64,000 bases of DNA from positions 4,901,901-4,965,900 of the forward strand of contig OX359196.1 of assembly GCA_947172415.1 (NCBI GenBank), read 5' to 3'. The notes below the pieces were generated by a model that searched no databases, was not told the DNA's origin, and was given only the letters and a program-made list of their open reading frames with translations. A program made the translations under genes and the position numbers. Positions 1 to 64,000 of this stretch are shown piece after piece. The DNA is from Chondrosia reniformis (Eukaryota; Porifera; Demospongiae; Chondrillida; Chondrillidae). Each line of letters begins with the position of its first letter. Positions within the stretch are counted from its first letter, which is position 1.

Positions 1-2801
1 TCTGTTGTAGAAATCAGGATAGTCCCTACATAAGAGGTTGTACATAAGAGGTTGTGCAATATGTCTCAAGGAATATGAACATATGTCACAAACATTATGC
101 CATGAAGCTCCAATATTGCACAATAACAAGAAAATGGTCCAGTGGAAAATGTCAATATGAAACTGTATTCTCATCCAAACCTCCTTAAGTAACAAGTTTA
201 GGAAAGGAGCCAATTATATTTATCCTACCTCCTATACATGTCAATCAACCACATTGCAGAAAAATGGTGTTTCACATTATTCTATTTCACAAAGCATTTC
301 AATCAGATAGTCAAGAAGGTCTAAAGTTGTAAGGTAATTTTAATTTGTGTGGGTGTATTTGCTTGTCTGAAATCTAATTGTTCAACTGTCAAATATATGT
401 CTACTGCAAAATAGCATGGGGTATTGTATATAATGTACATATTTAAGGTAAGTCAGGGTATTCAATACCATCCAACTATCCTCCAGTGAAAGACTCTTCT
501 AGTACACTGTTCCACTTACAGGTGGTACTTGTGCACTAAGACAAAGAGTCCATTTAGTGCTAGTATACTGACTACTCCTCCAGCGTTGCTGCAGCTCGTG
601 AGGAAGTCTATTAGTCTTCTTGGGTCAGCCATGTGAGGCATCACATCATTGTGAAGAAACACCAGTACCTCCTTCAACATCCTGGAAGTTAACTTAAAAA
701 GGAGAAATACCTGTATGTTACATCAGAACCTTGTAGCTTCCACTACTTACTGGTAGCTGTAAGAAGGTTAGCCAAGCATCTCCATATGACTTCTTTAAAT
801 CCTTTAAAACAGAAAAAAGAATTTAAAAATGATACACAAGTATTAGAAATACTTTTAAACATATACAGTTTATACGTAGGTAGGTTAACATACAGAGGTG
901 TGTACGTATGTATGCAAAATATTGAAATGATTTTATATGGCATTTCTACCCTATAACCAATACTTTACGTGTATGTATGTCTACCCTAAGTCATTGAACC
1001 AAGAAAATGGTGTTTTTGGTGATTCATAGGTACCTAAAAGTCTTCAACAGTAACAAAACTTACACTGCTAGCATATAAGAGGTTTAAAAACCACAGTGAC
1101 AATAATACAACATTGTAATGGCAAAATATGTTATAAACTACACATTAATATAGCAATCACATGCATATATACATACAAATGTCAATATACATACGTATGC
1201 ATAGTCTAGGGACTTTCAGTGGCTAAGACGGAAGACTCTGGTTAATTGGTTCTTAAAGTGCTTCTGTTTTACATACTGTGAGCCTTATATCAGATACTTG
1301 AACTTTTTTCCTTTGCTTCTTCTTCTTCCTCTTTGCTGGTGGAGTAACATCCTCTGAAAGATGACTGACACCATCCACCTCATCACTTCCCTCATCTACT
1401 AGACTGTCTGCCACTATTTCAACATCCAACAGTATATATAAATACAGCGACGTCAGACCATGAAACATGCATGCTGTTGTGTATATAAGTTCAGTTGAAG
1501 GAGCCATTTCTACTAGTTACGTACCTGCATCTCTTCACTATTTTTTGTGTATCTTAGTAATTCAATCATTGGTACCAAAATTGTGTATATAAGGCACCTA
1601 GATTTAGCACAGAGAGCCAAGGACTCACAAAAGAACAAAAAGAAGACAAAGATTCCCAGGGTCACTGATAAAGGGTGGAATTCCTAGAAACAGCTGTCTA
1701 CCCAGTAGAGAAGAAAAGTAGAAGGAGAAAACTCTTGTATCCTCATCATCCAAGGCTCTCACTAGGTTTAGTTCCCTATAGGTCTTTACTCTAATAAAGA
1801 TGTAAGAAAATGGTGTGTTAGATTATTCATGCAATACCTTGATTGTCTTCTGTGTTGCTGGTGTTGTGTGTAAGGTAGCTCATTTCTTCATTATTCCATC
1901 TAGCTCTCATCTTTAGTCTTATCCCGTTTAAAACTGAATATACATTTCTCACAAATAGATCTCCTTTCAGCTTTCCAGATCTCAAATGAGACAACTTGAC
2001 TGGAACAAGCTTACTATAAACAAGGAATTAAGGTATTTTGCTTACAAGTCCATTACGCATATCAATAAACATACGTACATTGTATTCTTCAGCACATAGT
2101 AAAGGATATCACAGTAACAGAGATACTTGTCAATGAAAGCCTCTATCACTATGCTTTCTTCCTGTTTGTATAGGTTCTCAATCAGGTTTAAAAATATTTG
2201 GTTTGGGAATGGAGAAGGGCTGGCGTGCAGTCCAATTAGGTCCATCATCACCTCCATCACCTTTACCTACCAGAAATACAATAACACCCTTTACCACATA
2301 ACCTTTAGCTACCAATTACAATTGCCATTGTTCATGAAAGGCTGAACTCTGTTATGAGTCAACATTGAAACCCATATAGAGTGTTATTGAATTAAAAGTT
2401 CATATATTCGAAGTTACCCGAACAGAATTTGAACTGTGTGACATCAGTAATGTCAAGCTCTTGTGGCACTCCTGGTAGATTCGGTGTACCCATGCCCCAT
2501 AGTGCTCCAGTGAGCTGCCAGGACCCCACTTTGGAAAGGGATGGCAGAACCACTCTGGAGTTTCCTTGAAGAGTAGCTTAAAGCAGACTAACAAGGCATC
2601 ACACGACTGTAATACTGTACCCTCGTCCTCAGCCTATAGTATGCAGGCAGATAGATATGATACAGCGCTAAAGTACCCATTCCAGGATTAATATAACGTT
2701 CATACTTGTAGTAGCTCTAAAAGATCCACTATGTAGTTAGCATTTTCAGGATTCTTTGCTGCCAACTCTCCCATTTGGTGAATCGAAACTTTTTCGGCCA
2801 T
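1..2801 (-). CDS. NOC4L: NOC4L, nucleolar complex protein 4 homologue (3' end cut by window edge)
   Basis: Ribosome-biogenesis factor of the NOC/CBF family, which in yeast and human works with NOP14 in 40S subunit maturation in the nucleolus. Eight exons read in consistent phase: 2706-2801 (start codon, begins MAEKVSIHQMGEL), 2418-2633, 2079-2260, 1838-2013, 1298-1413, 751-801, 520-692 and <1-25. The last two join to give VLVFLHNDVMPHMADP, then FLTSCSNAGGVVSILALNGL, then HKYHLDYPDFYNR, which is the diagnostic NOC4 core. Exon 1298-1413 encodes a lysine-rich, probably nucleolar-targeting stretch (KRKKKKQRKK). The C-terminal part of the NOC domain lies beyond the left edge. The intron at 1414-1837 contains a decayed hammerhead-like repeat. 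Start-to-start distance to the next gene is 342 bp, so a shared promoter is likely. Family recognition is strong; the exact borders of exons 4 and 5 are inferred from phase. Confidence 0.9.
1610..1800 (+). repeat. Dispersed repeat, decayed hammerhead-like copy A
   Basis: Lies in a NOC4L intron. It resembles 14353-14530 and 21380-21510, sharing the blocks AGGGTGGAATTCC, AGAAACAGCTGTCT, CCAGTAGAG and a CTCTTGTATCCTCATC tail. The hammerhead-like order of core, stem, GAAAC and palindrome is visible at 1659-1703, but the core reads CTGATAA instead of CTGATGA, so a catalytically important G is lost. It is probably inactive. Confidence 0.7.
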
Positions 2802-3143
2802 TTTTGATAAAGAAAACCACAAGGATGGCTATTAGAATGACTGGGCGTGGCAACATCTCTACGGCAGACGGTGCCTTCACACAGCAACCGTGTTATCCAG
2901 GGTTGGAATTGGAGAGGAGAGCTAGACGATGTTGCCTAATATGTTGGGATATTTGTATAAGAATAATCTCTCCTGACAATTCAGCATGTGTACATCGCTC
3001 CTAAGTGTTGGTTAATCCTCCAGGTGTAAATGGACTCACTTTCATTCACACATCACATGTATCCAGCTTCCTTGGTAACCATTTGAGCCTTGACACGTAC
3101 GATTCCATTTCTTTGGCTAAAAGTGCGTGCATGCGACCGAAGT
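2802..3143. promoter_or_regulatory. Probable bidirectional promoter, NOC4L / coiled-coil gene
   Basis: This 342-bp gap separates two divergent start codons. I see no clear TATA box or other element I can name. The shared-promoter role is inferred from the head-to-head layout only. Confidence 0.45.
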
Positions 3144-4739
3144 ATGGAGAAGGAACGCCGACTTCTTTCTGGTAAGATGGAATGGAAGGAATTACCAACC
3201 AATTGCTGTTTGAACAAAATGACTTCAAGTAAAGAATCAGCCAACATCAATTACACGAGGCAAGAAACCAAGAGACGAGCTAAACAGGACTTTCACATGA
3301 AGAGACTGTCACAGTATCAAGTTTATTACTATGGAACACCAGAACAACGAGAAATTAAAAGGTGATTTTGGACATTTTTATTAAGTAGTTGTTCATTAAA
3401 AATTAAAAACAAGGGTATTTCTCTGTGTCAATAAAAGAATGTTCTAATTTGATTTAAAGTGTCTGCTTTGTAAATAATTATTTCCACTTCCCTTTTAACA
3501 TTCAATTTCTAAATGCACTGCTGTATGTCATCCCTTTTCATATTCTCTTTCATTTTTATAAGTGTTTACAAGCATATTTTAATTTAATGTATGTTTCAAG
3601 GAAGGAATTGCGGACTGCCTTACAAGATCAGCTCAGTGAGAAGGAGAAAGAGAAGAGAGTGTTTGCCCTAGACATTGCTGACTTTCATAGAACAGCAGTG
3701 GAGGATAAGAAAGTTAGAGAGACAGAAGATGAAGCAGCAGTCAAAAGACATGAATTCTTAAAGACATACAAAAGGGACAACAAGACGGTCAGTTTCTAAC
3801 ATTTAGTGATCAAGCAATGTTTTTACAAGTACTAAGAGATATAATAGTACAGTATATGTAATAGTAGATACGTTGCTACTATTATATATACGTACGTATG
3901 TAGCTATTCCCAGTCCTGTATTAGATAATCAGTTGATAATACCAGATGTTATTATTGGCTGCTAACTGTCATATCAATACATGCAAGTATCATTCATGAC
4001 TGAATTACAATATTGTACAATATCCTTTAAAATTAAAAGTGGCAAAATATTTTGGGATCTGCAATTGTATGAGAATAAAGTCTTATTGAGCATCAGCAAC
4101 TTGAATTTTACTAATTCTAGACGTTTCGACCCAGAGGTCTTCATCACCAATATATTCTCATAATGATCGCAACAAGTACTCCGTATTTCTGCAATAGTAT
4201 GCACATACAGTATATACTAAGTCATATATTGAAAAGGGGAGTTTATTGCACTTAAGCCTGTGCTAGGCTATCATTGCAAATAATAAATCCAGCCCAGCCG
4301 TGTAGATAATTGTCACTTAGTTGGTTGGCGTAATTATCCAGTGTTGTTTATTATTTGCAAAGTCATATATTGTACATCTCCAATGTGCTACATCTCCAAT
4401 GTGCTACATCTCCAATGTGCTACATCTCCAATGTGCTACATCTCCAATGTGCTACATCTCCCATGTGCTACATCTCCCATGTGCTACATCTCCAATGTGC
4501 TACATCTCCCATGTGCTACATCTCCAATGTGCTACATCTCCAATGTGCTACATCTCCAATGTGCTACATCTCCCGTGTGCTACATCTCCCGTGTGCTACA
4601 TAACATGTTTACGTTTATGCATGTGTAGTTGATGGAATTAAAGGCAGAACAGCGTAAGTTAGATCGTCTTGCACAGTGGAAGGAAGACAAGGAGCTTTTG
4701 AAACACAACCCAATTAACTGGAGCAACACTTTGAAGTAG
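3144..4739 (+). CDS. Small coiled-coil protein, unrecognised
   Basis: Three exons, 3144-3361, 3601-3787 and 4629-4739, give about 171 residues. Phases agree (2, then 0). The ATG at 3144 was chosen because the open frame upstream of it has no ATG before an in-frame stop at 3084. The product is highly charged, rich in K, E, R and Q, and looks like one long helix or coiled coil (ELRTALQDQLSEKEKEKR, then LMELKAEQRKLDRLAQWKED). It ends in HNPINWSNTLK, a tail of the sort seen in some ciliary coiled-coil proteins; I cannot name the family. Intron 2 carries a 16-bp minisatellite directly before the last acceptor. It lacks a signal peptide or membrane segment, so it is likely cytoplasmic. Function unknown. 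Confidence 0.7.
4100..4165 (-). repeat. Dispersed GAAACGTC motif, copy 1
   Basis: Read on minus: TGATGAAGACCTCTGGGTC followed by GAAACGTC. This is one of at least nine copies in the window; it lies in intron 2 of the coiled-coil gene. Confidence 0.7.
4371..4605. repeat. 16-bp minisatellite, about 14 units
   Basis: Unit TACATCTCCAATGTGC, with CAA/CCA/CCG variants at one position. Because 16 is not divisible by 3 and the unit has no stop in any plus-strand frame, all three frames are open, which makes spurious ORFs. The array ends about 24 bp before the last acceptor of the coiled-coil gene. Confidence 0.95.
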
Positions 4740-5455
4740 TGCATACACAAGTGTACTCACAGGAATTTGGAAATTGAATATTGTATTACTATTTACATGC
4801 CCATTGTATGAATATCAATCAGTAATGTATATATCATTCATTCAAGATACATTCCTGCAACTTGATTACATAAAAGGCACAATAAATGACATTAATGTTA
4901 ACCTACAGTACCTGAGTACACATACGGTAATTTACAAAGTCCTCAATTTGTAATTAGTTGCTGTATAGAGGTACATCAGGAGAAAATTTTCTTTGTAGTG
5001 TAGTTTTCTCCTTTTCAGTTACATCAAATCAGCTGTACTCATTTAAAGTGCATCTTTTTGGCAAAGTGTGCATCCTTACATACTGCTCCTCTATGTACAA
5101 GATCCTTTCCTCAAACTTTCAGTACGGGCATAATTTTTGATGCTGTACATATGTATATAACATATGCCACATAAATGTTACTTGTAATTTTCTCGCTACT
5201 TAAAAATAAAATGACTTACCTGGGAATAAAATTTAAGGATCTCCCATAAACTGTTCTTGTGGCAAGTACTCATAGCTTATCATCGCAGCCTTTGCATGGC
5301 TCAGCGCAATTAACTCCCTTACTTCATTGTAAACTCTCAGTTTCGTCTAGATTGTAGCCTCCACCTTCACTTATTATGAAACCACAAGTGTTTCACTTAT
5401 ATGTAGTGGATTAATAAGTGAGGGCAGTCATCCAAACTTACCATCATTGAAGTGT

Positions 5456-5500
5456 ACCACACTGATGAGCCCAAATGAGGGAGAAACAGCTGTCTGTGGT
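5456..5500 (+). ncRNA. Hammerhead ribozyme-like motif, type I architecture
   Basis: Directly visible: a six-base stem I, ACCACA (5456-5461) with TGTGGT (5495-5500), all Watson-Crick. The core is CTGATGA (5462-5468). Stem II is 5469-5472 with 5479-5482, three C-G pairs plus a G/A mismatch at the pair next to the core, loop AAATGA. Then comes GAAA (5483-5486), with A5486 able to pair T5493. The self-complementary ACAGCTGT (5486-5493) is followed by the expected cleavage site after C5494 (GTC). A palindromic, loop-less stem III means activity would need a dimer, as known for short-stem-III hammerheads in animal satellites and Penelope-like elements. Activity is inferred, and the stem II mismatch may weaken it. 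Confidence 0.6.
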
Positions 5501-5660
5501 TCTTTGACGAATTTTTTCCATCTTGGATGACTGGGAGGCGATCACTGGTTGCCAATTTAATAGGACTTTGGTCCCCCAGCCAAGATTAGACTGTGGTCAC
5601 TTGGCTGGTTTGGTGTAATATTTTCCACAGTGATTATTTGCTTATCCAGTCTTTATGTTA
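5501..5660 (+). repeat. Repeat body downstream of the hammerhead-like motif
   Basis: It contains TTTGGTCCCCCAGCCAAG and GGCTGGTTTGGTGTAATA. The first block recurs inverted and diverged at 18139-18185, the second at 21281-21300. This marks the hammerhead-like motif as part of a larger dispersed element rather than a chance match. Confidence 0.6.
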
Positions 5661-7326
5661 TGTTTTATATACTTGCATATAAGGTATTATGTATAAAGCC
5701 TGACACTAGTATACATGTACATATATATGCTTTTCTAGTATTTCACAGTAATCACCATCTTCTAATGAATATTAATCAATTACATATGTTTTGATGTGTT
5801 TGGAGATGGTGTTACCTTATAAATATGCAGCTGCCCCCATGTCATGTGATCCAACCTACTACAATCTGTGAACAATTTGTATATAAATACCACAATCCAA
5901 GCAATACACCACTCTGACGTAGTGCCTTTCATCCGTGAGGATATAAATTACTTTTGAAAGTTTCTGGAAGATTATTTAAATCTAATCAAATAGAAAGTGA
6001 GAAGCACTGTAAATAGTTGAACCATTTCTATAAATAGCCTTTTCAATCCTTTGAAACCATATATCAATTGAGTCTTCGTGTATTCCTATGAAATAGTCTA
6101 TAGTAGTCTTCTATTATTATATTTTAGTATAAGGGGTAAAACAGTCATTATACAGATATGTTGGATATTATCTTTATTGTATAGTAACTGTAACAGTATA
6201 AAGAATCACATTTCTATGTATACAGCACTTTGTGTATCATATAACTGTTGTCTTTTGTGACTACTCATTCAGTTATTTAAGTCAGGGCAGAGATAAATCT
6301 GTGTATTTGCATTAGGAGTGAACTGGCCTTGCCTAACCATAGTTTTGTAAATATATAAAATCTAATATCAAACCTTGATCTTTTATGTAGCATCTATAGT
6401 TTGAATTCTTTTATGCTGCCATATGCATAGATAATTGGTAATTCCAGGAATATCTGCCTAAGACTGGGACTTACGTATGTATGTACCAGGTACAATGTAA
6501 GTGTATTCTGTTGAAAGTGTTAATGGTTTACAATTGAATACTAAATACAATCAATATGTATATCACTTGCCCATTAATGAACACATAGCTTTAATTCCCT
6601 CATCCTATAAGTCAGTTTTCAAGTCTCTTGGAGATTTAGGAATATGAATGTACAGTTAACATAGGTACACTACATAGCTTATTCATATACCTGTGAAGGT
6701 GGAAACACCTATTCAATGTCTAGTGACACCTTGTTAGTTTATGATGACATGTATTACATGTAGCAGGCACCCAGAAAGTTCCCCTGGTATATTATTATTT
6801 AAGTGCACCATGTGCATTGCACACTAGGACGAGAGTATGCCCCATGCAGCACTATACAAGAAAGTAAAATGTTGAAAAATATTTAAAGTCATTGTATATA
6901 TATATAATCAGTTTTATAGGTACTCAGAGAGTGAACACTGTATACATACTGTACTTCTATTGCATATGTTAATTAACACTTATTAGGGTATATATAGGGT
7001 GCATGGTAGCCACGACACGACTGCTTTTTTAGAGTGTGTAAGCCTTTCAGTAGTGGAAGGTGAAAGCTATTATGAACAGGTGGCTTATTTGTGTTAGTGG
7101 CATCAAAAATTGCGAGTCAGCGTGGGTCTTTTGAGGCACTCATAAAGGATCATTGGCGTTATATAGTGTACAGTTGTCAATCTGTTTTTATAGTTCTGTG
7201 TGAAGTTTTTTATCCTTGTAAATGATATGACTGTTCTTGTGAATATCAATTTGTTAATAGTTGTACCACGTTTGTTAGATAAATTGATTTAGAACTCTTT
7301 GTTTGTAGAAATCTACAGATAACACC

Positions 7327-9334
7327 ATGCAATTAAAGATCTTTATCGTCTTTGTTTTGCAATTGATCATGATAAGAATGATTTGTGCAAATCCTAATTG
7401 TAAGTTATGTCTTTAAGTATACATAATTTAGTTGATTGTTTATTTGAGTTATGTACCTGCAACAATTAAAATTCAAGGATTTGGGACATTTCGACCCATA
7501 TGTCTTCAACAGCAATTATTGCTGATGAACCTACGGGTTATATGCATGCAATAATACATGTACATTATGCATGCAATAATACACGTACGTATATAGGTAA
7601 CCTCACAGCAGTAAACAATACTAATGTGGGCTGTTCTGGAGACATTATTCAGTTGAACTGCACACATTCCTACAATAAAACAGTTGCTATCTCTTGGATG
7701 AAAAATGGAACACACATTAATAAGGCACCTCTTGGGGATGAAGGAGAAACCTTTTCTCTTCTTAATGTTACACTGAAGGGGAATGTGTCTGGACAAAGCA
7801 CATTCCTGTACAGCTGCAATCTTCACCACATTGACACAAATGAGAATGAAGCTTGCAATGATATTCTAGTAATTGTAAATTGTGAGTAATCATTGACTAT
7901 AATGGTACAGTAGAACTAAAATGAGTCCTTATACACTCATGTGTATATATATTTACACATATATGTAGGTATATAGTACAGTTTAACCCATGCATTTAAG
8001 ATGAAAGTGAAATTTCCTCATGTCCTAATTTTTTATCAAATTAGGATACTCATTATGAACGCAACAAAAACCCCTTATCACTTTAAGCTTATATACCGAT
8101 ATATATTACTAAGTAGGAATGGCCGGGGAAAAAAATGGCCGCCCTATCCAATGTATTAGCAATCAACACCTCATAAATCGCCAACGAAGCGATTTTCGGT
8201 TATATTCGGTTATTTGCAGCGATTAATGCACGCTTTCCTAAATGCCAAAACATGTTTCGACGCTCTACACGCTCTATAGCGTTCAAAAAGTGGCTAACTA
8301 GGAATAGACCCATTTCCAAAATTCATTTTTTCTTCTTCTTCTTCTTCTTTTATTGAATAGACTAGCGCTAATATGCAAACTTATGTGGGCACGTACTAGT
8401 TATAAATCGTCATAAATATTTCGGAACTAGGGAATAGACAGCCCTAAATCTGAATGCGCTCTACAATAAGCATGTTAATTGTGAAGAGCGAAAATTGGGG
8501 TCTTCTCGGACGCCATTTTTTAATTAAGAGATCATGGTTTTCGGCATATTTCTCTTGTCTAAGACGTTATTTTGAGATCTTCGCCAAGAAAACTTTCAAA
8601 TCAATTTAAAACAAGTAATATTAAGAGGAAAAAAGGGGGAATACAAGTAAATAAAAAACATTTACAAAAATGATGTTAGAAGTAGGAATGGCAGTGTTCA
8701 CTAATACATCTGCAAAAAGTATCGAAACAAGACACTGATTATATGATAAGGCTAATCATACAGAAGTTGCATATATACTGAAATTTAAGTAACTTAACCA
8801 TACACTTCTGTGTTTGGGCGCACCATTCCTACTTGAGGTTAGTGCGGGTGAGGTTAGTGAGGTTATCATATAATCAGTGTCTTGTTTCGATACTTTTTGC
8901 AGATGTATTAGTGAACACTGCCATTCCTACTTCTAACATCATTTTTGTAAATGTTTTTTATTTACTTTACATATATACATTTACATATTTCAGTTTGCAA
9001 TAGCAGCATTCCAGATGACCATTCGAATTCCAGCTCAAAAACCTCAGGTATGGTTTATTCAAGATCTATTTCTTGTATTTTAAAATATTATCCAGTCATA
9101 TTTTCAAGCCAAATATAGGGCATATACTTTTAATTTGTGAACACATTATACATGCACTAATGGAAATAATAACTTTAAATTGTAATATTTTTATATTATC
9201 TGATCGATCCTTCAATCATCACTTTTCAATTGCAAGTTGGAAAAGTACGTAATTAAATAGCCTCTCCTTTTGTTCTAGATTTATTCTGTGCAAAATTGCT
9301 TACACTGTTGAGTTTAATACTTATTATTTGCTGA
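7327..9334 (+). CDS. Secreted Ig-domain protein, probably GPI-anchored
   Basis: Four exons, all joined in phase 1 as is usual for extracellular modules: 7327-7399, 7597-7881, 8994-9047 and 9279-9334; about 155 residues. Exon 1 is a signal peptide (MQLKIFIVFVLQLIMIRMIC). Exon 2 is one Ig-like domain: a Cys in DIIQLNCTHS, the core Trp in AISWMKNG, and a partner Cys in FLYSCNLHH, with extra cysteines and several N-glycosylation sites (NLT, NNT, NCT, NKT, NGT, NVT, NVS). Exon 3 is a Ser-rich linker. Exon 4 encodes a short hydrophobic tail, KLLTLLSLILIIC, ending at TGA with no cytoplasmic charge, which fits a GPI-anchor signal. A MITE fills most of intron 2. A surface or adhesion role is inferred. 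Confidence 0.75.
7466..7535 (-). repeat. Dispersed GAAACGTC motif, copy 2
   Basis: On minus: TTGAAGACATATGGGTC followed by GAAATGTC, in intron 1 of the Ig gene. A small hairpin, CAGCAATAATTGCTG, precedes it. Confidence 0.6.
8112..8967. mobile_element. Composite MITE with ~103-bp inverted arms
   Basis: The right part is a fold-back: 8646-8749 and 8863-8967 are nearly perfect reverse complements. The left part (8112-8345, beginning AGTAGGAATGGCC) matches 54105-54334 in reverse orientation. No coding capacity is seen, so it is non-autonomous. It sits in intron 2 of the Ig gene, shares CATTCCTACT-type ends with two other copies, and carries a TTC microsatellite at about 8330-8348. Confidence 0.8.
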
Positions 9335-9547
9335 AGAAGAGGAATTTCAAATAAAGCGAAGAATACCCAAACCCAATTGCAATCAAATGAGGACTTGCAA
9401 TTGGTGGCCAAGATCCACATCATATTAATTATGTAATAGAACATATAAAAATAAAGTAAAGTTTTAGGTAATTATACTATATAGTACAAGATGGTTGATT
9501 TTACAAAAATGTAATTGTTGATAAAGTTAACTTACAAAAATTATCAA

Positions 9548-12500
9548 TTATTTAAATGTGTCCAATACAATGCTAACACATTCTACTTGTCTGTCTTCAT
9601 TGAATTCACAAATCTTTACTTCTCCTCTCAATGCACTACTTTCATTTTCTATGCAAACCCATTTTTCCATAACAATTTCGCCAGCATCAGGCACATGAAA
9701 TTCCTGTTTTAACAGTTCTTGAGGATTGTCAGGACTAAAGTTACCTTGCAGCTCCACTATCAGCTGCTTACCTACAATTGACTGGAAGGATCTTGTTTCT
9801 CCAATCTGCTGATACAAACTGTTAAAAGGCATGAGTGCTGTCTGTAATACGTTGTCAGCATTGGTTATGAGAACAACAATTTGACGACAGCTCTTCCTTG
9901 TGGATTCGGTGGATATAAAGATTCTAATGCTCAGCATCACCGGCTCCTCACGGACCATATCTACGAAGGCTTGCTTGGCAATAGTAGTTGGTCTCCACTC
10001 AACAGCAATTGGGACAATCCACCCAAGATGGCGTCCTTTAATTTGAGCCTCGACTATAGAATCATTGTCGCTCTTTTTAGTAATCTGAATTTCAAAACTC
10101 TCAGTACTGTCACACCAAGGGCCGTGGAGGTCTTTTGCAGTCATGACTAAATACTGAACGGATAATCCTTTTAAGGGATTAGGAAAGGTAGCAGTGATCT
10201 CATAGGGCCTGAGAACCACCAATTGATTTGACTCTGTTTCCAGCTGGATGCAGGAAATCACGTGAACAACTTCATTCTGCCCCCTACTCTGCATTTTGTG
10301 TGCCATCTCTTCTCTTTTGACTGTGGCAACCTGGAGATTTATTCTGTAATCAACACATCCTTTGGGGATGAATAAGTCGCAATTCTCATTTAGCTTATTC
10401 TTAACACCTTCAACAACTGCAACTTTCTCCAAAGTCTTGAACAAGATGTGTTGCGCTACATTAGAAGATAATAATACAATAATTGATATTTACGTATACA
10501 TTTGCAGTGCTTCATAACAATTACAGTATACTATTTCAGTCCCAAATTGTTAATGAAACGACCTTCAAATATTTACAGCAAATCAGGTTTCCATACATGC
10601 TTACATGCCATACATGAGGTGCATACCATTTTTTCATGTATGTATATATTGTTAGGTTAAGATATACAGCTTAAAATAGAACTTAATTCTTACATTTAGC
10701 TTTTGGAATTTTCTTAATAAGATGATCTATCCCGATAGTTTCAAGGGTGTGTTCTGTCAGTTGGCAAAGGTTAACCATCCTGGGATTTTGGGACATGCGA
10801 GAGGCCTTAAGTAGTTCACTGCTGTTCCTGTGAAAGGCAATCAGAGATTCCAGGAATTGTTTCTGGCCAGTCATTCTATAGAGAGAGAGAGAATCAAAGA
10901 GGTTTGAAGGCTTGCATTATTTGCAGCTATATAGTATATGCCATCTTGATATATACTTAGTAGTAAAATGAAAAACCAGAGAGAGTTTATAGAATGCATA
11001 GACACAGTAAATTCAGTCAATGGTCTAGACTAATTAACTTGTATATCTGTGACTTCACTTTATACTCAGAGGAAAATGTTAATTTTGTTAGACCATGCAG
11101 GTTTAAAAATTAGAAAATGTACACTCACTTGAAAAGACTTTTAGCCAATTGGCAAAGGCCTGCAATTATGAATGCTCTCAGCTCAGGCCTGTGAAAGTCT
11201 GGCAACTTGAGTGCTTGAGTGAAGATAGTGCAAGCTTTGGGAATATCCATCTCCTTGTTCAGAAGATAAAACATACACCATCCCACCACTGCTTTCAAGT
11301 TCTCTGTCTATATATATAGAGGGATAGAGAGAAAAAGAGATAGAGATTTGATAATACATATGTATATATAAATTGTACAAAAAGCTGTTCTGAGAGCTTA
11401 AATGTAATGTTTGTTGTTGATTAAGGTAATTGAATATATTGAATTGGGTGGCATGTTTTTCGTGCCGTCCCTATATACTTCTATATACTTTGAGAATACT
11501 ACTGTACTCTCTAATTATATGTACATATACGTAGTTGAATAAATATGCATCTTTGGAAATGTGTATACATGTACTTATAACCTTTTGATTTGAATCAAGT
11601 GGTGCCATTTTTGGGATGTGAAGACCTCTGCACAAAATTGAAAAGAGAATAGGTATTATATACAGTCTCAGGAAATATCTTTGTAATCACGCTTATTGAC
11701 ATACTTTTGGGTTTTGTATATGATAGGATGACGCTGAATGTTCCACTGCTTCTTTGGTGATGCTTCACAGACTAGCACCTCAAGAAATATCCAGTCATTC
11801 TCTTGACAGTGTACCTCGGCTTCTGTCCTCCAGGTCTCTCGCTCATTCAGTACCTGCAATCCATTTACTGGCCCAGGAAACAGGATTTCTGGATGGTAGG
11901 GGCGATTGAGGGAGTAGACTCGAAGGCTAAATGCTGTTGCAAATGGCCAAGGATTGATCACCTCTAGGCTTATGCTTGAAGCATCTTTTAGGGTAACTGG
12001 GAATCGTGTGCTACCATTGGCAACCACATTCAAGGTAAGGTATGGATTCCAATCCAATTCCGATGTATGGTAGTAAGAATAGGAAAGGATTTTGGTACCA
12101 TAATTGGAGACCTCGGACTTCCAATCTACCGGCCTTCCACTGCTGCCTAAACCACTCAGACGGGAACCTGAATGTCTGCCATCTGGAGGCTTGCACTCTG
12201 GTGACAGGCTTGTTTCCTCGCCAATGCCAGATTCATTGCTTTCCCTCTGTGCCCCCGAAGGAGGAGGCTTAAGCTGAGAGGGTGTCTTTTCAATGGCACA
12301 TGTGGTGATAAGGAGAACAGGAGGCGGTCGCACTATTTCTCCTGCTTCACTGTGGATGAGTCGTCCAATGTGAGGCTTCAATGAGAAGGATGAATTGAGT
12401 GTTGTCTCTCCCTGTTTGGTACCCTTGCAATAGTGATCCTTCAATAGGCTGGCCATCACAATATCTACATCTACCACAAGACAGATCTGCCCAGAGGACA

Positions 12501-13872
12501 ATGTAAACTCCCCACTGACTGGAAACTCATCATTGGTGGCTGTGTGGAACAGTGGTTCTTGTAAAATGTCGGTCAGCAAGGGCTCCAGGCTAGAAGAATA
12601 ATTCTTTCCCATTTTTGGGTAAAGGTTAAATATAGCTGATAGCACTCGTTTAGAATCAGTATAGTCTACCAAAATCAAGGGAAAAACATTAAACAACATC
12701 TAATATCCCTATCTAAATGAAAATATATCCTACAGTGATCTGAGTCAGGCATTTCTCCATACTCCAAGATGTCTGATACAAACTGATCCAACTGAATGAA
12801 GTCTTCTTTATACCTATCAATATGGGCCCTACGAATAGGGTTGTTGTCCATCCCTCCACCCAGCTGTCTCTGCCTCAGCTGGTCCCTGTCTGGAGGAAAG
12901 TCCATACTCGACCTCTTTCTGTAATCATCAGCATCGTTAATGTCTATGTGGGGCCCATGTGAGGAAGGTAATTCTGCCATAGAAGACTCTCTACGTCCAG
13001 TCTTGAATGGTGGACAGAATTCTTCAGCAACTATTATCACATGCAAGACAAAGGATATGTAAGATTTAATGACCCAAAAAGTATTTCATTTCCATAACTC
13101 ACTTCTCCTTCTCTTGTGAAGATCCTCAAACATAAACTCTCCTGCCATGCCCTTCTCAAATGCAAGAAATATTTCCCTACTTATTGCACAAATAACTTTC
13201 CCTGTCCAGTTAGCATATCTCTCTGGTTGTACTTTTTCAAACCATGCTTTGTAAGAATATTTCTTTTTCAAGCTAAGAATCCACTTCTGAAGATCATCTT
13301 TTGACCAGGTTTGGGGGTCTGTGTATTGAAATACATATATATAATTAACCACACAAGTGATCATAAACCACAAGGTATGACAAACATGTCACTGTAATAT
13401 CTGTGACAAACAAGAAACGTTTTTTCCTATGGCAACTATTACAGAATCGATTAAGCTTCATTACACTATATAATTTAAAACATATTTAACAAGAGTAATG
13501 AGTAAATTTAAGTAGCTATAAGCTTAATTATGTATTCAGGGTTGCGTCCTAATAAGTTACAATATAGTACAACGGAAAGGGTAAAACCAGGGTCAAGGTC
13601 TCTTAGAAAAAATGTGGCTAATAGGGGGGTGCTTCTTTACATTTACATATGCCTACTACAGTTCTGTTCTCTTTAAGAATTACACTACACATGTATATAA
13701 CAACTACAAGTTTAGACTTATAAGATATAAAGAGAAAACTACGACAGAAGAATCATTTCAATTCGCGTTCTATTGTATTTATTCGTGACGGTTCCTAGAA
13801 TTGATAAAACTTATCAGGCTTCGCGTCTAATAACTCACCTAATGGCAATCCGTCTGGTTGAGTGTCTGACAT
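9548..13872 (-). CDS. Unrecognised 938-residue protein, possible ZU5/UPA-like C-terminus
   Basis: Eight exons in consistent phase: 13839-13872, 13103-13318, 12735-13031, 11705-12665, 11582-11627, 11129-11301, 10694-10875 and 9548-10455. The start is MSDTQPDGLPL. Residues ~15-80 are a compact charged helical region beginning TWSKDDLQKWI. A disordered Ser/Pro/Gly linker follows within exon 4 (SGIGEETSLSPECKPP). Then comes a beta-rich segment (SISLEVINPWPFATAFSLRV). Exons 6-7 are helical and TPR-like (WCMFYLLNKEMDIPKACTIF). The last exon begins with a ZU5-like pattern (CDLFIPKGCVDYRINLQV, later RPYEITATFPNPL), followed by a beta-rich block that could be UPA-like. There is no death domain and no membrane segment. 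ZU5/UPA occurs in ankyrins, PIDD and UNC5; this assignment is weak. An in-frame stop at 11668 is avoided by a good donor at 11703-11704. Confidence 0.75.
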
Positions 13873-15378
13873 GGTCTAAAGCAGCAATGGCCTCTTTAAT
13901 TTGCAGATGCCTTTAATAAGCTACTTAACCACGAACAACTCGATCAGCTACGTCCTACCAGCTTTATTACCATCCTTACCAGAGTGGGAGTGTTTGATTC
14001 ATAGTTTAGCATAACAGGAAGTTGTTACGAATATTGTAGTGTATTATAATATATAGGAATATAGGTGTAGCCATAATATAAAGAACTACGGGGCAAAATG
14101 TACATAGTGTAATTTGCAGGTAGATTCGATTACTCGAGTTCAAAATTTAGATCTAGAGATAGCCCAAGAACATGTACCTCTTTTATTGTTAAAGATTTAC
14201 ATCGATGCTGTCATACATGCAGGCTGAGAATAGCAGAGAGATTCCATGTCAATTAACAATTTGTAGAAGTTATATACTAAAAGAAGAATTATACCTGAAA
14301 TTCTTGTCTATTCAATTTGGCAGACTATAAAAATGCATATACGTATACGTATAATGCCAAGGATTCACAAAAGATCAAAGAGTGAAGGGTGGAATTTCCA
14401 GAAACAGCTGTCTGACCCAGTGGAGCAAAGAAAAAAGAGGAGACTCCTGTATCCTCATCCAATTTAAAGCTCTCACCAGGTATAGTTCCATATAGGCCTT
14501 TCAGTCTAGGCATATCATGTAGGAATAATACGATTAATAATAATGTACATCTGATTGCATGATGCACAGTCACATAATGGAGTACATGCATGTACCAATT
14601 GCAGAGCTAGTATTGTTATTAATGAAAATACTAGCTGTTATATTAGCTATAGAATATGCTATTGGACAACTGTGACTGTATAATACACACACATATAGTT
14701 AATGGTATTCATGATGTCTAGGTATATTGTATATTTAATGATATTCATAATGAGTGATTTCCTAGTTTCTTGGAAAGTCAGGTGGGTAAGGAAAAGCTGT
14801 CTTTTCCTTTTCAACTGAAGGTCCCATGTTATTAATATAAGAAATTCTTGTGGTCAGTTGCTAAGTTCAATATAATACTTACTATGTAATTTATAACAAA
14901 ACTGAAACTGTCAATAGGTGTTATATACTATTATTATTGTTGGACTTTCCATTATTAGTTTACAAGGCAGTGAATGTTACAGGGGATTTACATTACACTG
15001 TAAATTGAAAATGAAGTCATTAATAACTTAATATATTCACGACTTCTACTAACAAACATACAGTGATACACCTATACATGTAATTTAATAAGCATGTAAC
15101 ATATTATCACTGACACAAATCACACACACACGGTGCTCCTATATATAAAACACAAGTTTCATGTGTATAATATATGTACCACATGTATTCGGTCAATGTC
15201 TATAATAACCATTCTTTACTGCAAAATTTTAAATTTGAAAATACACACACACATACATACACAATATTATGCACAGATGAGCTATTATGAAAAGGTTCTT
15301 ACATGCCTTAGTAACCTCAAAATGATTAACCAATGAGAATGTAACAATACATTTTAAAACAATACTTGAAGCATGGGC
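13873..15378. other. Intergenic between two minus-strand genes
   Basis: It contains a decayed hammerhead-like repeat at 14353-14530 and simple CA-type runs near 15118-15130 and 15241-15260. No coding exon was found. It should hold the 3' UTR of LRGUK and the promoter of the 938-residue gene. Confidence 0.65.
14353..14530 (+). repeat. Dispersed repeat, decayed hammerhead-like copy B
   Basis: It matches copy A over GCCAAGGATTCACAAAAGA, AGGGTGGAATTTCC, AGAAACAGCTGTCTGACCC and the CTCATCC tail. Bases of the CTGATGA core are deleted (AGAGTGAAGGG), so the motif cannot be active. Confidence 0.7.
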
Positions 15379-18300
15379 TTATGCAGACAAGGGACTTTGA
15401 GAAGGGGATATCCCTGATGTTGAGGAAATCCTTGAGAAGGAGGCACCAGAGCCAATACTAGTAGTTTCTGAAGCAGTTTCTTCAATCAAATGGACTTCTT
15501 CCAATTGATGCATGTCATTTGGACTGTTTACTGAAGCCATTGAAACAACACTGGACAAGAACAAATATGTATATAACCACGTGTAGGCAAAATGAAGGAA
15601 TGCATAACTGTCATTACATTAGACAGTATCACATGTACAAGAAGCTTCCTGAATATTCCCTGGTAGGATTATATTATTATACCCAAAATGGCTTAAGAGT
15701 ACCTCTAGATATCTACATACAGCCTAAGTTTGAGAGAGCTATTAGTTGTTTGTTTTAAATGTGCAATGATACAATGGATCATTACTGAAGCAATGTATAT
15801 AGCCATTAGTAACTTCATACCATCAAAGTTTCTATAAACAGTCTATTTGTGAAAGAATCTGATAAGAAAGACATGTACATATATACACGTATTGAAAAAC
15901 AGGCGACTTTAAGATCTGAAACTGATCTTAAAGCTTTGTGATTGACAACTTGAATATGTAACAATAGTTAAAGTGAACTTGGGTTTCACCCATTGGCTCA
16001 TTGTATTTCTCAAGTGACATGCGTGAGTGGGGTCAATTTTAAAGTCAGGTGATGATAAGAAGGATACAGACATACATACTATCTAGTATAATAGTTGAGT
16101 GGTGTATGTACCTATAGAAAACTGGTCTGGTATACATACATACACCTATATGTACTTATGCAAACTAAAGTTATATACACACATGTATACATGCTATACA
16201 AATGGAATAGGTACAGTGAACTCAGGATAACACCTACAATAATTATATGGAGGAGGACGCATGATTAGATAATTACTAAAGTACACAGCCAACCTCTCTG
16301 AGCGATGTGACAGTTGGGTAATCTGAGCTCTCTTTATTGCATTGGTCTGAACAGCCTCAAGAGCTTTCTTAAGGCTTCTTGACCCACTGTGCCGAAGTGG
16401 CTTCAGAGAAAACAGAGGAAAGACATATTTTCTGATGCAGTACACTTTCAACACATGTTCTTACCTCACTCTTAATGCGAGATTTACTCTGATTTGTACC
16501 AGAGTACTGGCTAAGTGATGTGGATGGACGGGACCATGTCTTTGCCACCTGTTTAATGTTCTGTAGCAAGAGGGGAGACTGCAAATCAAGTGTCTCTGTG
16601 CCCGGTAGCCCTCCCACTACACCTCCAGAAGAGGTCTCCTGTACCACAGATGAGACCACAGTACTGTCCTCCTCAGTCGCAGCTAGGGTGCCCGTCTTTG
16701 TGGAGGAGGTTCCCGATACAACTGCTGACATTGGCATTGCTTCATAATCTGCAGAAGTGTGTGCCATTGAATGACCTTCTTTATCTGAAGGCGCTATGGA
16801 ATCTGTCGACTGTACAAGTGAGTTTGGAGTGATGCCAGCATATTCCATCACCAGGTCACGCAGGGTCTTGTATCCCACATCTAGGGAATCTACAAAAAAC
16901 ATTTGAAATTGCATATGAAGTAGAGTGTAGATTCTTTAAGTGTAAGCAATTCCATTTTAGTAGGAATTCAAACTGTAGTAATCCCCTTTTCACGTATCCC
17001 ATTACACCAGCTATCCAAAGGCAAAACATAACAGATGACATCATGTATATCCCATATGTATACAAGTTTGTGTATATCTACATAAATACTCTTAAACATG
17101 GCTGATGTCAACATGAGGTCTCATCATTTGACTCTGGATATTACCCCACCCACTCATGTCTCCTGAGGAGCGCAATGAGTTCCACCCTTTACTTATTGCG
17201 CTCCTCAGGAGACATGAGTGGGTGGGGTAAAATCCATAGTCAAATGATGAGACATCACAGCTTTATGATCAGATTCAGATCTTAAAGTTCTCTCTTTTTG
17301 TGAGACTAAGGAAAAGTTAGAACAGATGTTTTTCTAGAGTTATTAATATAGGGAAGGTTCAAGAGCTTTAAATGAGGCTACAGTCTCATATGTGTGTTAA
17401 TGGGTGCATGTACAGTATACAAGTATGGGTATGTACATACATATGTATGTAATTACCACATACCACAATTAATTACTGCATCAAAGAATCCAGGTCGCTG
17501 CTGGTTGATTGTCTTGCATACTTCTGCCTCTTCCAGGGCATGTGTAATCTCTTCCTCAGAGAAACACCCTCTTCGCTTCAATCTATTCAGATGACTCTGT
17601 AAGTACGTGATAATGTAAGATATCTCATCAGGGCTTCATAGAGGGGGAGGGGGCAGGAGGGACATTTACCTGGCCCAAAGTTATGCATACAGCCCTGCTC
17701 ATATTACATATGTACATATTTGTAGAATTGCATATAGTGAAGGTACAATCCAAACTCTTTATTTCCTTCATTAAAGTACAGAGGGAAGGTCCAAGTGTCT
17801 GACAGCCGTTTAAACACTAATGACAAATGACGCATGAGTTTGATTTCTGGTAATTGTTCCTCTTGTGTATTTCCCTCTTAATGGTGTTTAAGGATGACTA
17901 CTTGTCGGTTTATTATACGTAGCTTTACATACATGATTACTCATGGATACACATGTACCTACGTATCTGTATCCTCAAGCTCACCCAAAGTTCAATAGAC
18001 TTGCCCTAAGTCATTAGTCTAGGAAAATTGTGTTTTAGTTTTTAGTCTATTCTCCTTAAGTTTCCTTAGCTTCATACGTAGGCATGATATTAAATAATAG
18101 CTTTAGAATATGGTGTTTTAGATAATTCATATATAATCACTGGGGGACCAACCAAGTGACCAAAGTCTGATCTTGGTTGGGAGACTGCTGTGCTATCAAT
18201 TTCATTCATATTCATTCATTCAATTCATATGTATCTACGTATATACGTATGTACATTGGGCTACTGTACAGACATACTGGCCATTCTACACTTTGGGAAT

Positions 18301-21300
18301 GAAATTGTAGCCATCACACCAATTAAGATACATCATAACATGTCAACTTACAGAGTCAGACACAAAGTCTGCGTCCTCTTTAGAAGAAAGCACATAGTAA
18401 TTTGTATCATGTATGTGGAACTGTATTGAATCTAAATATGTAGGTTTGTACTGCACCTGTTGGCTTATCGGCAGTGCAAGCACATATCTGGGTTCAAAGT
18501 GGGTACTCTTCATCTCCAGTGCTCCCTATAGGGTTCAATACAAAACATATTAACAACAAATTTGTGTTACTGATTATATTACAACTAAAGACATTGTTAA
18601 AGAGCTTGTGGGAAAAACCAGTTAGAACATAACAAGGGAAACATATTTGAACTAAATTGTTACCACAAAGGGCTGATTGGCGAGTTGGTCACTCCACAAT
18701 CATGTGTTAGTATATACAAGTACATGCACTGGAATACTTTGGTAATGCATAGCTACTTACTGTAGGTATATTAGCTACAACAGAAATTAAAAGATCACTT
18801 TTATCTACTGTATAAATGTACAGTCATAGACATTCCCTTTTATTTTCATCTTTGTGACTAATAAACCAATTGAGTTGGTCAGTTTCTGTAGACTGATTAT
18901 TAGCTTAAATTATTACCATTGCAACAAAAAGTGAATTTCTCAGTATTATAAATGCTTTAGTAAGCTTCCTTAGGAGTTGTATCTTATCATTTAAAACCTA
19001 ATTCTCAAAATAGTGAATCTTTTTCTGTTCTCCCTGTGGCTTCTCTGTAGATGAGATTTCAAAGCATTGGTCTAATAACAGTATAATCCAAACACAAAAT
19101 GTATGTATGTCATTTGATAGACTAAATCATTAAAAGTCAAGAAGCAACAAGTGTGAATCTGTAATTACCAAATGTAAACCTTTGTACATAGAGATTGATA
19201 TATTGCATTCAGAGATTGACATCATATATATGTACAATTTATTTCAAAATCAATGACATACTCACTTCAATGCTTAGATGTACAACGCAAGCCAGTCCAT
19301 GTTGGGCTACCATCTCCACTGCAGCTACTGAGAGACCATATCTATAGCCAAACCTCTCCAGTGACTGCATAAAGTCACCCTACAAACGACACACTTTGGC
19401 TGCATAGTATACATAACAATGTTGTACTAGATGTATTCCACACACACGAACATACATACATACAGTAACTATGTTGTCAAATCGAATGATTCGACCCGGA
19501 GGTCTTCTTCAGCAATGAATGAGGAAAAGGGTCAACTTAAATAGAAAAATACATACTTCTTGTTGCTGATGCTCAACTAACCCCTGTTACTAATGCAACA
19601 AATATTCCCTATCATTTCATATATTAGGTCAAACAGTCCATTTGTCATTATTACGTACACATATAATATGTATATATGTATTATTATTTAACATACTGCA
19701 TAGTCATGTACATATACGTATACGTACAACTTAATACTATATACAAGCTTAGGGAGCTACATACATAAACCTACAGCGTCCTCAATACACATACTAGATG
19801 TACATACAACCTACAGCATCCTCAGCTGCTGCAAAGGTGTTGTTGCTGATAAAGTAGTACTCCTTTCCATCTCGTTCTCCTTCCCTCTTTGGTCTTGTTG
19901 TGTGAGACAAACTGAAGAGATGGGTTTATGTAGTGTGACAACACACACACATGAATATGTAGATACGTACGTACGTATGTAGGATGTACGCATTGAGGCA
20001 AATGAAAAGAAAAAAAGAATCCGTGATTAAAATGAAGTTTCACTCTATACCAAATATTTCTATAAAACAATGGTGGCTTTAAGAAGTGACTCTGGGGTTT
20101 AACGTCTACAGATTACTTCATTTCACTAATCTTCCTTCATAGGTAAGGAAGAGATGGAATAACCTCAGATTGGTATGGACTGACTATCTGAGGTTACAGC
20201 GCATGTCATGTACTGAAGGTTCTGCGTACCCTTGTCCAAAGTAGGTTGGAAAGTCCTCCACCAGTCGTCTTGCCATGTACCCTTTGCCCGTCCCCAAAGG
20301 TCCACACAAGATCAGCATGGGGTAAGGCTCATTTGGGTGGGTTAAGGAGCTGACATACGTATGTACGTGGGAAGAAAGGGAGGAGATTTAACAGTAGAGT
20401 CAAATCCATTTATCAGACTGCATATACTGAGATCAGTGCAATGTTGGCAGGTATAAATGTATGTATACTACTACTCCATAGGTACGTATTTGTACGTATG
20501 TACGTATTTGTACGTATGAAGCCTAATGTAACTTGGCAATGTGTCTCTACCTAAACTTTAGTCTGACTGGCTGTTGTAAGGACTTGGTGACATGAAACAT
20601 GTGTCTCCTAGCAGCCATGAGATCCATGGAAGGATCAAATGTGTTCTTTGCTAACACCTACGTAGGTAGGTACATAGATAGATAGAGCTGATGGGATTTC
20701 TTCTAACTGCACCAAACGTATCTTTGAGATGGTTCATCTCTCTAGCATTTTTAGTGTCTAGACGCAGTTTGTTTCTTTCTTCTTTGATCCTAATGAAACA
20801 GACTGTGTCTCTAGACGTTCAAAAGACTAGAGATGATCCATCTCAAAGATATGTAGATAGAGTTACACAGAGGATGGATGTATGGATGGATGGATGGATG
20901 GATGGATGGATGGATGGATGGATGGATGGATAGATGGATGGATGGAGGGATGGATGGATGGATGGATGGATGGATGGATGGATGGATGGAGGGATGGATG
21001 GATGGAGGGATGGATGGATGGATGGATGGATGGATGGATGGATGGATTAGATGTATAGAAAGACTAGTAATATGTATCACCTTATCAAAAGGAGATATAT
21101 CTTCTCTATCCAGAGTAGTTATCCAATGCAAGGAAAACACAAAGAAAGCTCTGTACTGACTAACATTCTGTAGCAACAAGACATATGCAATACTCCTACA
21201 TACGTATATTATATAAATACACACATAAGCCAAGTGTGATAATTAAACCACAAGTCTTTCTAATCATTTAAACAAAAGGCTGGTTTGGTGTAATAAACTT

Positions 21301-24257
21301 TCTGTGATTATCCACATTACAACATAGGGTTTGTGAGTTTAACTCTTTTCACATATACATACATACTTCATGGCAGGCTACCAGTGTCACTGATGAAGGG
21401 TGGCATTCCCGGCAATAACTGTCTGTCCTAGTGGAGCAGAAGAATAAAGAGAAGACTCTTGTATCTTCATCCAAAGCTCTCTCATTAGGTTTACTTCCTA
21501 AGACGTTTTACTGGAAAATGTGTTTTAGATTACTCATACATAACTACTGTACTGCACCTCTAATACGTACGTACGTACGTACATATACCTGGATTGGGTT
21601 ATGAGTGAGATCCAGTGTTCTTAATATCTTCAAATCTAACAAGTACTGAACTTCACTCAGATCAGATACCTACACAAAAACACACTGATAATCCGAACCA
21701 ATCAGATCCCTCTGTAGGGCAACCAATCAGTTGGTGCTTGAGTTCCACTATACATTATACGTACACGTAAGCTTAACATATGGTCCATTACAGATACATG
21801 TATGATGTACATACCTGATTTCCATGCAAGTCCAAAGAATGTAGAAAAGGATGGCCTTCAAGTCCCTTTAAACTGCTAATCTGATTATTAGACAGATCCA
21901 ATACCTAGAGATATGTACGTATATCTAACATCACTCCAAGCTACAGTATGTATGTATGAGCTAGTCTGGACAAAGGAACAGGGAAGTGTTCCCCCACAAT
22001 ACCATACAAGATAGCACCTCTTATCTGGCTCCATGTACACATACATACATACATGGGGGACAACTGTACTTACTAGTATAATATGTATGTAATACACATG
22101 TACATATACAGTACCTGTATCTACCACAATGTATACAAACGTACATTTTATGTCAACATGTTTTCCCAAGGACACATGTAGGAATAGAAATGCATTGATA
22201 CAGTAGGTTTAACAGACACAGGATGGAATGTGTTAGCAGAACAAGAGAAGTTACATGATCTGTGGGAACAATCCATAGCACAGTACTGCAAAAAGGAAGT
22301 ACAGTATTACACAAAGCTGTGCCCTCATCCACAGCTCTATAGGCTTCCTTAAGTGATAAATCTAGTGAGGCTATTAACTATACATATTCTATGTATGCCT
22401 CTCTGGACAGTTGATACAACACATATATCTATTACAAGCACATACATACGTACGTATATTATGTAATACATACAATACATAAAATACAAATGTATATATC
22501 TACTAATATAAAATGTAATACATACGTATGTATTCAAACACGTATAATTGTACAAATGTACTAATATAATAAACATGTATAAATGTGTGTACCTGTAATG
22601 TCTCAAGTGTTTCCAAGTTATCAATGACTGATATCATGTTTCCAGACTACAAAGAGATAAATGAATCATGTACTATAGAGGAAGAAAGAGATAAATAGAT
22701 CATGTACTATAGAGGAAGAAAGAGATAAATAGATCATGTACTATAGAGGAAGAAAGAGATGGATCATGTACATACCTCAAGGGTTGCATAACTCTTAGAG
22801 AGGTGGCATCAAACATGGTGACATAATAAGATATTCACTTACTATTTACAGAACACAATTCCAAATACTATACGTAAACGTTAACACAACAGATGGCATA
22901 ATAGACACAAACATGACTTGATTTCAGGTACAGATGTGTGTGTTTACATTTGTTGTGAGATGTGAGCACTTACAAGGTTCAGGTATTTCAGAGGCAACTC
23001 ATCCAGGTTGACTATGCGTGTAATCTGGTTGTTGGCAAGATTCAAGTGTGTGAGCTGTCTTAGCCCAGCTACACCAAAGATTTGGTGAATGTTATTATCT
23101 TTATACGGTTAAGGAGGCTCACATCACATGTACTTCACATCACATGTACTTCACATCATATGTACTTCACATCACATGTACTTCACATCATGTTTACAGC
23201 AAATTAGATATATTTGCTACATTTCATTGAACTTTATGAATAAAGGAATCTGTATCAGCATCTCTTTAGGGCAGTTGCTTGCTAAAATTGGTTACTTTAA
23301 TGAAGTTCCTAATTTTATTCTATGTTTTATTTCTCTACCATTAAAACCTAATAATTAGCCAACCCAAACTCTATATGTTTATAACTGGCAGATAAACATT
23401 AAGGCTGAGGGACTGTGAGAGGATGCTTGACAGGCTCAGTTCCTTCAGTGCATAGTGTTCACTGAGGTCATTCATCTCCTCCAACTGATTGTGGGAGAAG
23501 TCGGCTATCTAACGAGATAAAGAAAATTTGTGCTTCAAATTTATACTAAAACTATAGTAGCATGTTTACATATTGTATATTACATATCTATATACGTATA
23601 TTGCTATTGTTATGAACTACATAAGTGCATATAGGAATTGAAGACTTAATAATAGAATAATGTTGCTATGTACATACGTATATACGTCTTTAAAGACAAA
23701 GTGAGATTACAAATTGCACAACACCACTCACCTGTAGAGCTACTGGTGGCTGGAAACTGAGTAGTTCAGGTACATTATTATGAGAGACATTCAGATACTG
23801 AAGATACTTCAGCTCAGAAAGAGGCTCCAAATCTACAAGAAACACAAGTCATCTGATCTTAGCAAGGAAACATTGCGTAATCAAATTAGAACCCTTAAAA
23901 ATGCAAATACCTTTGATATTGTTGTATGATAAATTCAATGTTTCGATATACCTGTAGCGCTTCAATGCAGCTATACTACATAAGGAATGACCCTAGAAAC
24001 AGTGTCAGAATAGGTAAGGACAATTTTGAGTGAATATTTGTCAATCACTTGCGTACCTCAAGGTCTAAACTCTTATAAACTACAGTTCTACTATCAGCGG
24101 AACGCCCAAGGTTCTTCAAGTTGTCTTTAATGAGCTGTTCTTCGCTATCAGTCTGAAGGTATTTAAAAATGAAATACTGATGGTTAATAATATGTAAAGA
24201 GTAAACGGTCTGTACCGATTCGATGGAGACTGAAGATCGAGTAATTAAGCTATCCAT
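15379..24257 (-). CDS. LRGUK: LRGUK, leucine-rich repeat and guanylate kinase domain protein
   Basis: Nineteen exons, 722 residues: 24216-24257, 24057-24152, 23911-23992, 23732-23832, 23427-23508, 22974-23098, 22593-22646, 21815-21904, 21589-21669, 21081-21155, 20551-20657, 20230-20349, 19815-19911, 19266-19379, 18457-18525, 17467-17596, 16465-16889, 16294-16400, 15379-15550. All phases close. The N-terminal half has about eight leucine-rich repeats ([60 protein letters not shown]). A guanylate-kinase domain follows: P-loop-like [54 protein letters not shown]. The P-loop lysine is followed by Gly rather than Ser/Thr, so catalysis is doubtful. The C-terminus is a Ser/Thr-rich tail. Vertebrate LRGUK acts in sperm manchette and axoneme formation. 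The exon 5 to 6 junction needs a GC-AG intron. Family call is strong. Confidence 0.93.
17119..17252. mobile_element. Short palindromic MITE
   Basis: Arms 17119-17176 and 17195-17252 are almost exact reverse complements around an 18-bp centre, with no coding content. It lies in LRGUK intron 16 and would form a 58-bp hairpin in RNA. Confidence 0.85.
18139..18200 (-). repeat. Diverged copy of the 5501-5660 repeat body
   Basis: On minus it reads CAACCAAGATCAGACTTTGG and TCACTTGGTTGGTCCCCCAG, matching 5565-5610 with a rearranged order. It lies in LRGUK intron 15. Confidence 0.5.
19480..19625 (-). repeat. Dispersed GAAACGTC motif, copy 3
   Basis: On minus: TTGCTGAAGAAGACCTCCGG followed by GTCGAATCATTCG, so the GAAAC is mutated. 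Flanking text includes the AACAAATA and CCTATCATTTCA-like blocks seen near other copies. Confidence 0.6.
20871..21046. repeat. GGAT/ATGG tetranucleotide microsatellite
   Basis: About 44 units of GGAT with a few GGAG and TAGAT variants, in LRGUK intron 10. It generates long spurious ORFs (Trp-Met-Asp-Gly one way, His-Pro-Ser-Ile the other). Confidence 0.97.
21281..21510 (+). repeat. Dispersed repeat, decayed hammerhead-like copy C
   Basis: The stretch 21281-21300 repeats GGCTGGTTTGGTGTAATA of the 5501-5660 body. At 21384-21430 the order GTGTCA, CTGATGA, AGGGTGGCATTCCC, then a damaged GAAAC (GCAATAAC) and GTCTGTCC is seen. The core is intact, but the GAAA box and the palindrome are broken. Confidence 0.65.
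22660..22760. repeat. Tandem repeat, 3 units of about 36 bp
   Basis: Unit built from ATCATGTACTATAGAGGAAG plus AAAGAGATAAATAG, in LRGUK intron 6. Confidence 0.9.
23112..23190. repeat. Short tandem repeat in LRGUK intron 5
   Basis: About four units of TCACATCACATGTACT, some with T for C, just before LRGUK exon 6 on the plus axis. Confidence 0.8.
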
Positions 24258-24685
24258 TATTCACTGATGTCAGCCATATTGTATACCGTTGCCATAGCAA
24301 CCGTTAGATGCACATTGTATTTCTTGTTTAGCCTATAGCGTATCATGTACGCTGGAATTTTCAGATAAATACGAAGCCAGGACATTTCACTCTATTGAAG
24401 GCTGTTATTTACAAAATAATAGCCTTTTAAATTTACGAAGCCTTTCATAGATTGTAAAGCGCATGAAAGACCTGTATAGCAGTTAAAAGTTAGTTGAAGT
24501 TGATGGGTAAAGCGTGAAGTAGCAGCTTATCTAACCCTTTAAGGAGAACCCATCGTATGGGTTCAGTCGCTATAGTTCTTTTCAAAGAATTAAAAGTAAT
24601 ATTAATACCTGATTCCCACACTTGGCTCTCTATTCGCATGCAGTACCTGGTTAAAGTTTATTAAGTTTTACTTCTAAAAGTGAGT
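24258..24685. promoter_or_regulatory. Probable bidirectional promoter, LRGUK / tyrosine-motif receptor
   Basis: 428 bp between divergent start codons. I identified no specific element. There are two near-repeats of a TAGCCTTT/ATAGCCT-like word, but nothing I would name. Confidence 0.4.
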
Positions 24686-25866
24686 ATGTTTCCAAAGTCG
24701 GACTCTAATAATGGTAATAGGGGAGGAAACAGGAATGATAAAACACGACAAACTGGAGCTATTGAGCCAAGTAGCACTGTCAGTTCTAATCAATTTCAAG
24801 ATGAAAAAGATCACAGCAGAGGAAAGCTTGAGAGTGAAATAACAAGACTGATAACCAGTAATTCTAGTTTTTAAAGCCCTCCTCCATCCTTGCAAACACT
24901 GTATATAACTATATTTATGGTACAATGTCATACTCTATATTAGTTGCATGATGGTGTATGTATATATGTGTGTACCTTTATTAACAGCTCATCTTCCCTC
25001 ATCAGTTAATATGTCTACAAATCAACTTCCAGCCCACCCAACCAATACTACAAGTGGCAACATTGAGATGGAAGGGGGTAGCAGTGTGGGGATTGTCGTA
25101 GGTGTTCTTTTAAGTTGCATTGTTGTGACTGTTATAGTTATTCTGATTATTATTGGAATCATTTTAATTGTAAAAAGGTAAGAAAACCAATATTCTTATA
25201 TGATAACATAAGTGTATAAATGATTCCTCCAATTTAGGCTAAATTTTTCTAATATGGATGACCCTATTTACCAGACAGCTAGAGGTACCGGTATTATAAA
25301 GTCTACAGTACTAGTGGCATGTAAAATTTCAAATCTATATCTTAAAATTTTGTATAGGAAATGTATCCAGTTCTTCACAAAATCCTGCAGTCAATCCAGA
25401 TCATCATGTGTATGCTGAAATTCAAGACTTCCCACACTACGCATCACTTCATCCCATCTCATCTCATGAGATCCAAAAGATTTATGATTTAAATCTCGGT
25501 GAAAAATCTCTTCAGATTGTTGAATTACCATCAAGTCCTAAGCACTTTCATCAGAACACTGAGGAAGACACTCCTTATTGCGATGATTCACCAGCAGAAT
25601 ATTTAGAACCACTGTCAACTGTCAGTGGACACAAGATTGATAGTGTAGACATAAATATTTCCACAGAAAGTACTAGTGTATCTCAAATTGTACACAACAA
25701 ATATGACCATCTGAAGCCACTTTGTGCTAAAAGTGAAGAAACACTAGTGTTGACCATGGATGATAAGGATATACCTTCTTCCACGGATTCCTGTAGTTCA
25801 GATTCTGTGTATAGAAAATATGAGAACTTGGAACCTCTGTCAACTATAATGTGCCAAAACTTGTAA
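24686..25866 (+). CDS. Single-pass membrane protein with tyrosine motifs, paralogue 1
   Basis: Four exons, 24686-24857, 24988-25177, 25238-25284 and 25358-25866; 305 residues. No N-terminal signal peptide is evident. A polar, Ser/Thr/Asn-rich stretch of ~90 residues precedes one strong membrane helix at about 91-119 (GIVVGVLLSCIVVTVIVILI), followed by KR, so the polar part should be outside. The ~185-residue tail holds several SH2-type tyrosine motifs: VYAEIQDF, EYLEPLST, KYDHLKPL, KYENLEPLST and DPIYQTARG. The three similar [EK]Y..L.PL motifs look like an internal repeat. YAEI resembles an ITIM (V-Y-x-x-I) and the paired YxxL motifs recall ITAMs, but spacing does not match a strict ITAM. No family name is known to me. 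A missed upstream signal-peptide exon cannot be excluded. Signalling role inferred. Confidence 0.75.
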
Positions 25867-26720
25867 ATTATTGGTGACATATATACATAATACATATATA
25901 TGTACTTACTTATCTGATTCAATTTACTTTATATGTACCTAGTGATCTGTCACTCATCCAATTAGAATGGAAATATATACAGTAGGTACGTATGAATTCT
26001 GGAATAATATACTTAATGGATATATATGTGGTGTGTGAAATTAATGTATGATGACAGATATATATTAGGGCAAATATTATATACAAAATCTCAATAACTC
26101 ATGGCTATATGCATTGGACATGCTTTATAGATGTTTATGAATGCTGACATCAAGTACATATGTATACCCTTACACTCCATCAACAGCCATGTGTTTTAAA
26201 AATGTCTTTTAGCTTATCTTTTCACACTGTAAAAAGAAAGTGTTTAAACTGATCATGAAGTAAACATAGGAAAAATTGTGTTTACACCAATCAGATTTGT
26301 TACTATATATAGATGCGTTGCTAGGGATTACATCATAAAATATATGTACACATTTAGCGTATTTATACACAGCAACTGGTCCAGGAGTATATATATCTGC
26401 ATTGTATACCCTTTAATTTTGTGACTTAAGTTTGCACATGACTGGGGAAGTGGTGAATTATCACTTAGTGAATTTGGCTTGTAGGAAGTCCCAACTCCTT
26501 TACCCTGGTCACACTCTGAAGCACTACATTGAGCACAATTCCTTTTAGGTGTAGGTGTAATTTAGCAACTGCAGCTATTGGACTTATCACTTTGTCTTTC
26601 TAAATTAACACAAAGAATTCTTGCTGAAGTGGTAAGGCTACTTGCTCGGTAACAAAAGCACACAAAATCAATAAACTTCATAAGACTTTAAGTTAGAGTT
26701 ATAATTCTAGAATTTTGGCG
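25867..26720. other. Intergenic, nothing recognised
   Basis: AT-rich sequence between the receptor and the astacin gene, both on plus. It should contain the receptor 3' UTR and the astacin promoter; no repeat or exon stands out. Confidence 0.65.
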
Positions 26721-29600
26721 ATGGTTTTCCTAAACCCAAGGTTTGCCTATCTATTTGTTGTCTCAATTTTGTGCTGTTCCAGTCTTCCAATCTCCCAAGA
26801 CCCTCCTAGCAATGATGACTGTCAAGGTGACCCTATTATTCTAGAAAATGCTGGTCTGGAGGGTCTTGTGGAAGGAGACATCGTAATAGATGAATGGACT
26901 CAGAGGGTGATGGATGAATCTAGTCAACAGAAAAGAGATACTATTGGAAGAAATAATCCAGAACGACTCTGGTCGTCTGGAAGGGTTCCAGTTGTATATG
27001 ATTCAACTTTAAGTGAGTAGGAGTCACCTATATAACACCCATAATGTTTCCATCTATAGTATCTCACTAACTATATTTAAGTGTACCAAGACAGTATTCT
27101 AGGTCCACGAAAAACATGGCCGCCCTTCGGCTCCAAGTAGGCTATAGACCTACTTCCGGTTTTCCTTATTTTCTTCGTATCACGCTAGCACAGATCTTAG
27201 ATGCATATCGTCTAAAAATTGTAGCGGCTAGGGAATAGGTGCCTTAAGTTTAAACGCGCTCTATACGAATCGTGTTACTTTTGTAGGTCCCAACCCAATG
27301 TTATTACGAAGAAAACTATATAAAATAAGTATTTAGAAAAGAGGAATATACGTACATGTTAAATAAACACATTCAAAAAATGAAGTTAGATGGCTAAGTC
27401 ATTTAAACTTCCGTATGTGACTTCTGTATGGTTGGTTATCCTTATATATGATCACTGTCTTGTTTTGTTACTTTAACTGGATGTGCAAGTCATTGTCGGG
27501 GCACTGCCATCCCTACTTCTAACTTCATTTTTTAAAGTTTTATTTAAACGTTCCACACTCAAAATTGTAATTAATTAATTTCCCTTTGTTCCAGCCGATG
27601 CACCTGCACACAGAGATGCTCTTAATCAAGCCATAAACCATGTTCAACAGGTAACATGTATAAGATTTGTAAACAAGACAGAAGGAGACAACAGTTATGT
27701 CATATTTGTCAGCGTTATGGGGTAAGCCATATATATAGTCTATATATAAGCACCATGTAACTTCCAACCTTATGAAATTTGCTGATGAAGACCTATGGGT
27801 TGAAACACTCTATTATCAATAATCTATGTTGCTGTTGCTCAATAATACCTCTGGATTTCATCATATGATCACAACAAACAATCCTTATCACTTCATCTTC
27901 CAACCTTATATACGTATATTATAGATTCACATGTGCATGCAGCATGTATGTAAACCTCTGTATTCCTAATGTATAGATGTTGGTCTTCAGTTGGACGGAG
28001 AGGAGGTAGTCAGTATCTCTCTGTTGGATGTGGCAATAATGGAAGCATTATTCATGAGCTACTGCATGCTCTTGGTTTATGGCATGAACACAGTCGTCTT
28101 GACAGAGAAGCATATGTAAGAATAGACATGAATAATGTTTATTATCCTGCGAGACAGAACTTTGAAAAACATCCACGTGGAAAGCAAGATTCACTCGGAG
28201 TGCCTTATGACCTGAACAGCATTATGCATTATAGTGAATATGTAAGTTAAGTGTTATATATATACGTATATGTATATTATTACGTATATGTATATTATTA
28301 CGTATATAAGATGTTCCCATCCCTATACATATGTACACTGTATTTATGTAGGCATACAGCATGAATGAAAGGCCAACAATAGTTCCAGTGGTTGAAAGTT
28401 CCAATGTTACAATTGGACAAAGAAAAGGGCTCAGTCATTTAGATATTCAACAAATTCATCTTCTCTACAATAACTGCAACAGTATGTATATATATACACA
28501 TCTTGGTACTCATGTATACATAACATTAGTGCTTGCAGAAATGACTGCAAACATTATCTTAAAACAACAGCCTCAATTTATCCTATACAGGTGCAACATC
28601 TGCCGAGGAGCAAGAATACGAAGAATCTACAGTTCTTATACAAAACAACAGTACAAACTTGTGTTTATTTGCAGAAGGACCTGATTCAGTTACTCTAAGT
28701 TCCTGTCAGGAAGATCTCCAGACTATGCAGTGGGTATGGACACACAAGCATCAATTGAAGAATAGATTCGTAGGGCTTTGCTTAGCTATTGTAAATGGTG
28801 AATTGGTCCTTAGATCATGTGATAGGCATGTGACCGATTTTCAAGAATGGGCTTGTGGAGAATATCATTTAATGATGCCTTCAGCAGGACTGTGTCTGAC
28901 TGCAGCCATTGCAGGTGTAGTACCAGAAGATCATCTTGAAGGAAGCATCATTCGAGAATTACAAACATATCTTAATCCTGACCCAACTCCAGTTGTAACC
29001 GCTTGTAGACTGCATTCACCAGAGCAAGTTTGGCAGCTATTTGCTACTTCTACAGGAAGAAGTAGAAGACCAGTTTGTTCCTCAAATTCCCTAAAAACTC
29101 ATGAAATAGCAAAGTGTCATGAAGAGCCAGCTATATATAACAATAGAACAGGACAATTGATAGTCTCTTGCAGACATGTAAATACATTTGTAAATAAAAT
29201 CCACTATCCCGTAAGAGAAGGAGAAATCGGATTGGAATGTTGTGCTTCTCCAAAGCGATTTTCTGGAAAGAAGGCTACAGTGAATACTAACACGGCTGAA
29301 GTGTGCATTGCAATTGAAAATACAATATGCCCAAATGGATACTACATGAAGAAGATATGGTATTCTGCCAATGGCCACACAGTAGTTCAAGTGAAGTGCT
29401 GCACAGATGCCATAGATACTGCAAATTCAACACAGTCATGGGTGGTAACCACCACTAAGGCAGTAACATACAGCCAAAATGAAGCTGTTACATACAACTG
29501 TGGGAAATCTACTGGCCTCTTTGTATCCAGGATCATACAGTTGGAACCATGCATCAGAAAAAAGGACACCTGTACAGATACACTGCATTGTAGCATATGA
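26721..29600 (+). CDS. Astacin-family metalloprotease with ricin-type beta-trefoil and Cys-rich tail
   Basis: Five exons, 26721-27012, 27595-27721, 27977-28241, 28352-28481 and 28591-29600; 607 residues. The start gives a signal peptide (FAYLFVVSILCCSSLPIS). A short propeptide ends near a basic site (QQKRD), then RVPVVYDSTLS opens the catalytic domain. The zinc site is HELLHALGLWHEHSR (His166, Glu167, His170, His176) and the Met-turn is SIMHY (Met223, Tyr225), both intact, so an active secreted zinc endopeptidase is expected. Exon 5 adds a beta-trefoil lectin-like region with LCLFAEG, GLCLAIVNGELVLRSC and three QxW-like sites (MQWVW, FQEWAC, QVWQLF), suggesting glycan binding. A Cys-rich C-terminus with two CC pairs (LECCAS, VKCCTD) follows; I do not recognise it. 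Usual astacin partners (CUB, EGF, ShK) are absent. Intron 1 carries a degraded MITE. Confidence 0.9.
27098..27545. mobile_element. Degraded MITE related to 8112-8967
   Basis: It begins with AACATGGCCGCCCTTCGG and ends CACTGCCATCCCTACTTCTA followed by ACTTCATTTTT, matching the ends of the 8112-8967 family with many substitutions. It lies in intron 1 of the astacin gene. Confidence 0.65.
27778..27900 (+). repeat. Dispersed GAAACGTC motif, copy 4
   Basis: GCTGATGAAGACCTATGGGT, then TGAAACACTC, ATGTTGCTGTTGCTCAATAA, and a tail ATGATCACAACAAACAATCC with TTATCACTT. The tail is shared with 35770-35890 and, in part, with 8060-8082. It lies in intron 2 of the astacin gene. Confidence 0.75.
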
Positions 29601-31633
29601 TCAGAGATGTGGAAATTAATCCAACCAGTTATTTACAGGATAGAGTAATCTATTTGATATAAACTCAGTAATATTATGCCTTTTTAATGTATTACTTTGA
29701 TATTAAATGTTCCGATTTTTCACATATATTCATATTTATCAAGAGTGTCTGTATATCTATATAGCCTTAAACTAGTCAACCTGTAAAATTGTGAGTACAA
29801 ATGCCATAGTTAGAGAGAGAGCATAGATGTTGGATTGGATCACAGTCAAGAGATATTAAGACTCGCTGAAGGAAAGTCAAAAATACAGTTTAGGTTAATC
29901 CTTTTTGCAGGGTTTCTCATACTTGTTCTTCATAGGTTGGGTGATGGAAGAATAGCTTGTCAGTTTAGCCACACAATTAGGTCAGAGTGCCTACCTCAAT
30001 GATCACTATAGATACATTTTACTTACTCTCTGGAATACACATCATGCACATCTTTCTTTTTTCTTTTCTTTTTTTACTTCTTTCCTTATTTCGGTTCCTC
30101 TCTTTTTCACTTTTTCGCTCTTTTTTCCCTTTTCGTTTTACTCCCCCTTTTCTTCTTTTCGCTGTACTTTCCTTCTTATTCCCTTTCTTCTTTTCGCTGT
30201 ACTTTCCTTCTTTATTCCCTTGCTTCTTTTCGCTGTACTTTCCTTCTTATTCCCTTGCTTCTTTTCGCTGTACTTTCCTTCTTATTCCCTTGCTTCTTTT
30301 CGCTGTACTTTCCTTCTTTATTCCCTTGCTTCTTTTCGCTGTACTTTCCTTCTTTATTCCCTTGCTTCTTTTTACTTGCTTAATTATAACATAAATTATA
30401 CATGCCCGTGTCCTGCAACGTTACCGCAATCTAAGGTACACGGACTTTGGATTTTTTATAAAACTTGATATGCAATAATTTACAAGAGTATACTGAATAC
30501 TTTTTGATGTATGCATTTGGGACGAGCTGGTTTACATTTTAATGTATATCTCATATGAATTCATCTTAATCGACAATTGGGATTGTACATAACCACTGCA
30601 CAATGATCTTTTTTAATTGACAATTTTGAAATAATACATGTCTACATGGTTAAAGTTAAAAATGTTCAAACAATGTATATAGTTCTTAAACAAGTTCTTA
30701 ATGGTTGTAAAGAAACCATGCTGTTTCTTCTCCTTTTGATCGTTGCTGCAGTACTTCTTTTTGCATCATTTTACTGACTGTAAAAGTGACCCCAGGGCAC
30801 ACCACGAGGAGGTAGAAGTACTTCGTGCCCCAAATGGCCTCCGGTTTCTCAACTCTGTTTGACACTTCCACTACTTGCGTCGTAAGAGAAGTTGCTCGGG
30901 AACGGTCCGGCGTACCTGACCGACCTGTGACCAGTTACTAGTCTTGCCCTGCACGCTACGAGCAGAAACAAGCCCGACCCTGGCGGACCACAAACTCCCT
31001 CCAATGAGAATCATCATGTGCACACAACGTAGCTTGGGAACACTGTACACAGACTTTAGCTCATTGGGATCGGCCAGGCGCTTTAGAGTAGGGACCCATC
31101 AGTTCAATGAACTATAAGAAAAGAATTGAAAAGATATGATATACAATGAAATGCTGTATTGATGCATGGATACAAAATCTGAAAACAAATTCAAATGCAA
31201 ATGCCTTCCAAACCAACCTGAAGCTGCAGCCTACAACAGGGGTTCCTGACCGACTACGTAGTGGCACTGGACCCACGCTCCTCCAGGTACGGGTCGTATA
31301 GCAAGAATCCGCAAGTGCCAATTTAACACACAAGCAGGATTAATAGTGAGATACATCTCCAGGCACTAACCCATGATAGAGAGACCACCCCACTATACGA
31401 ACACCGATGACCCTTTGTCGCATGGTACCATGGTCGTGCTCCTACCACGGTTGGCGCATCGATCCACACCAAAGTAGACCTCCAGAGTTGATAGCCCGGA
31501 GGCCAAAGACTGAAAATTTTCTCGCCTATTTATTAGAAATGGTCGGCGGGAAACATCGTGAACTTGGCGGAAAATCCTGGAATCAAAATTTTGCTTATTG
31601 TTTTCGAGGTCTTGTTCAAGAACAATAGACAAC
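29601..31633. other. Long non-coding stretch with a minisatellite and a GC-richer block
   Basis: Downstream of the astacin gene. The segment ~30780-31530 is visibly richer in G and C than its surroundings (for example GGAACGGTCCGGCGTACC near 30900), but I could not build a splice-consistent coding exon on either strand. It could be an old gene fragment, a non-coding RNA or a promoter region. The rest is AT-rich. Confidence 0.5.
30150..30375. repeat. Pyrimidine-rich minisatellite, about 6 units of ~35 bp
   Basis: Unit made of TTCTTTTCGCTGTACTTTCC followed by TTCTTTATTCCCTTGC, with one-base length variants. It follows a degenerate pyrimidine tract from about 30055 and creates spurious Phe/Leu/Ser-rich ORFs. 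Confidence 0.95.
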
Positions 31634-32457
31634 ATGCAGAACATGACCCAGCCTATTCAGCAAATTGTTATTGCTAATGAGTTTCGACTAGAAATCAATC
31701 ATGGCTATTCAGCGAAACAAATCAAAGCAAAATGTAAGTGCTTAATTAATAAACAAGCTATCAGCATCTTAATGAACCTCTGATTATTACAGTAGTCATC
31801 TTTATTTCACAAGCTCTTACAAGCGCATGAATCGACATATCAATTGGCATGTTTCATGCACAATACAGGACAACGTCATGAGGATATTTATTTAAAAGAA
31901 TCACTTGCTTTGTGTTCTTCAGTGAGCATTACGTATTGTTAAATCCTCTATTGCTCAATCAATTTTTAAATCCAAAATGGCCGTTGTTCAAATTGCAATT
32001 GCCTAGCTATAGTTTGAGGAACTTTGGCGCTGTGACACTCATTGGTAGGTCATTTTGTTTATCAGACAAACTATATAGCTACTTTAAATGAAGTATATAA
32101 TGTTTTTTTTTTCTTTTAAGTTAAGACTTATAATTAGCATACAGCATCTTTTTATTTATGAGACTGTTCAAATTGTAATTATTAACGTTTACATTAAATT
32201 TTGATTAGAGAAGTATATATGTTATTATGCAGCCTATTCTTCAACTTGATTTGCTGTATACATCTATTTACAGAATTGTCATGGAATTCAAATATCAGTT
32301 ACCTACCCTTCTTGTTCACTTTAAGGTATGTACCACATTCTAGCAGCGTTGTATGTGCCTGTTTGTCTTGTCTAATTATTTATAACTTTGTTGTTACTCC
32401 TTTATGAACTCATAGGACTTATGCACTGGACATTATCTCGGATGACAAGTTTGACTA
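31634..32457 (+). CDS. Possible small gene, unresolved
   Basis: Three exon-like pieces are visible but do not join cleanly. The first starts at ATG 31634 (MQNMTQPIQQIVIANEFRL...) and reaches a good donor at 31732. A second lies after an acceptor at about 32272 and ends at a donor GTATGT near 32325. A third after 32415 would end TYALDIISDDKFD and a TAA stop. Pieces 2 and 3 agree in phase, but joining piece 1 to piece 2 creates a stop, so an exon is missing or piece 1 belongs elsewhere. No family recognised. Confidence 0.25.
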
Positions 32458-34258
32458 AGAGAATGACAAATAAATGGACCAGATGATAAGAGATGCTACA
32501 TGCACAGCTCTGTGAGGTTTTTGGACTTAGGAATCATGCATGTTCTTAAATAAAGTTAATATGTACTGTAGACAACTTCATAGTTACATGGGAATCATTC
32601 ATACTCTTAAGAAAGTTCATTTGTACTTTATAAAGTTTAAATTAAGACATTGTATTACCAATTAAGTTAATGTTCTAAATATTCAGTTGCAGGCTGAATT
32701 GATTGTATGGATTGCAGTTGTTGCTATAGCAATCATGTTGTTTTGATGTAATTAGAAATTGGTTGGTTGCATGAACTTTTTGTTCTTAAATGTCAGGCAT
32801 GTTTTCCTCAAGTCTGACTAGAATGATAAAAATTGTTCTTATAGTTGTCTATATCAGTCCAGGCCAATAGTAATAGTACATTTTCGGCATGTTTATTCCC
32901 AGGTTCATACTACTGTGAGTTTCATTTTTTGCTTCCATAACACTAGCTACAGTTTTTAAATTTTTGTGTCTTGAAGTGATGAAGGAAGGTAATGTTAGGT
33001 TAACCAAAGGAATCCCAAACTTGTTTTTCATACAGTTTGGCTTTAGTCCATAGCTCTCAGCTAATGTTCTCCAGCCAAACCAGAAATGCGGCAGTGCTTA
33101 GCTGGAGAGTTCCTTGGCCATGTAGAAGCCATTTAATAGGTCAGCAATTAGTTTAAAGTGTCTCTATGCCCTGGAGCCAGGCATCTGGCTGTTCCTGTTG
33201 AAGTGTAGCTAGCTGCTTGAGTTTCATAGTAGTCCTTGTTCCAATTTTAGTTTAAAGTAAAGTTCTAGGGCGCCCAAAAGGCTTTTTGGAATTATAGTAT
33301 TTGCAACTGTTTCATCATCTTAAAGATTAAATTGGAGTGATTTACATGCCTACATGGGTTTAATTTGTTGATGTTACAGGGCTTCATAGAAGGGGTCAGG
33401 GGGATAGGATTGATTTTGTGTAAATGGATTATGTAACTTATGTGCATCTGTTCATGTACATGTTAATCATAGCAACTGACTTTAGGAGGATATTCCTCTT
33501 CATGTGCATGTGTGATGGTGCATGTTGTTATTGCTAGAAGCTAATACGTGGGTGGTTCATGTTGTCCATTGTCTAATTCCTCTCAATGCCCTTCAACTTA
33601 TATCTTTAGAATAATGGATGTTTTTAAGATCACTTGTAAAACAATTTACTCAAATATTGCCATGGTAACAGCCTATTACCAAATTAGGTATGATACCAAA
33701 ATCAATCTAGCTATAGCAATAGCCATTTATAAAGTGTTTGAAGATTATCTAAGTTGAATGGTTTATATATTATTCTGACAATGGATATATATGTCTGATA
33801 TAACACATTTGCCTCTAGTCTTGTACACTCTCTCCTGACCACTTTGCCATCTGTACATGTGGACATTGTTTATTTTTCTCTAATTGCAAGTAAATGGTGT
33901 TTTAGCTTAAGTATGAGTTTTGGGAGGTGATGGTTAATACTGTTTTTGTGTTTATCTTTTAAGCCTAATGTCCATGTAGAGTACAACTATAAAAACTGTA
34001 AAAATATACATTTTCTCTTTCCACAGCTCAGTTTCATCTCCAACAAATCAAATGAAGAGTTTCCATAGGAACCAGTTCCATGGTAACAAGCCTAATGATG
34101 ATCTTTATGACGCACCTCATGGACACCCTATTATATATTTAAAGACATTTAGACTATTTGAACTTGCCTTACTCTTCACCATATATGATATGATTTATTA
34201 TCACTTTGCTACTCAAATTTGGTTCATCTCAGTTGAGAGCATATTATAATTAATATAA
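32458..34258. other. Mostly non-coding, one orphan open frame
   Basis: No clear gene. After a good acceptor (TTTCCACAG at about 34026) an open frame to 34249 contains KPNDDLYDAPHGHPIIYL, which looks like a cytoplasmic tyrosine-containing tail but has no upstream exon I can connect. GC is low and no repeats stand out. Confidence 0.4.
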
Positions 34259-34563
34259 CTATGGCTCCCCTGACACGAGCTTCAAACGTCTTCCTAGATC
34301 CTTCAAGAAGGGCATTGATTCTGGGCCAATGGTGCCCAAGGTCTCAAATGCAACCAGCTGGAAGAGATAGCAACGACCCAGATGTGAGTACTTCTTGATC
34401 TTCTCTTTCTCAGCATGTGCTGCTGTGCTGCCAACTTCTAGTGCAGATCTCTGCTTGTGGGATTCACAAAGGGTGTCCACATAGGTGGAGTCCCACACCA
34501 GAAACTTCCCTTCAGACCATGGGATCATGGTCACACCATCCGGTCTGTTGCCATCAGATCTAA
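34259..34563 (-). mobile_element. Fragment of a LINE-like retroelement ORF
   Basis: On minus an open frame gives RSDGNRPDGVTMIPWSEGK, then FLVWDSTYVDTL, EKEKIKKYSHL, YLFQLVAFETLGTIGPES and GRRLKLVSGEP. This order matches the region downstream of reverse transcriptase in many marine-invertebrate retroelement proteins as I remember them, possibly a nuclease-like fold (DG, then WD, then K, then E). Only this piece is present: it ends at a stop near 34259 and no reverse transcriptase is nearby, so it is a 5'-truncated relic. Confidence 0.65.
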
Positions 34564-34710
34564 GTAGTTAATATTAAAAATACATGCATGAGTTACCATA
34601 ATCTTCTACCATACATGCCATACTTCCAACCTTGCATATTTCATTTTGAAATAAAGAATGCATTAATAAGCTGACACATAGACAATACTTCAACTTGGAG
34701 GCAAGCTCAC

Positions 34711-35315
34711 CACATGATCATCGGCAGGTGACAATGTTAGAGAGGAAGAGGCTATTTGAATGTTTTGTACATATTTAGTCTTATCCTGAAGTACCCAGTT
34801 CAGGGTCTTTTCAATCTTGTAAAGATGGCTTCCCTTGCCATCCTCTTGGGTGACAACAATTAGTGTCTAAAACACAAATATTTTATATAACAAGGAGGCC
34901 ATGTACAATCATAATATACTCAGTACATATCTGATTAACTTCAGAACTATCTGATGCATTTGGAATACACATTCATGTACTTTATTTGTAATGTAAACAG
35001 TGTCATACGTCGTACATCGTTTATCCAGAGTGGCTGAATTACTCTGTGTGTCTCTTTAGAGTTGCCAGAAGGTTTAAAATAGTACTACAGATGCACGATG
35101 AGAAGAAAATTCATTACTGCGACCCACTTAAATGGATCTGGTTAACTTACTACACTAGCTAGCGGTTTTACATCGTTAAAATTTAGATTACAATCATCCG
35201 TAGAGTCTGCCCTTCGCGTCCGAGCAGGGTCCTTGCTTATGTCTAAACCTTTCCCATTTTTCACTAGTGCAAACCACCCAAAGAGGTAGATTAACAAGAA
35301 AGTCACCGATGCCAT
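34711..35315 (-). CDS. Small secreted protein, 3' part unresolved
   Basis: Two exons in phase 0: 35151-35315 and 34711-34866. The chosen ATG (35315) gives a signal peptide, MASVTFLLIYLFGWFALV; an in-frame ATG at 35360 would add 15 polar residues in front and spoil it. A basic site (ARTRR) is followed by DDCNLNFNDVKPLASV and TLIVVTQEDGKGSHLYKIEK, NWVLQDKTKYVQNIQIASS. The pattern faintly recalls the thioredoxin-like N-terminus of selenoprotein P, but the CxxC/U site is absent; that is speculation. After the donor at 34709-34710 the next acceptor-like site adjoins the LINE fragment and would give an immediate stop, so the gene is either truncated by the insertion or has later exons I did not find. 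Confidence 0.5.
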
Positions 35316-36090
35316 TTTCTTTCCATGTACAAACACTGGTTTGCTACAATCAACTATCAAGATGTACTGTATAAGAGTTTGCTAAGTACTCACACTGTAT
35401 ATGGTACTCGTGGATCGTTACCCATAGTATATACATATAACATATATATTTGTCCAAATAAGGCCTGGGCTTCTACTTAGACAAATACAGTGGCTTCTAG
35501 TATGGTGTATACTTAGTGTTTGTAGCAGTAACTATCACACAAGATGTTCAAAAGATTTGTGATTCACTTTTGGTAAATGAGTAAATGAAAGGTTTATGTA
35601 AAATATGACAGCAATTTTTGAAAGCCTATTCATTCAAGACATGCATACTCTGTGTCCAGGATGGAGACCATCCAGCTCCATCTGACTGATGACCTATAGA
35701 TCTGACATCCCACATATCTAGTCAAATGCAAGACTTTGTGAGTATGCATATGCCCATAGGATACTGACATCATATTGCTGATGAAAACCTCTGGGTTGAA
35801 ACGTTCTATTTAAAAGAATTCATGTTGCAGTTGCTCAACAATCTCAGTATCCTATTATGATTGCAACAAATACCCCTTATCACTTCACGTATACATGCAC
35901 TTAGTGACAGGTACACACATACCGTCACAATTGCACAACTCACATACTTACACAAGTGCATGCATCTACAGACAAGCATGCCCATACTTTGATGTTAATA
36001 ATAATAATAATTAAATAACTAAGTTAAACTCAAAAGACTGTCTTACTAGTGAATTAGTAGCGAAAATATGTTGAGAGTATATGTCAAGTA
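35316..36090. other. Intergenic with a dispersed motif copy
   Basis: Holds promoter sequence of the small secreted gene and the 3' flank of the fucosyltransferase-like gene. The only structured part is the repeat at 35770-35890. Confidence 0.6.
35770..35890 (+). repeat. Dispersed GAAACGTC motif, copy 5
   Basis: TTGCTGATGAAAACCTCTGG, GTTGAAACGTTC, ATGTTGCAGTTGCTCAACAA, then ATTATGATTGCAACAAATAC with CCCTTATCACTT. It is the best copy of the full ~110-bp unit together with 27778-27900. Confidence 0.75.
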
Positions 36091-37479
36091 TTAGTGTCTT
36101 ATAATGGGATACTGATAACAGAGTTTATATTCATTGGCACAACATGACTGTTGCTGGTAAGGTATGAGTCCAATGTTGGCTGACAAAGCGGAGAAAGTAC
36201 TGGTGGATAATATGAAAAATTGTGAGTTTGCCATCAACCATAAATCTACCATGGCATCTGTATTTATTTCTTCACACCTATTCAAAGTTATGTGACCCAC
36301 AGGCAGGTATTGATGAGCAGTCCTTATATCAGTACTTACCACTTTTGAATTACCGAACCTTTTTTTCACAAAATCTTTAAGATCATTTGAATCAGTGATC
36401 AACACAAGTGGGAAATCAATAGCATTTTGTAGTATGAGGTTAAAAGCACATTGGATTTGCTGACTCCAAGATTCCTTTGATGTTGAAAGGCGCGTTCTGT
36501 GTTCTATTCTTCCGTCACTAAAGCTACCTGTACGAATATGCATAGAGGCATATTTTCTAGGAACTCCATTCTCAACTTTAAATGCTTCCGCTTTTGTAAA
36601 TATATTCTCACTTTGCGCAAAATCGATTAATAAATATGTAAGCAAAGCGGACAGAAAGACGTGAATTCGGTCGTCTTGAGGAAGCTGCCTAAATAGACGC
36701 ATTTCTTCTAGAGTGGCGATGCACAGACTCTTTTCAGAGGAGTCGAGTGCGACGTTTGCGTAGACTGTTAACACCTTTGCTTTACTAAATGCAGTATGGC
36801 ATCCCAATCTCTCAATTGACCCTTTTCTTATTTGTAGTTGCTGATCCAACTTCTCTGTAACTTTCCAAGGGATTGCATTTGGTCTCCATAAATGGATGGT
36901 GTCATTGCAAAAAGATCCAAAGTCAGCGAGGAAGAACCGACCAGAGAAAATTGATAATAAAAATGCGATTCTCATGCTCCCAACCATGCACCCAGTACCC
37001 ATACTCCTCCCCTCGCGGCGCCTAACATGCATCCACTTAATTTCACTAGTACTATTAAATATAATTTTCACCTCTCCACGCTCCAATATCCTGTCAATGT
37101 TTTGAACCCATCGTACGTAATCTTTTATCTTTTCCAAGATTTGCCAAAGAGCAGCGTTTACACTAACTGAGCACACGAGTTGGTAACACTCCTCAAGAAA
37201 GTCTTGGCGTACAGGTATGGATCCTTTAGTGCTTTTTAGAAGCCAATCACACAATTCTTTACAATTCGCACTCCCTAATCTGCCTGAAGGAACTGATTCA
37301 AAGCTGCCTGTGACTGTCGGCAGAGATTCCTCGTGCCGCACTTGCAATAGACCTGGCATCACTGATGTTTGAATCCACGCTACATTGCCAACATAAAGGA
37401 TAGCAATCAATAGCATAAAAGCTAAAGGCACTGTAATAGAAAAGAGTTTTGCCAGAGAAGCCATGCATGGGCCCACCAA
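36091..37479 (-). CDS. Type II membrane glycosyltransferase, fucosyltransferase-like, intronless
   Basis: One uninterrupted frame of 462 residues. A short cytoplasmic N-terminus is followed by a signal-anchor helix at ~12-36 (FSITVPLAFMLLIAILYVGN) and a lumenal domain, the layout of Golgi glycosyltransferases. In the lumenal part GSMRIAFLLSIFSGRFFLADFG resembles the donor-half start of GT-B fucosyltransferases. Later HIRTGSFSDGRIEHR recalls the conserved H-R-D/G loop, LVLITDSNDLKDFVKKRFG a Rossmann segment, and DAMVDLWLMANSQFFILSTSTFSALSA the C-terminal motif of alpha-1,6/alpha-1,2/NodZ-type enzymes. The sub-family and linkage cannot be told. Its neighbours are unrelated. Being intronless in an intron-rich region suggests retroposition or an older intron-poor family. 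Confidence 0.7.
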   Translation of the reverse strand: MVGPCMASLAKLFSITVPLAFMLLIAILYVGNVAWIQTSVMPGLLQVRHEESLPTVTGSFESVPSGRLGSANCKELCDWLLKSTKGSIPVRQDFLEECYQLVCSVSVNAALWQILEKIKDYVRWVQNIDRILERGEVKIIFNSTSEIKWMHVRRREGRSMGTGCMVGSMRIAFLLSIFSGRFFLADFGSFCNDTIHLWRPNAIPWKVTEKLDQQLQIRKGSIERLGCHTAFSKAKVLTVYANVALDSSEKSLCIATLEEMRLFRQLPQDDRIHVFLSALLTYLLIDFAQSENIFTKAEAFKVENGVPRKYASMHIRTGSFSDGRIEHRTRLSTSKESWSQQIQCAFNLILQNAIDFPLVLITDSNDLKDFVKKRFGNSKVVSTDIRTAHQYLPVGHITLNRCEEINTDAMVDLWLMANSQFFILSTSTFSALSANIGLIPYQQQSCCANEYKLCYQYPIIRH

Positions 37480-37818
37480 AGGCGAAAACTAAAAAGGACC
37501 TAACCAGAACTAGTTTGATGAAATCACCGCTTCAGGGGTCTGAGGACTCTCGGCCGATTTTCTGTTGCTGTTCTCGACATTCATTGAGAAATTCTGCAGC
37601 CAATTAGTGGCCATCACCTTCCATATTTAGAGAAAGGTATGCTCAGTCAGCTTATCATTATCTATAAGGTTGCTATTAAGATAAAGAGATACATACATAG
37701 TGTGTTAGTGAATTAATGCTTACATTCTATCCAATATTACTTATAATATCCATTATTACTTATGATACTGTCAAGTGTAGTACAATGTATTCTATGTTTG
37801 TTTTGATTTCCCTTTAAG

Positions 37819-37944
37819 GATTCCGCAGTTCGATGGATCATTCTTGTAGCAGAGGCTATCCTGGTTCTTGCAGTTGGAATCTCTGTCATTACAGAGTATT
37901 GGCAATTATTTGCTAAAGCCACTTACAAATATTTTGGACCTTAA
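37819..37944 (+). CDS. Orphan last exon of a small membrane protein
   Basis: After a clean acceptor (CCCTTTAAG) the phase-0 frame gives a membrane helix, RWIILVAEAILVLAVGIS, then EYWQLFAKATYKYFGP and a TAA stop. The hydrophobic pattern and splice site support a real exon. A candidate upstream exon begins at ATG 37467 or 37517 (MGPPKAKTKK..., MKSPLQGSED...), divergent from the fucosyltransferase-like gene, but no donor there gives the required phase, so an exon is missing. No family recognised. Confidence 0.45.
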   Translation, partial: DSAVRWIILVAEAILVLAVGISVITEYWQLFAKATYKYFGP

Positions 37945-38180
37945 ACATTGTCATCATTACTAATTATATAAATTATAGTATACGTTACTAATAATTGCAA
38001 TATATGCTAAAGAGTTCGCATTAAACCTGTTCTACATCATTGTATAAGGGAAGGAGATTCTGTCATTGCCAATTATTTATGTCAAGTGAAGTGATGATTT
38101 TGATATACATATGTACAAATAAAACTTTGTATGGTTGGATCTAATACATTAATTTTTATCAGCGGCTGTGGTTGCTTAAA

Positions 38181-41100
38181 ATGGCTGCGCAGTTTGTTCG
38201 AAATATTCGTGTTCCTCCCGTAGCGCCCATAACTAGGAAGAAGATTCTCGTATTAGGTTCTGGACGCGTCTGCAATCCAGTAATTCAGTATATAAATAAG
38301 AACACAGAATATCAAGTCACTATAGGTAAGCATGATATATATACACTAGCTACATTAGTACCCATCAATAGTACATTAGTACGGACGCGTTACGGTCATG
38401 TACAATTAAGTGTTGTTAGTTGGATAATTTTTCTTTTTTGAGAATCCAATTCTTTTCTATTGTGTATCATCAGTGTTTCACCTTTTTCCAAACAGTCTTC
38501 CTGATCGCAGTACCTTAAGGTGACTGCCTCCATAGAACGGGCGAGTATATACTCACACCCTCTCTCTATAGGCACTTTCGTTCCTGTCACTATTAGTAAT
38601 AATAAATACTAACTCCATTCATCTTAAAGCTTGTGTTCATCACAGGATCAAATTTCAGGTTTCATATGGCATGAAAACTATTTGAAACTTCTTTGAACAG
38701 CCTGGTTTCAAAGGGTGCTCAAGAATGTGCTAACAGATTAATTTCATAGGTTTCAAATTTTTCAGCAGCCCCTTTCCAGTTTTATACATACTTTCATACC
38801 TTTTGAAACCTGGCAGTTCAAAGAGTTTCAAATATGTTTCATGCCTCCTGAAACACTTGATCCTGTGCAGCTTGTACTCATATAACACAACTCCATTCCG
38901 TCCTGTGCTCACTACATGTGTACGTAGGTACAGACAAGGTTAAGGATGCAAAGGCCATTGCTAATAAAGCAAAGGTTCCGGGGATGATATCAATTGTCGA
39001 CATCAATGTTACAGCAGATACATCCAAGCTGAAAAGTTACATCAAAGAGAGTGATCTCTGTATCAGGTGTGTGTATGCACACTTAGCAGCAGCATGCAGT
39101 GCTAGATCAGTATATTAGAGTAGAAACATCATGGCATACAACCTATATAGTTATCTACCTTATGTAGTATTTATACGAATCTTATGATGACAATAGTATA
39201 TAGTGTATTTTGAATAAGCACCATTCTGTCCCTGAGAAAAGATTTTGGACAATATCTTCCAGACTTTTCATCATAGTCTTTGCACATGCTAAGTACAAAT
39301 AGCTCCCTCAAAATTATTTAATTATTACTGTATATAATTAATTAATCAACTCCCTTAGTTTAGTGTCCATTTTTCTGGTACTTAGCTTGCTGCCCAACTT
39401 CCTCCATCCTCTGGTGCTGGAACACTGCCTCTCCTACGGAGTGCACATGGTGACCCCCAGCTACACCTCGGAGCCTTTCATTACTGCTGATAAGGAAGCT
39501 GCAGAAAAGGGGATAACCCTGATGTGTGAGCTGGGGCTGGACCCTGGAATAGATCACATGCTTGCTATGGAGTGTATTGATAAAGTTCACTCTAAGAATG
39601 GAAAGGTACGTACACATGCACTGTTATAGGTTAAGCTTGCATTGTGTCAAGCTGTACGCCTAATTGACTTATTGTTCATAAAGTTAGCTAACGGGTATAT
39701 ATGGTAATTGAAATTGTTGAGTGATGAGTTTGGCATGTATTGTACATACAATGAGCCTGGTTCAACAACAAATCCAAATAATGAAAGTGACAGTAGAGGA
39801 AAGATTATAATGTAGAACAGCCATAAACCAAGTTTGAATATTTGATGCATGTATCACTTCTGTAGATTAATAGATTCATTTCTTATTGCGGTGGTCTGCC
39901 CGCCTTGGAAGATTCCAAAAACCCACTAAGATACAAGTTTAGGTAAAAAGTAAATTGCTTTTGTAATAGTAGCTGATGTGTTTTATATATCAAAATGGCA
40001 GCAGTTACAAGTTGGTCATGTGCTGTCTTTGTATGTTATGTATTTGTTTAGTTGGAGCCCATTGGCAGTCCTGAAGAATACTCTCAATCCGGCCCGCTTC
40101 CTCAGGGATGGACAGGTACATACTAATTCAAATTCCAAAAGCACTACAGGGGAGATACAATCTCATACAACATGTACTGTAGGGTAATCTATATCCTATA
40201 TAGTCTCATACAACATGTAGGGTAATCTATATCCTATATAGTCTCACACGTTATGTAGAGTAATCTATATCCTATATAGTCTCACACATTATGTAGGGCA
40301 ATCTATATCCTATATAGTCTCATACAACATGTAGGGTAATCTATATCCTATATAGTCTCATACAACATGTAGGGTAATCTATATCCTATATAGTCTCATA
40401 CAACATGTAGGGTAATCTATATCCTATACAATCTCATACAACATGTAGGGTAATCTATATCCTATATAGTCTACCCATCCTACAGTAATAATCATATGTA
40501 GTAATTCTAAATGTGTAATCTGCTGTCAATGCCTCTTCTCTCTCTTCCTGTACATGTAGTCCATTGATGTATTGCAGGGTGGGAAGCTGATGGACGCTAG
40601 TGTGCCTATACAGATAGGAAGTGTGGAATACGAGGGGCTGCCCAATAGGGACTCCATCAAGTATGTACCAATTTATGGTCTTGCAGAAGCCAAAGACCTC
40701 ATTCGAGGATCCCTCAGATATAAAGTATATTGCATTAGTACATCAATAATGGTTATATATATTTCCATGCCCTCTCCAAGTGACCGAGACACTGTTTTAA
40801 TTTCAGCATTTGTCACAAAGGTAGTTGTCAGTTGTAATGACTTATGTACGTAGTTAAAAGACATTATATTGCTTTGCCATAATTAAAAGTCAGTCTCCCT
40901 TAATTGCATCACACTCATCTCCATGGTGAGTTATTAAATGACAATGTATTGTTTGTATGACAACTATATTAAATGATTTTGTTTCCATGACAACTGTATC
41001 AAATGATATTGTCTCTAGGGCTACTGTTCCAAAATGAAAGCACTAAGGAAGCTAGGACTACTTAATGAGAATCCTCACCCCAGACTACAGAAAGACTCAC

Positions 41101-42124
41101 CAGAGACTGCATGGGTTAGCCTTACCTTTATTAAATACTGGTAGCTGATTATCATGAGATATCTCTCCCTGCTTAGAGAGATATAGTTGCTACTTTGCTG
41201 GCATCAACAGATGTCAGAAACACAAGCTTGGAGAAGTCTGTTTTAGAGATTGTTGAAGGAAACCATGAGGTCTACGAAGCTATTGAACAGTAAGCTTAGT
41301 GTATTATTTAATTAGCGCAGCATCCATCAATCTATTCATCAATCCAGCCATCTGTCCACCCATCCATCCATCCATCCATCCATCCATCAATCCGTCCGTC
41401 CGTCCGTCCGTTCATCCATCCTTATATCTATCCAGGCTAGGCTTATTATCCTCACAACTGATCCAGCCTCAAGGATCTCCTCTGCACACTTTGGCATACC
41501 ACTTGGAGAATCTTGATGACATGAACTACAGTAAGAACTAAAAGTGATAGAGTAGCAATCCATACTAGTTCATAATGAGTGTTCAGTTGCTGTTGTAAGT
41601 TGTACTCTCTCGCTAACCTTACCCTATTATCCTGTAGGTCCAGGACAGCGTGACCTCACTCTGTTGCAGCATGTGATTGATGTGTCCTATAATGGTAGCC
41701 CTAAAGAACAGCACATTATCAGTTTAGAGGCATATGGTCACCCTTGCGAGGGAGAATCAGCCATGGCTCTTACAGTAGGCCTTCCTGTTGCTATGGCTGC
41801 AAAGATGATTCTAAGTGGTAGGGAACTGCTATTCCTATGTTGCCATAGCTACATACATCACAGTAGCATCTCAAGAATCCCCCCGAAACATACATAGTTA
41901 ATATTCCTTCTGAAGAGACAGCAAAATGGCTATCCAATATATATGTATGTGTGTTGATGACAGGGACTTACTCCTATCTGCCCATCTCGTATGTAGATGA
42001 GATAAAGAAGACTGGACTGGTGCTACCGCTGAGCAAAGAGGTGTACCAACCCATGTTGGCAGAGTTGAGGGAGTCCACTGCTGAATGGGCCAAATGGAAC
42101 ATCGATGTTGTCAAGAGGGACTAG
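38181..42124 (+). CDS. Saccharopine dehydrogenase (L-glutamate-forming), monofunctional
   Basis: Eleven exons, all phases consistent: 38181-38325, 38928-39066, 39386-39605, 39866-39942, 40052-40115, 40578-40724, 41019-41114, 41177-41289, 41436-41530, 41638-41817, 41964-42124; 478 residues. It matches the C-terminal half of animal AASS and yeast LYS9, which convert saccharopine to alpha-aminoadipic semialdehyde plus glutamate in lysine metabolism. Visible marks: nucleotide-binding [72 protein letters not shown] and the C-terminal [19 protein letters not shown] with [15 protein letters not shown]. The lysine-ketoglutarate reductase half found fused in animal AASS is absent; the first exon starts almost directly at the Rossmann domain, with a short basic N-terminus ([20 protein letters not shown]) that could be a mitochondrial presequence. 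Family call is strong. Confidence 0.9.
40140..40475. repeat. Minisatellite, about 8 units of ~38 bp
   Basis: Unit contains TCATACAACATGTAGGGTAA followed by TCTATATCCTATATAGTC, in intron 5 of the saccharopine dehydrogenase gene. The first unit is interrupted. Confidence 0.95.
41340..41432. repeat. CCAT/CCGT tetranucleotide repeat
   Basis: Runs of CCATCCAT then CCGTCCGT in intron 8 of the saccharopine dehydrogenase gene, ending just before the acceptor of exon 9. Confidence 0.9.
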
Positions 42125-43164
42125 CTATATTCCTTAGTCTGATAGTAGTCGTATTTATTATGTAATTGTTTCAACATCCAATCCTATAATTTAATATACT
42201 ATAATAAGGTATTATTATTTTTAAATTATTAAGTAATAAGAGGTACTTGTTGCATTCATAATGAATTGGTAAGATTAGCTATAGAGCAACAGCAACACTT
42301 TATAATAATCAAAGAATTAGGATATTTCAGTAAATAGGTACTGCTGAAGTAGATCTATGGGTTGAAACGTCCTAATTCTTTTAAATGATGAATACAATTT
42401 TATTGCATGCTATATACTCCTAAAAGTACAGTGCAAGTTACAAAATCCTGATTCCTTGGACCATTACTACTACATATACAAACAATTTTCTTTGTATACT
42501 TTTATATACAAACATTAATCTCGCAGGCACTATGAATTCATCAATATACTTATATCAACAATGATTATATTATATATATGTCAAATTGAATGATCATTTT
42601 AGATTCAAACAATATAGACCGATTAAAATGACAGGCTTCACTGCAGGTAAAATTGTTTGTAAATTGAATATTATATAACATTTCCTTTTAAGATTGAAAT
42701 TGTTTCATTTCCTTCTACTTGTCTCAAACTCACAACTTGCATGTAATGTTGCCTAAACATTGACAATGTCAACATTACAGTAAAAGTGTTTCATTTTTCA
42801 CTTTTAGCAATCTTTGATTTGTACATGTAATTATACAGATATTGATTAGGACTTTGTACTAAATTGAACACATTTGAATTTCTAAGTGTATATGTGTGCA
42901 TTGTGTGTACATATATGACAACTCCTTCCCAGCTAGTGGAATTTCCAAGCTTAGATTACATGCAAAGGTTAACTCCAGCTGTTCGAAAACCAGCCATTAC
43001 AGTTGCATGTTACATATATTTAAGTGTATATTGTACAATTATTTACATTCATACATTGAGTTCTTCAAAAGAAAAGCATATATACTCACACCACAAGTAA
43101 AACAATAAATTGGGGAATTACTAAATTATCTAGTTTTTGTCCCAATATGGGAAGCTTTAACTCT
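42125..43164. other. Convergent 3' flanks, one dispersed motif copy
   Basis: Between two convergent genes. It holds the palindromic motif copy at 42310-42390; otherwise AT-rich 3' flanking DNA with no exon seen. Confidence 0.6.
42310..42390 (+). repeat. Dispersed GAAACGTC motif, copy 6, with long outer stem
   Basis: AAAGAATTAGGA and TCCTAATTCTTT form a 12-bp perfect outer stem around CTGCTGAAGTAGATCTATGG and GTTGAAACG. The distance between the left arm and CTGA (about 22 nt) is longer than in a standard hammerhead stem I. Confidence 0.7.
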
Positions 43165-44334
43165 TCACTGAGTGTTGCATCCAAATACAAACTGAAAGGG
43201 TCTCAAGATTCGCTCCTTCCACACATGCTCACTGTGTGTGATGCCATCATACCTAATAAAGCTACCTTCATCCAAGTGATACATAAAATCTTTTCCATTC
43301 TCCATACCCATGACTGTGAGGAGTTCTGCCATTTCTTTTGTCTCAAACAGGTTATCCCCAGGGGCTTCCCCTGAATCAAAGTACACCTTTCCCTTGAAGC
43401 TGCACACTTGGGCCAACTCGTACACACTACTGTCAGTCCTATCTCTATACCAGAAGGATGGAGACATGCAAATGGCCGCCCCAAACACCTCTGGTAGGGT
43501 TGCCATGGCGCAGAAAGCTAGCAGCCCACCCATTGAGGCTCCCACAATAACTGTGTGTTTAGCATCAGACAATGTTCTGTACTGCCCATCTACAAACACT
43601 TTGACTACTTGTACTAGATACTGCATGTAGGGAGAACTGGCGGCTTCAAGTAACACTGAAGGACAATACTCTCGCTTACGATTACCAATACACACAAAAT
43701 CAGAATTGGGTATTGCAACGAGAATGAACTCAGGAAAGGCTTTGACAGACCAGTAGTGATCCAGCTTCTCATCAAGCCACATTCCGCCAAAACCAGGGCC
43801 CCCGAAGTTTCCTCCAGGCGTGGAGAAGACATTCTGTCCGTCCTGCATATAGACCACAGGATATCTCCTCTGATGGTCCACGCTATAGGACGGCGGCAAG
43901 TACACAAATGCCTGTCGCTCCAAGATGCCCCAACTTTTAATCTCATCTGGAATGGGAATTAGATGAGTGGAGAAATAGGATTCGTTGCAATTGGGGCGAT
44001 GGTATTCGCGATACGGAGGATGCTGCGCGCGAATACCATACACTTTAGCATCCATGTGGACAAACATGATTGAGTTACTGTACATAGAGTTGTCCGAATG
44101 ATCATTCCACTCGTCGCGTAGCCACTCTCCATCAACGACAAACTTATACAGATAGAAACCTTCAATCATTGGTAGTGTTATAGAAAAGCCTTCATCACAA
44201 AGCAACATACGATATTCATCCTTAACTAGCCATCCACAAAAGTCTCCGACAAGGAAGACATTCTTCGCATCCTTTTTTCTATAAACAAAGGTCACTCTAT
44301 ACCAGTCCTCGTCCATGAATCTGTACAGAGTCAT
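43165..44334 (-). CDS. Alpha/beta hydrolase (esterase D/Fes-like) with N-terminal CBM48-like domain, intronless
   Basis: Single open frame of 389 residues. Residues ~8-90 look like an AMPK-type glycogen-binding/E-set domain (KNVFLVGDFCGW, then GFYLYKFVVDGEWLRD). Residues ~130-389 are an esterase of the enterobactin-esterase/YieL-like group: RQAFVYLPPSY, RRYPVVYMQDGQNVF, nucleophile elbow VGASMGGLLA (Ser267), a possible Asp near 320 (YFDSG) and His370 in THSEHVW. The fusion of an E-set domain to a Fes-like esterase is common in bacterial enterochelin and xylan/feruloyl esterases. Substrate unknown; hydrolysis of an ester in a polysaccharide or siderophore-like compound is a guess. No signal peptide, so cytosolic. 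The lack of introns beside many-exon neighbours raises the possibility of bacterial origin. Confidence 0.8.
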   Translation of the reverse strand: MTLYRFMDEDWYRVTFVYRKKDAKNVFLVGDFCGWLVKDEYRMLLCDEGFSITLPMIEGFYLYKFVVDGEWLRDEWNDHSDNSMYSNSIMFVHMDAKVYGIRAQHPPYREYHRPNCNESYFSTHLIPIPDEIKSWGILERQAFVYLPPSYSVDHQRRYPVVYMQDGQNVFSTPGGNFGGPGFGGMWLDEKLDHYWSVKAFPEFILVAIPNSDFVCIGNRKREYCPSVLLEAASSPYMQYLVQVVKVFVDGQYRTLSDAKHTVIVGASMGGLLAFCAMATLPEVFGAAICMSPSFWYRDRTDSSVYELAQVCSFKGKVYFDSGEAPGDNLFETKEMAELLTVMGMENGKDFMYHLDEGSFIRYDGITHSEHVWKERILRPFQFVFGCNTQ

Positions 44335-44660
44335 GAGCTACGTATAGACAGCCATGTTTTGTACGGGGGCATTTCCCTTAATTATATATGCACATGCACA
44401 AACATCTGTCTGTGCTAGTATATAGGAATAATCCACCTCTTTGAGATCACTGCAAAAGATAAAGCTTTTGTGTACATATTATGCCTAATCATTGCAACTG
44501 TCTATACATTTACTAGTAAGTGTATACTGTACATATTATACACAATATAGTAGGTATAAGTCCTAGTAATAGTAAGGCGTATAACTAAATGTCTGTGAGT
44601 AGAGGTGATTTATACATAGTATATGAGTGAGGTTCAGCTATGTATTTCTCTGGTCTTGAG
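44335..44660. other. Short gap between two minus-strand genes
   Basis: Contains the hydrolase promoter and the 3' flank of the second receptor gene; no exon or repeat seen. Confidence 0.6.
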
Positions 44661-45784
44661 TCAGTATGTTTCCTCCATTAAGGTATCCTCGGTTTCCGGA
44701 ATTATTGTGTGATAGTGATGAGTGCTATCTCCATATTTAGCTGATCCCATGTCAGGAGGGGTGGAGTCGGGTACCCATGTATCATTGTTTTCATCCATTG
44801 TGCAATCGTCTAACAAGGCGTAGTTAGGAACATTCTCTTCTTTATTACTGATCTGGAGAACATCTATATTTTCATAGTGGACTATGGTAGTAATTTCTCC
44901 AGAGTATCCTTCACCTTTTTGAGCTGAAGTAATTTTTTCCAAATTGTCTACAAATAGTAGTTTCAATAATTACATTCCATGTGGTTTAATTATAAGCTGG
45001 TCTATATAGACATGACCAGTCAAGGAGTAACTTGTTTAGAAACTGAAATACATTTATGTTGTCAATGACCTAAAAATGATCAACACACCATTTCTATTGC
45101 ACTGATCATCTCTTTTAACTCTCTTTCTTTTCCTGTACATATTATATACACATTTAATGTATACAGATAAACATATGTATATATAACACTATTGCACTAG
45201 CTTATATATGTATATATAGAGTGGGAAGTCAGTTATCCCAACTTTAATATTCTGAACACATCAATTGAACGAATAATGCCTTTCATTCCCACAACCACAC
45301 AATCACTATGGATACCATGGTATGAGTCAATATAGGTTTCTCTTATAGACAGCAGTTATTCGAATACCCTCTGGTCCTGATATAAAACTCCCTACTATAA
45401 CTGTGTAACCATCTACTACCTACTCTAACTGTACAACCTTAACTACCTACTATAATTGCCTATCATTTTGTATACAGGTACTTTTATAACTTCAGCTTAC
45501 CTCTTTATACATACAACTGACAGAATTATAAGGACTAAGATAAGGAACAGGACAAGTGCACCGGCACCGAGACCAACGCCAAATTTGAGGGTTGTGTGCA
45601 AAGCTGTGCTATTACTGGAAGGTCTTTCAGGTGAGGCTGTAGAGGCTGAGAAGTTGTAGCTATTAAAAGCACCTTCCTCTAGTGTAGAGTGAATTGTAGA
45701 GGTTTGATAGAGGGATGTAGAAAAGTTACACCGTTGAGAGACTTGGTTGGAGCAGCTTGATTCATTTTCACTGTTTGCACTCAT
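44661..45784 (-). CDS. Single-pass membrane protein with tyrosine motifs, paralogue 2
   Basis: Three exons, 45501-45784, 45316-45341 (26 bp) and 44661-44947; 198 residues. The tiny middle exon was found because the outer two do not join in phase; with it the frame reads CIKR-ETYIDSYH-DNLEKIT. No signal peptide; a Ser/Thr/Asn-rich outer region (NFSTS, NFSAS, NSTAL sites) precedes a membrane helix (GVGLGAGALVLFLILVLIIL) and a KR stop-transfer. The tail carries VHYENIDVL, PNYALLDD, KYGDSTHHYHTI and MEETY, i.e. ITIM- and YxxL-like tyrosine motifs. Intron phases (2, then 1, around a tiny post-membrane exon) are the same as in the gene at 24686, so the two are likely paralogues although sequence identity is low. 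Signalling role inferred. Confidence 0.75.
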
Positions 45785-46142
45785 TCTTAACCGAGACACT
45801 CTGATAAACACTTCATGACAGGTAACATTCAGAGCTTCCTCACAATCTCATTAGGTCGGTGTCATGGCAATGTATCAAATATATATAGATTCCTCTGTAT
45901 ATACTGCAAAGCTATATGCACCTTATATATGAGTGTGTTTGTATGCCTTCTTTCTCACCACTGACTAATTGGAAGAAAGCTGATTAGCAGGTTATCTAGG
46001 TAATGTGTAATTCACACAATTAATCTTATTATTGCTAATTAGTGATTCCCAGACTGTCTTTTATTATTGTATCAGTTACTATGGTTACAGTGTCCATATA
46101 GAATAACTATGTTACACACAAATAAATGGAGAAAGTGAAATC
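45785..46142. other. Gap between ELP4 and receptor 2
   Basis: 358 bp that should hold the receptor-2 promoter and the ELP4 3' flank; nothing else visible. Confidence 0.6.
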
Positions 46143-48056
46143 CTAAAAATCCAAGTTATGCAATTGTTTTCTGCTGATAACAGGATCTTCTTGTGTCCTG
46201 CTGACTGTTTCAGACAGCTCAGGGGGAAGGTGCAGCTTCTACAGAGAGACACAAGACCCAGTTACATATATAATTATTATTATACACTACTTATTTATTA
46301 GCACGGCTTATTGTTTCATTCAGTTTGAAAATAAATGCCAAGTTTACCTCAATTGTGAATTTCTTTCTTTTTAGTTTAAATGCAAGGTCTCTTGTTTCTG
46401 GCTGTGGAGGGACCAGGGAATTTACAGCTGGCACCTTTATCAAATGGAATAGTCCTACAAAAACAACAGTAAGTACTTATAATATGACATATCTCAGCAC
46501 AGCATTAATAACTTGTCCTGTGAGGGTACATTGAACACAGCTGCTAAACATACCATGATACTCCCTGTAAAGGGGGTTCTTCTCTTTGTCAGATCCAGCA
46601 AAAGATTCTAGACCAATGACTCCATCACAGAACCTTTGCAACTGCTTCTTAAAGCCTTCATCCTATACACATTACAAGTCTTGCTGATATGCTCTGTAAG
46701 CACTAGTCTAAGGTTTCTAACTTGGATCAAGTGAGTGGGCATTGTAACCATGGCAACAGCATATGACCGCCTTAACAAGGCTCGCAGTTTGTGTAGAAAT
46801 AACGAAATGGAATCTTCTTTTGGAGTAAAACCCTGCAGACTTGACTTATCTCCCCAAAGGGGAGTTCCTAGTGACTGAAAGGTCATCCGTAATACATTTC
46901 TCTAAAGACACAGATAAAACAACTGCTATCACAAGTCCCTCAAAACACATCCACTGGCTTACCTGCCCAGACTGTCCTGTGATTTGTGAATTAATTAGAA
47001 ACTTTCCATTATCAATTGTCTGTGTAGCACTTTTAAATAAATCCATATAGCTACAAAATATGGCAACAATTATGTAATTAATAGGGAAAACATTTGACTA
47101 GTTTTAGTACCTCGACGAACAGTCTTGTGCAACAGTGTAGTGGTGTGTCGCAATATTAGCCAATCTATTTTTGTCCATGGTTTGGGTTAAGTCATAAAAA
47201 TGACCAAATCTTGTTGAAAAAGAAGACTATTGAAAGGGAACAAGAGACTGGTAGTGCAGTCTTAAGAATAGGGACCTATCTCACTTCTACTTGGGGCTTG
47301 TGCTGGTAACGCCATGCTATCCTCATAGATTCATCCTTCTCTGACTGGCTCTCCAGAACACTAGGGGTCTGAAGTGGTGGATCTTTCTGTTCAGTTAGAT
47401 CCTCCAAAGGAGATGGCAGATCCTACAGTACATAGCAGTACTAACATACAACTAATGCTAGATCTACAAACGACTAAAAATTAAACAGGAACAGACTTCA
47501 ATTTTTCCATTACACAAAGTATTTTGCGAAGAAAACAGTTGTGGTTTTCCTATCACTCCCTTGTGTGACATACTTTTAGTAACTCCTGTGTGTCTTCTAT
47601 TAAACTTGCGAGATACAGTTCATGTCCACACATGACTCCTTCAGCCATAAAGTACTTGAGAAGGAGACGACTGTAGCTACTGAACGTATCCTCCTCTGCC
47701 GGCAGTAATACAGAGAGTATATCATTGCAATAGGACCTCATGAATACGCTTACGTACCAACAAGCAGTACAGTCCCTACTGCCACGCCCCCACCTGATGA
47801 TAGACAAGCAAAAATTAACTGACCAGTTCATTAACATGCAACAAACACACTACAACTGCACTTCAGGCATGTACAGATAACTGTATTGATACACCATCAT
47901 AGCTGAGCCAGCTAACAGTGGGTACATACCCAGTAAAGCATCCAAAGATGGCACTCCCGTTGATAGGAGCAACGAAGAATTGTGAAATGATGGACGAGTA
48001 CCTCTTGGATAATTGGTTTTAGAGGATACCTTTTTCTTAAAACTGCTGGCAGCCAT
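46143..48056 (-). CDS. ELP4: ELP4, Elongator complex subunit 4
   Basis: Ten exons with closing phases: 47930-48056, 47758-47793, 47574-47695, 47285-47422, 47111-47226, 46963-47050, 46722-46901, 46554-46662, 46348-46454, 46143-46238; 372 residues. ELP4 forms the hexameric RecA-like ring of Elongator with ELP5 and ELP6, needed for wobble-uridine modification of tRNA. Family marks in order: RGTRPSFHNSSLLLSTGVPS (N-terminal), GGGVAVGTVLLVEEDTFSSY, LLKYFMAEGVMCGHELYLAS, MRIAWRYQHKPQVE, FSTRFGHFYDLTQTM, VLRMTFQSLGTPLWGD, GLESFAGSDKEKNPLYREYH and the diagnostic RDLAFKLKRKKFTIEKLHLP, ending NLDF. As is usual for ELP4, the ring site lacks a full Walker A. Slightly shorter than human ELP4 (424). Donor at exon 7 (GTTAGA) is weak. 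Confidence 0.95.
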
Positions 48057-48153
48057 TTTTACTACGCTAGGGCATTCCCCGAAATGCGATAGGGCTTCCA
48101 AACAATTAAACAAGGGTTTTCCTCCTTACTGGGAGTTTGAGATACGCACTGAC
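48057..48153. promoter_or_regulatory. 97-bp bidirectional promoter, ELP4 / UBE2N
   Basis: Only 97 bp separate the divergent start codons, so both 5' UTRs and the core promoters must share this space or overlap coding DNA. No TATA box is obvious. Co-regulation is inferred. Confidence 0.6.
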
Positions 48154-50718
48154 ATGGCAGGTTTGCCGAGAAGGATCCTAAAGGTACAGAATGGACCGAG
48201 AAGAGGTCTACCATAGCTTGTTTAGAATAATAGTTAATTATGTGTAGTTTAAACTCACATTTCTGTGGTCGGACCGTACGCGGAAGTTATTTACCCACCC
48301 TTTTAAGTAATGTGTGGTTCAGAGCTTCCTTAACACCGGTGTATAGCTTCGCTTATCTTTTCATTCTTGCTGTGTTTTATATAGGAGACACAGCGCCTAC
48401 TGGACGACCCTGTGTCTGGCATTCAAGCAACGCCTGACGATAATAATGCAAGGTACTTCAAGGTCCTTGTAAATGGTCCCAAGGATGTGAGTACACTCTC
48501 ATTTTCCTTATCTTCACAGACATGTTAACCACAACTTTTGAAATATGGTGCTCTAGATTGTTCATACGTACATGTTCTACTGATGAAGACCTTTAGATCA
48601 AAATGTCCACATAATTCAATAGATGTTGATGTTCAATAAGTAAGGTTGTCATATGCATGCGTAAATGTACAGTCAAACCTCGATTATCCGGTCATCTAAG
48701 TTACAGGCACCTCCGTCTACCAGGCATTTGTTTTCCGTACAAGCCACCATTTTATCCTGTGAATTGCCATAGTTTTTTAGCGTTAGATTTAATTTTTAAG
48801 TTTCAATAAAGCAGAAGATCCTGATGGCATTAAATTCAAAGCAGTGTGGAAAAAAACAAAGTTTTAAATATGTAGTCCAGCTATGCGTATATATCGTACA
48901 TGTATGTAAGTGTGTTATATTTCTGAGATACGGGCAAATTCAGAGTTATGGGGACCCTTTGGTCCCACACTGCCTGGACAAGAGAGGTTTTACTGTACAT
49001 GTGCATACACCTGCTGTTCCCCTAGCGGAACTTTAACTCTGTAGTTTGCACATTATCTATACCCACAATCTCTGCATCATTACATTGTCTCTTTAATGAA
49101 GGATCAAGCCCGGAATCCTTCTCCCCTGTACAGGTTATTCGATATGGAATGTGTAATAAAAACTAATGCAGTCTAATTACGGTGGCTTGACCTGCTTTTC
49201 TTAATTTTCCATCTATTTATGCCGATTTATGGAGGAGCCATAGTACTCAGTAACAGAATAAATACTTAGTATTGTAACATATATGCTTTAGGGCCTCACT
49301 AAAATGCCTTATGGGTTGGTATTTCTTGTTTTTGTTGACATATTCATTTAGTCACCATTTGAAGGAGGTCAGTTTAGATTAGAGCTCTTTCTGCCAGAAG
49401 AGTATCCAATGGCACCACCAAAAGTTAGATTTCTCACCAAAATATATCATCCCAACATTGACAAACTTGGAAGAATTTGTCTGGATATTTTAAAAGGTAA
49501 AGCATGCAGTTTATACATACATACATATCACCTCTCAATGTTTGGTAATACATACGTATGTACAGCATCTTCCGCTTGGTCTCATGTATTAAGATTACTA
49601 GCTAGTAAATAGAGACATTTACTTTGCAATTAGGGAGGCATGAAGGGAGCATTGTTGTGGCAATTGTAGCTCAGTGACAGAGCACTGGTAGTCATAACCT
49701 TCTGTCCCGGGTTCAACTGCAATTGCTTCAACCTGTAAATTCCCTTTTTGCCATGGTAAAGAATATCTCATGTAAAAGCACAATAGTCCGAGTAGGTAAA
49801 GCAACATTTACTTCTGCAACTTAATGGAATGTCAATGTTTAAAATTTACCCTCAGTTTCTATACTGTAAATACACAGTGTACAAATCCCAAGTCTCATTT
49901 TGTCAATTGCTAATGTAACCCTTCTTTTGTTTACTCATGCATCACTTGATCCACTTCTACTCAGTACTGCTTCCTGGCAGGGTTATTAATGTTTTCTTCC
50001 TTCTCCAATGTGATCCTCCTCACCTCCTCCTTTCTGAATGTGTTTCTTTGTAGATAAATGGAGTCCAGCCTTACAGATCCGAACTGTTTTACTATCCATT
50101 CAAGCTCTCCTTAGTGCTCCTAACCCTGACGATCCCTTGGCCAACGATGTAGCTGAATTGTGGACGGCAAACGAATCTAAAGCTATTGAAATTGGTATGT
50201 TTCTGTTGACAAACTATACAGCCTGTTTGTGGGTATTGAGTGGCAATATTTAACTTTGTTGTGGCAATAATTATTATTGATACCCTGTCATGACTTGAAT
50301 ATATTATATAATACATAGTTTACACTTAAGTATGCACATTTTTAGTTTAACCTTCCATGAATTGTTATTGTAATACAAGTGTAAGGTCATATATTTCCTG
50401 TAGTATTGGCTCTTGACTTCCTTTAATAAATTATATATTAATAAATTAATTAATTATTATAGTAGAAATTCACTGAAGTGTCTCAAATTCAAAAGTGAAT
50501 GCATCTATTGGAAATGTTGATTGTGTAGTAGCTGAATATAATGTTTTATGCAGTCCATTTTGTATCCTTTATTAGCTTGTTTTAACTGTGTTTCTAACTA
50601 CTGTAAACAGCTTCTAACTACTGTAAACAGCTTCATTTGATCCAATTCTGTCCCCCATTTTTTCGTTTCTCTCTCATTAGCAAAACAATGGACAAGACAG
50701 TATGCCATTAGCAAGTGA
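48154..50718 (+). CDS. UBE2N: UBE2N/Ubc13, ubiquitin-conjugating enzyme for K63 chains
   Basis: Five exons: 48154-48183, 48385-48486, 49352-49496, 50054-50194 and 50681-50718; 151 residues, one less than human UBE2N. With a UEV partner it builds Lys63-linked ubiquitin chains in DNA repair and immune signalling. The UBC fold is nearly identical to the family: [56 protein letters not shown] with the active cysteine in RICLD, then [19 protein letters not shown] and [11 protein letters not shown]. The RICLD context and IYHPN motif are intact. Introns carry a pogo-type MITE (48668-48997), a dispersed motif (about 48580) and a tRNA-like SINE (about 49660). Confidence 0.97.
48575..48645 (+). repeat. 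Dispersed GAAACGTC motif, copy 7 (decayed)
   Basis: CTGATGAAGACCTTTAGATC, then AAAATGTCC and GATGTTGATGTTCAATAA, in intron 2 of UBE2N. The GAAAC box is lost. Confidence 0.55.
48668..48997. mobile_element. MITE with pogo/Tigger-like ends
   Basis: Starts TACAGTCAAACCTCGATTAT and ends GAGAGGTTTTACTGTA, imperfect inverted ends bounded by TA. No transposase. The CAGT...AACCTCGATTATCCGG end is typical of pogo-group Tc1/mariner relatives. It lies in intron 2 of UBE2N. Confidence 0.7.
49660..49755 (+). repeat. tRNA-like SINE fragment
   Basis: 49660-49726 folds partly as a tRNA: acceptor GCAATTG/CAATTGC, D-arm GCTC/GAGC and A-box-like TAGCTCAGTGACAGAGC, B-box-like GGGTTCAACTGC. The anticodon stem is poor and the base before the would-be anticodon is not T. 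A second copy at 58435 shares the flanking CCCTTTTT tail, so it is a SINE and not a working tRNA gene. Confidence 0.65.
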
Positions 50719-51177
50719 TCCATCATACCTATTCCAAATGATATTAGAAAGGCATGAACATTTTCAAGTGCATGTATTTATGTACTTATTATGTATTTTT
50801 GTTTATTATAATGCGTGTTATGATTAGAACAAGTGATTGGAAGTAGTACAGTAAATAATGTTTACATTTATCGACATGATTGTATATCTATATCTAATGA
50901 CCATGTTGTTTGTTTATCTTTGGTATTGCAAGAAACTATATGTATATATCACGTGACCACGATATACACATGTACGAAGAAACGGCCCCACCTACCAAAC
51001 ACAATTGCACTATACAGATCAAATAAGGTACACTCACGCCACACATGGCGTCTGATGTGGACAAGGCTGGCTGCACGAGACATTATCGTATGAGGTCACA
51101 CTATATCAGTGATCAAATAGCTACGACCACTCCTCAGGCATTGATCCGCTATTACTAGGATACTGTCGGCCGGGACA
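50719..51177. other. Gap between UBE2N and the FGD-like gene
   Basis: 459 bp with the UBE2N 3' flank and the FGD-like promoter. The part from about 50950 is more GC-rich, consistent with a promoter. No named element. Confidence 0.55.
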
Positions 51178-54100
51178 ATGGCATCGCCTTCTAGTAGCCA
51201 GAGGACCCAACCGAAGCGCCCCATAGGTAAGTCAAATAGTGCTGCTTATGTTGAAACACGTTTGTGCCCCCTGAGCGAAGGCACAATCTTATAATTCCTG
51301 AGATTGTTATCAAACTTAGTATAACTTGTATTCGTTACGCCCTGCGGCTCAATATTTTAGCGGCGAGAAACTTTTCATTTTCCCTATTTAATGTATGCTC
51401 CTCTCTAAGGGTTATTACCGTCTAATACTGACTGGCAGTGAATGACTCGTTCGAATTATAGACAGCTTTGTGATTACATGTGAATGTTTTGATTGTAATT
51501 AAAAAGATGTTCGACCTCAACCCTTGTTTCTGTGTAAATGTTCACACGTAGTGTTATGGGTGTTTAGTATAACTTGTGTACTGCATAAGCAAGCAGCTTT
51601 CTATAGTCCTATTTCCTATTTGTACGGCGTTTTTCCTTAAAGCTGACTTCAATAGATTGCCACTGTATGAGGTGCTGCAGTTAGCGTAAGAAACAATGTT
51701 ATGGTGAATGGTTGTCTTATTGTGTTGTTGCTTGTGTGTAATCAGTAGAGACAAGTGCCATGGAGACCATTAGGTAGATTATCTCTTGTAACCAAAGCAC
51801 ATATTTAGTCGGATTCTTGTAACACGATGTAACTGGCACTGAATGATCAAATCTTCTTTCAGCTATTCCGGGCCTGAGCACTCGGGAGAACTGAAAGATA
51901 GTTGTTCTCTCTTCATTGGAACAACCAAGTTGTGGCTTCCAACAACTTTCCTTATTAATGAAGCTCAACAATGCTTGTGTTCACAATTTTTTAATTCCAA
52001 TTTTTTCTTCTAATGACCAGCTTACTGGTAACTGTGCTAGTGTGTGGCTAGCTTATTGTTATTTTTTGTGGGCTACTAAAGGTAGTATTACCACCTCTCT
52101 TCATCTTTCAATGGAAATATATTAGATTAGTACCAATTATATGGAGACAGAATAACTAATTATAGTACTAATTATGACTATTTAGCTACATGTGTTTTGC
52201 TTTTGTATTCCTACTGGTTGATGCACTTCTTCATTTTAGCAGATAGTGGTAGTTTCATTATGAGTTGAGTCATTTGTGCCTCTAAGATAGAAAGCCCACC
52301 TCTTATTCATATTAACTTTATTATGAGTTGGCCTCTAAGATAAAAAGCCCACCTCTTATTCACTTTAGCAGATGGAGGTAACTTTATTATCAGTTGACTG
52401 GCACACTTAATGTTATATAGGGTGTAGCGAAGATACTCTAAAGGTTCTGAGACGTGACATGTGTTGTTTGGCGGGATGTAACTGATTCTGTGTTGTGTCT
52501 GTGTAGTTGTGATGTACAGGGGTGACGGTACCTCCTCCAGCAGTCAACGTCTAGTGTACAGAAACTAGGTAGATATGGCCTTTCATTCTGATGACTGATG
52601 AATAGTTGTAGATTGACATAGAAAGTATAGTTGATTGAATAACAAATAAACAGGTATGAATAAAAATAGATTGAAACTTGAGCAATTTCTCAACTTCAAT
52701 TTTATTTAAATGAATGAGTCAGTCAATACGTTTTCTCTGTTACTGTATACAGTGTACAGTACTGTATAATTGACAATTTATAAAGTGTATACATTTATTT
52801 GGTTCCTAAAGGTTATATGTTACATACACTAACAAATGAGCCACTCATTACATGTACATCTTTATGCCTTGAGATAAAATGTAATATGCCCTATAGTTTT
52901 ACAGGCATAATAATATATATGTAACTTTTAGCTGACCAGAGAGGTCGCTCTGATACCTCTACCCGACCAGAGAGGTCGCTCTGATACCTCTACCTGACCA
53001 GAGAGGTTGCTCTGATACCTCTACCTGACCAGAGAGGTTGCTCTGATACCTCTACCCGACCAGAGAGGTCGCTCTGATACCTCTACCCGACCAGAGAGGT
53101 TGCTCTGATACGTCTACCTGACCAGAGAGGTTGCTCTATATCTACATAGCTGCCTTAGAGTTAGGAAGTAATGTAAACAGTTTAAATGTCTAACAAAGTC
53201 ACACTTCATGTTTAATGGTTCACTTTGAAAGACTATTTTCACTGTATTAATCTAATCTTATAACACTTGTTCATACTTGTGCATAACAAGCTTGGATACC
53301 ATTCAGTAGTTAAAGTGATTCATGCAGGCCTTGTCTGTGCCAGGATGTAGACATTCCTTTATTGTGTGATGGAGGCTTAAATAAGGATTTTGCTTAAATA
53401 AGGATTTTATAATTCCATTGTAATCATTGTTACAGTATGGTAATGAATTTGATTGGCTGTGTGGTTTTTACTAGCAACTGTAGACAATGTGGTGTGTGTT
53501 CCTTAATTGAGTGTACATTGTATGTACCTGCCAGACAGGTTAAGATTGGTACTCATGTCAACTGATAACTGATAGACCATCAGCTGACTGCAAAGGTCCT
53601 GTCAACCTTATATCTTGGAAGAAATATGTAAATAACTCAGGAAACCATGTAATGCAAACAAGTGGTGTGACCACACCTAAGGAAACCTTACTTGCCAAGT
53701 GATTCTCATTTGGCTTTGCTCTGACGCTTCAAGTAAAGGCTTCTTGTGAAACTAGCCTAGATCTTCTATATTAGGAAATATTAAGGAGAGGTACTATATA
53801 TCCTGTGCATACGTATATGTACAAGTAAATAAAAAACATTTACAAAAATGATGTTAGAAGTAGGAATGGCAGTGTTCACTAATACATCTGCAAAAAGTAT
53901 TGAAACAAGACACTGATTATATGATATATACAGAAGTTGCATATATACTGAAATTTAAGTAACTTAACCATACACTTCTGTGTTTGGGTGCACCAAACAG
54001 AAGTAGGAATGGTGCGCCCAAACACAGAAGTGTATGGTTAGGTTACTTAAATTTCAGTATACATGCAACTTCTGTATGATTGGCCTTATCATATAGTCCA

Positions 54101-57100
54101 TTTGACAAAAGAAGTAGAAGAAAAAATGAATTTCGGGAATGGGCCTATTCCTGGTTAACCGCTTTTTGAACGCTGTAGAGCGTCGAAAGACGTTTTGGCA
54201 TTTAGAAAAGAGTGCATGAATGGCTGCAAATAACCGAATATAACCGAAAATTGCTTCATTGACGATTTGTGAGGTGTTAATTGGTAATACATTAGATAGG
54301 GCGGCCATCTTTTTTTCCGGCCATTCCTACTACTCTGATATCAGTACTGATGCACACATAATACGTATGTCAATATGACTATCACATTATTAATATAATT
54401 TGTCATTTCTGCAACTTTAATTCCTTTCTGTGTGTGTGTTTTTGGTAAGTCCGTGGAAGTACATTTACATACATGAGCAATGTAAAAAGGTCAAGTTAGT
54501 GACAGGGTTAGACTTTGATTGCCAAGATACTGTTATATGAGCCCCACCTCCTGATCTCCATGTGAAGATGGAGAGGTGGTCACAGTCAGGTGGTCTGGCT
54601 TAACCATGTACATACATTTATGTACCATTTATTATAAGTACGTAGTTAAACACATGTCTGTGTATACATAAGTATCTAAGTCTCAAAATTGAATTGAATT
54701 TCAACTTTCAAAGTTGAGAGTTTTCAAAGAATGCTTCTCTTGTATCCCATTGTATGATTGGACATATTGTTATTGCATTTGTGTGGTATAGTGACCTTAC
54801 ATTGTCACATGACATAAGAAGAGGACTTTAATGTGGTAATAGCAGCGCCATTCTATGTCAACTGACCTCAGGGTAGAGGAATCAATCAGATCAAGACACC
54901 TTTAGCTGCCCCAGTTTCATTGTAAAATAGTGATAATTATTATAATAGTTATAATTTCAGTACTTTTTTTTAAAAAAGGCTAGAAATTGTCTCAACTTAA
55001 CATATAAATCACATCCTCTATAAAGCTGATGACACTATATTACCCATGTATTTTGAATTGAATTGAATTTTCTTATTCAACTTCGGGAGGCCATTATCTA
55101 CTATCAAGGCACACAGGACAGAACAAGTAATATAGGAAAATAAAATAGACAAAGTGGCAATGAATAATAATTGTTAGATGGATTGTTTCAGAATAGCATT
55201 AGCTATACTATCTACCTCTATGCATTGTGTTAAATATTCCTCTGCTGGAACCATAACTAAGATAATATCATCAGGCAGCCGACATCTCTCAAACATCTTT
55301 ATTTCTCTTCAAAGCTTTGTGCCTTCAATCATCCATTTTGGATCACGTGATTGTATAGGTGTATATGTATGTGTATTAGTTCCTTAGACTTTCAGTATAC
55401 CCAATTTTGTTTCTCCATCTTTTTGTATCAGAGTTTGAGTGATCTTGTATTAATGTGGTCTGCTATAGTGTCCTTACCTGTAGCTCTGGTCCTGTTGGTT
55501 GAGTTGTTGAGATTTGATTACACGTGTACACCCCTGCTACACAAATGCTTGTAAGATTACCTTTGTGTATTGCCTCACTAATTGGAACATGCTTTTATTT
55601 GGTCGTGGTGGAGATAAGTACAGTGTTGCTATGGAGATATGTATTATATAGAACCATGTGTTGCTATGGAGATATGTATTATATAGAACCATGTGTTGCT
55701 ATGGAGATATGTAAATATTATGTATATAGAACCATGTGTTGCTATGGAGATATGTAAATATTATGTATATAGAACCATGTGTTGCTATGGAGATAAGTAT
55801 TAAGTAACTATGTGTTGCTATGGAGTGAAACTCTATTAATAATACCTAATATACGTATCTGCATACAATGTATGCACAATATACACATTTACTCTTACTA
55901 TGTCCGAAACATGTTTTCCTTATATGGAAATATATAGTAGTTAGCACATACGTACATATGTAGGTTTGTGTGTACACTTTGATTGTAGTGATGAGTCAGA
56001 TTATAATGTATGATTGTATAAGAGTTCAGTTTTTGGTTTGGAAGTACATACCTCACTTAGTAAGTACTATCCTAGGGGGTACCTATTATCAGCTCATATC
56101 ACCATGTGTTGCCATGGTGATAAATATTATATAATTATATAATAATTCAGTTTAGTTACCTGTATATAAATGTTACCAGCCCCATAATATGCACTTGTTT
56201 ATGTTTACATGTTACCTGTATATAAATGTTACCAGCTGATAATATGCACTTGTTTATGTTTACATGTTACCTGTATATAAATGTTACCAGCTGATAATAT
56301 GCACTTGTTTATGTTTACATTACATGTTTTCACTTTCTGTCTTCTTTCATTTAGTTCCCATAGTGAAGCCACTAGTGCTGCCTCAACTACGGAAGCCAAT
56401 ATGTGAGTTTGTAGCCTTCTTCATAACTTCTCTGTCTTGGTCTCAATAACTACCTACCCTGCCTGCCGACCTACGGTAGCTAGGCAACTAGACAGATGTT
56501 GTAATGTTGTATCAGTCAGATAACCCAAGGAGACAGGTCTACCTCATACCAGGAGTAAACAAGAGATAAGATTGTGCAACTGCCTATCCTTGCACATTGT
56601 TTAAAAATGACATATTAACACATCACATGTAGGCATAGTAACAATATTAATATTACCTTTACATAGGAATATTAATAGCCTCTTAAGGGTGGAGGGCTAA
56701 TCCTGACTCCTCCCACCAAGCGCCTCTTAAGGGTGGAGGGCTAATCCTGACTCCTCCCACCAAGCGCCTCTTAAGGGTGGAGGGCTGATGAGAACTCCAC
56801 TGGGGCACTATTGAAAGCATTGTTTCAATTTTAATCTAATATCTTCTATTGCTGCTATGTATTCATCTTATTGATTCAGTTACTTGGCAAAATAACTTTT
56901 GAAGTGTATAGTTTCTAAAGAGCTTTCAATTTTAAGTGTATAGAGGACATTATATTCACTTAAATGTAAACACGTTTTCTGAATTACGTATATACTCTGT
57001 CAGAATGTCTCTTAAGTAAGTTAGGAAGAGGATCTGTGTGCCCTTGAAAACTTTGTACCCCTCCCCCTCCCCCTCCCCCCTCCCCCCTTGGAGACCTTGA

Positions 57101-60100
57101 ATTATGAAGTTTAAAATAGTAAATCAAGATTGTATCATTACATTCAGATTACACCTATAGGCTGTAACTAACAGCAATATATTTAAATATACCTTCTTCT
57201 TGATGTACGTATGTACATATGTACAATATTTAGATAACCATTGATTTAATAATAATCTTGGTCAAAGAGGTAAAATGAGCTTTCTATATATGGTTTTAAC
57301 TTATTCTATTTATTAGATTTGTCAAAGTCACATTAGTGCCTGTGTACATACATGTGTATTATGAGAAACATATCCTTAAACATGAAACAAGAGATGGAAA
57401 TGTGATTGAAAAAATTATCAAAGTTGAACCAAATTCAATCTCAAAATACTTATAATTCAAGACTGCTAAATGTCTCCTGATCTACTAATTCTTTATAGTT
57501 GATCTTAAGATTTTGGAGAGTGTAGAGATGCAGTTGGCCGTCTTTGGACGTTTCGACCCTGAGGATCTTCTGTGACTGATGGACTGCTGGTGGTGGTCTC
57601 TTTTTATAGACATTTCCCACCTTTCATTTCCTGTTACATGGCTTTTCCAGTGACCTGTCATGTGATCTGTCATGTGACTCATGAGAAGGACAGGAAGTAC
57701 GTATGAACATTGAATTGTTTCCAGGCCTAGATCTAGGTTATATTCTAAAGACGGGAGAAAGAGGCCACCACAAGAAGCAGTGCAGTTCATCAGTCGCTGA
57801 AGAAGACCCTCAGGGATGAAACTTCCAAAGAGAAGAAAGCCAACTACATCTCTAAGCTCTCCAAAATCTTAGGATGAACTACTTAAAAGATCAGTTTGGC
57901 CCAGTTAGAAGGAATCCTTATCGCACATTCACTGTCCTCCTCTCCTTATTTTCTATCTCTTTCTCTATTCAATGATGTAATGTTTTTCGAAAGAACTTGT
58001 CTCGAGTGCCTATTTCTATGTGTACAGTGGAATGTCAGTTATCCGGGACCGAACTCTTCATGCAATCCTTGTTCTGCAGCTAACAACTATATATTGCACG
58101 CGCAATGTCAAAGCTGCACTTTGAGAAGGCCGTTCAGTTGACCGATGTGTTCGGATGACTGAAGTTCGGATAACTGACATTCCACTGTATATGGAAAGTA
58201 CTTCAAAAGTTAATGTATTGTTTCATTATAATTTATACAGCTAGCTCTGGCAGCAACCATGCGGACCCAAAGTGAGTGTTAAAGTGTGGGCTTCCACCAG
58301 CATGCCTTGCTCAACTTTCATTGTTGTGTGCTGTGTGCACTGTAGTTAGTATAAGGGGTGCTGTGTGCTGTGTGCTGTGTGCTGTGTGCACTGTAGTTAG
58401 TATAAGAGGTAAATAGGAATTGAACATTGCTATGGCAATTGTAGCTCAGTGGCGGGTACAGTTCCCAACAATTGCTTCTTCTGTGTTTTTCCCTTTTTAT
58501 GATATTTGTGAATATTTACTTGTGGTTTGATTATCACTTTCATGTCTGTATAACATTTTGCTATTTTTAAAATCTTAGATCACCAGTAGCAATACCAACT
58601 GTGGTAGACAAGTCTACTAGAAGACCGCCACCAGTGCTCCCTTATTCAAGTTACAAGAAGTCACACGACCCTTCAGATAGCAGTGATGTACTAACTAACA
58701 ATGAATCTAAGGACCCTGCTCAGAAGTTGCCTGACACTCAACTCAAGGGTACTCCCTCGGCAAATAGTAAGAAAAGTGCAGAGGGTGTGTCTACAAAGCC
58801 CCTCCCCCTTCCTAGCCATGACGCATCACCCAGGCACACACAGCCTCCCTCCTATCCCGCCCCCAAGCCTCCCTCCGATCCCGCCCCCAAGCCTCCCTCC
58901 GACTCTCCAGACAAGACTAAAAAGGATGAACAAAAAGACCATCAAAGTAGCCCCCAGACCTCCTCCACTGCTGTTCCTTATATGGTGAGCAATATAGCTG
59001 GTTCAAAGCAGGCGACCTCTTCTCATGATGAATATGCTTATGCTACTGTAACACCTAGAATAAAACCGTCACCAGCTGCACCACCAGACCCTTCACAGCA
59101 CACCTACACTCTTCCACAAAAGGAGACCAGTTTAATTGATGACGTCCTTAAATCACTCTCACCTGAGCTGGCTCGTGAATGTGAGGCAGTGGCAGTGAGC
59201 AACAAGGAAGGTGGAGGTGAAAACAAGCCTCGTCATTACCCTCAGGTGAAGCCTAAGCCAAAGAGACGGACTCCATCTGGAGACAAACCATCTGAGCCTT
59301 TACCTGAGAACCTTGAAAAGAAAAACGAACCAATAACAAATGGTGTAACAGCAGACAGTGATACAAGCCATTCTGAGGGAAATCCCCCTGGGAAGCCCTT
59401 TGATCTAGAAAGCATTTCTAATGAGACTGGTGATGCAACTAAGACAAGAACACCTCCTAAGCCAAGAAGGAAGGCCCCTCCTCCACCTGTTAAATCACTG
59501 CCATCCTCCAAACCTATTTCCTCCAAGCCTATTGCTGCCAAGTGTGATTCCACCAAGCCTGATATTTTACAGCCTTGTTCACCTATAATCATACAAAATA
59601 ATTTTGCTGAAGGGCTTGAGCGAAGGCTACGCCAAGGTAGCATGTCCCCCCCATTGGAAAGAACACAGTCAAACAGCTCAGAGTTGCGGAGATCAAGATC
59701 CCTTCCAAGAAACAGAGGCAGGAGAACGCAGGCAGCAGACAAGCAAAACTCTTCAACTTTGGGCAGAGATGCAAAACTGTTAGTAAAAGACAATGATAGT
59801 GAAGATAAACGGAAAGGAAAACTATCAAAAAAATTTAAAAAGATATTTTCTGGAAATCCTTCCCAAAAGAAGAAAGTAAACCCAGATAGTGAGTTGATAT
59901 TGATGGTAAAACCTGCCTAGTCAAATTAATTTTGTTTACTCCAGTGTAGCCATGTTTGGTAGTTAAATAGCCAGTTAGGTAGTAATGTACTCCTCACATG
60001 TTAGGTCCTGCCAGCAATGAAGCTGAGGACTGTAACCATGGTAACAGACCAGCTAGGTCCATGGCTCCTCCTGAGACTAATTTCCTTGGTTACTCTGAAG

Positions 60101-63100
60101 TGGATATCATGCCAAGAGCTACCAAAACCTCATCAAAGGACCAGAACCAGTTCAGTAATGCTTATGAAGCTATTGATATAGTACGTTTGTAGTGATTAAT
60201 TAAAACACACATTTTGCTACATTTGGATCGATTTTAATATTTACTTTTAATTATAATACTGTATTACGTAGATTAGATCTGCAATAGAAATGTGTATCAA
60301 CCTCACTAACATGTCAACCTCACAAGCATGTCAACCTCACTAACATGTCAACCTCACTAACATGTCAACCTCACTAACATGTCAACCTCACTAACATGTC
60401 AACCTCACTAACATGTCAACCTCACTAACATGTCAACCTCACTAACATGTCAACCTCACAAGCATGTCAACCTCACAAGCATGTCAACCTCACAAACATG
60501 TCAACCTCACAAACATGTCAACCTCACTAACATGTCAATCTTACGAGCATGTTAACCTACCAGACATTTTATTTCACAGACAAGTCGTGCAGTAATGACA
60601 TTCAAAGTGAATGTTGTTTATTATTTGGCATTACACTTTCACCCAAATTGTTCACATATTATGCTATAAAAATAACTATGTTTAACTTACGCACTGTACT
60701 ATACTAAATAATGTAGCTTTCAAAGAGTTGTTTGAACTAACTAAATAGTGTATTTTAGCATCCCAGGGTACGTGCGTATCAATCAGAACTTCAACTAGCC
60801 AGTTTTTGTAGATTTTTAAAGTTTTGAATATTCAGTGTGGTTATTGTGCTGGTTTGGTCAAGTATATCTGTTAAAGAGTGTTCCTCTTGATGTTCTTCAG
60901 TCCAGTAAACCACCGCCCAAGCCAAAGAGGACATTCAAAGTTTCTCTCAAGTCCCTAAATAGGAGTCAAATACCAGAGGGGGAAGATACACACATCTATG
61001 CACAAGTAAGGTTTACAACTTCTAATTGCCAGTTACCTCAAATAATGATTATCTAGAACAATGGTTCACATTGTATGTGTGTCTACTAGCAAGAGATAGA
61101 CACACAGATACGATGTACTTATAGTTTACATAGGGGAACAAATGTTTTTCTTTCTTCACATTTGGCCAGGTATGCAACTGTACTAAGGTGGTTTTGTAGC
61201 TGTTTATTACTTTGTCCTTATTAGGTAAAGAAGTCAACTACACTACCAGCAAAAAGCAATTGTGTAACAACTTATGAAGACGTACGTAGGTTAAAGTGCT
61301 TTCCTTTGTTGATCTTCTTCTCTCTCCTCCTAATTATTAAATGTAGTATAACTAATTATTAGCAGTTATTTTAGAAAGGTGACAGAGTCGGGCTTTAAAG
61401 GGTATATAATAATGCATCCTTATTTTTCAGGTTGTTTTTAGGGAAAGGTCACAATCAGTAAAAAAGCAAGCAAGCAAGCTCAGAATCTCGCGAGCCCTTT
61501 CAGCTGAATCATTTAACCTTGAAGGTATTGAAGACATGGAGTCCAGTGACTCATCCCACTCACCAGAGGTCCCCCCAAGGAAGTATCTCGAGGACAAAAA
61601 GTGCTCCAGCCCTCCTAGCCAACTGGGACCTCCAGATGTCTGCATCACAGCTCCCACGTCCTCCTCTCAGGGAGACACCTCACCATCTCACCAAACTACC
61701 ACAGCCACCCAGCAGACAGAGGCACAAGCACCTCCGCCAGTTGCTAAGCGCAAGCCACCTCCTATTCCTAAACCTTACTCAAAACACAAAGAGGAGACTC
61801 TAAAGAAAGAAAGACGTGGAATTTCTCCTTCAAAATCAGATGGGTTGCTCTCACAGAGAAATAGCACTTCTGCTACCAGCTTCTCGGGGTTTGCTCCAGG
61901 CATGCCCACCGCCATGAAACGAAACTCAAATGAATCCCCTGGCGCAATCTTCCTCCCTCAGACCATGATAGACCTTGCACCTGCCAACCCTCCTCCTATA
62001 GTCAGCAGTAGTACTGAGGATGATCAGGACGACACCGACTGGGAGGAGAGTGGAGATGAATTTGACGAATGGGATGAAGAGGAAGTGAGTACTATCACAA
62101 CATCACTGCATGTGTCATGAAGTTATCTCAAAGTCCAGTCTATTGTTGCATCCAAATGTTTTGGCACATGTATGCAATCTATCCACCTTTATGTTGTGGT
62201 ATTGCTGTGTACAGGAACCTAACAAAGATCGACCAAAAACTTACTTTTTGGCAAAAGAGTTGCTAACAACTGAAAGAACGTGAGTAAATATTGTTGAGTC
62301 ATTTAAGGTAAAAGAAACTGTTTTTTTAATTTTTAATTTTAGGTTTGTGAGACGCTTAAAGCTTCTGGATGAGGATTTTCGTGGTGTGTTTGAATCTTAC
62401 AATAGGGCCCATTCTAAAACAGCCATTTCTGAGGATGCCTTAAAACAAATTCTCTCCAATATTGGATCACTTAAAAACCTCAACAAACAATTTTTGGGGC
62501 AGTTGGAAGCAAGATTTAAAACGTGGTGAGTGCATGGAGCATCCTTTTTGAACAGAAAACACCTTCAAGAGATATTCTTTCAATTTCTATAGGGACAGTT
62601 GTCCCCGGATAGGAGACATATTATTGAGTATTGCACCATTCCTGAGGGTATGTATAATGTATGTTTCGAAATCGAGCAACAATATTATTTATCTTTCAAT
62701 TTACATATTTTAGATGTATTCAGAATATATTTCTAACTTTGACAATGCTCTGAAAGTACTGGATGATAATATGAAAAGGAATCCAGTTTTCCTTGAACTG
62801 GTCAAAGAGTTTGAAGTAATAATCATTCTCTCTTCACTTGCTTTACTGTCACTCATCTGTTTATTGTTCCTTTAAAGGCCGACCCTCAGTGTGCCAATTT
62901 GAGTGTTGCAAACTACATGTTAGAAACAGTTCAGCGAATTCCAAGATATAAGATACTGTTACAAGGTATGTACAATACATGATTATCACTTTGTAGATTT
63001 ACCCAGCTCTCCTACACACTGATATTCTCTAGTAGCCAGGTGGTTAAGATGGCCTCCTATCCCAAAGGGATTTGACTAGGTCTCTTCTTTATTGTCCACT

Positions 63101-63965
63101 CTTTCTGATAAATAGAAACACAACTATTACGTGTGATGGACTAGCTACATATGTAGTTAGTATAAGAGGGAATACCTGAATTAGTCGTTCCAATTTGTGT
63201 ATGATGAGATGTGCTATTTATAGTATAGGTTTGATGTTGAGTTTGCCATTTTGTTTACAGATTATATTAAGCATCTACCAGAAGATTCCGATGATATTGC
63301 GGATTCTAAAAGTTAGCGCATGAGATATAAAAATATGCACACATACGTACGTATGTTATACCTAACCTTATGTATGAATAATATGTAGGAGTTTCTCCCA
63401 TACATTATATATGAATATGTAGGAGTTTCTCCCATACATTATAAATGAATACGTATGTAGGCGTTTCTTGCTATGTAAAGTGTTATGTAAATGCTTTGTG
63501 TTGTGTATGTAGAGGCTCTTGATTGCATTGCACAAGTTGCTCAACATGTAAATGAATCTATCAGACAAGTTGACAACTTCAAAAAGTTGATTGAAGTGGA
63601 AAAGAAGTTAATTGGTGACACGGGTGGAGGCCTGATTACACCAACCAGGGTACGTAAGACTGGCCTGACCTCTAAACATGTATAACATGCATACATGCAG
63701 AGGTTTAATGAATGTAAACTTGTCTCTTAGAAATTGCTAAAAGAAGGTGAAGTGACAAAGTTTTCAAGAAAAGAGAGGATACCAAGGATGCTCTTTTTGG
63801 TAAGCTTTGGTTTTAATGAAATTCATGGATCTTTGGTGATTAACATGACATGATTTTATTGTTATTTTGTAGTTCAATGACATTCTGATTTATGCTTCAA
63901 CAGTGCAACCACCTTCCTTCACACATTACAAAGTCATTAGAAGGATCCCACTGTTGGGGATGAAA
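51178..63965 (+). CDS. FGD5/FGD6-like RhoGEF (3' end beyond window)
   Basis: Seventeen exons visible, 1091 codons: 51178-51226, 56355-56402, 58241-58271, 58579-59888, 60005-60180, 60901-61005, 61225-61281, 61431-62084, 62215-62279, 62343-62525, 62593-62647, 62714-62815, 62878-62965, 63261-63311, 63513-63649, 63731-63799, 63873-63965. The first ~810 residues are disordered and Pro-rich with many SH3-type sites (RRPPPVLPYSS, PKPRRKAPPPPVK, KRKPPPIPKP), then an acidic patch (DDTDWEESGDEFDEWDEEE). The Dbl-homology domain runs from KTYFLAKELLTTERTFVRRL (residue ~816) through ETVQRIPRYKILLQDYIKHL to about 1010; a PH domain begins around KLLKEGEVTKFSRKERIPRM. A C-terminal FYVE and second PH domain would lie beyond the edge. 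FGD proteins activate CDC42-type GTPases. Intron 1 is 5.1 kb and rich in repeats. Confidence 0.9.
52931..53145. repeat. 31-bp minisatellite, about 7 units
   Basis: Unit ACCAGAGAGGTCGCTCTGAT plus ACCTCTACCCG, with C/T variants. Each unit carries the near-palindrome CAGAGAGG..CCTCT. Direct tandem with no spacers. FGD-like intron 1. Confidence 0.95.
53824..54334. mobile_element. Second copy of the 8112-8967 MITE family, rearranged
   Basis: 53824-53930 matches the left arm at 8646-8749; 53935-54085 holds a second nested inverted repeat around CACCAAACAGAAGTAGGAAT; 54105-54334 matches 8112-8345 in reverse. So modules of one family are joined in a different order. FGD-like intron 1. Confidence 0.8.
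55618..55830. repeat. Minisatellite, 5-6 units of 35-45 bp
   Basis: Unit GTTGCTATGGAGATATGTAT followed by TATATAGAACCATGT, some with an AATATTATG insert. FGD-like intron 1. Confidence 0.92.
56155..56325. repeat. Tandem repeat, 3 units of about 60 bp
   Basis: Unit TTACCTGTATATAAATGTTA, CCAGCTGATAATATGCACTT and GTTTATGTTTACATG, shortly before exon 2 of the FGD-like gene. Confidence 0.92.
56675..56792. repeat. Tandem repeat, 2.5 units of about 45 bp
   Basis: Unit CCTCTTAAGGGTGGAGGGCT, AATCCTGACTCCTCCCACCA and AGCG, in FGD-like intron 2. A C-rich run (CCCCTCCCCCT type) follows at 57059-57087. Confidence 0.9.
57496..57881. mobile_element. Inverted-repeat element carrying the GAAACGTC motif in both arms
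   Basis: The first ~95 bp (TAGTTGATCTTAAGATTTTG...) and the last ~95 bp are diverged reverse complements. Each arm contains one motif: on minus AGAAGATCCTCAGGGTC with GAAACGTC at 57538-57580, on plus GCTGAAGAAGACCCTCAGGG with ATGAAACTTCC near 57797. No coding capacity. This ties the dispersed motif to an inverted-repeat mobile element. FGD-like intron 2. Confidence 0.7.
58023..58189. mobile_element. Small MITE with perfect 23-bp inverted ends
   Basis: Ends TACAGTGGAATGTCAGTTAT + CCG and the exact reverse complement, flanked by TA-like sequence; 167 bp, no ORF. The CAGTGG..ATGTCAGTTATCCG end is of pogo/Tc1-mariner type. FGD-like intron 2, 50 bp before exon 3. Confidence 0.85.
58435..58505 (+). 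repeat. Truncated copy of the tRNA-like SINE
   Basis: GCAATTGTAGCTCAGTGGCG and CAACAATTGCTTCT keep the acceptor pairing and A-box of 49660-49726 but lose the anticodon arm. The following TTTTTCCCTTTTT matches the other copy. Confidence 0.6.
60293..60545. repeat. 17-bp minisatellite, about 15 units
   Basis: Unit TCAACCTCACTAACATG with CACAAGC and CACAAAC variants. FGD-like intron 5. Confidence 0.97.
63033..63185 (+). repeat. tRNA-derived SINE, Leu/Ser-like head
   Basis: TAGCCAGGTGGTTAAG is an A-box of the type seen in class II tRNAs; a long variable region with CCCAAAGGG follows and no intact B-box is seen. The tail GTAGTTAGTATAAGAGG also occurs at 58341-58362 and 58393-58409, which supports a dispersed element. 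Confidence 0.5.
63370..63470. repeat. Tandem repeat, 2-3 units of about 41 bp
   Basis: Unit ATGTAGGAGTTTCTCCCATA plus CATTATATATGAAT; the last unit is diverged. FGD-like intron 14. Confidence 0.88.
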
Positions 63966-64000
63966 GTAAGTGTTCCATCATTCAACATTTAGGATGCAGA

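Follow-up and report, generated by a model that had tools for sequence, protein, structure and literature searches.

A degenerate hammerhead motif of the sponge Chondrosia reniformis and its family of putative retrozymes with Penelope-like insertion ends

The window analysed here, a stretch of 64,000 nucleotides, contains a hammerhead ribozyme motif that belongs to a family of non-coding repeats dispersed through the genome of its sponge host. In our judgement this hammerhead is likely to belong to an animal non-LTR retrozyme, a non-autonomous and non-coding element present here as a decayed monomer, with a cycle that would be driven by Penelope-like elements (PLEs). Copies of the family end at two fixed sites, and PLEs in the same genome end likewise; as the motif lies in a 359-bp retrozyme with such ends, its tie to PLEs is closer than a likeness of ribozymes. 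The context is thus ordinary in kind, that of an animal retrozyme, and the two-site end rule is the interesting addition to it.

The first-pass annotation had read a near-complete hammerhead from the sequence, and a motif search of the window located every part in the place and order claimed, including the palindromic stem III and the mismatch next to the core in stem II (Table 1). When mapped onto the circular unit of the family, the window copy starts and ends near the first of the two sites, and its two termini share the 7 nt GCTTATC (5275-5281 and 5640-5646). It shows no clear target-site duplication at its ends, is ~88% identical to the nearest relatives that were fetched from the genome, and looks like an old, solitary copy.

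Table 1. Mapped and predicted features of the window copy
Feature	Position	Strand	Basis and remarks
Whole retrozyme monomer, 146..145 on the circular 359-nt unit	5275..5646	+	unit mapping
"Tail" between two inferred reverse-transcription start sites	5282..5326	+	end mapping in sister loci, 50 non-duplicate loci
Small hairpin AGCC-TTTGCAT-GGCT within the tail	5287-5301	+	read from sequence
Long closing stem, 5' half AGTCATCCAA	5426..5435	+	pairs with 5523-5532
Outer stem I, 5' half	5444..5452	+	counterpart of 5502-5510, with one pair missing; placed after the circular fold of the family A unit L012, from which the predicted fold of the window copy itself deviates in this region
Type I hammerhead ribozyme motif	5456..5500	+	motif search; G-A mismatch at the core-adjacent pair of stem II
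Inner stem I ACCACA/TGTGGT	5456-5461 / 5495-5500	+	motif reading
Core CTGATGA	5462-5468	+	motif reading
Stem II GCCC/GGGA, paired at three positions and mismatched (G-A) at one	5469-5472 / 5479-5482	+	motif reading
A in place of the C of the commonest family form; loss of pair 10.1-11.1	5482..5482	+	comparison with fetched cores
GAAA	5483-5486	+	motif reading
Stem III ACAGCTGT, self-complementary; predicted to pair fully only between two hammerheads	5486..5493	+	sequence and cofold
C17	5494	+	motif geometry
Predicted cleavage position	between 5494 and 5495	+	motif geometry
Outer stem I, 3' half	5502..5510	+	placed after the circular fold of the family A unit L012
Long closing stem, 3' half TTGGATGACT	5523..5532	+	pairs with 5426-5435

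Searches of the 117.4-Mb assembly (15 contigs) with the core pattern, allowing up to three mismatches, recovered 587 matches (294 and 293 on the two strands) and none with the reversed control; a slightly wider pattern with zero mismatches gave 199, the control again giving none. The excess of 587 over nothing in the control argues that the motif is not due to chance. Within the window the pattern search (up to three mismatches) gave this one match, and the longest further match between the rest of the window and the 1.7 kb around the motif is 39 bp, so that the related copies which had been invoked as an argument against chance are those in the rest of the genome. BLAST of window positions 5340-5680 against the genome returned at least 83 matches (40 of 1184 candidates scored), and 36 loci were fetched around them; copies are spread across all 14 chromosomes. 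Contig 15 of the assembly encodes ATP synthase c, a gene found in sponge mitochondria. Most of the cores in the fetched loci have an intact stem II of the form GCCC-AAATGA-GGGC. The cores read from fetched loci and the window number 102, of which 41 are distinct (L053 and L062 are omitted, being covered by L067 and L068, and the duplicates L018, L028 and L073 are still counted); the commonest, at 39 of 102, is a 49-nt form with GGGC, and an A at the faulty stem II position occurs in just three cores, those of the window, L013 and L024. Intact cores, the absence of which the first-pass annotation would have taken as contrary evidence, are accordingly common among the genomic copies.

The check that it had suggested against the Rfam hammerhead models divides between the window copy and its relatives. 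No part of the window matches Rfam at gathering scores, and the motif itself has a weak match to HH9 (20.2 bits, E 0.024), a model with six matches across the genome, none of them above the cut-off. Those intact motifs that were tested against Hammerhead_1 (RF00163), with a cut-off of 34, score 34.6 bits in one family of copies (A) and 37.1 bits in a second (B), and 51 of the 65 matches listed in a genome search exceed the cut-off (73 of 11,921 candidates scored). The same search matched in none of 14 control genomes, all prokaryotic, and neither the viral contigs, searched with an exact 20-base pattern, nor plasmids gave a match. Matches to MIR868 and mir-15 in L067 and L074 fall below the cut-offs of those models and were taken as artefacts.

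Families A and B have units of 359 and 354 nt that are ~61% identical over a full-length alignment. From A to B, stem I changes from ACCACA/TGTGGT to GCCATA/TATGGC and stem II from GCCC/GGGC to GTCC/GGAC, and the long closing stem is altered on both sides in three pairs. Judged by sequence comparison, stems I and II of the hammerhead are kept through compensatory changes, with two of five summary measures disagreeing. Among the 41 distinct motifs: 1) 93.3% of pairing cells are paired, as against 87.2% in shuffled data; 2) double-change cells, the covariation that the first-pass annotation had looked to, number 53 as against 18.4; and 3) the covariation score is 0.271 as against 0.149; for each of these measures none of 500 shuffles was as high, the motifs being related, so that the shuffles overstate independence. 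The double changes fall on the alignment A1 pairs 3-47, 7-43 and 17-28 (17, 17 and 19, respectively). The two dissenting measures are the number of pairs changed on both sides, which is three and not in excess (220 of 500 shuffles as high) because just three pairs separate families A and B, and the number of further pair types, which at ten is likewise not in excess (499 of 500 shuffles as high). Further, the circular consensus of 13 aligned units comprises 94 pairs, 24 of them with changes on both sides and with 93 of 1222 cells broken, the consensus structure being derived from the same alignment in which the changes were scored. In the calculated circular folds all five units are more stable than shuffled sequences, with z values of -9.8 and -6.7 for family A copies and -5.4 and -8.0 for family B copies; the window copy, at -3.7, is the least stable of them.

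For a single 45-nt motif of family A an alternative fold (-16.0 kcal/mol) is predicted to be preferred over the hammerhead (-7.4 kcal/mol). For a pair of family A motifs the double hammerhead reaches -37.5 kcal/mol as against twice -16.0 for two single motifs, and family B behaves alike; both families share a self-complementary stem III, the octamer ACAGCUGU having a calculated self-duplex energy of -11.1 kcal/mol, and in both a double hammerhead is predicted. These calculations favour the dimer-type action anticipated from the palindrome and support the view that the hammerheads may act as dimers, as with newt-type motifs. In the newt and axolotl hammerhead single motifs cleave poorly and dimers well (PMC7229834); the likeness lies in a weak helix III with a palindromic cap, and the difference in that here the palindrome spans the closing A-T pair (ACAGCTGT), leaving six unpaired bases in a single motif. 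A pair of window motifs is predicted to form a weaker cofold (-30.5 kcal/mol) than the intact family A motif, which agrees with the weakness suspected from the mismatch, and by this calculation little activity probably remains in the window copy.

In sister loci the units stand head to tail with lengths of 352-362 bp. In five units the GC content is 42-45%, and the longest ATG-started frame, on both strands of the tripled units, does not exceed 51 aa. No PLE reverse transcriptase or GIY-YIG frame was found inside the elements at the 36 family A loci with the L066 protein, a PLE-like frame of this genome, as the query. The tandem units, together with the target-site duplications described below and the lack of a long ORF, identify the element as an animal non-LTR retrozyme: its units are tandem, of type I and non-coding, its duplications exceed 4 bp and its RNA is predicted to pair with itself. 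Lacking a PLE frame, the unit does not itself count among the PLEs, despite the likeness of its ends to theirs.

We mapped the loci onto a circular unit opened at the predicted cleavage site. Each consists of one arm alone, or of two, the inverted one preceding the sense one; arms reach 1782 nt, or about five units (L011), and one at L026 measures 1624 nt. Dropped before ends were counted were L018 and L028, which were taken as the same insertion as L010 (L028 differs from L010 in its left flank and agrees with it at 95% in its right flank), together with L073, a duplicate of L072; the flank matches that remain between loci resemble simple repeats. Target-site duplications of at least 10 bp (10-15 bp) flank 29 of 50 non-duplicate loci, as against 34 of 2450 mismatched flank pairs. 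The outer ends fall at two fixed sites in 78 of 84 cases (51 of 55 in family A, 21 of 23 in family B and six of six in three test loci), the distance between the sites being ~43 nt in family A and ~55 nt in family B. The site windows (143-160 and 186-203 in A, 136-152 and 190-203 in B) were set after viewing the data and were defined by the A and B loci, so that the true test of the end sites is given by the three test loci. The inner ends lie in these windows in 11 of 68 cases in family A and the test loci (6.8 expected) and in six of 24 in family B (2.1 expected), so that in family B the inner ends favour the windows too.

Two-armed loci number 34: in 27 each site is used by one of the two ends, in two site 1 serves both ends (L031 and L068), and five could not be classed (L024, L033, L035, L069 and L079). 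Under an even and independent choice of sites, the probability of at least 27 in 29 being one of each is 8e-7. The rule was predicted beforehand for loci fetched afterwards, and all three (of 19 places) comply with it. The inverted arms of the element thus bear at one end, like those of PLEs, an optional tail bounded by two inferred start sites. That both arms of a locus derive from one RNA is suggestive only: among the 32 loci whose arms overlap sufficiently, the partner arm gives the single best match in 12, and a best or joint-best match in 15. Three other candidate regularities were given up: 1) cDNA 5' ends lying exactly at the cleavage site (L031, L036) appeared in a first mapping and vanished in a better one; 2) a preference of insertions for ACTAGT simple repeats gave 46 occurrences in 6,800 bases near them and 704 in 127,903 distal bases, without a useful excess; and 3) arms of one unit, as evidence of a circular template, number eight of 92 against 3.3 expected, too weak an excess.

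The genome also contains PLEs. GIY-YIG matches number at least 38 (150 scored of 382 candidates), and PLE-like frames of 772 aa (L066) and 750 aa (L065, with RVT_1 and GIY-YIG domains) are present. Three insertions of this PLE, at L065, L083 (C13:2512550-2513150) and L084 (C12:3687100-3687700), each combine a sense arm with an inverted one; their ends occupy two sites ~35 nt apart, one end per site, and duplications of 13, 12 and 12 bp, respectively, flank them. Two further pairs of neighbouring PLE matches that resembled insertions with site 2 at both ends (L085/L086 and L087/L088) were set aside as not being one insertion, because they show no duplication (5-6 nt shared) and the right match continues into sequence that the two loci share. 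In print, the cDNA of an Anolis PLE starts at two sites bounding a tail of 30-40 bp, with both target strands extended (PMC11167929), and rotifer Penelope carries the tail on one of its inverted pseudo-LTRs (PMC3846280). As the same pattern is seen in PLEs both in print and in this genome, the retrozymes carry a PLE-like end pattern. Compared by eye, the tails of the retrozymes and that of the single PLE family examined showed no obvious similarity.

On these grounds we infer that PLE proteins move the retrozymes, in a cycle of the following kind. Tandem retrozyme copies would be transcribed, and adjacent hammerheads in the transcript would pair via ACAGCUGU and cleave as a double hammerhead to yield RNAs of ~359 nt that could be ligated into circles. 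A Penelope-like reverse transcriptase with a GIY-YIG endonuclease would cut both target strands, and cDNA would begin at the two fixed sites on either side of the tail, as a rule with a different site for each strand. Two cDNAs would then join head-to-head, leaving an inverted arm, a sense arm and target-site duplications of 10-15 bp. We tentatively suggest, with somewhat less than even confidence, that animal retrozymes are satellites of PLEs and that a PLE dimer grips one retrozyme RNA by the hairpin lying between the two start sites and primes both cut target strands simultaneously, from one site each; priming of this kind would normally give one tailed and one tailless end per insertion.

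It is unlikely that the retrozymes are moved instead by a LINE-type enzyme, the two sites being 3' ends of the RNA or strong stops. LINEs as well as PLEs have been named as possible movers (PMC7229834), and reverse transcriptase genes are many in this genome, all 150 scored candidates being RVT_1 (1688 in a first look), of kinds left unsorted. Against this, a run of six or more A within 4 nt past an outer end occurs in none of 84 cases, and snap-back copying predicts the identical site at both ends. LINE-1 twin priming occurs at random internal sites, whereas the fixed double ends, one of each in 27 of 29 loci, fit PLEs. The repeats might also be no separate element, and represent just fragments of the pseudo-LTRs of an autonomous PLE; the inverted arms and end pattern are as in PLEs, and a PLE pseudo-LTR in this genome has a hammerhead-like motif too. 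We regard this as very improbable, as the retrozyme units adjoin directly, the PLE motif differs in sequence, and with the L066 protein as the only query a PLE match lies inside the element at none of the 36 family A loci; with that query, PLE matches were found ~0.8-2.3 kb from the retrozyme at L034, L040 and L041. A satellite-like tandem DNA spread by recombination, with the hammerhead as a passenger, would account for the long head-to-tail arrays of L011 and L026, and is hardly credible given the dispersal over every chromosome, the duplications at 29 of 50 loci, the fixed outer ends and the compensatory changes in RNA stems. Chance resemblance at 5456-5500, which the low score of the window copy alone might suggest, is refuted by the genomic family and has a negligible probability.

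Compared with known systems, the element is closest to the animal non-LTR retrozymes of PMC7229834, with which it shares the type I hammerhead, tandem copies, no long ORF, a unit size within 170-400 nt, a similar GC content, duplications of more than 4 bp and a circle calculated to be highly paired. It differs from them in the 8-nt palindrome of its stem III, in the inverted head-to-head arms and two end sites (that text uses neither "inverted" nor "tail"), and in its host, sponges being unmentioned there. Retrozymes are new for sponges, as far as our search extended, most subscription journals lying outside it. With PLEs that have minimal hammerheads and a tail of 30-40 bp (PMC11167929, PMC3846280) the element shares the position of its hammerhead upstream of the start sites, a pair of end sites bounding a tail, the inversion of one arm, and target-site duplications. 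It differs from PLEs in that reverse transcriptase and endonuclease were not found in the unit, in a hammerhead that, unlike the minimal ones, passes the Rfam type I model, and in tails that exceed the 30-40 nt of PMC11167929. Plant LTR retrozymes (PMC4918200) are alike in being non-coding, in having a hammerhead and in the idea of a circular RNA; they differ in that they are LTR elements, their hammerheads belong to type III and their duplications measure 4 bp (PMC7229834, PMC7761336).

The mover of animal retrozymes had been left open, PLEs being proposed from co-occurrence and shared features (PMC7229834, PMC7761336) and called "strong candidates" because, besides occurring together with retrozymes, they too have hammerheads and tandem copies (PMC7229834). 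The ends left by integration identify the mover more directly, and here the tail pattern of PLEs recurs in two families as divergent as A and B. No description of a two-site end pattern in retrozymes was found in the available text of PMC7229834, PMC7761336 and PMC11722881, from the literature since 2020. The two-site, one-of-each rule makes the mover testable, and the end pattern can be checked in the genomes of corals, mussels and the axolotl. The near-obligatory use of one of each site also constrains how PLEs copy both strands.

Several further observations concern the PLEs and the window at large. A retrozyme copy, of which 58 nt match at 83%, has the PLE insertion L065:1969-4432 at its site-2 end; the 13 bp duplicated by this insertion read TAAAAGGGAGTTA. 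The PLE locus L066:1-5501 has inverted arms and hammerhead-like motifs on both strands at a spacing of 615 bp, separated by a simple repeat of the ACTAGTTGT type. At position 57797 (+) the window has CTGAAGAAGACCCTCAGGGATGAAAC, which is similar to the PLE hammerhead-like motif; a tblastn search with the L066 protein found no PLE coding remnants in the window. An open frame at 28563-29600 (+) encodes a ricin-type beta-trefoil lectin domain (E 1.5e-9). A 390-aa frame at 43165-44337 (-) combines an Esterase domain of Pfam (E 6.7e-22) with an AMPK1_CBM domain (E 3.1e-10) and might be of bacterial origin. At 8642-8967 lies a 105-bp perfect inverted repeat (8645-8749 and 8863-8967) that looks like a fold-back element, with near-identical copies 45 kb away at 53820-54098. 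Tandem arrays occupy 4325-4644, 60229-60618 and 52893-53171, with units of 16, 17 and 31 bp, respectively.
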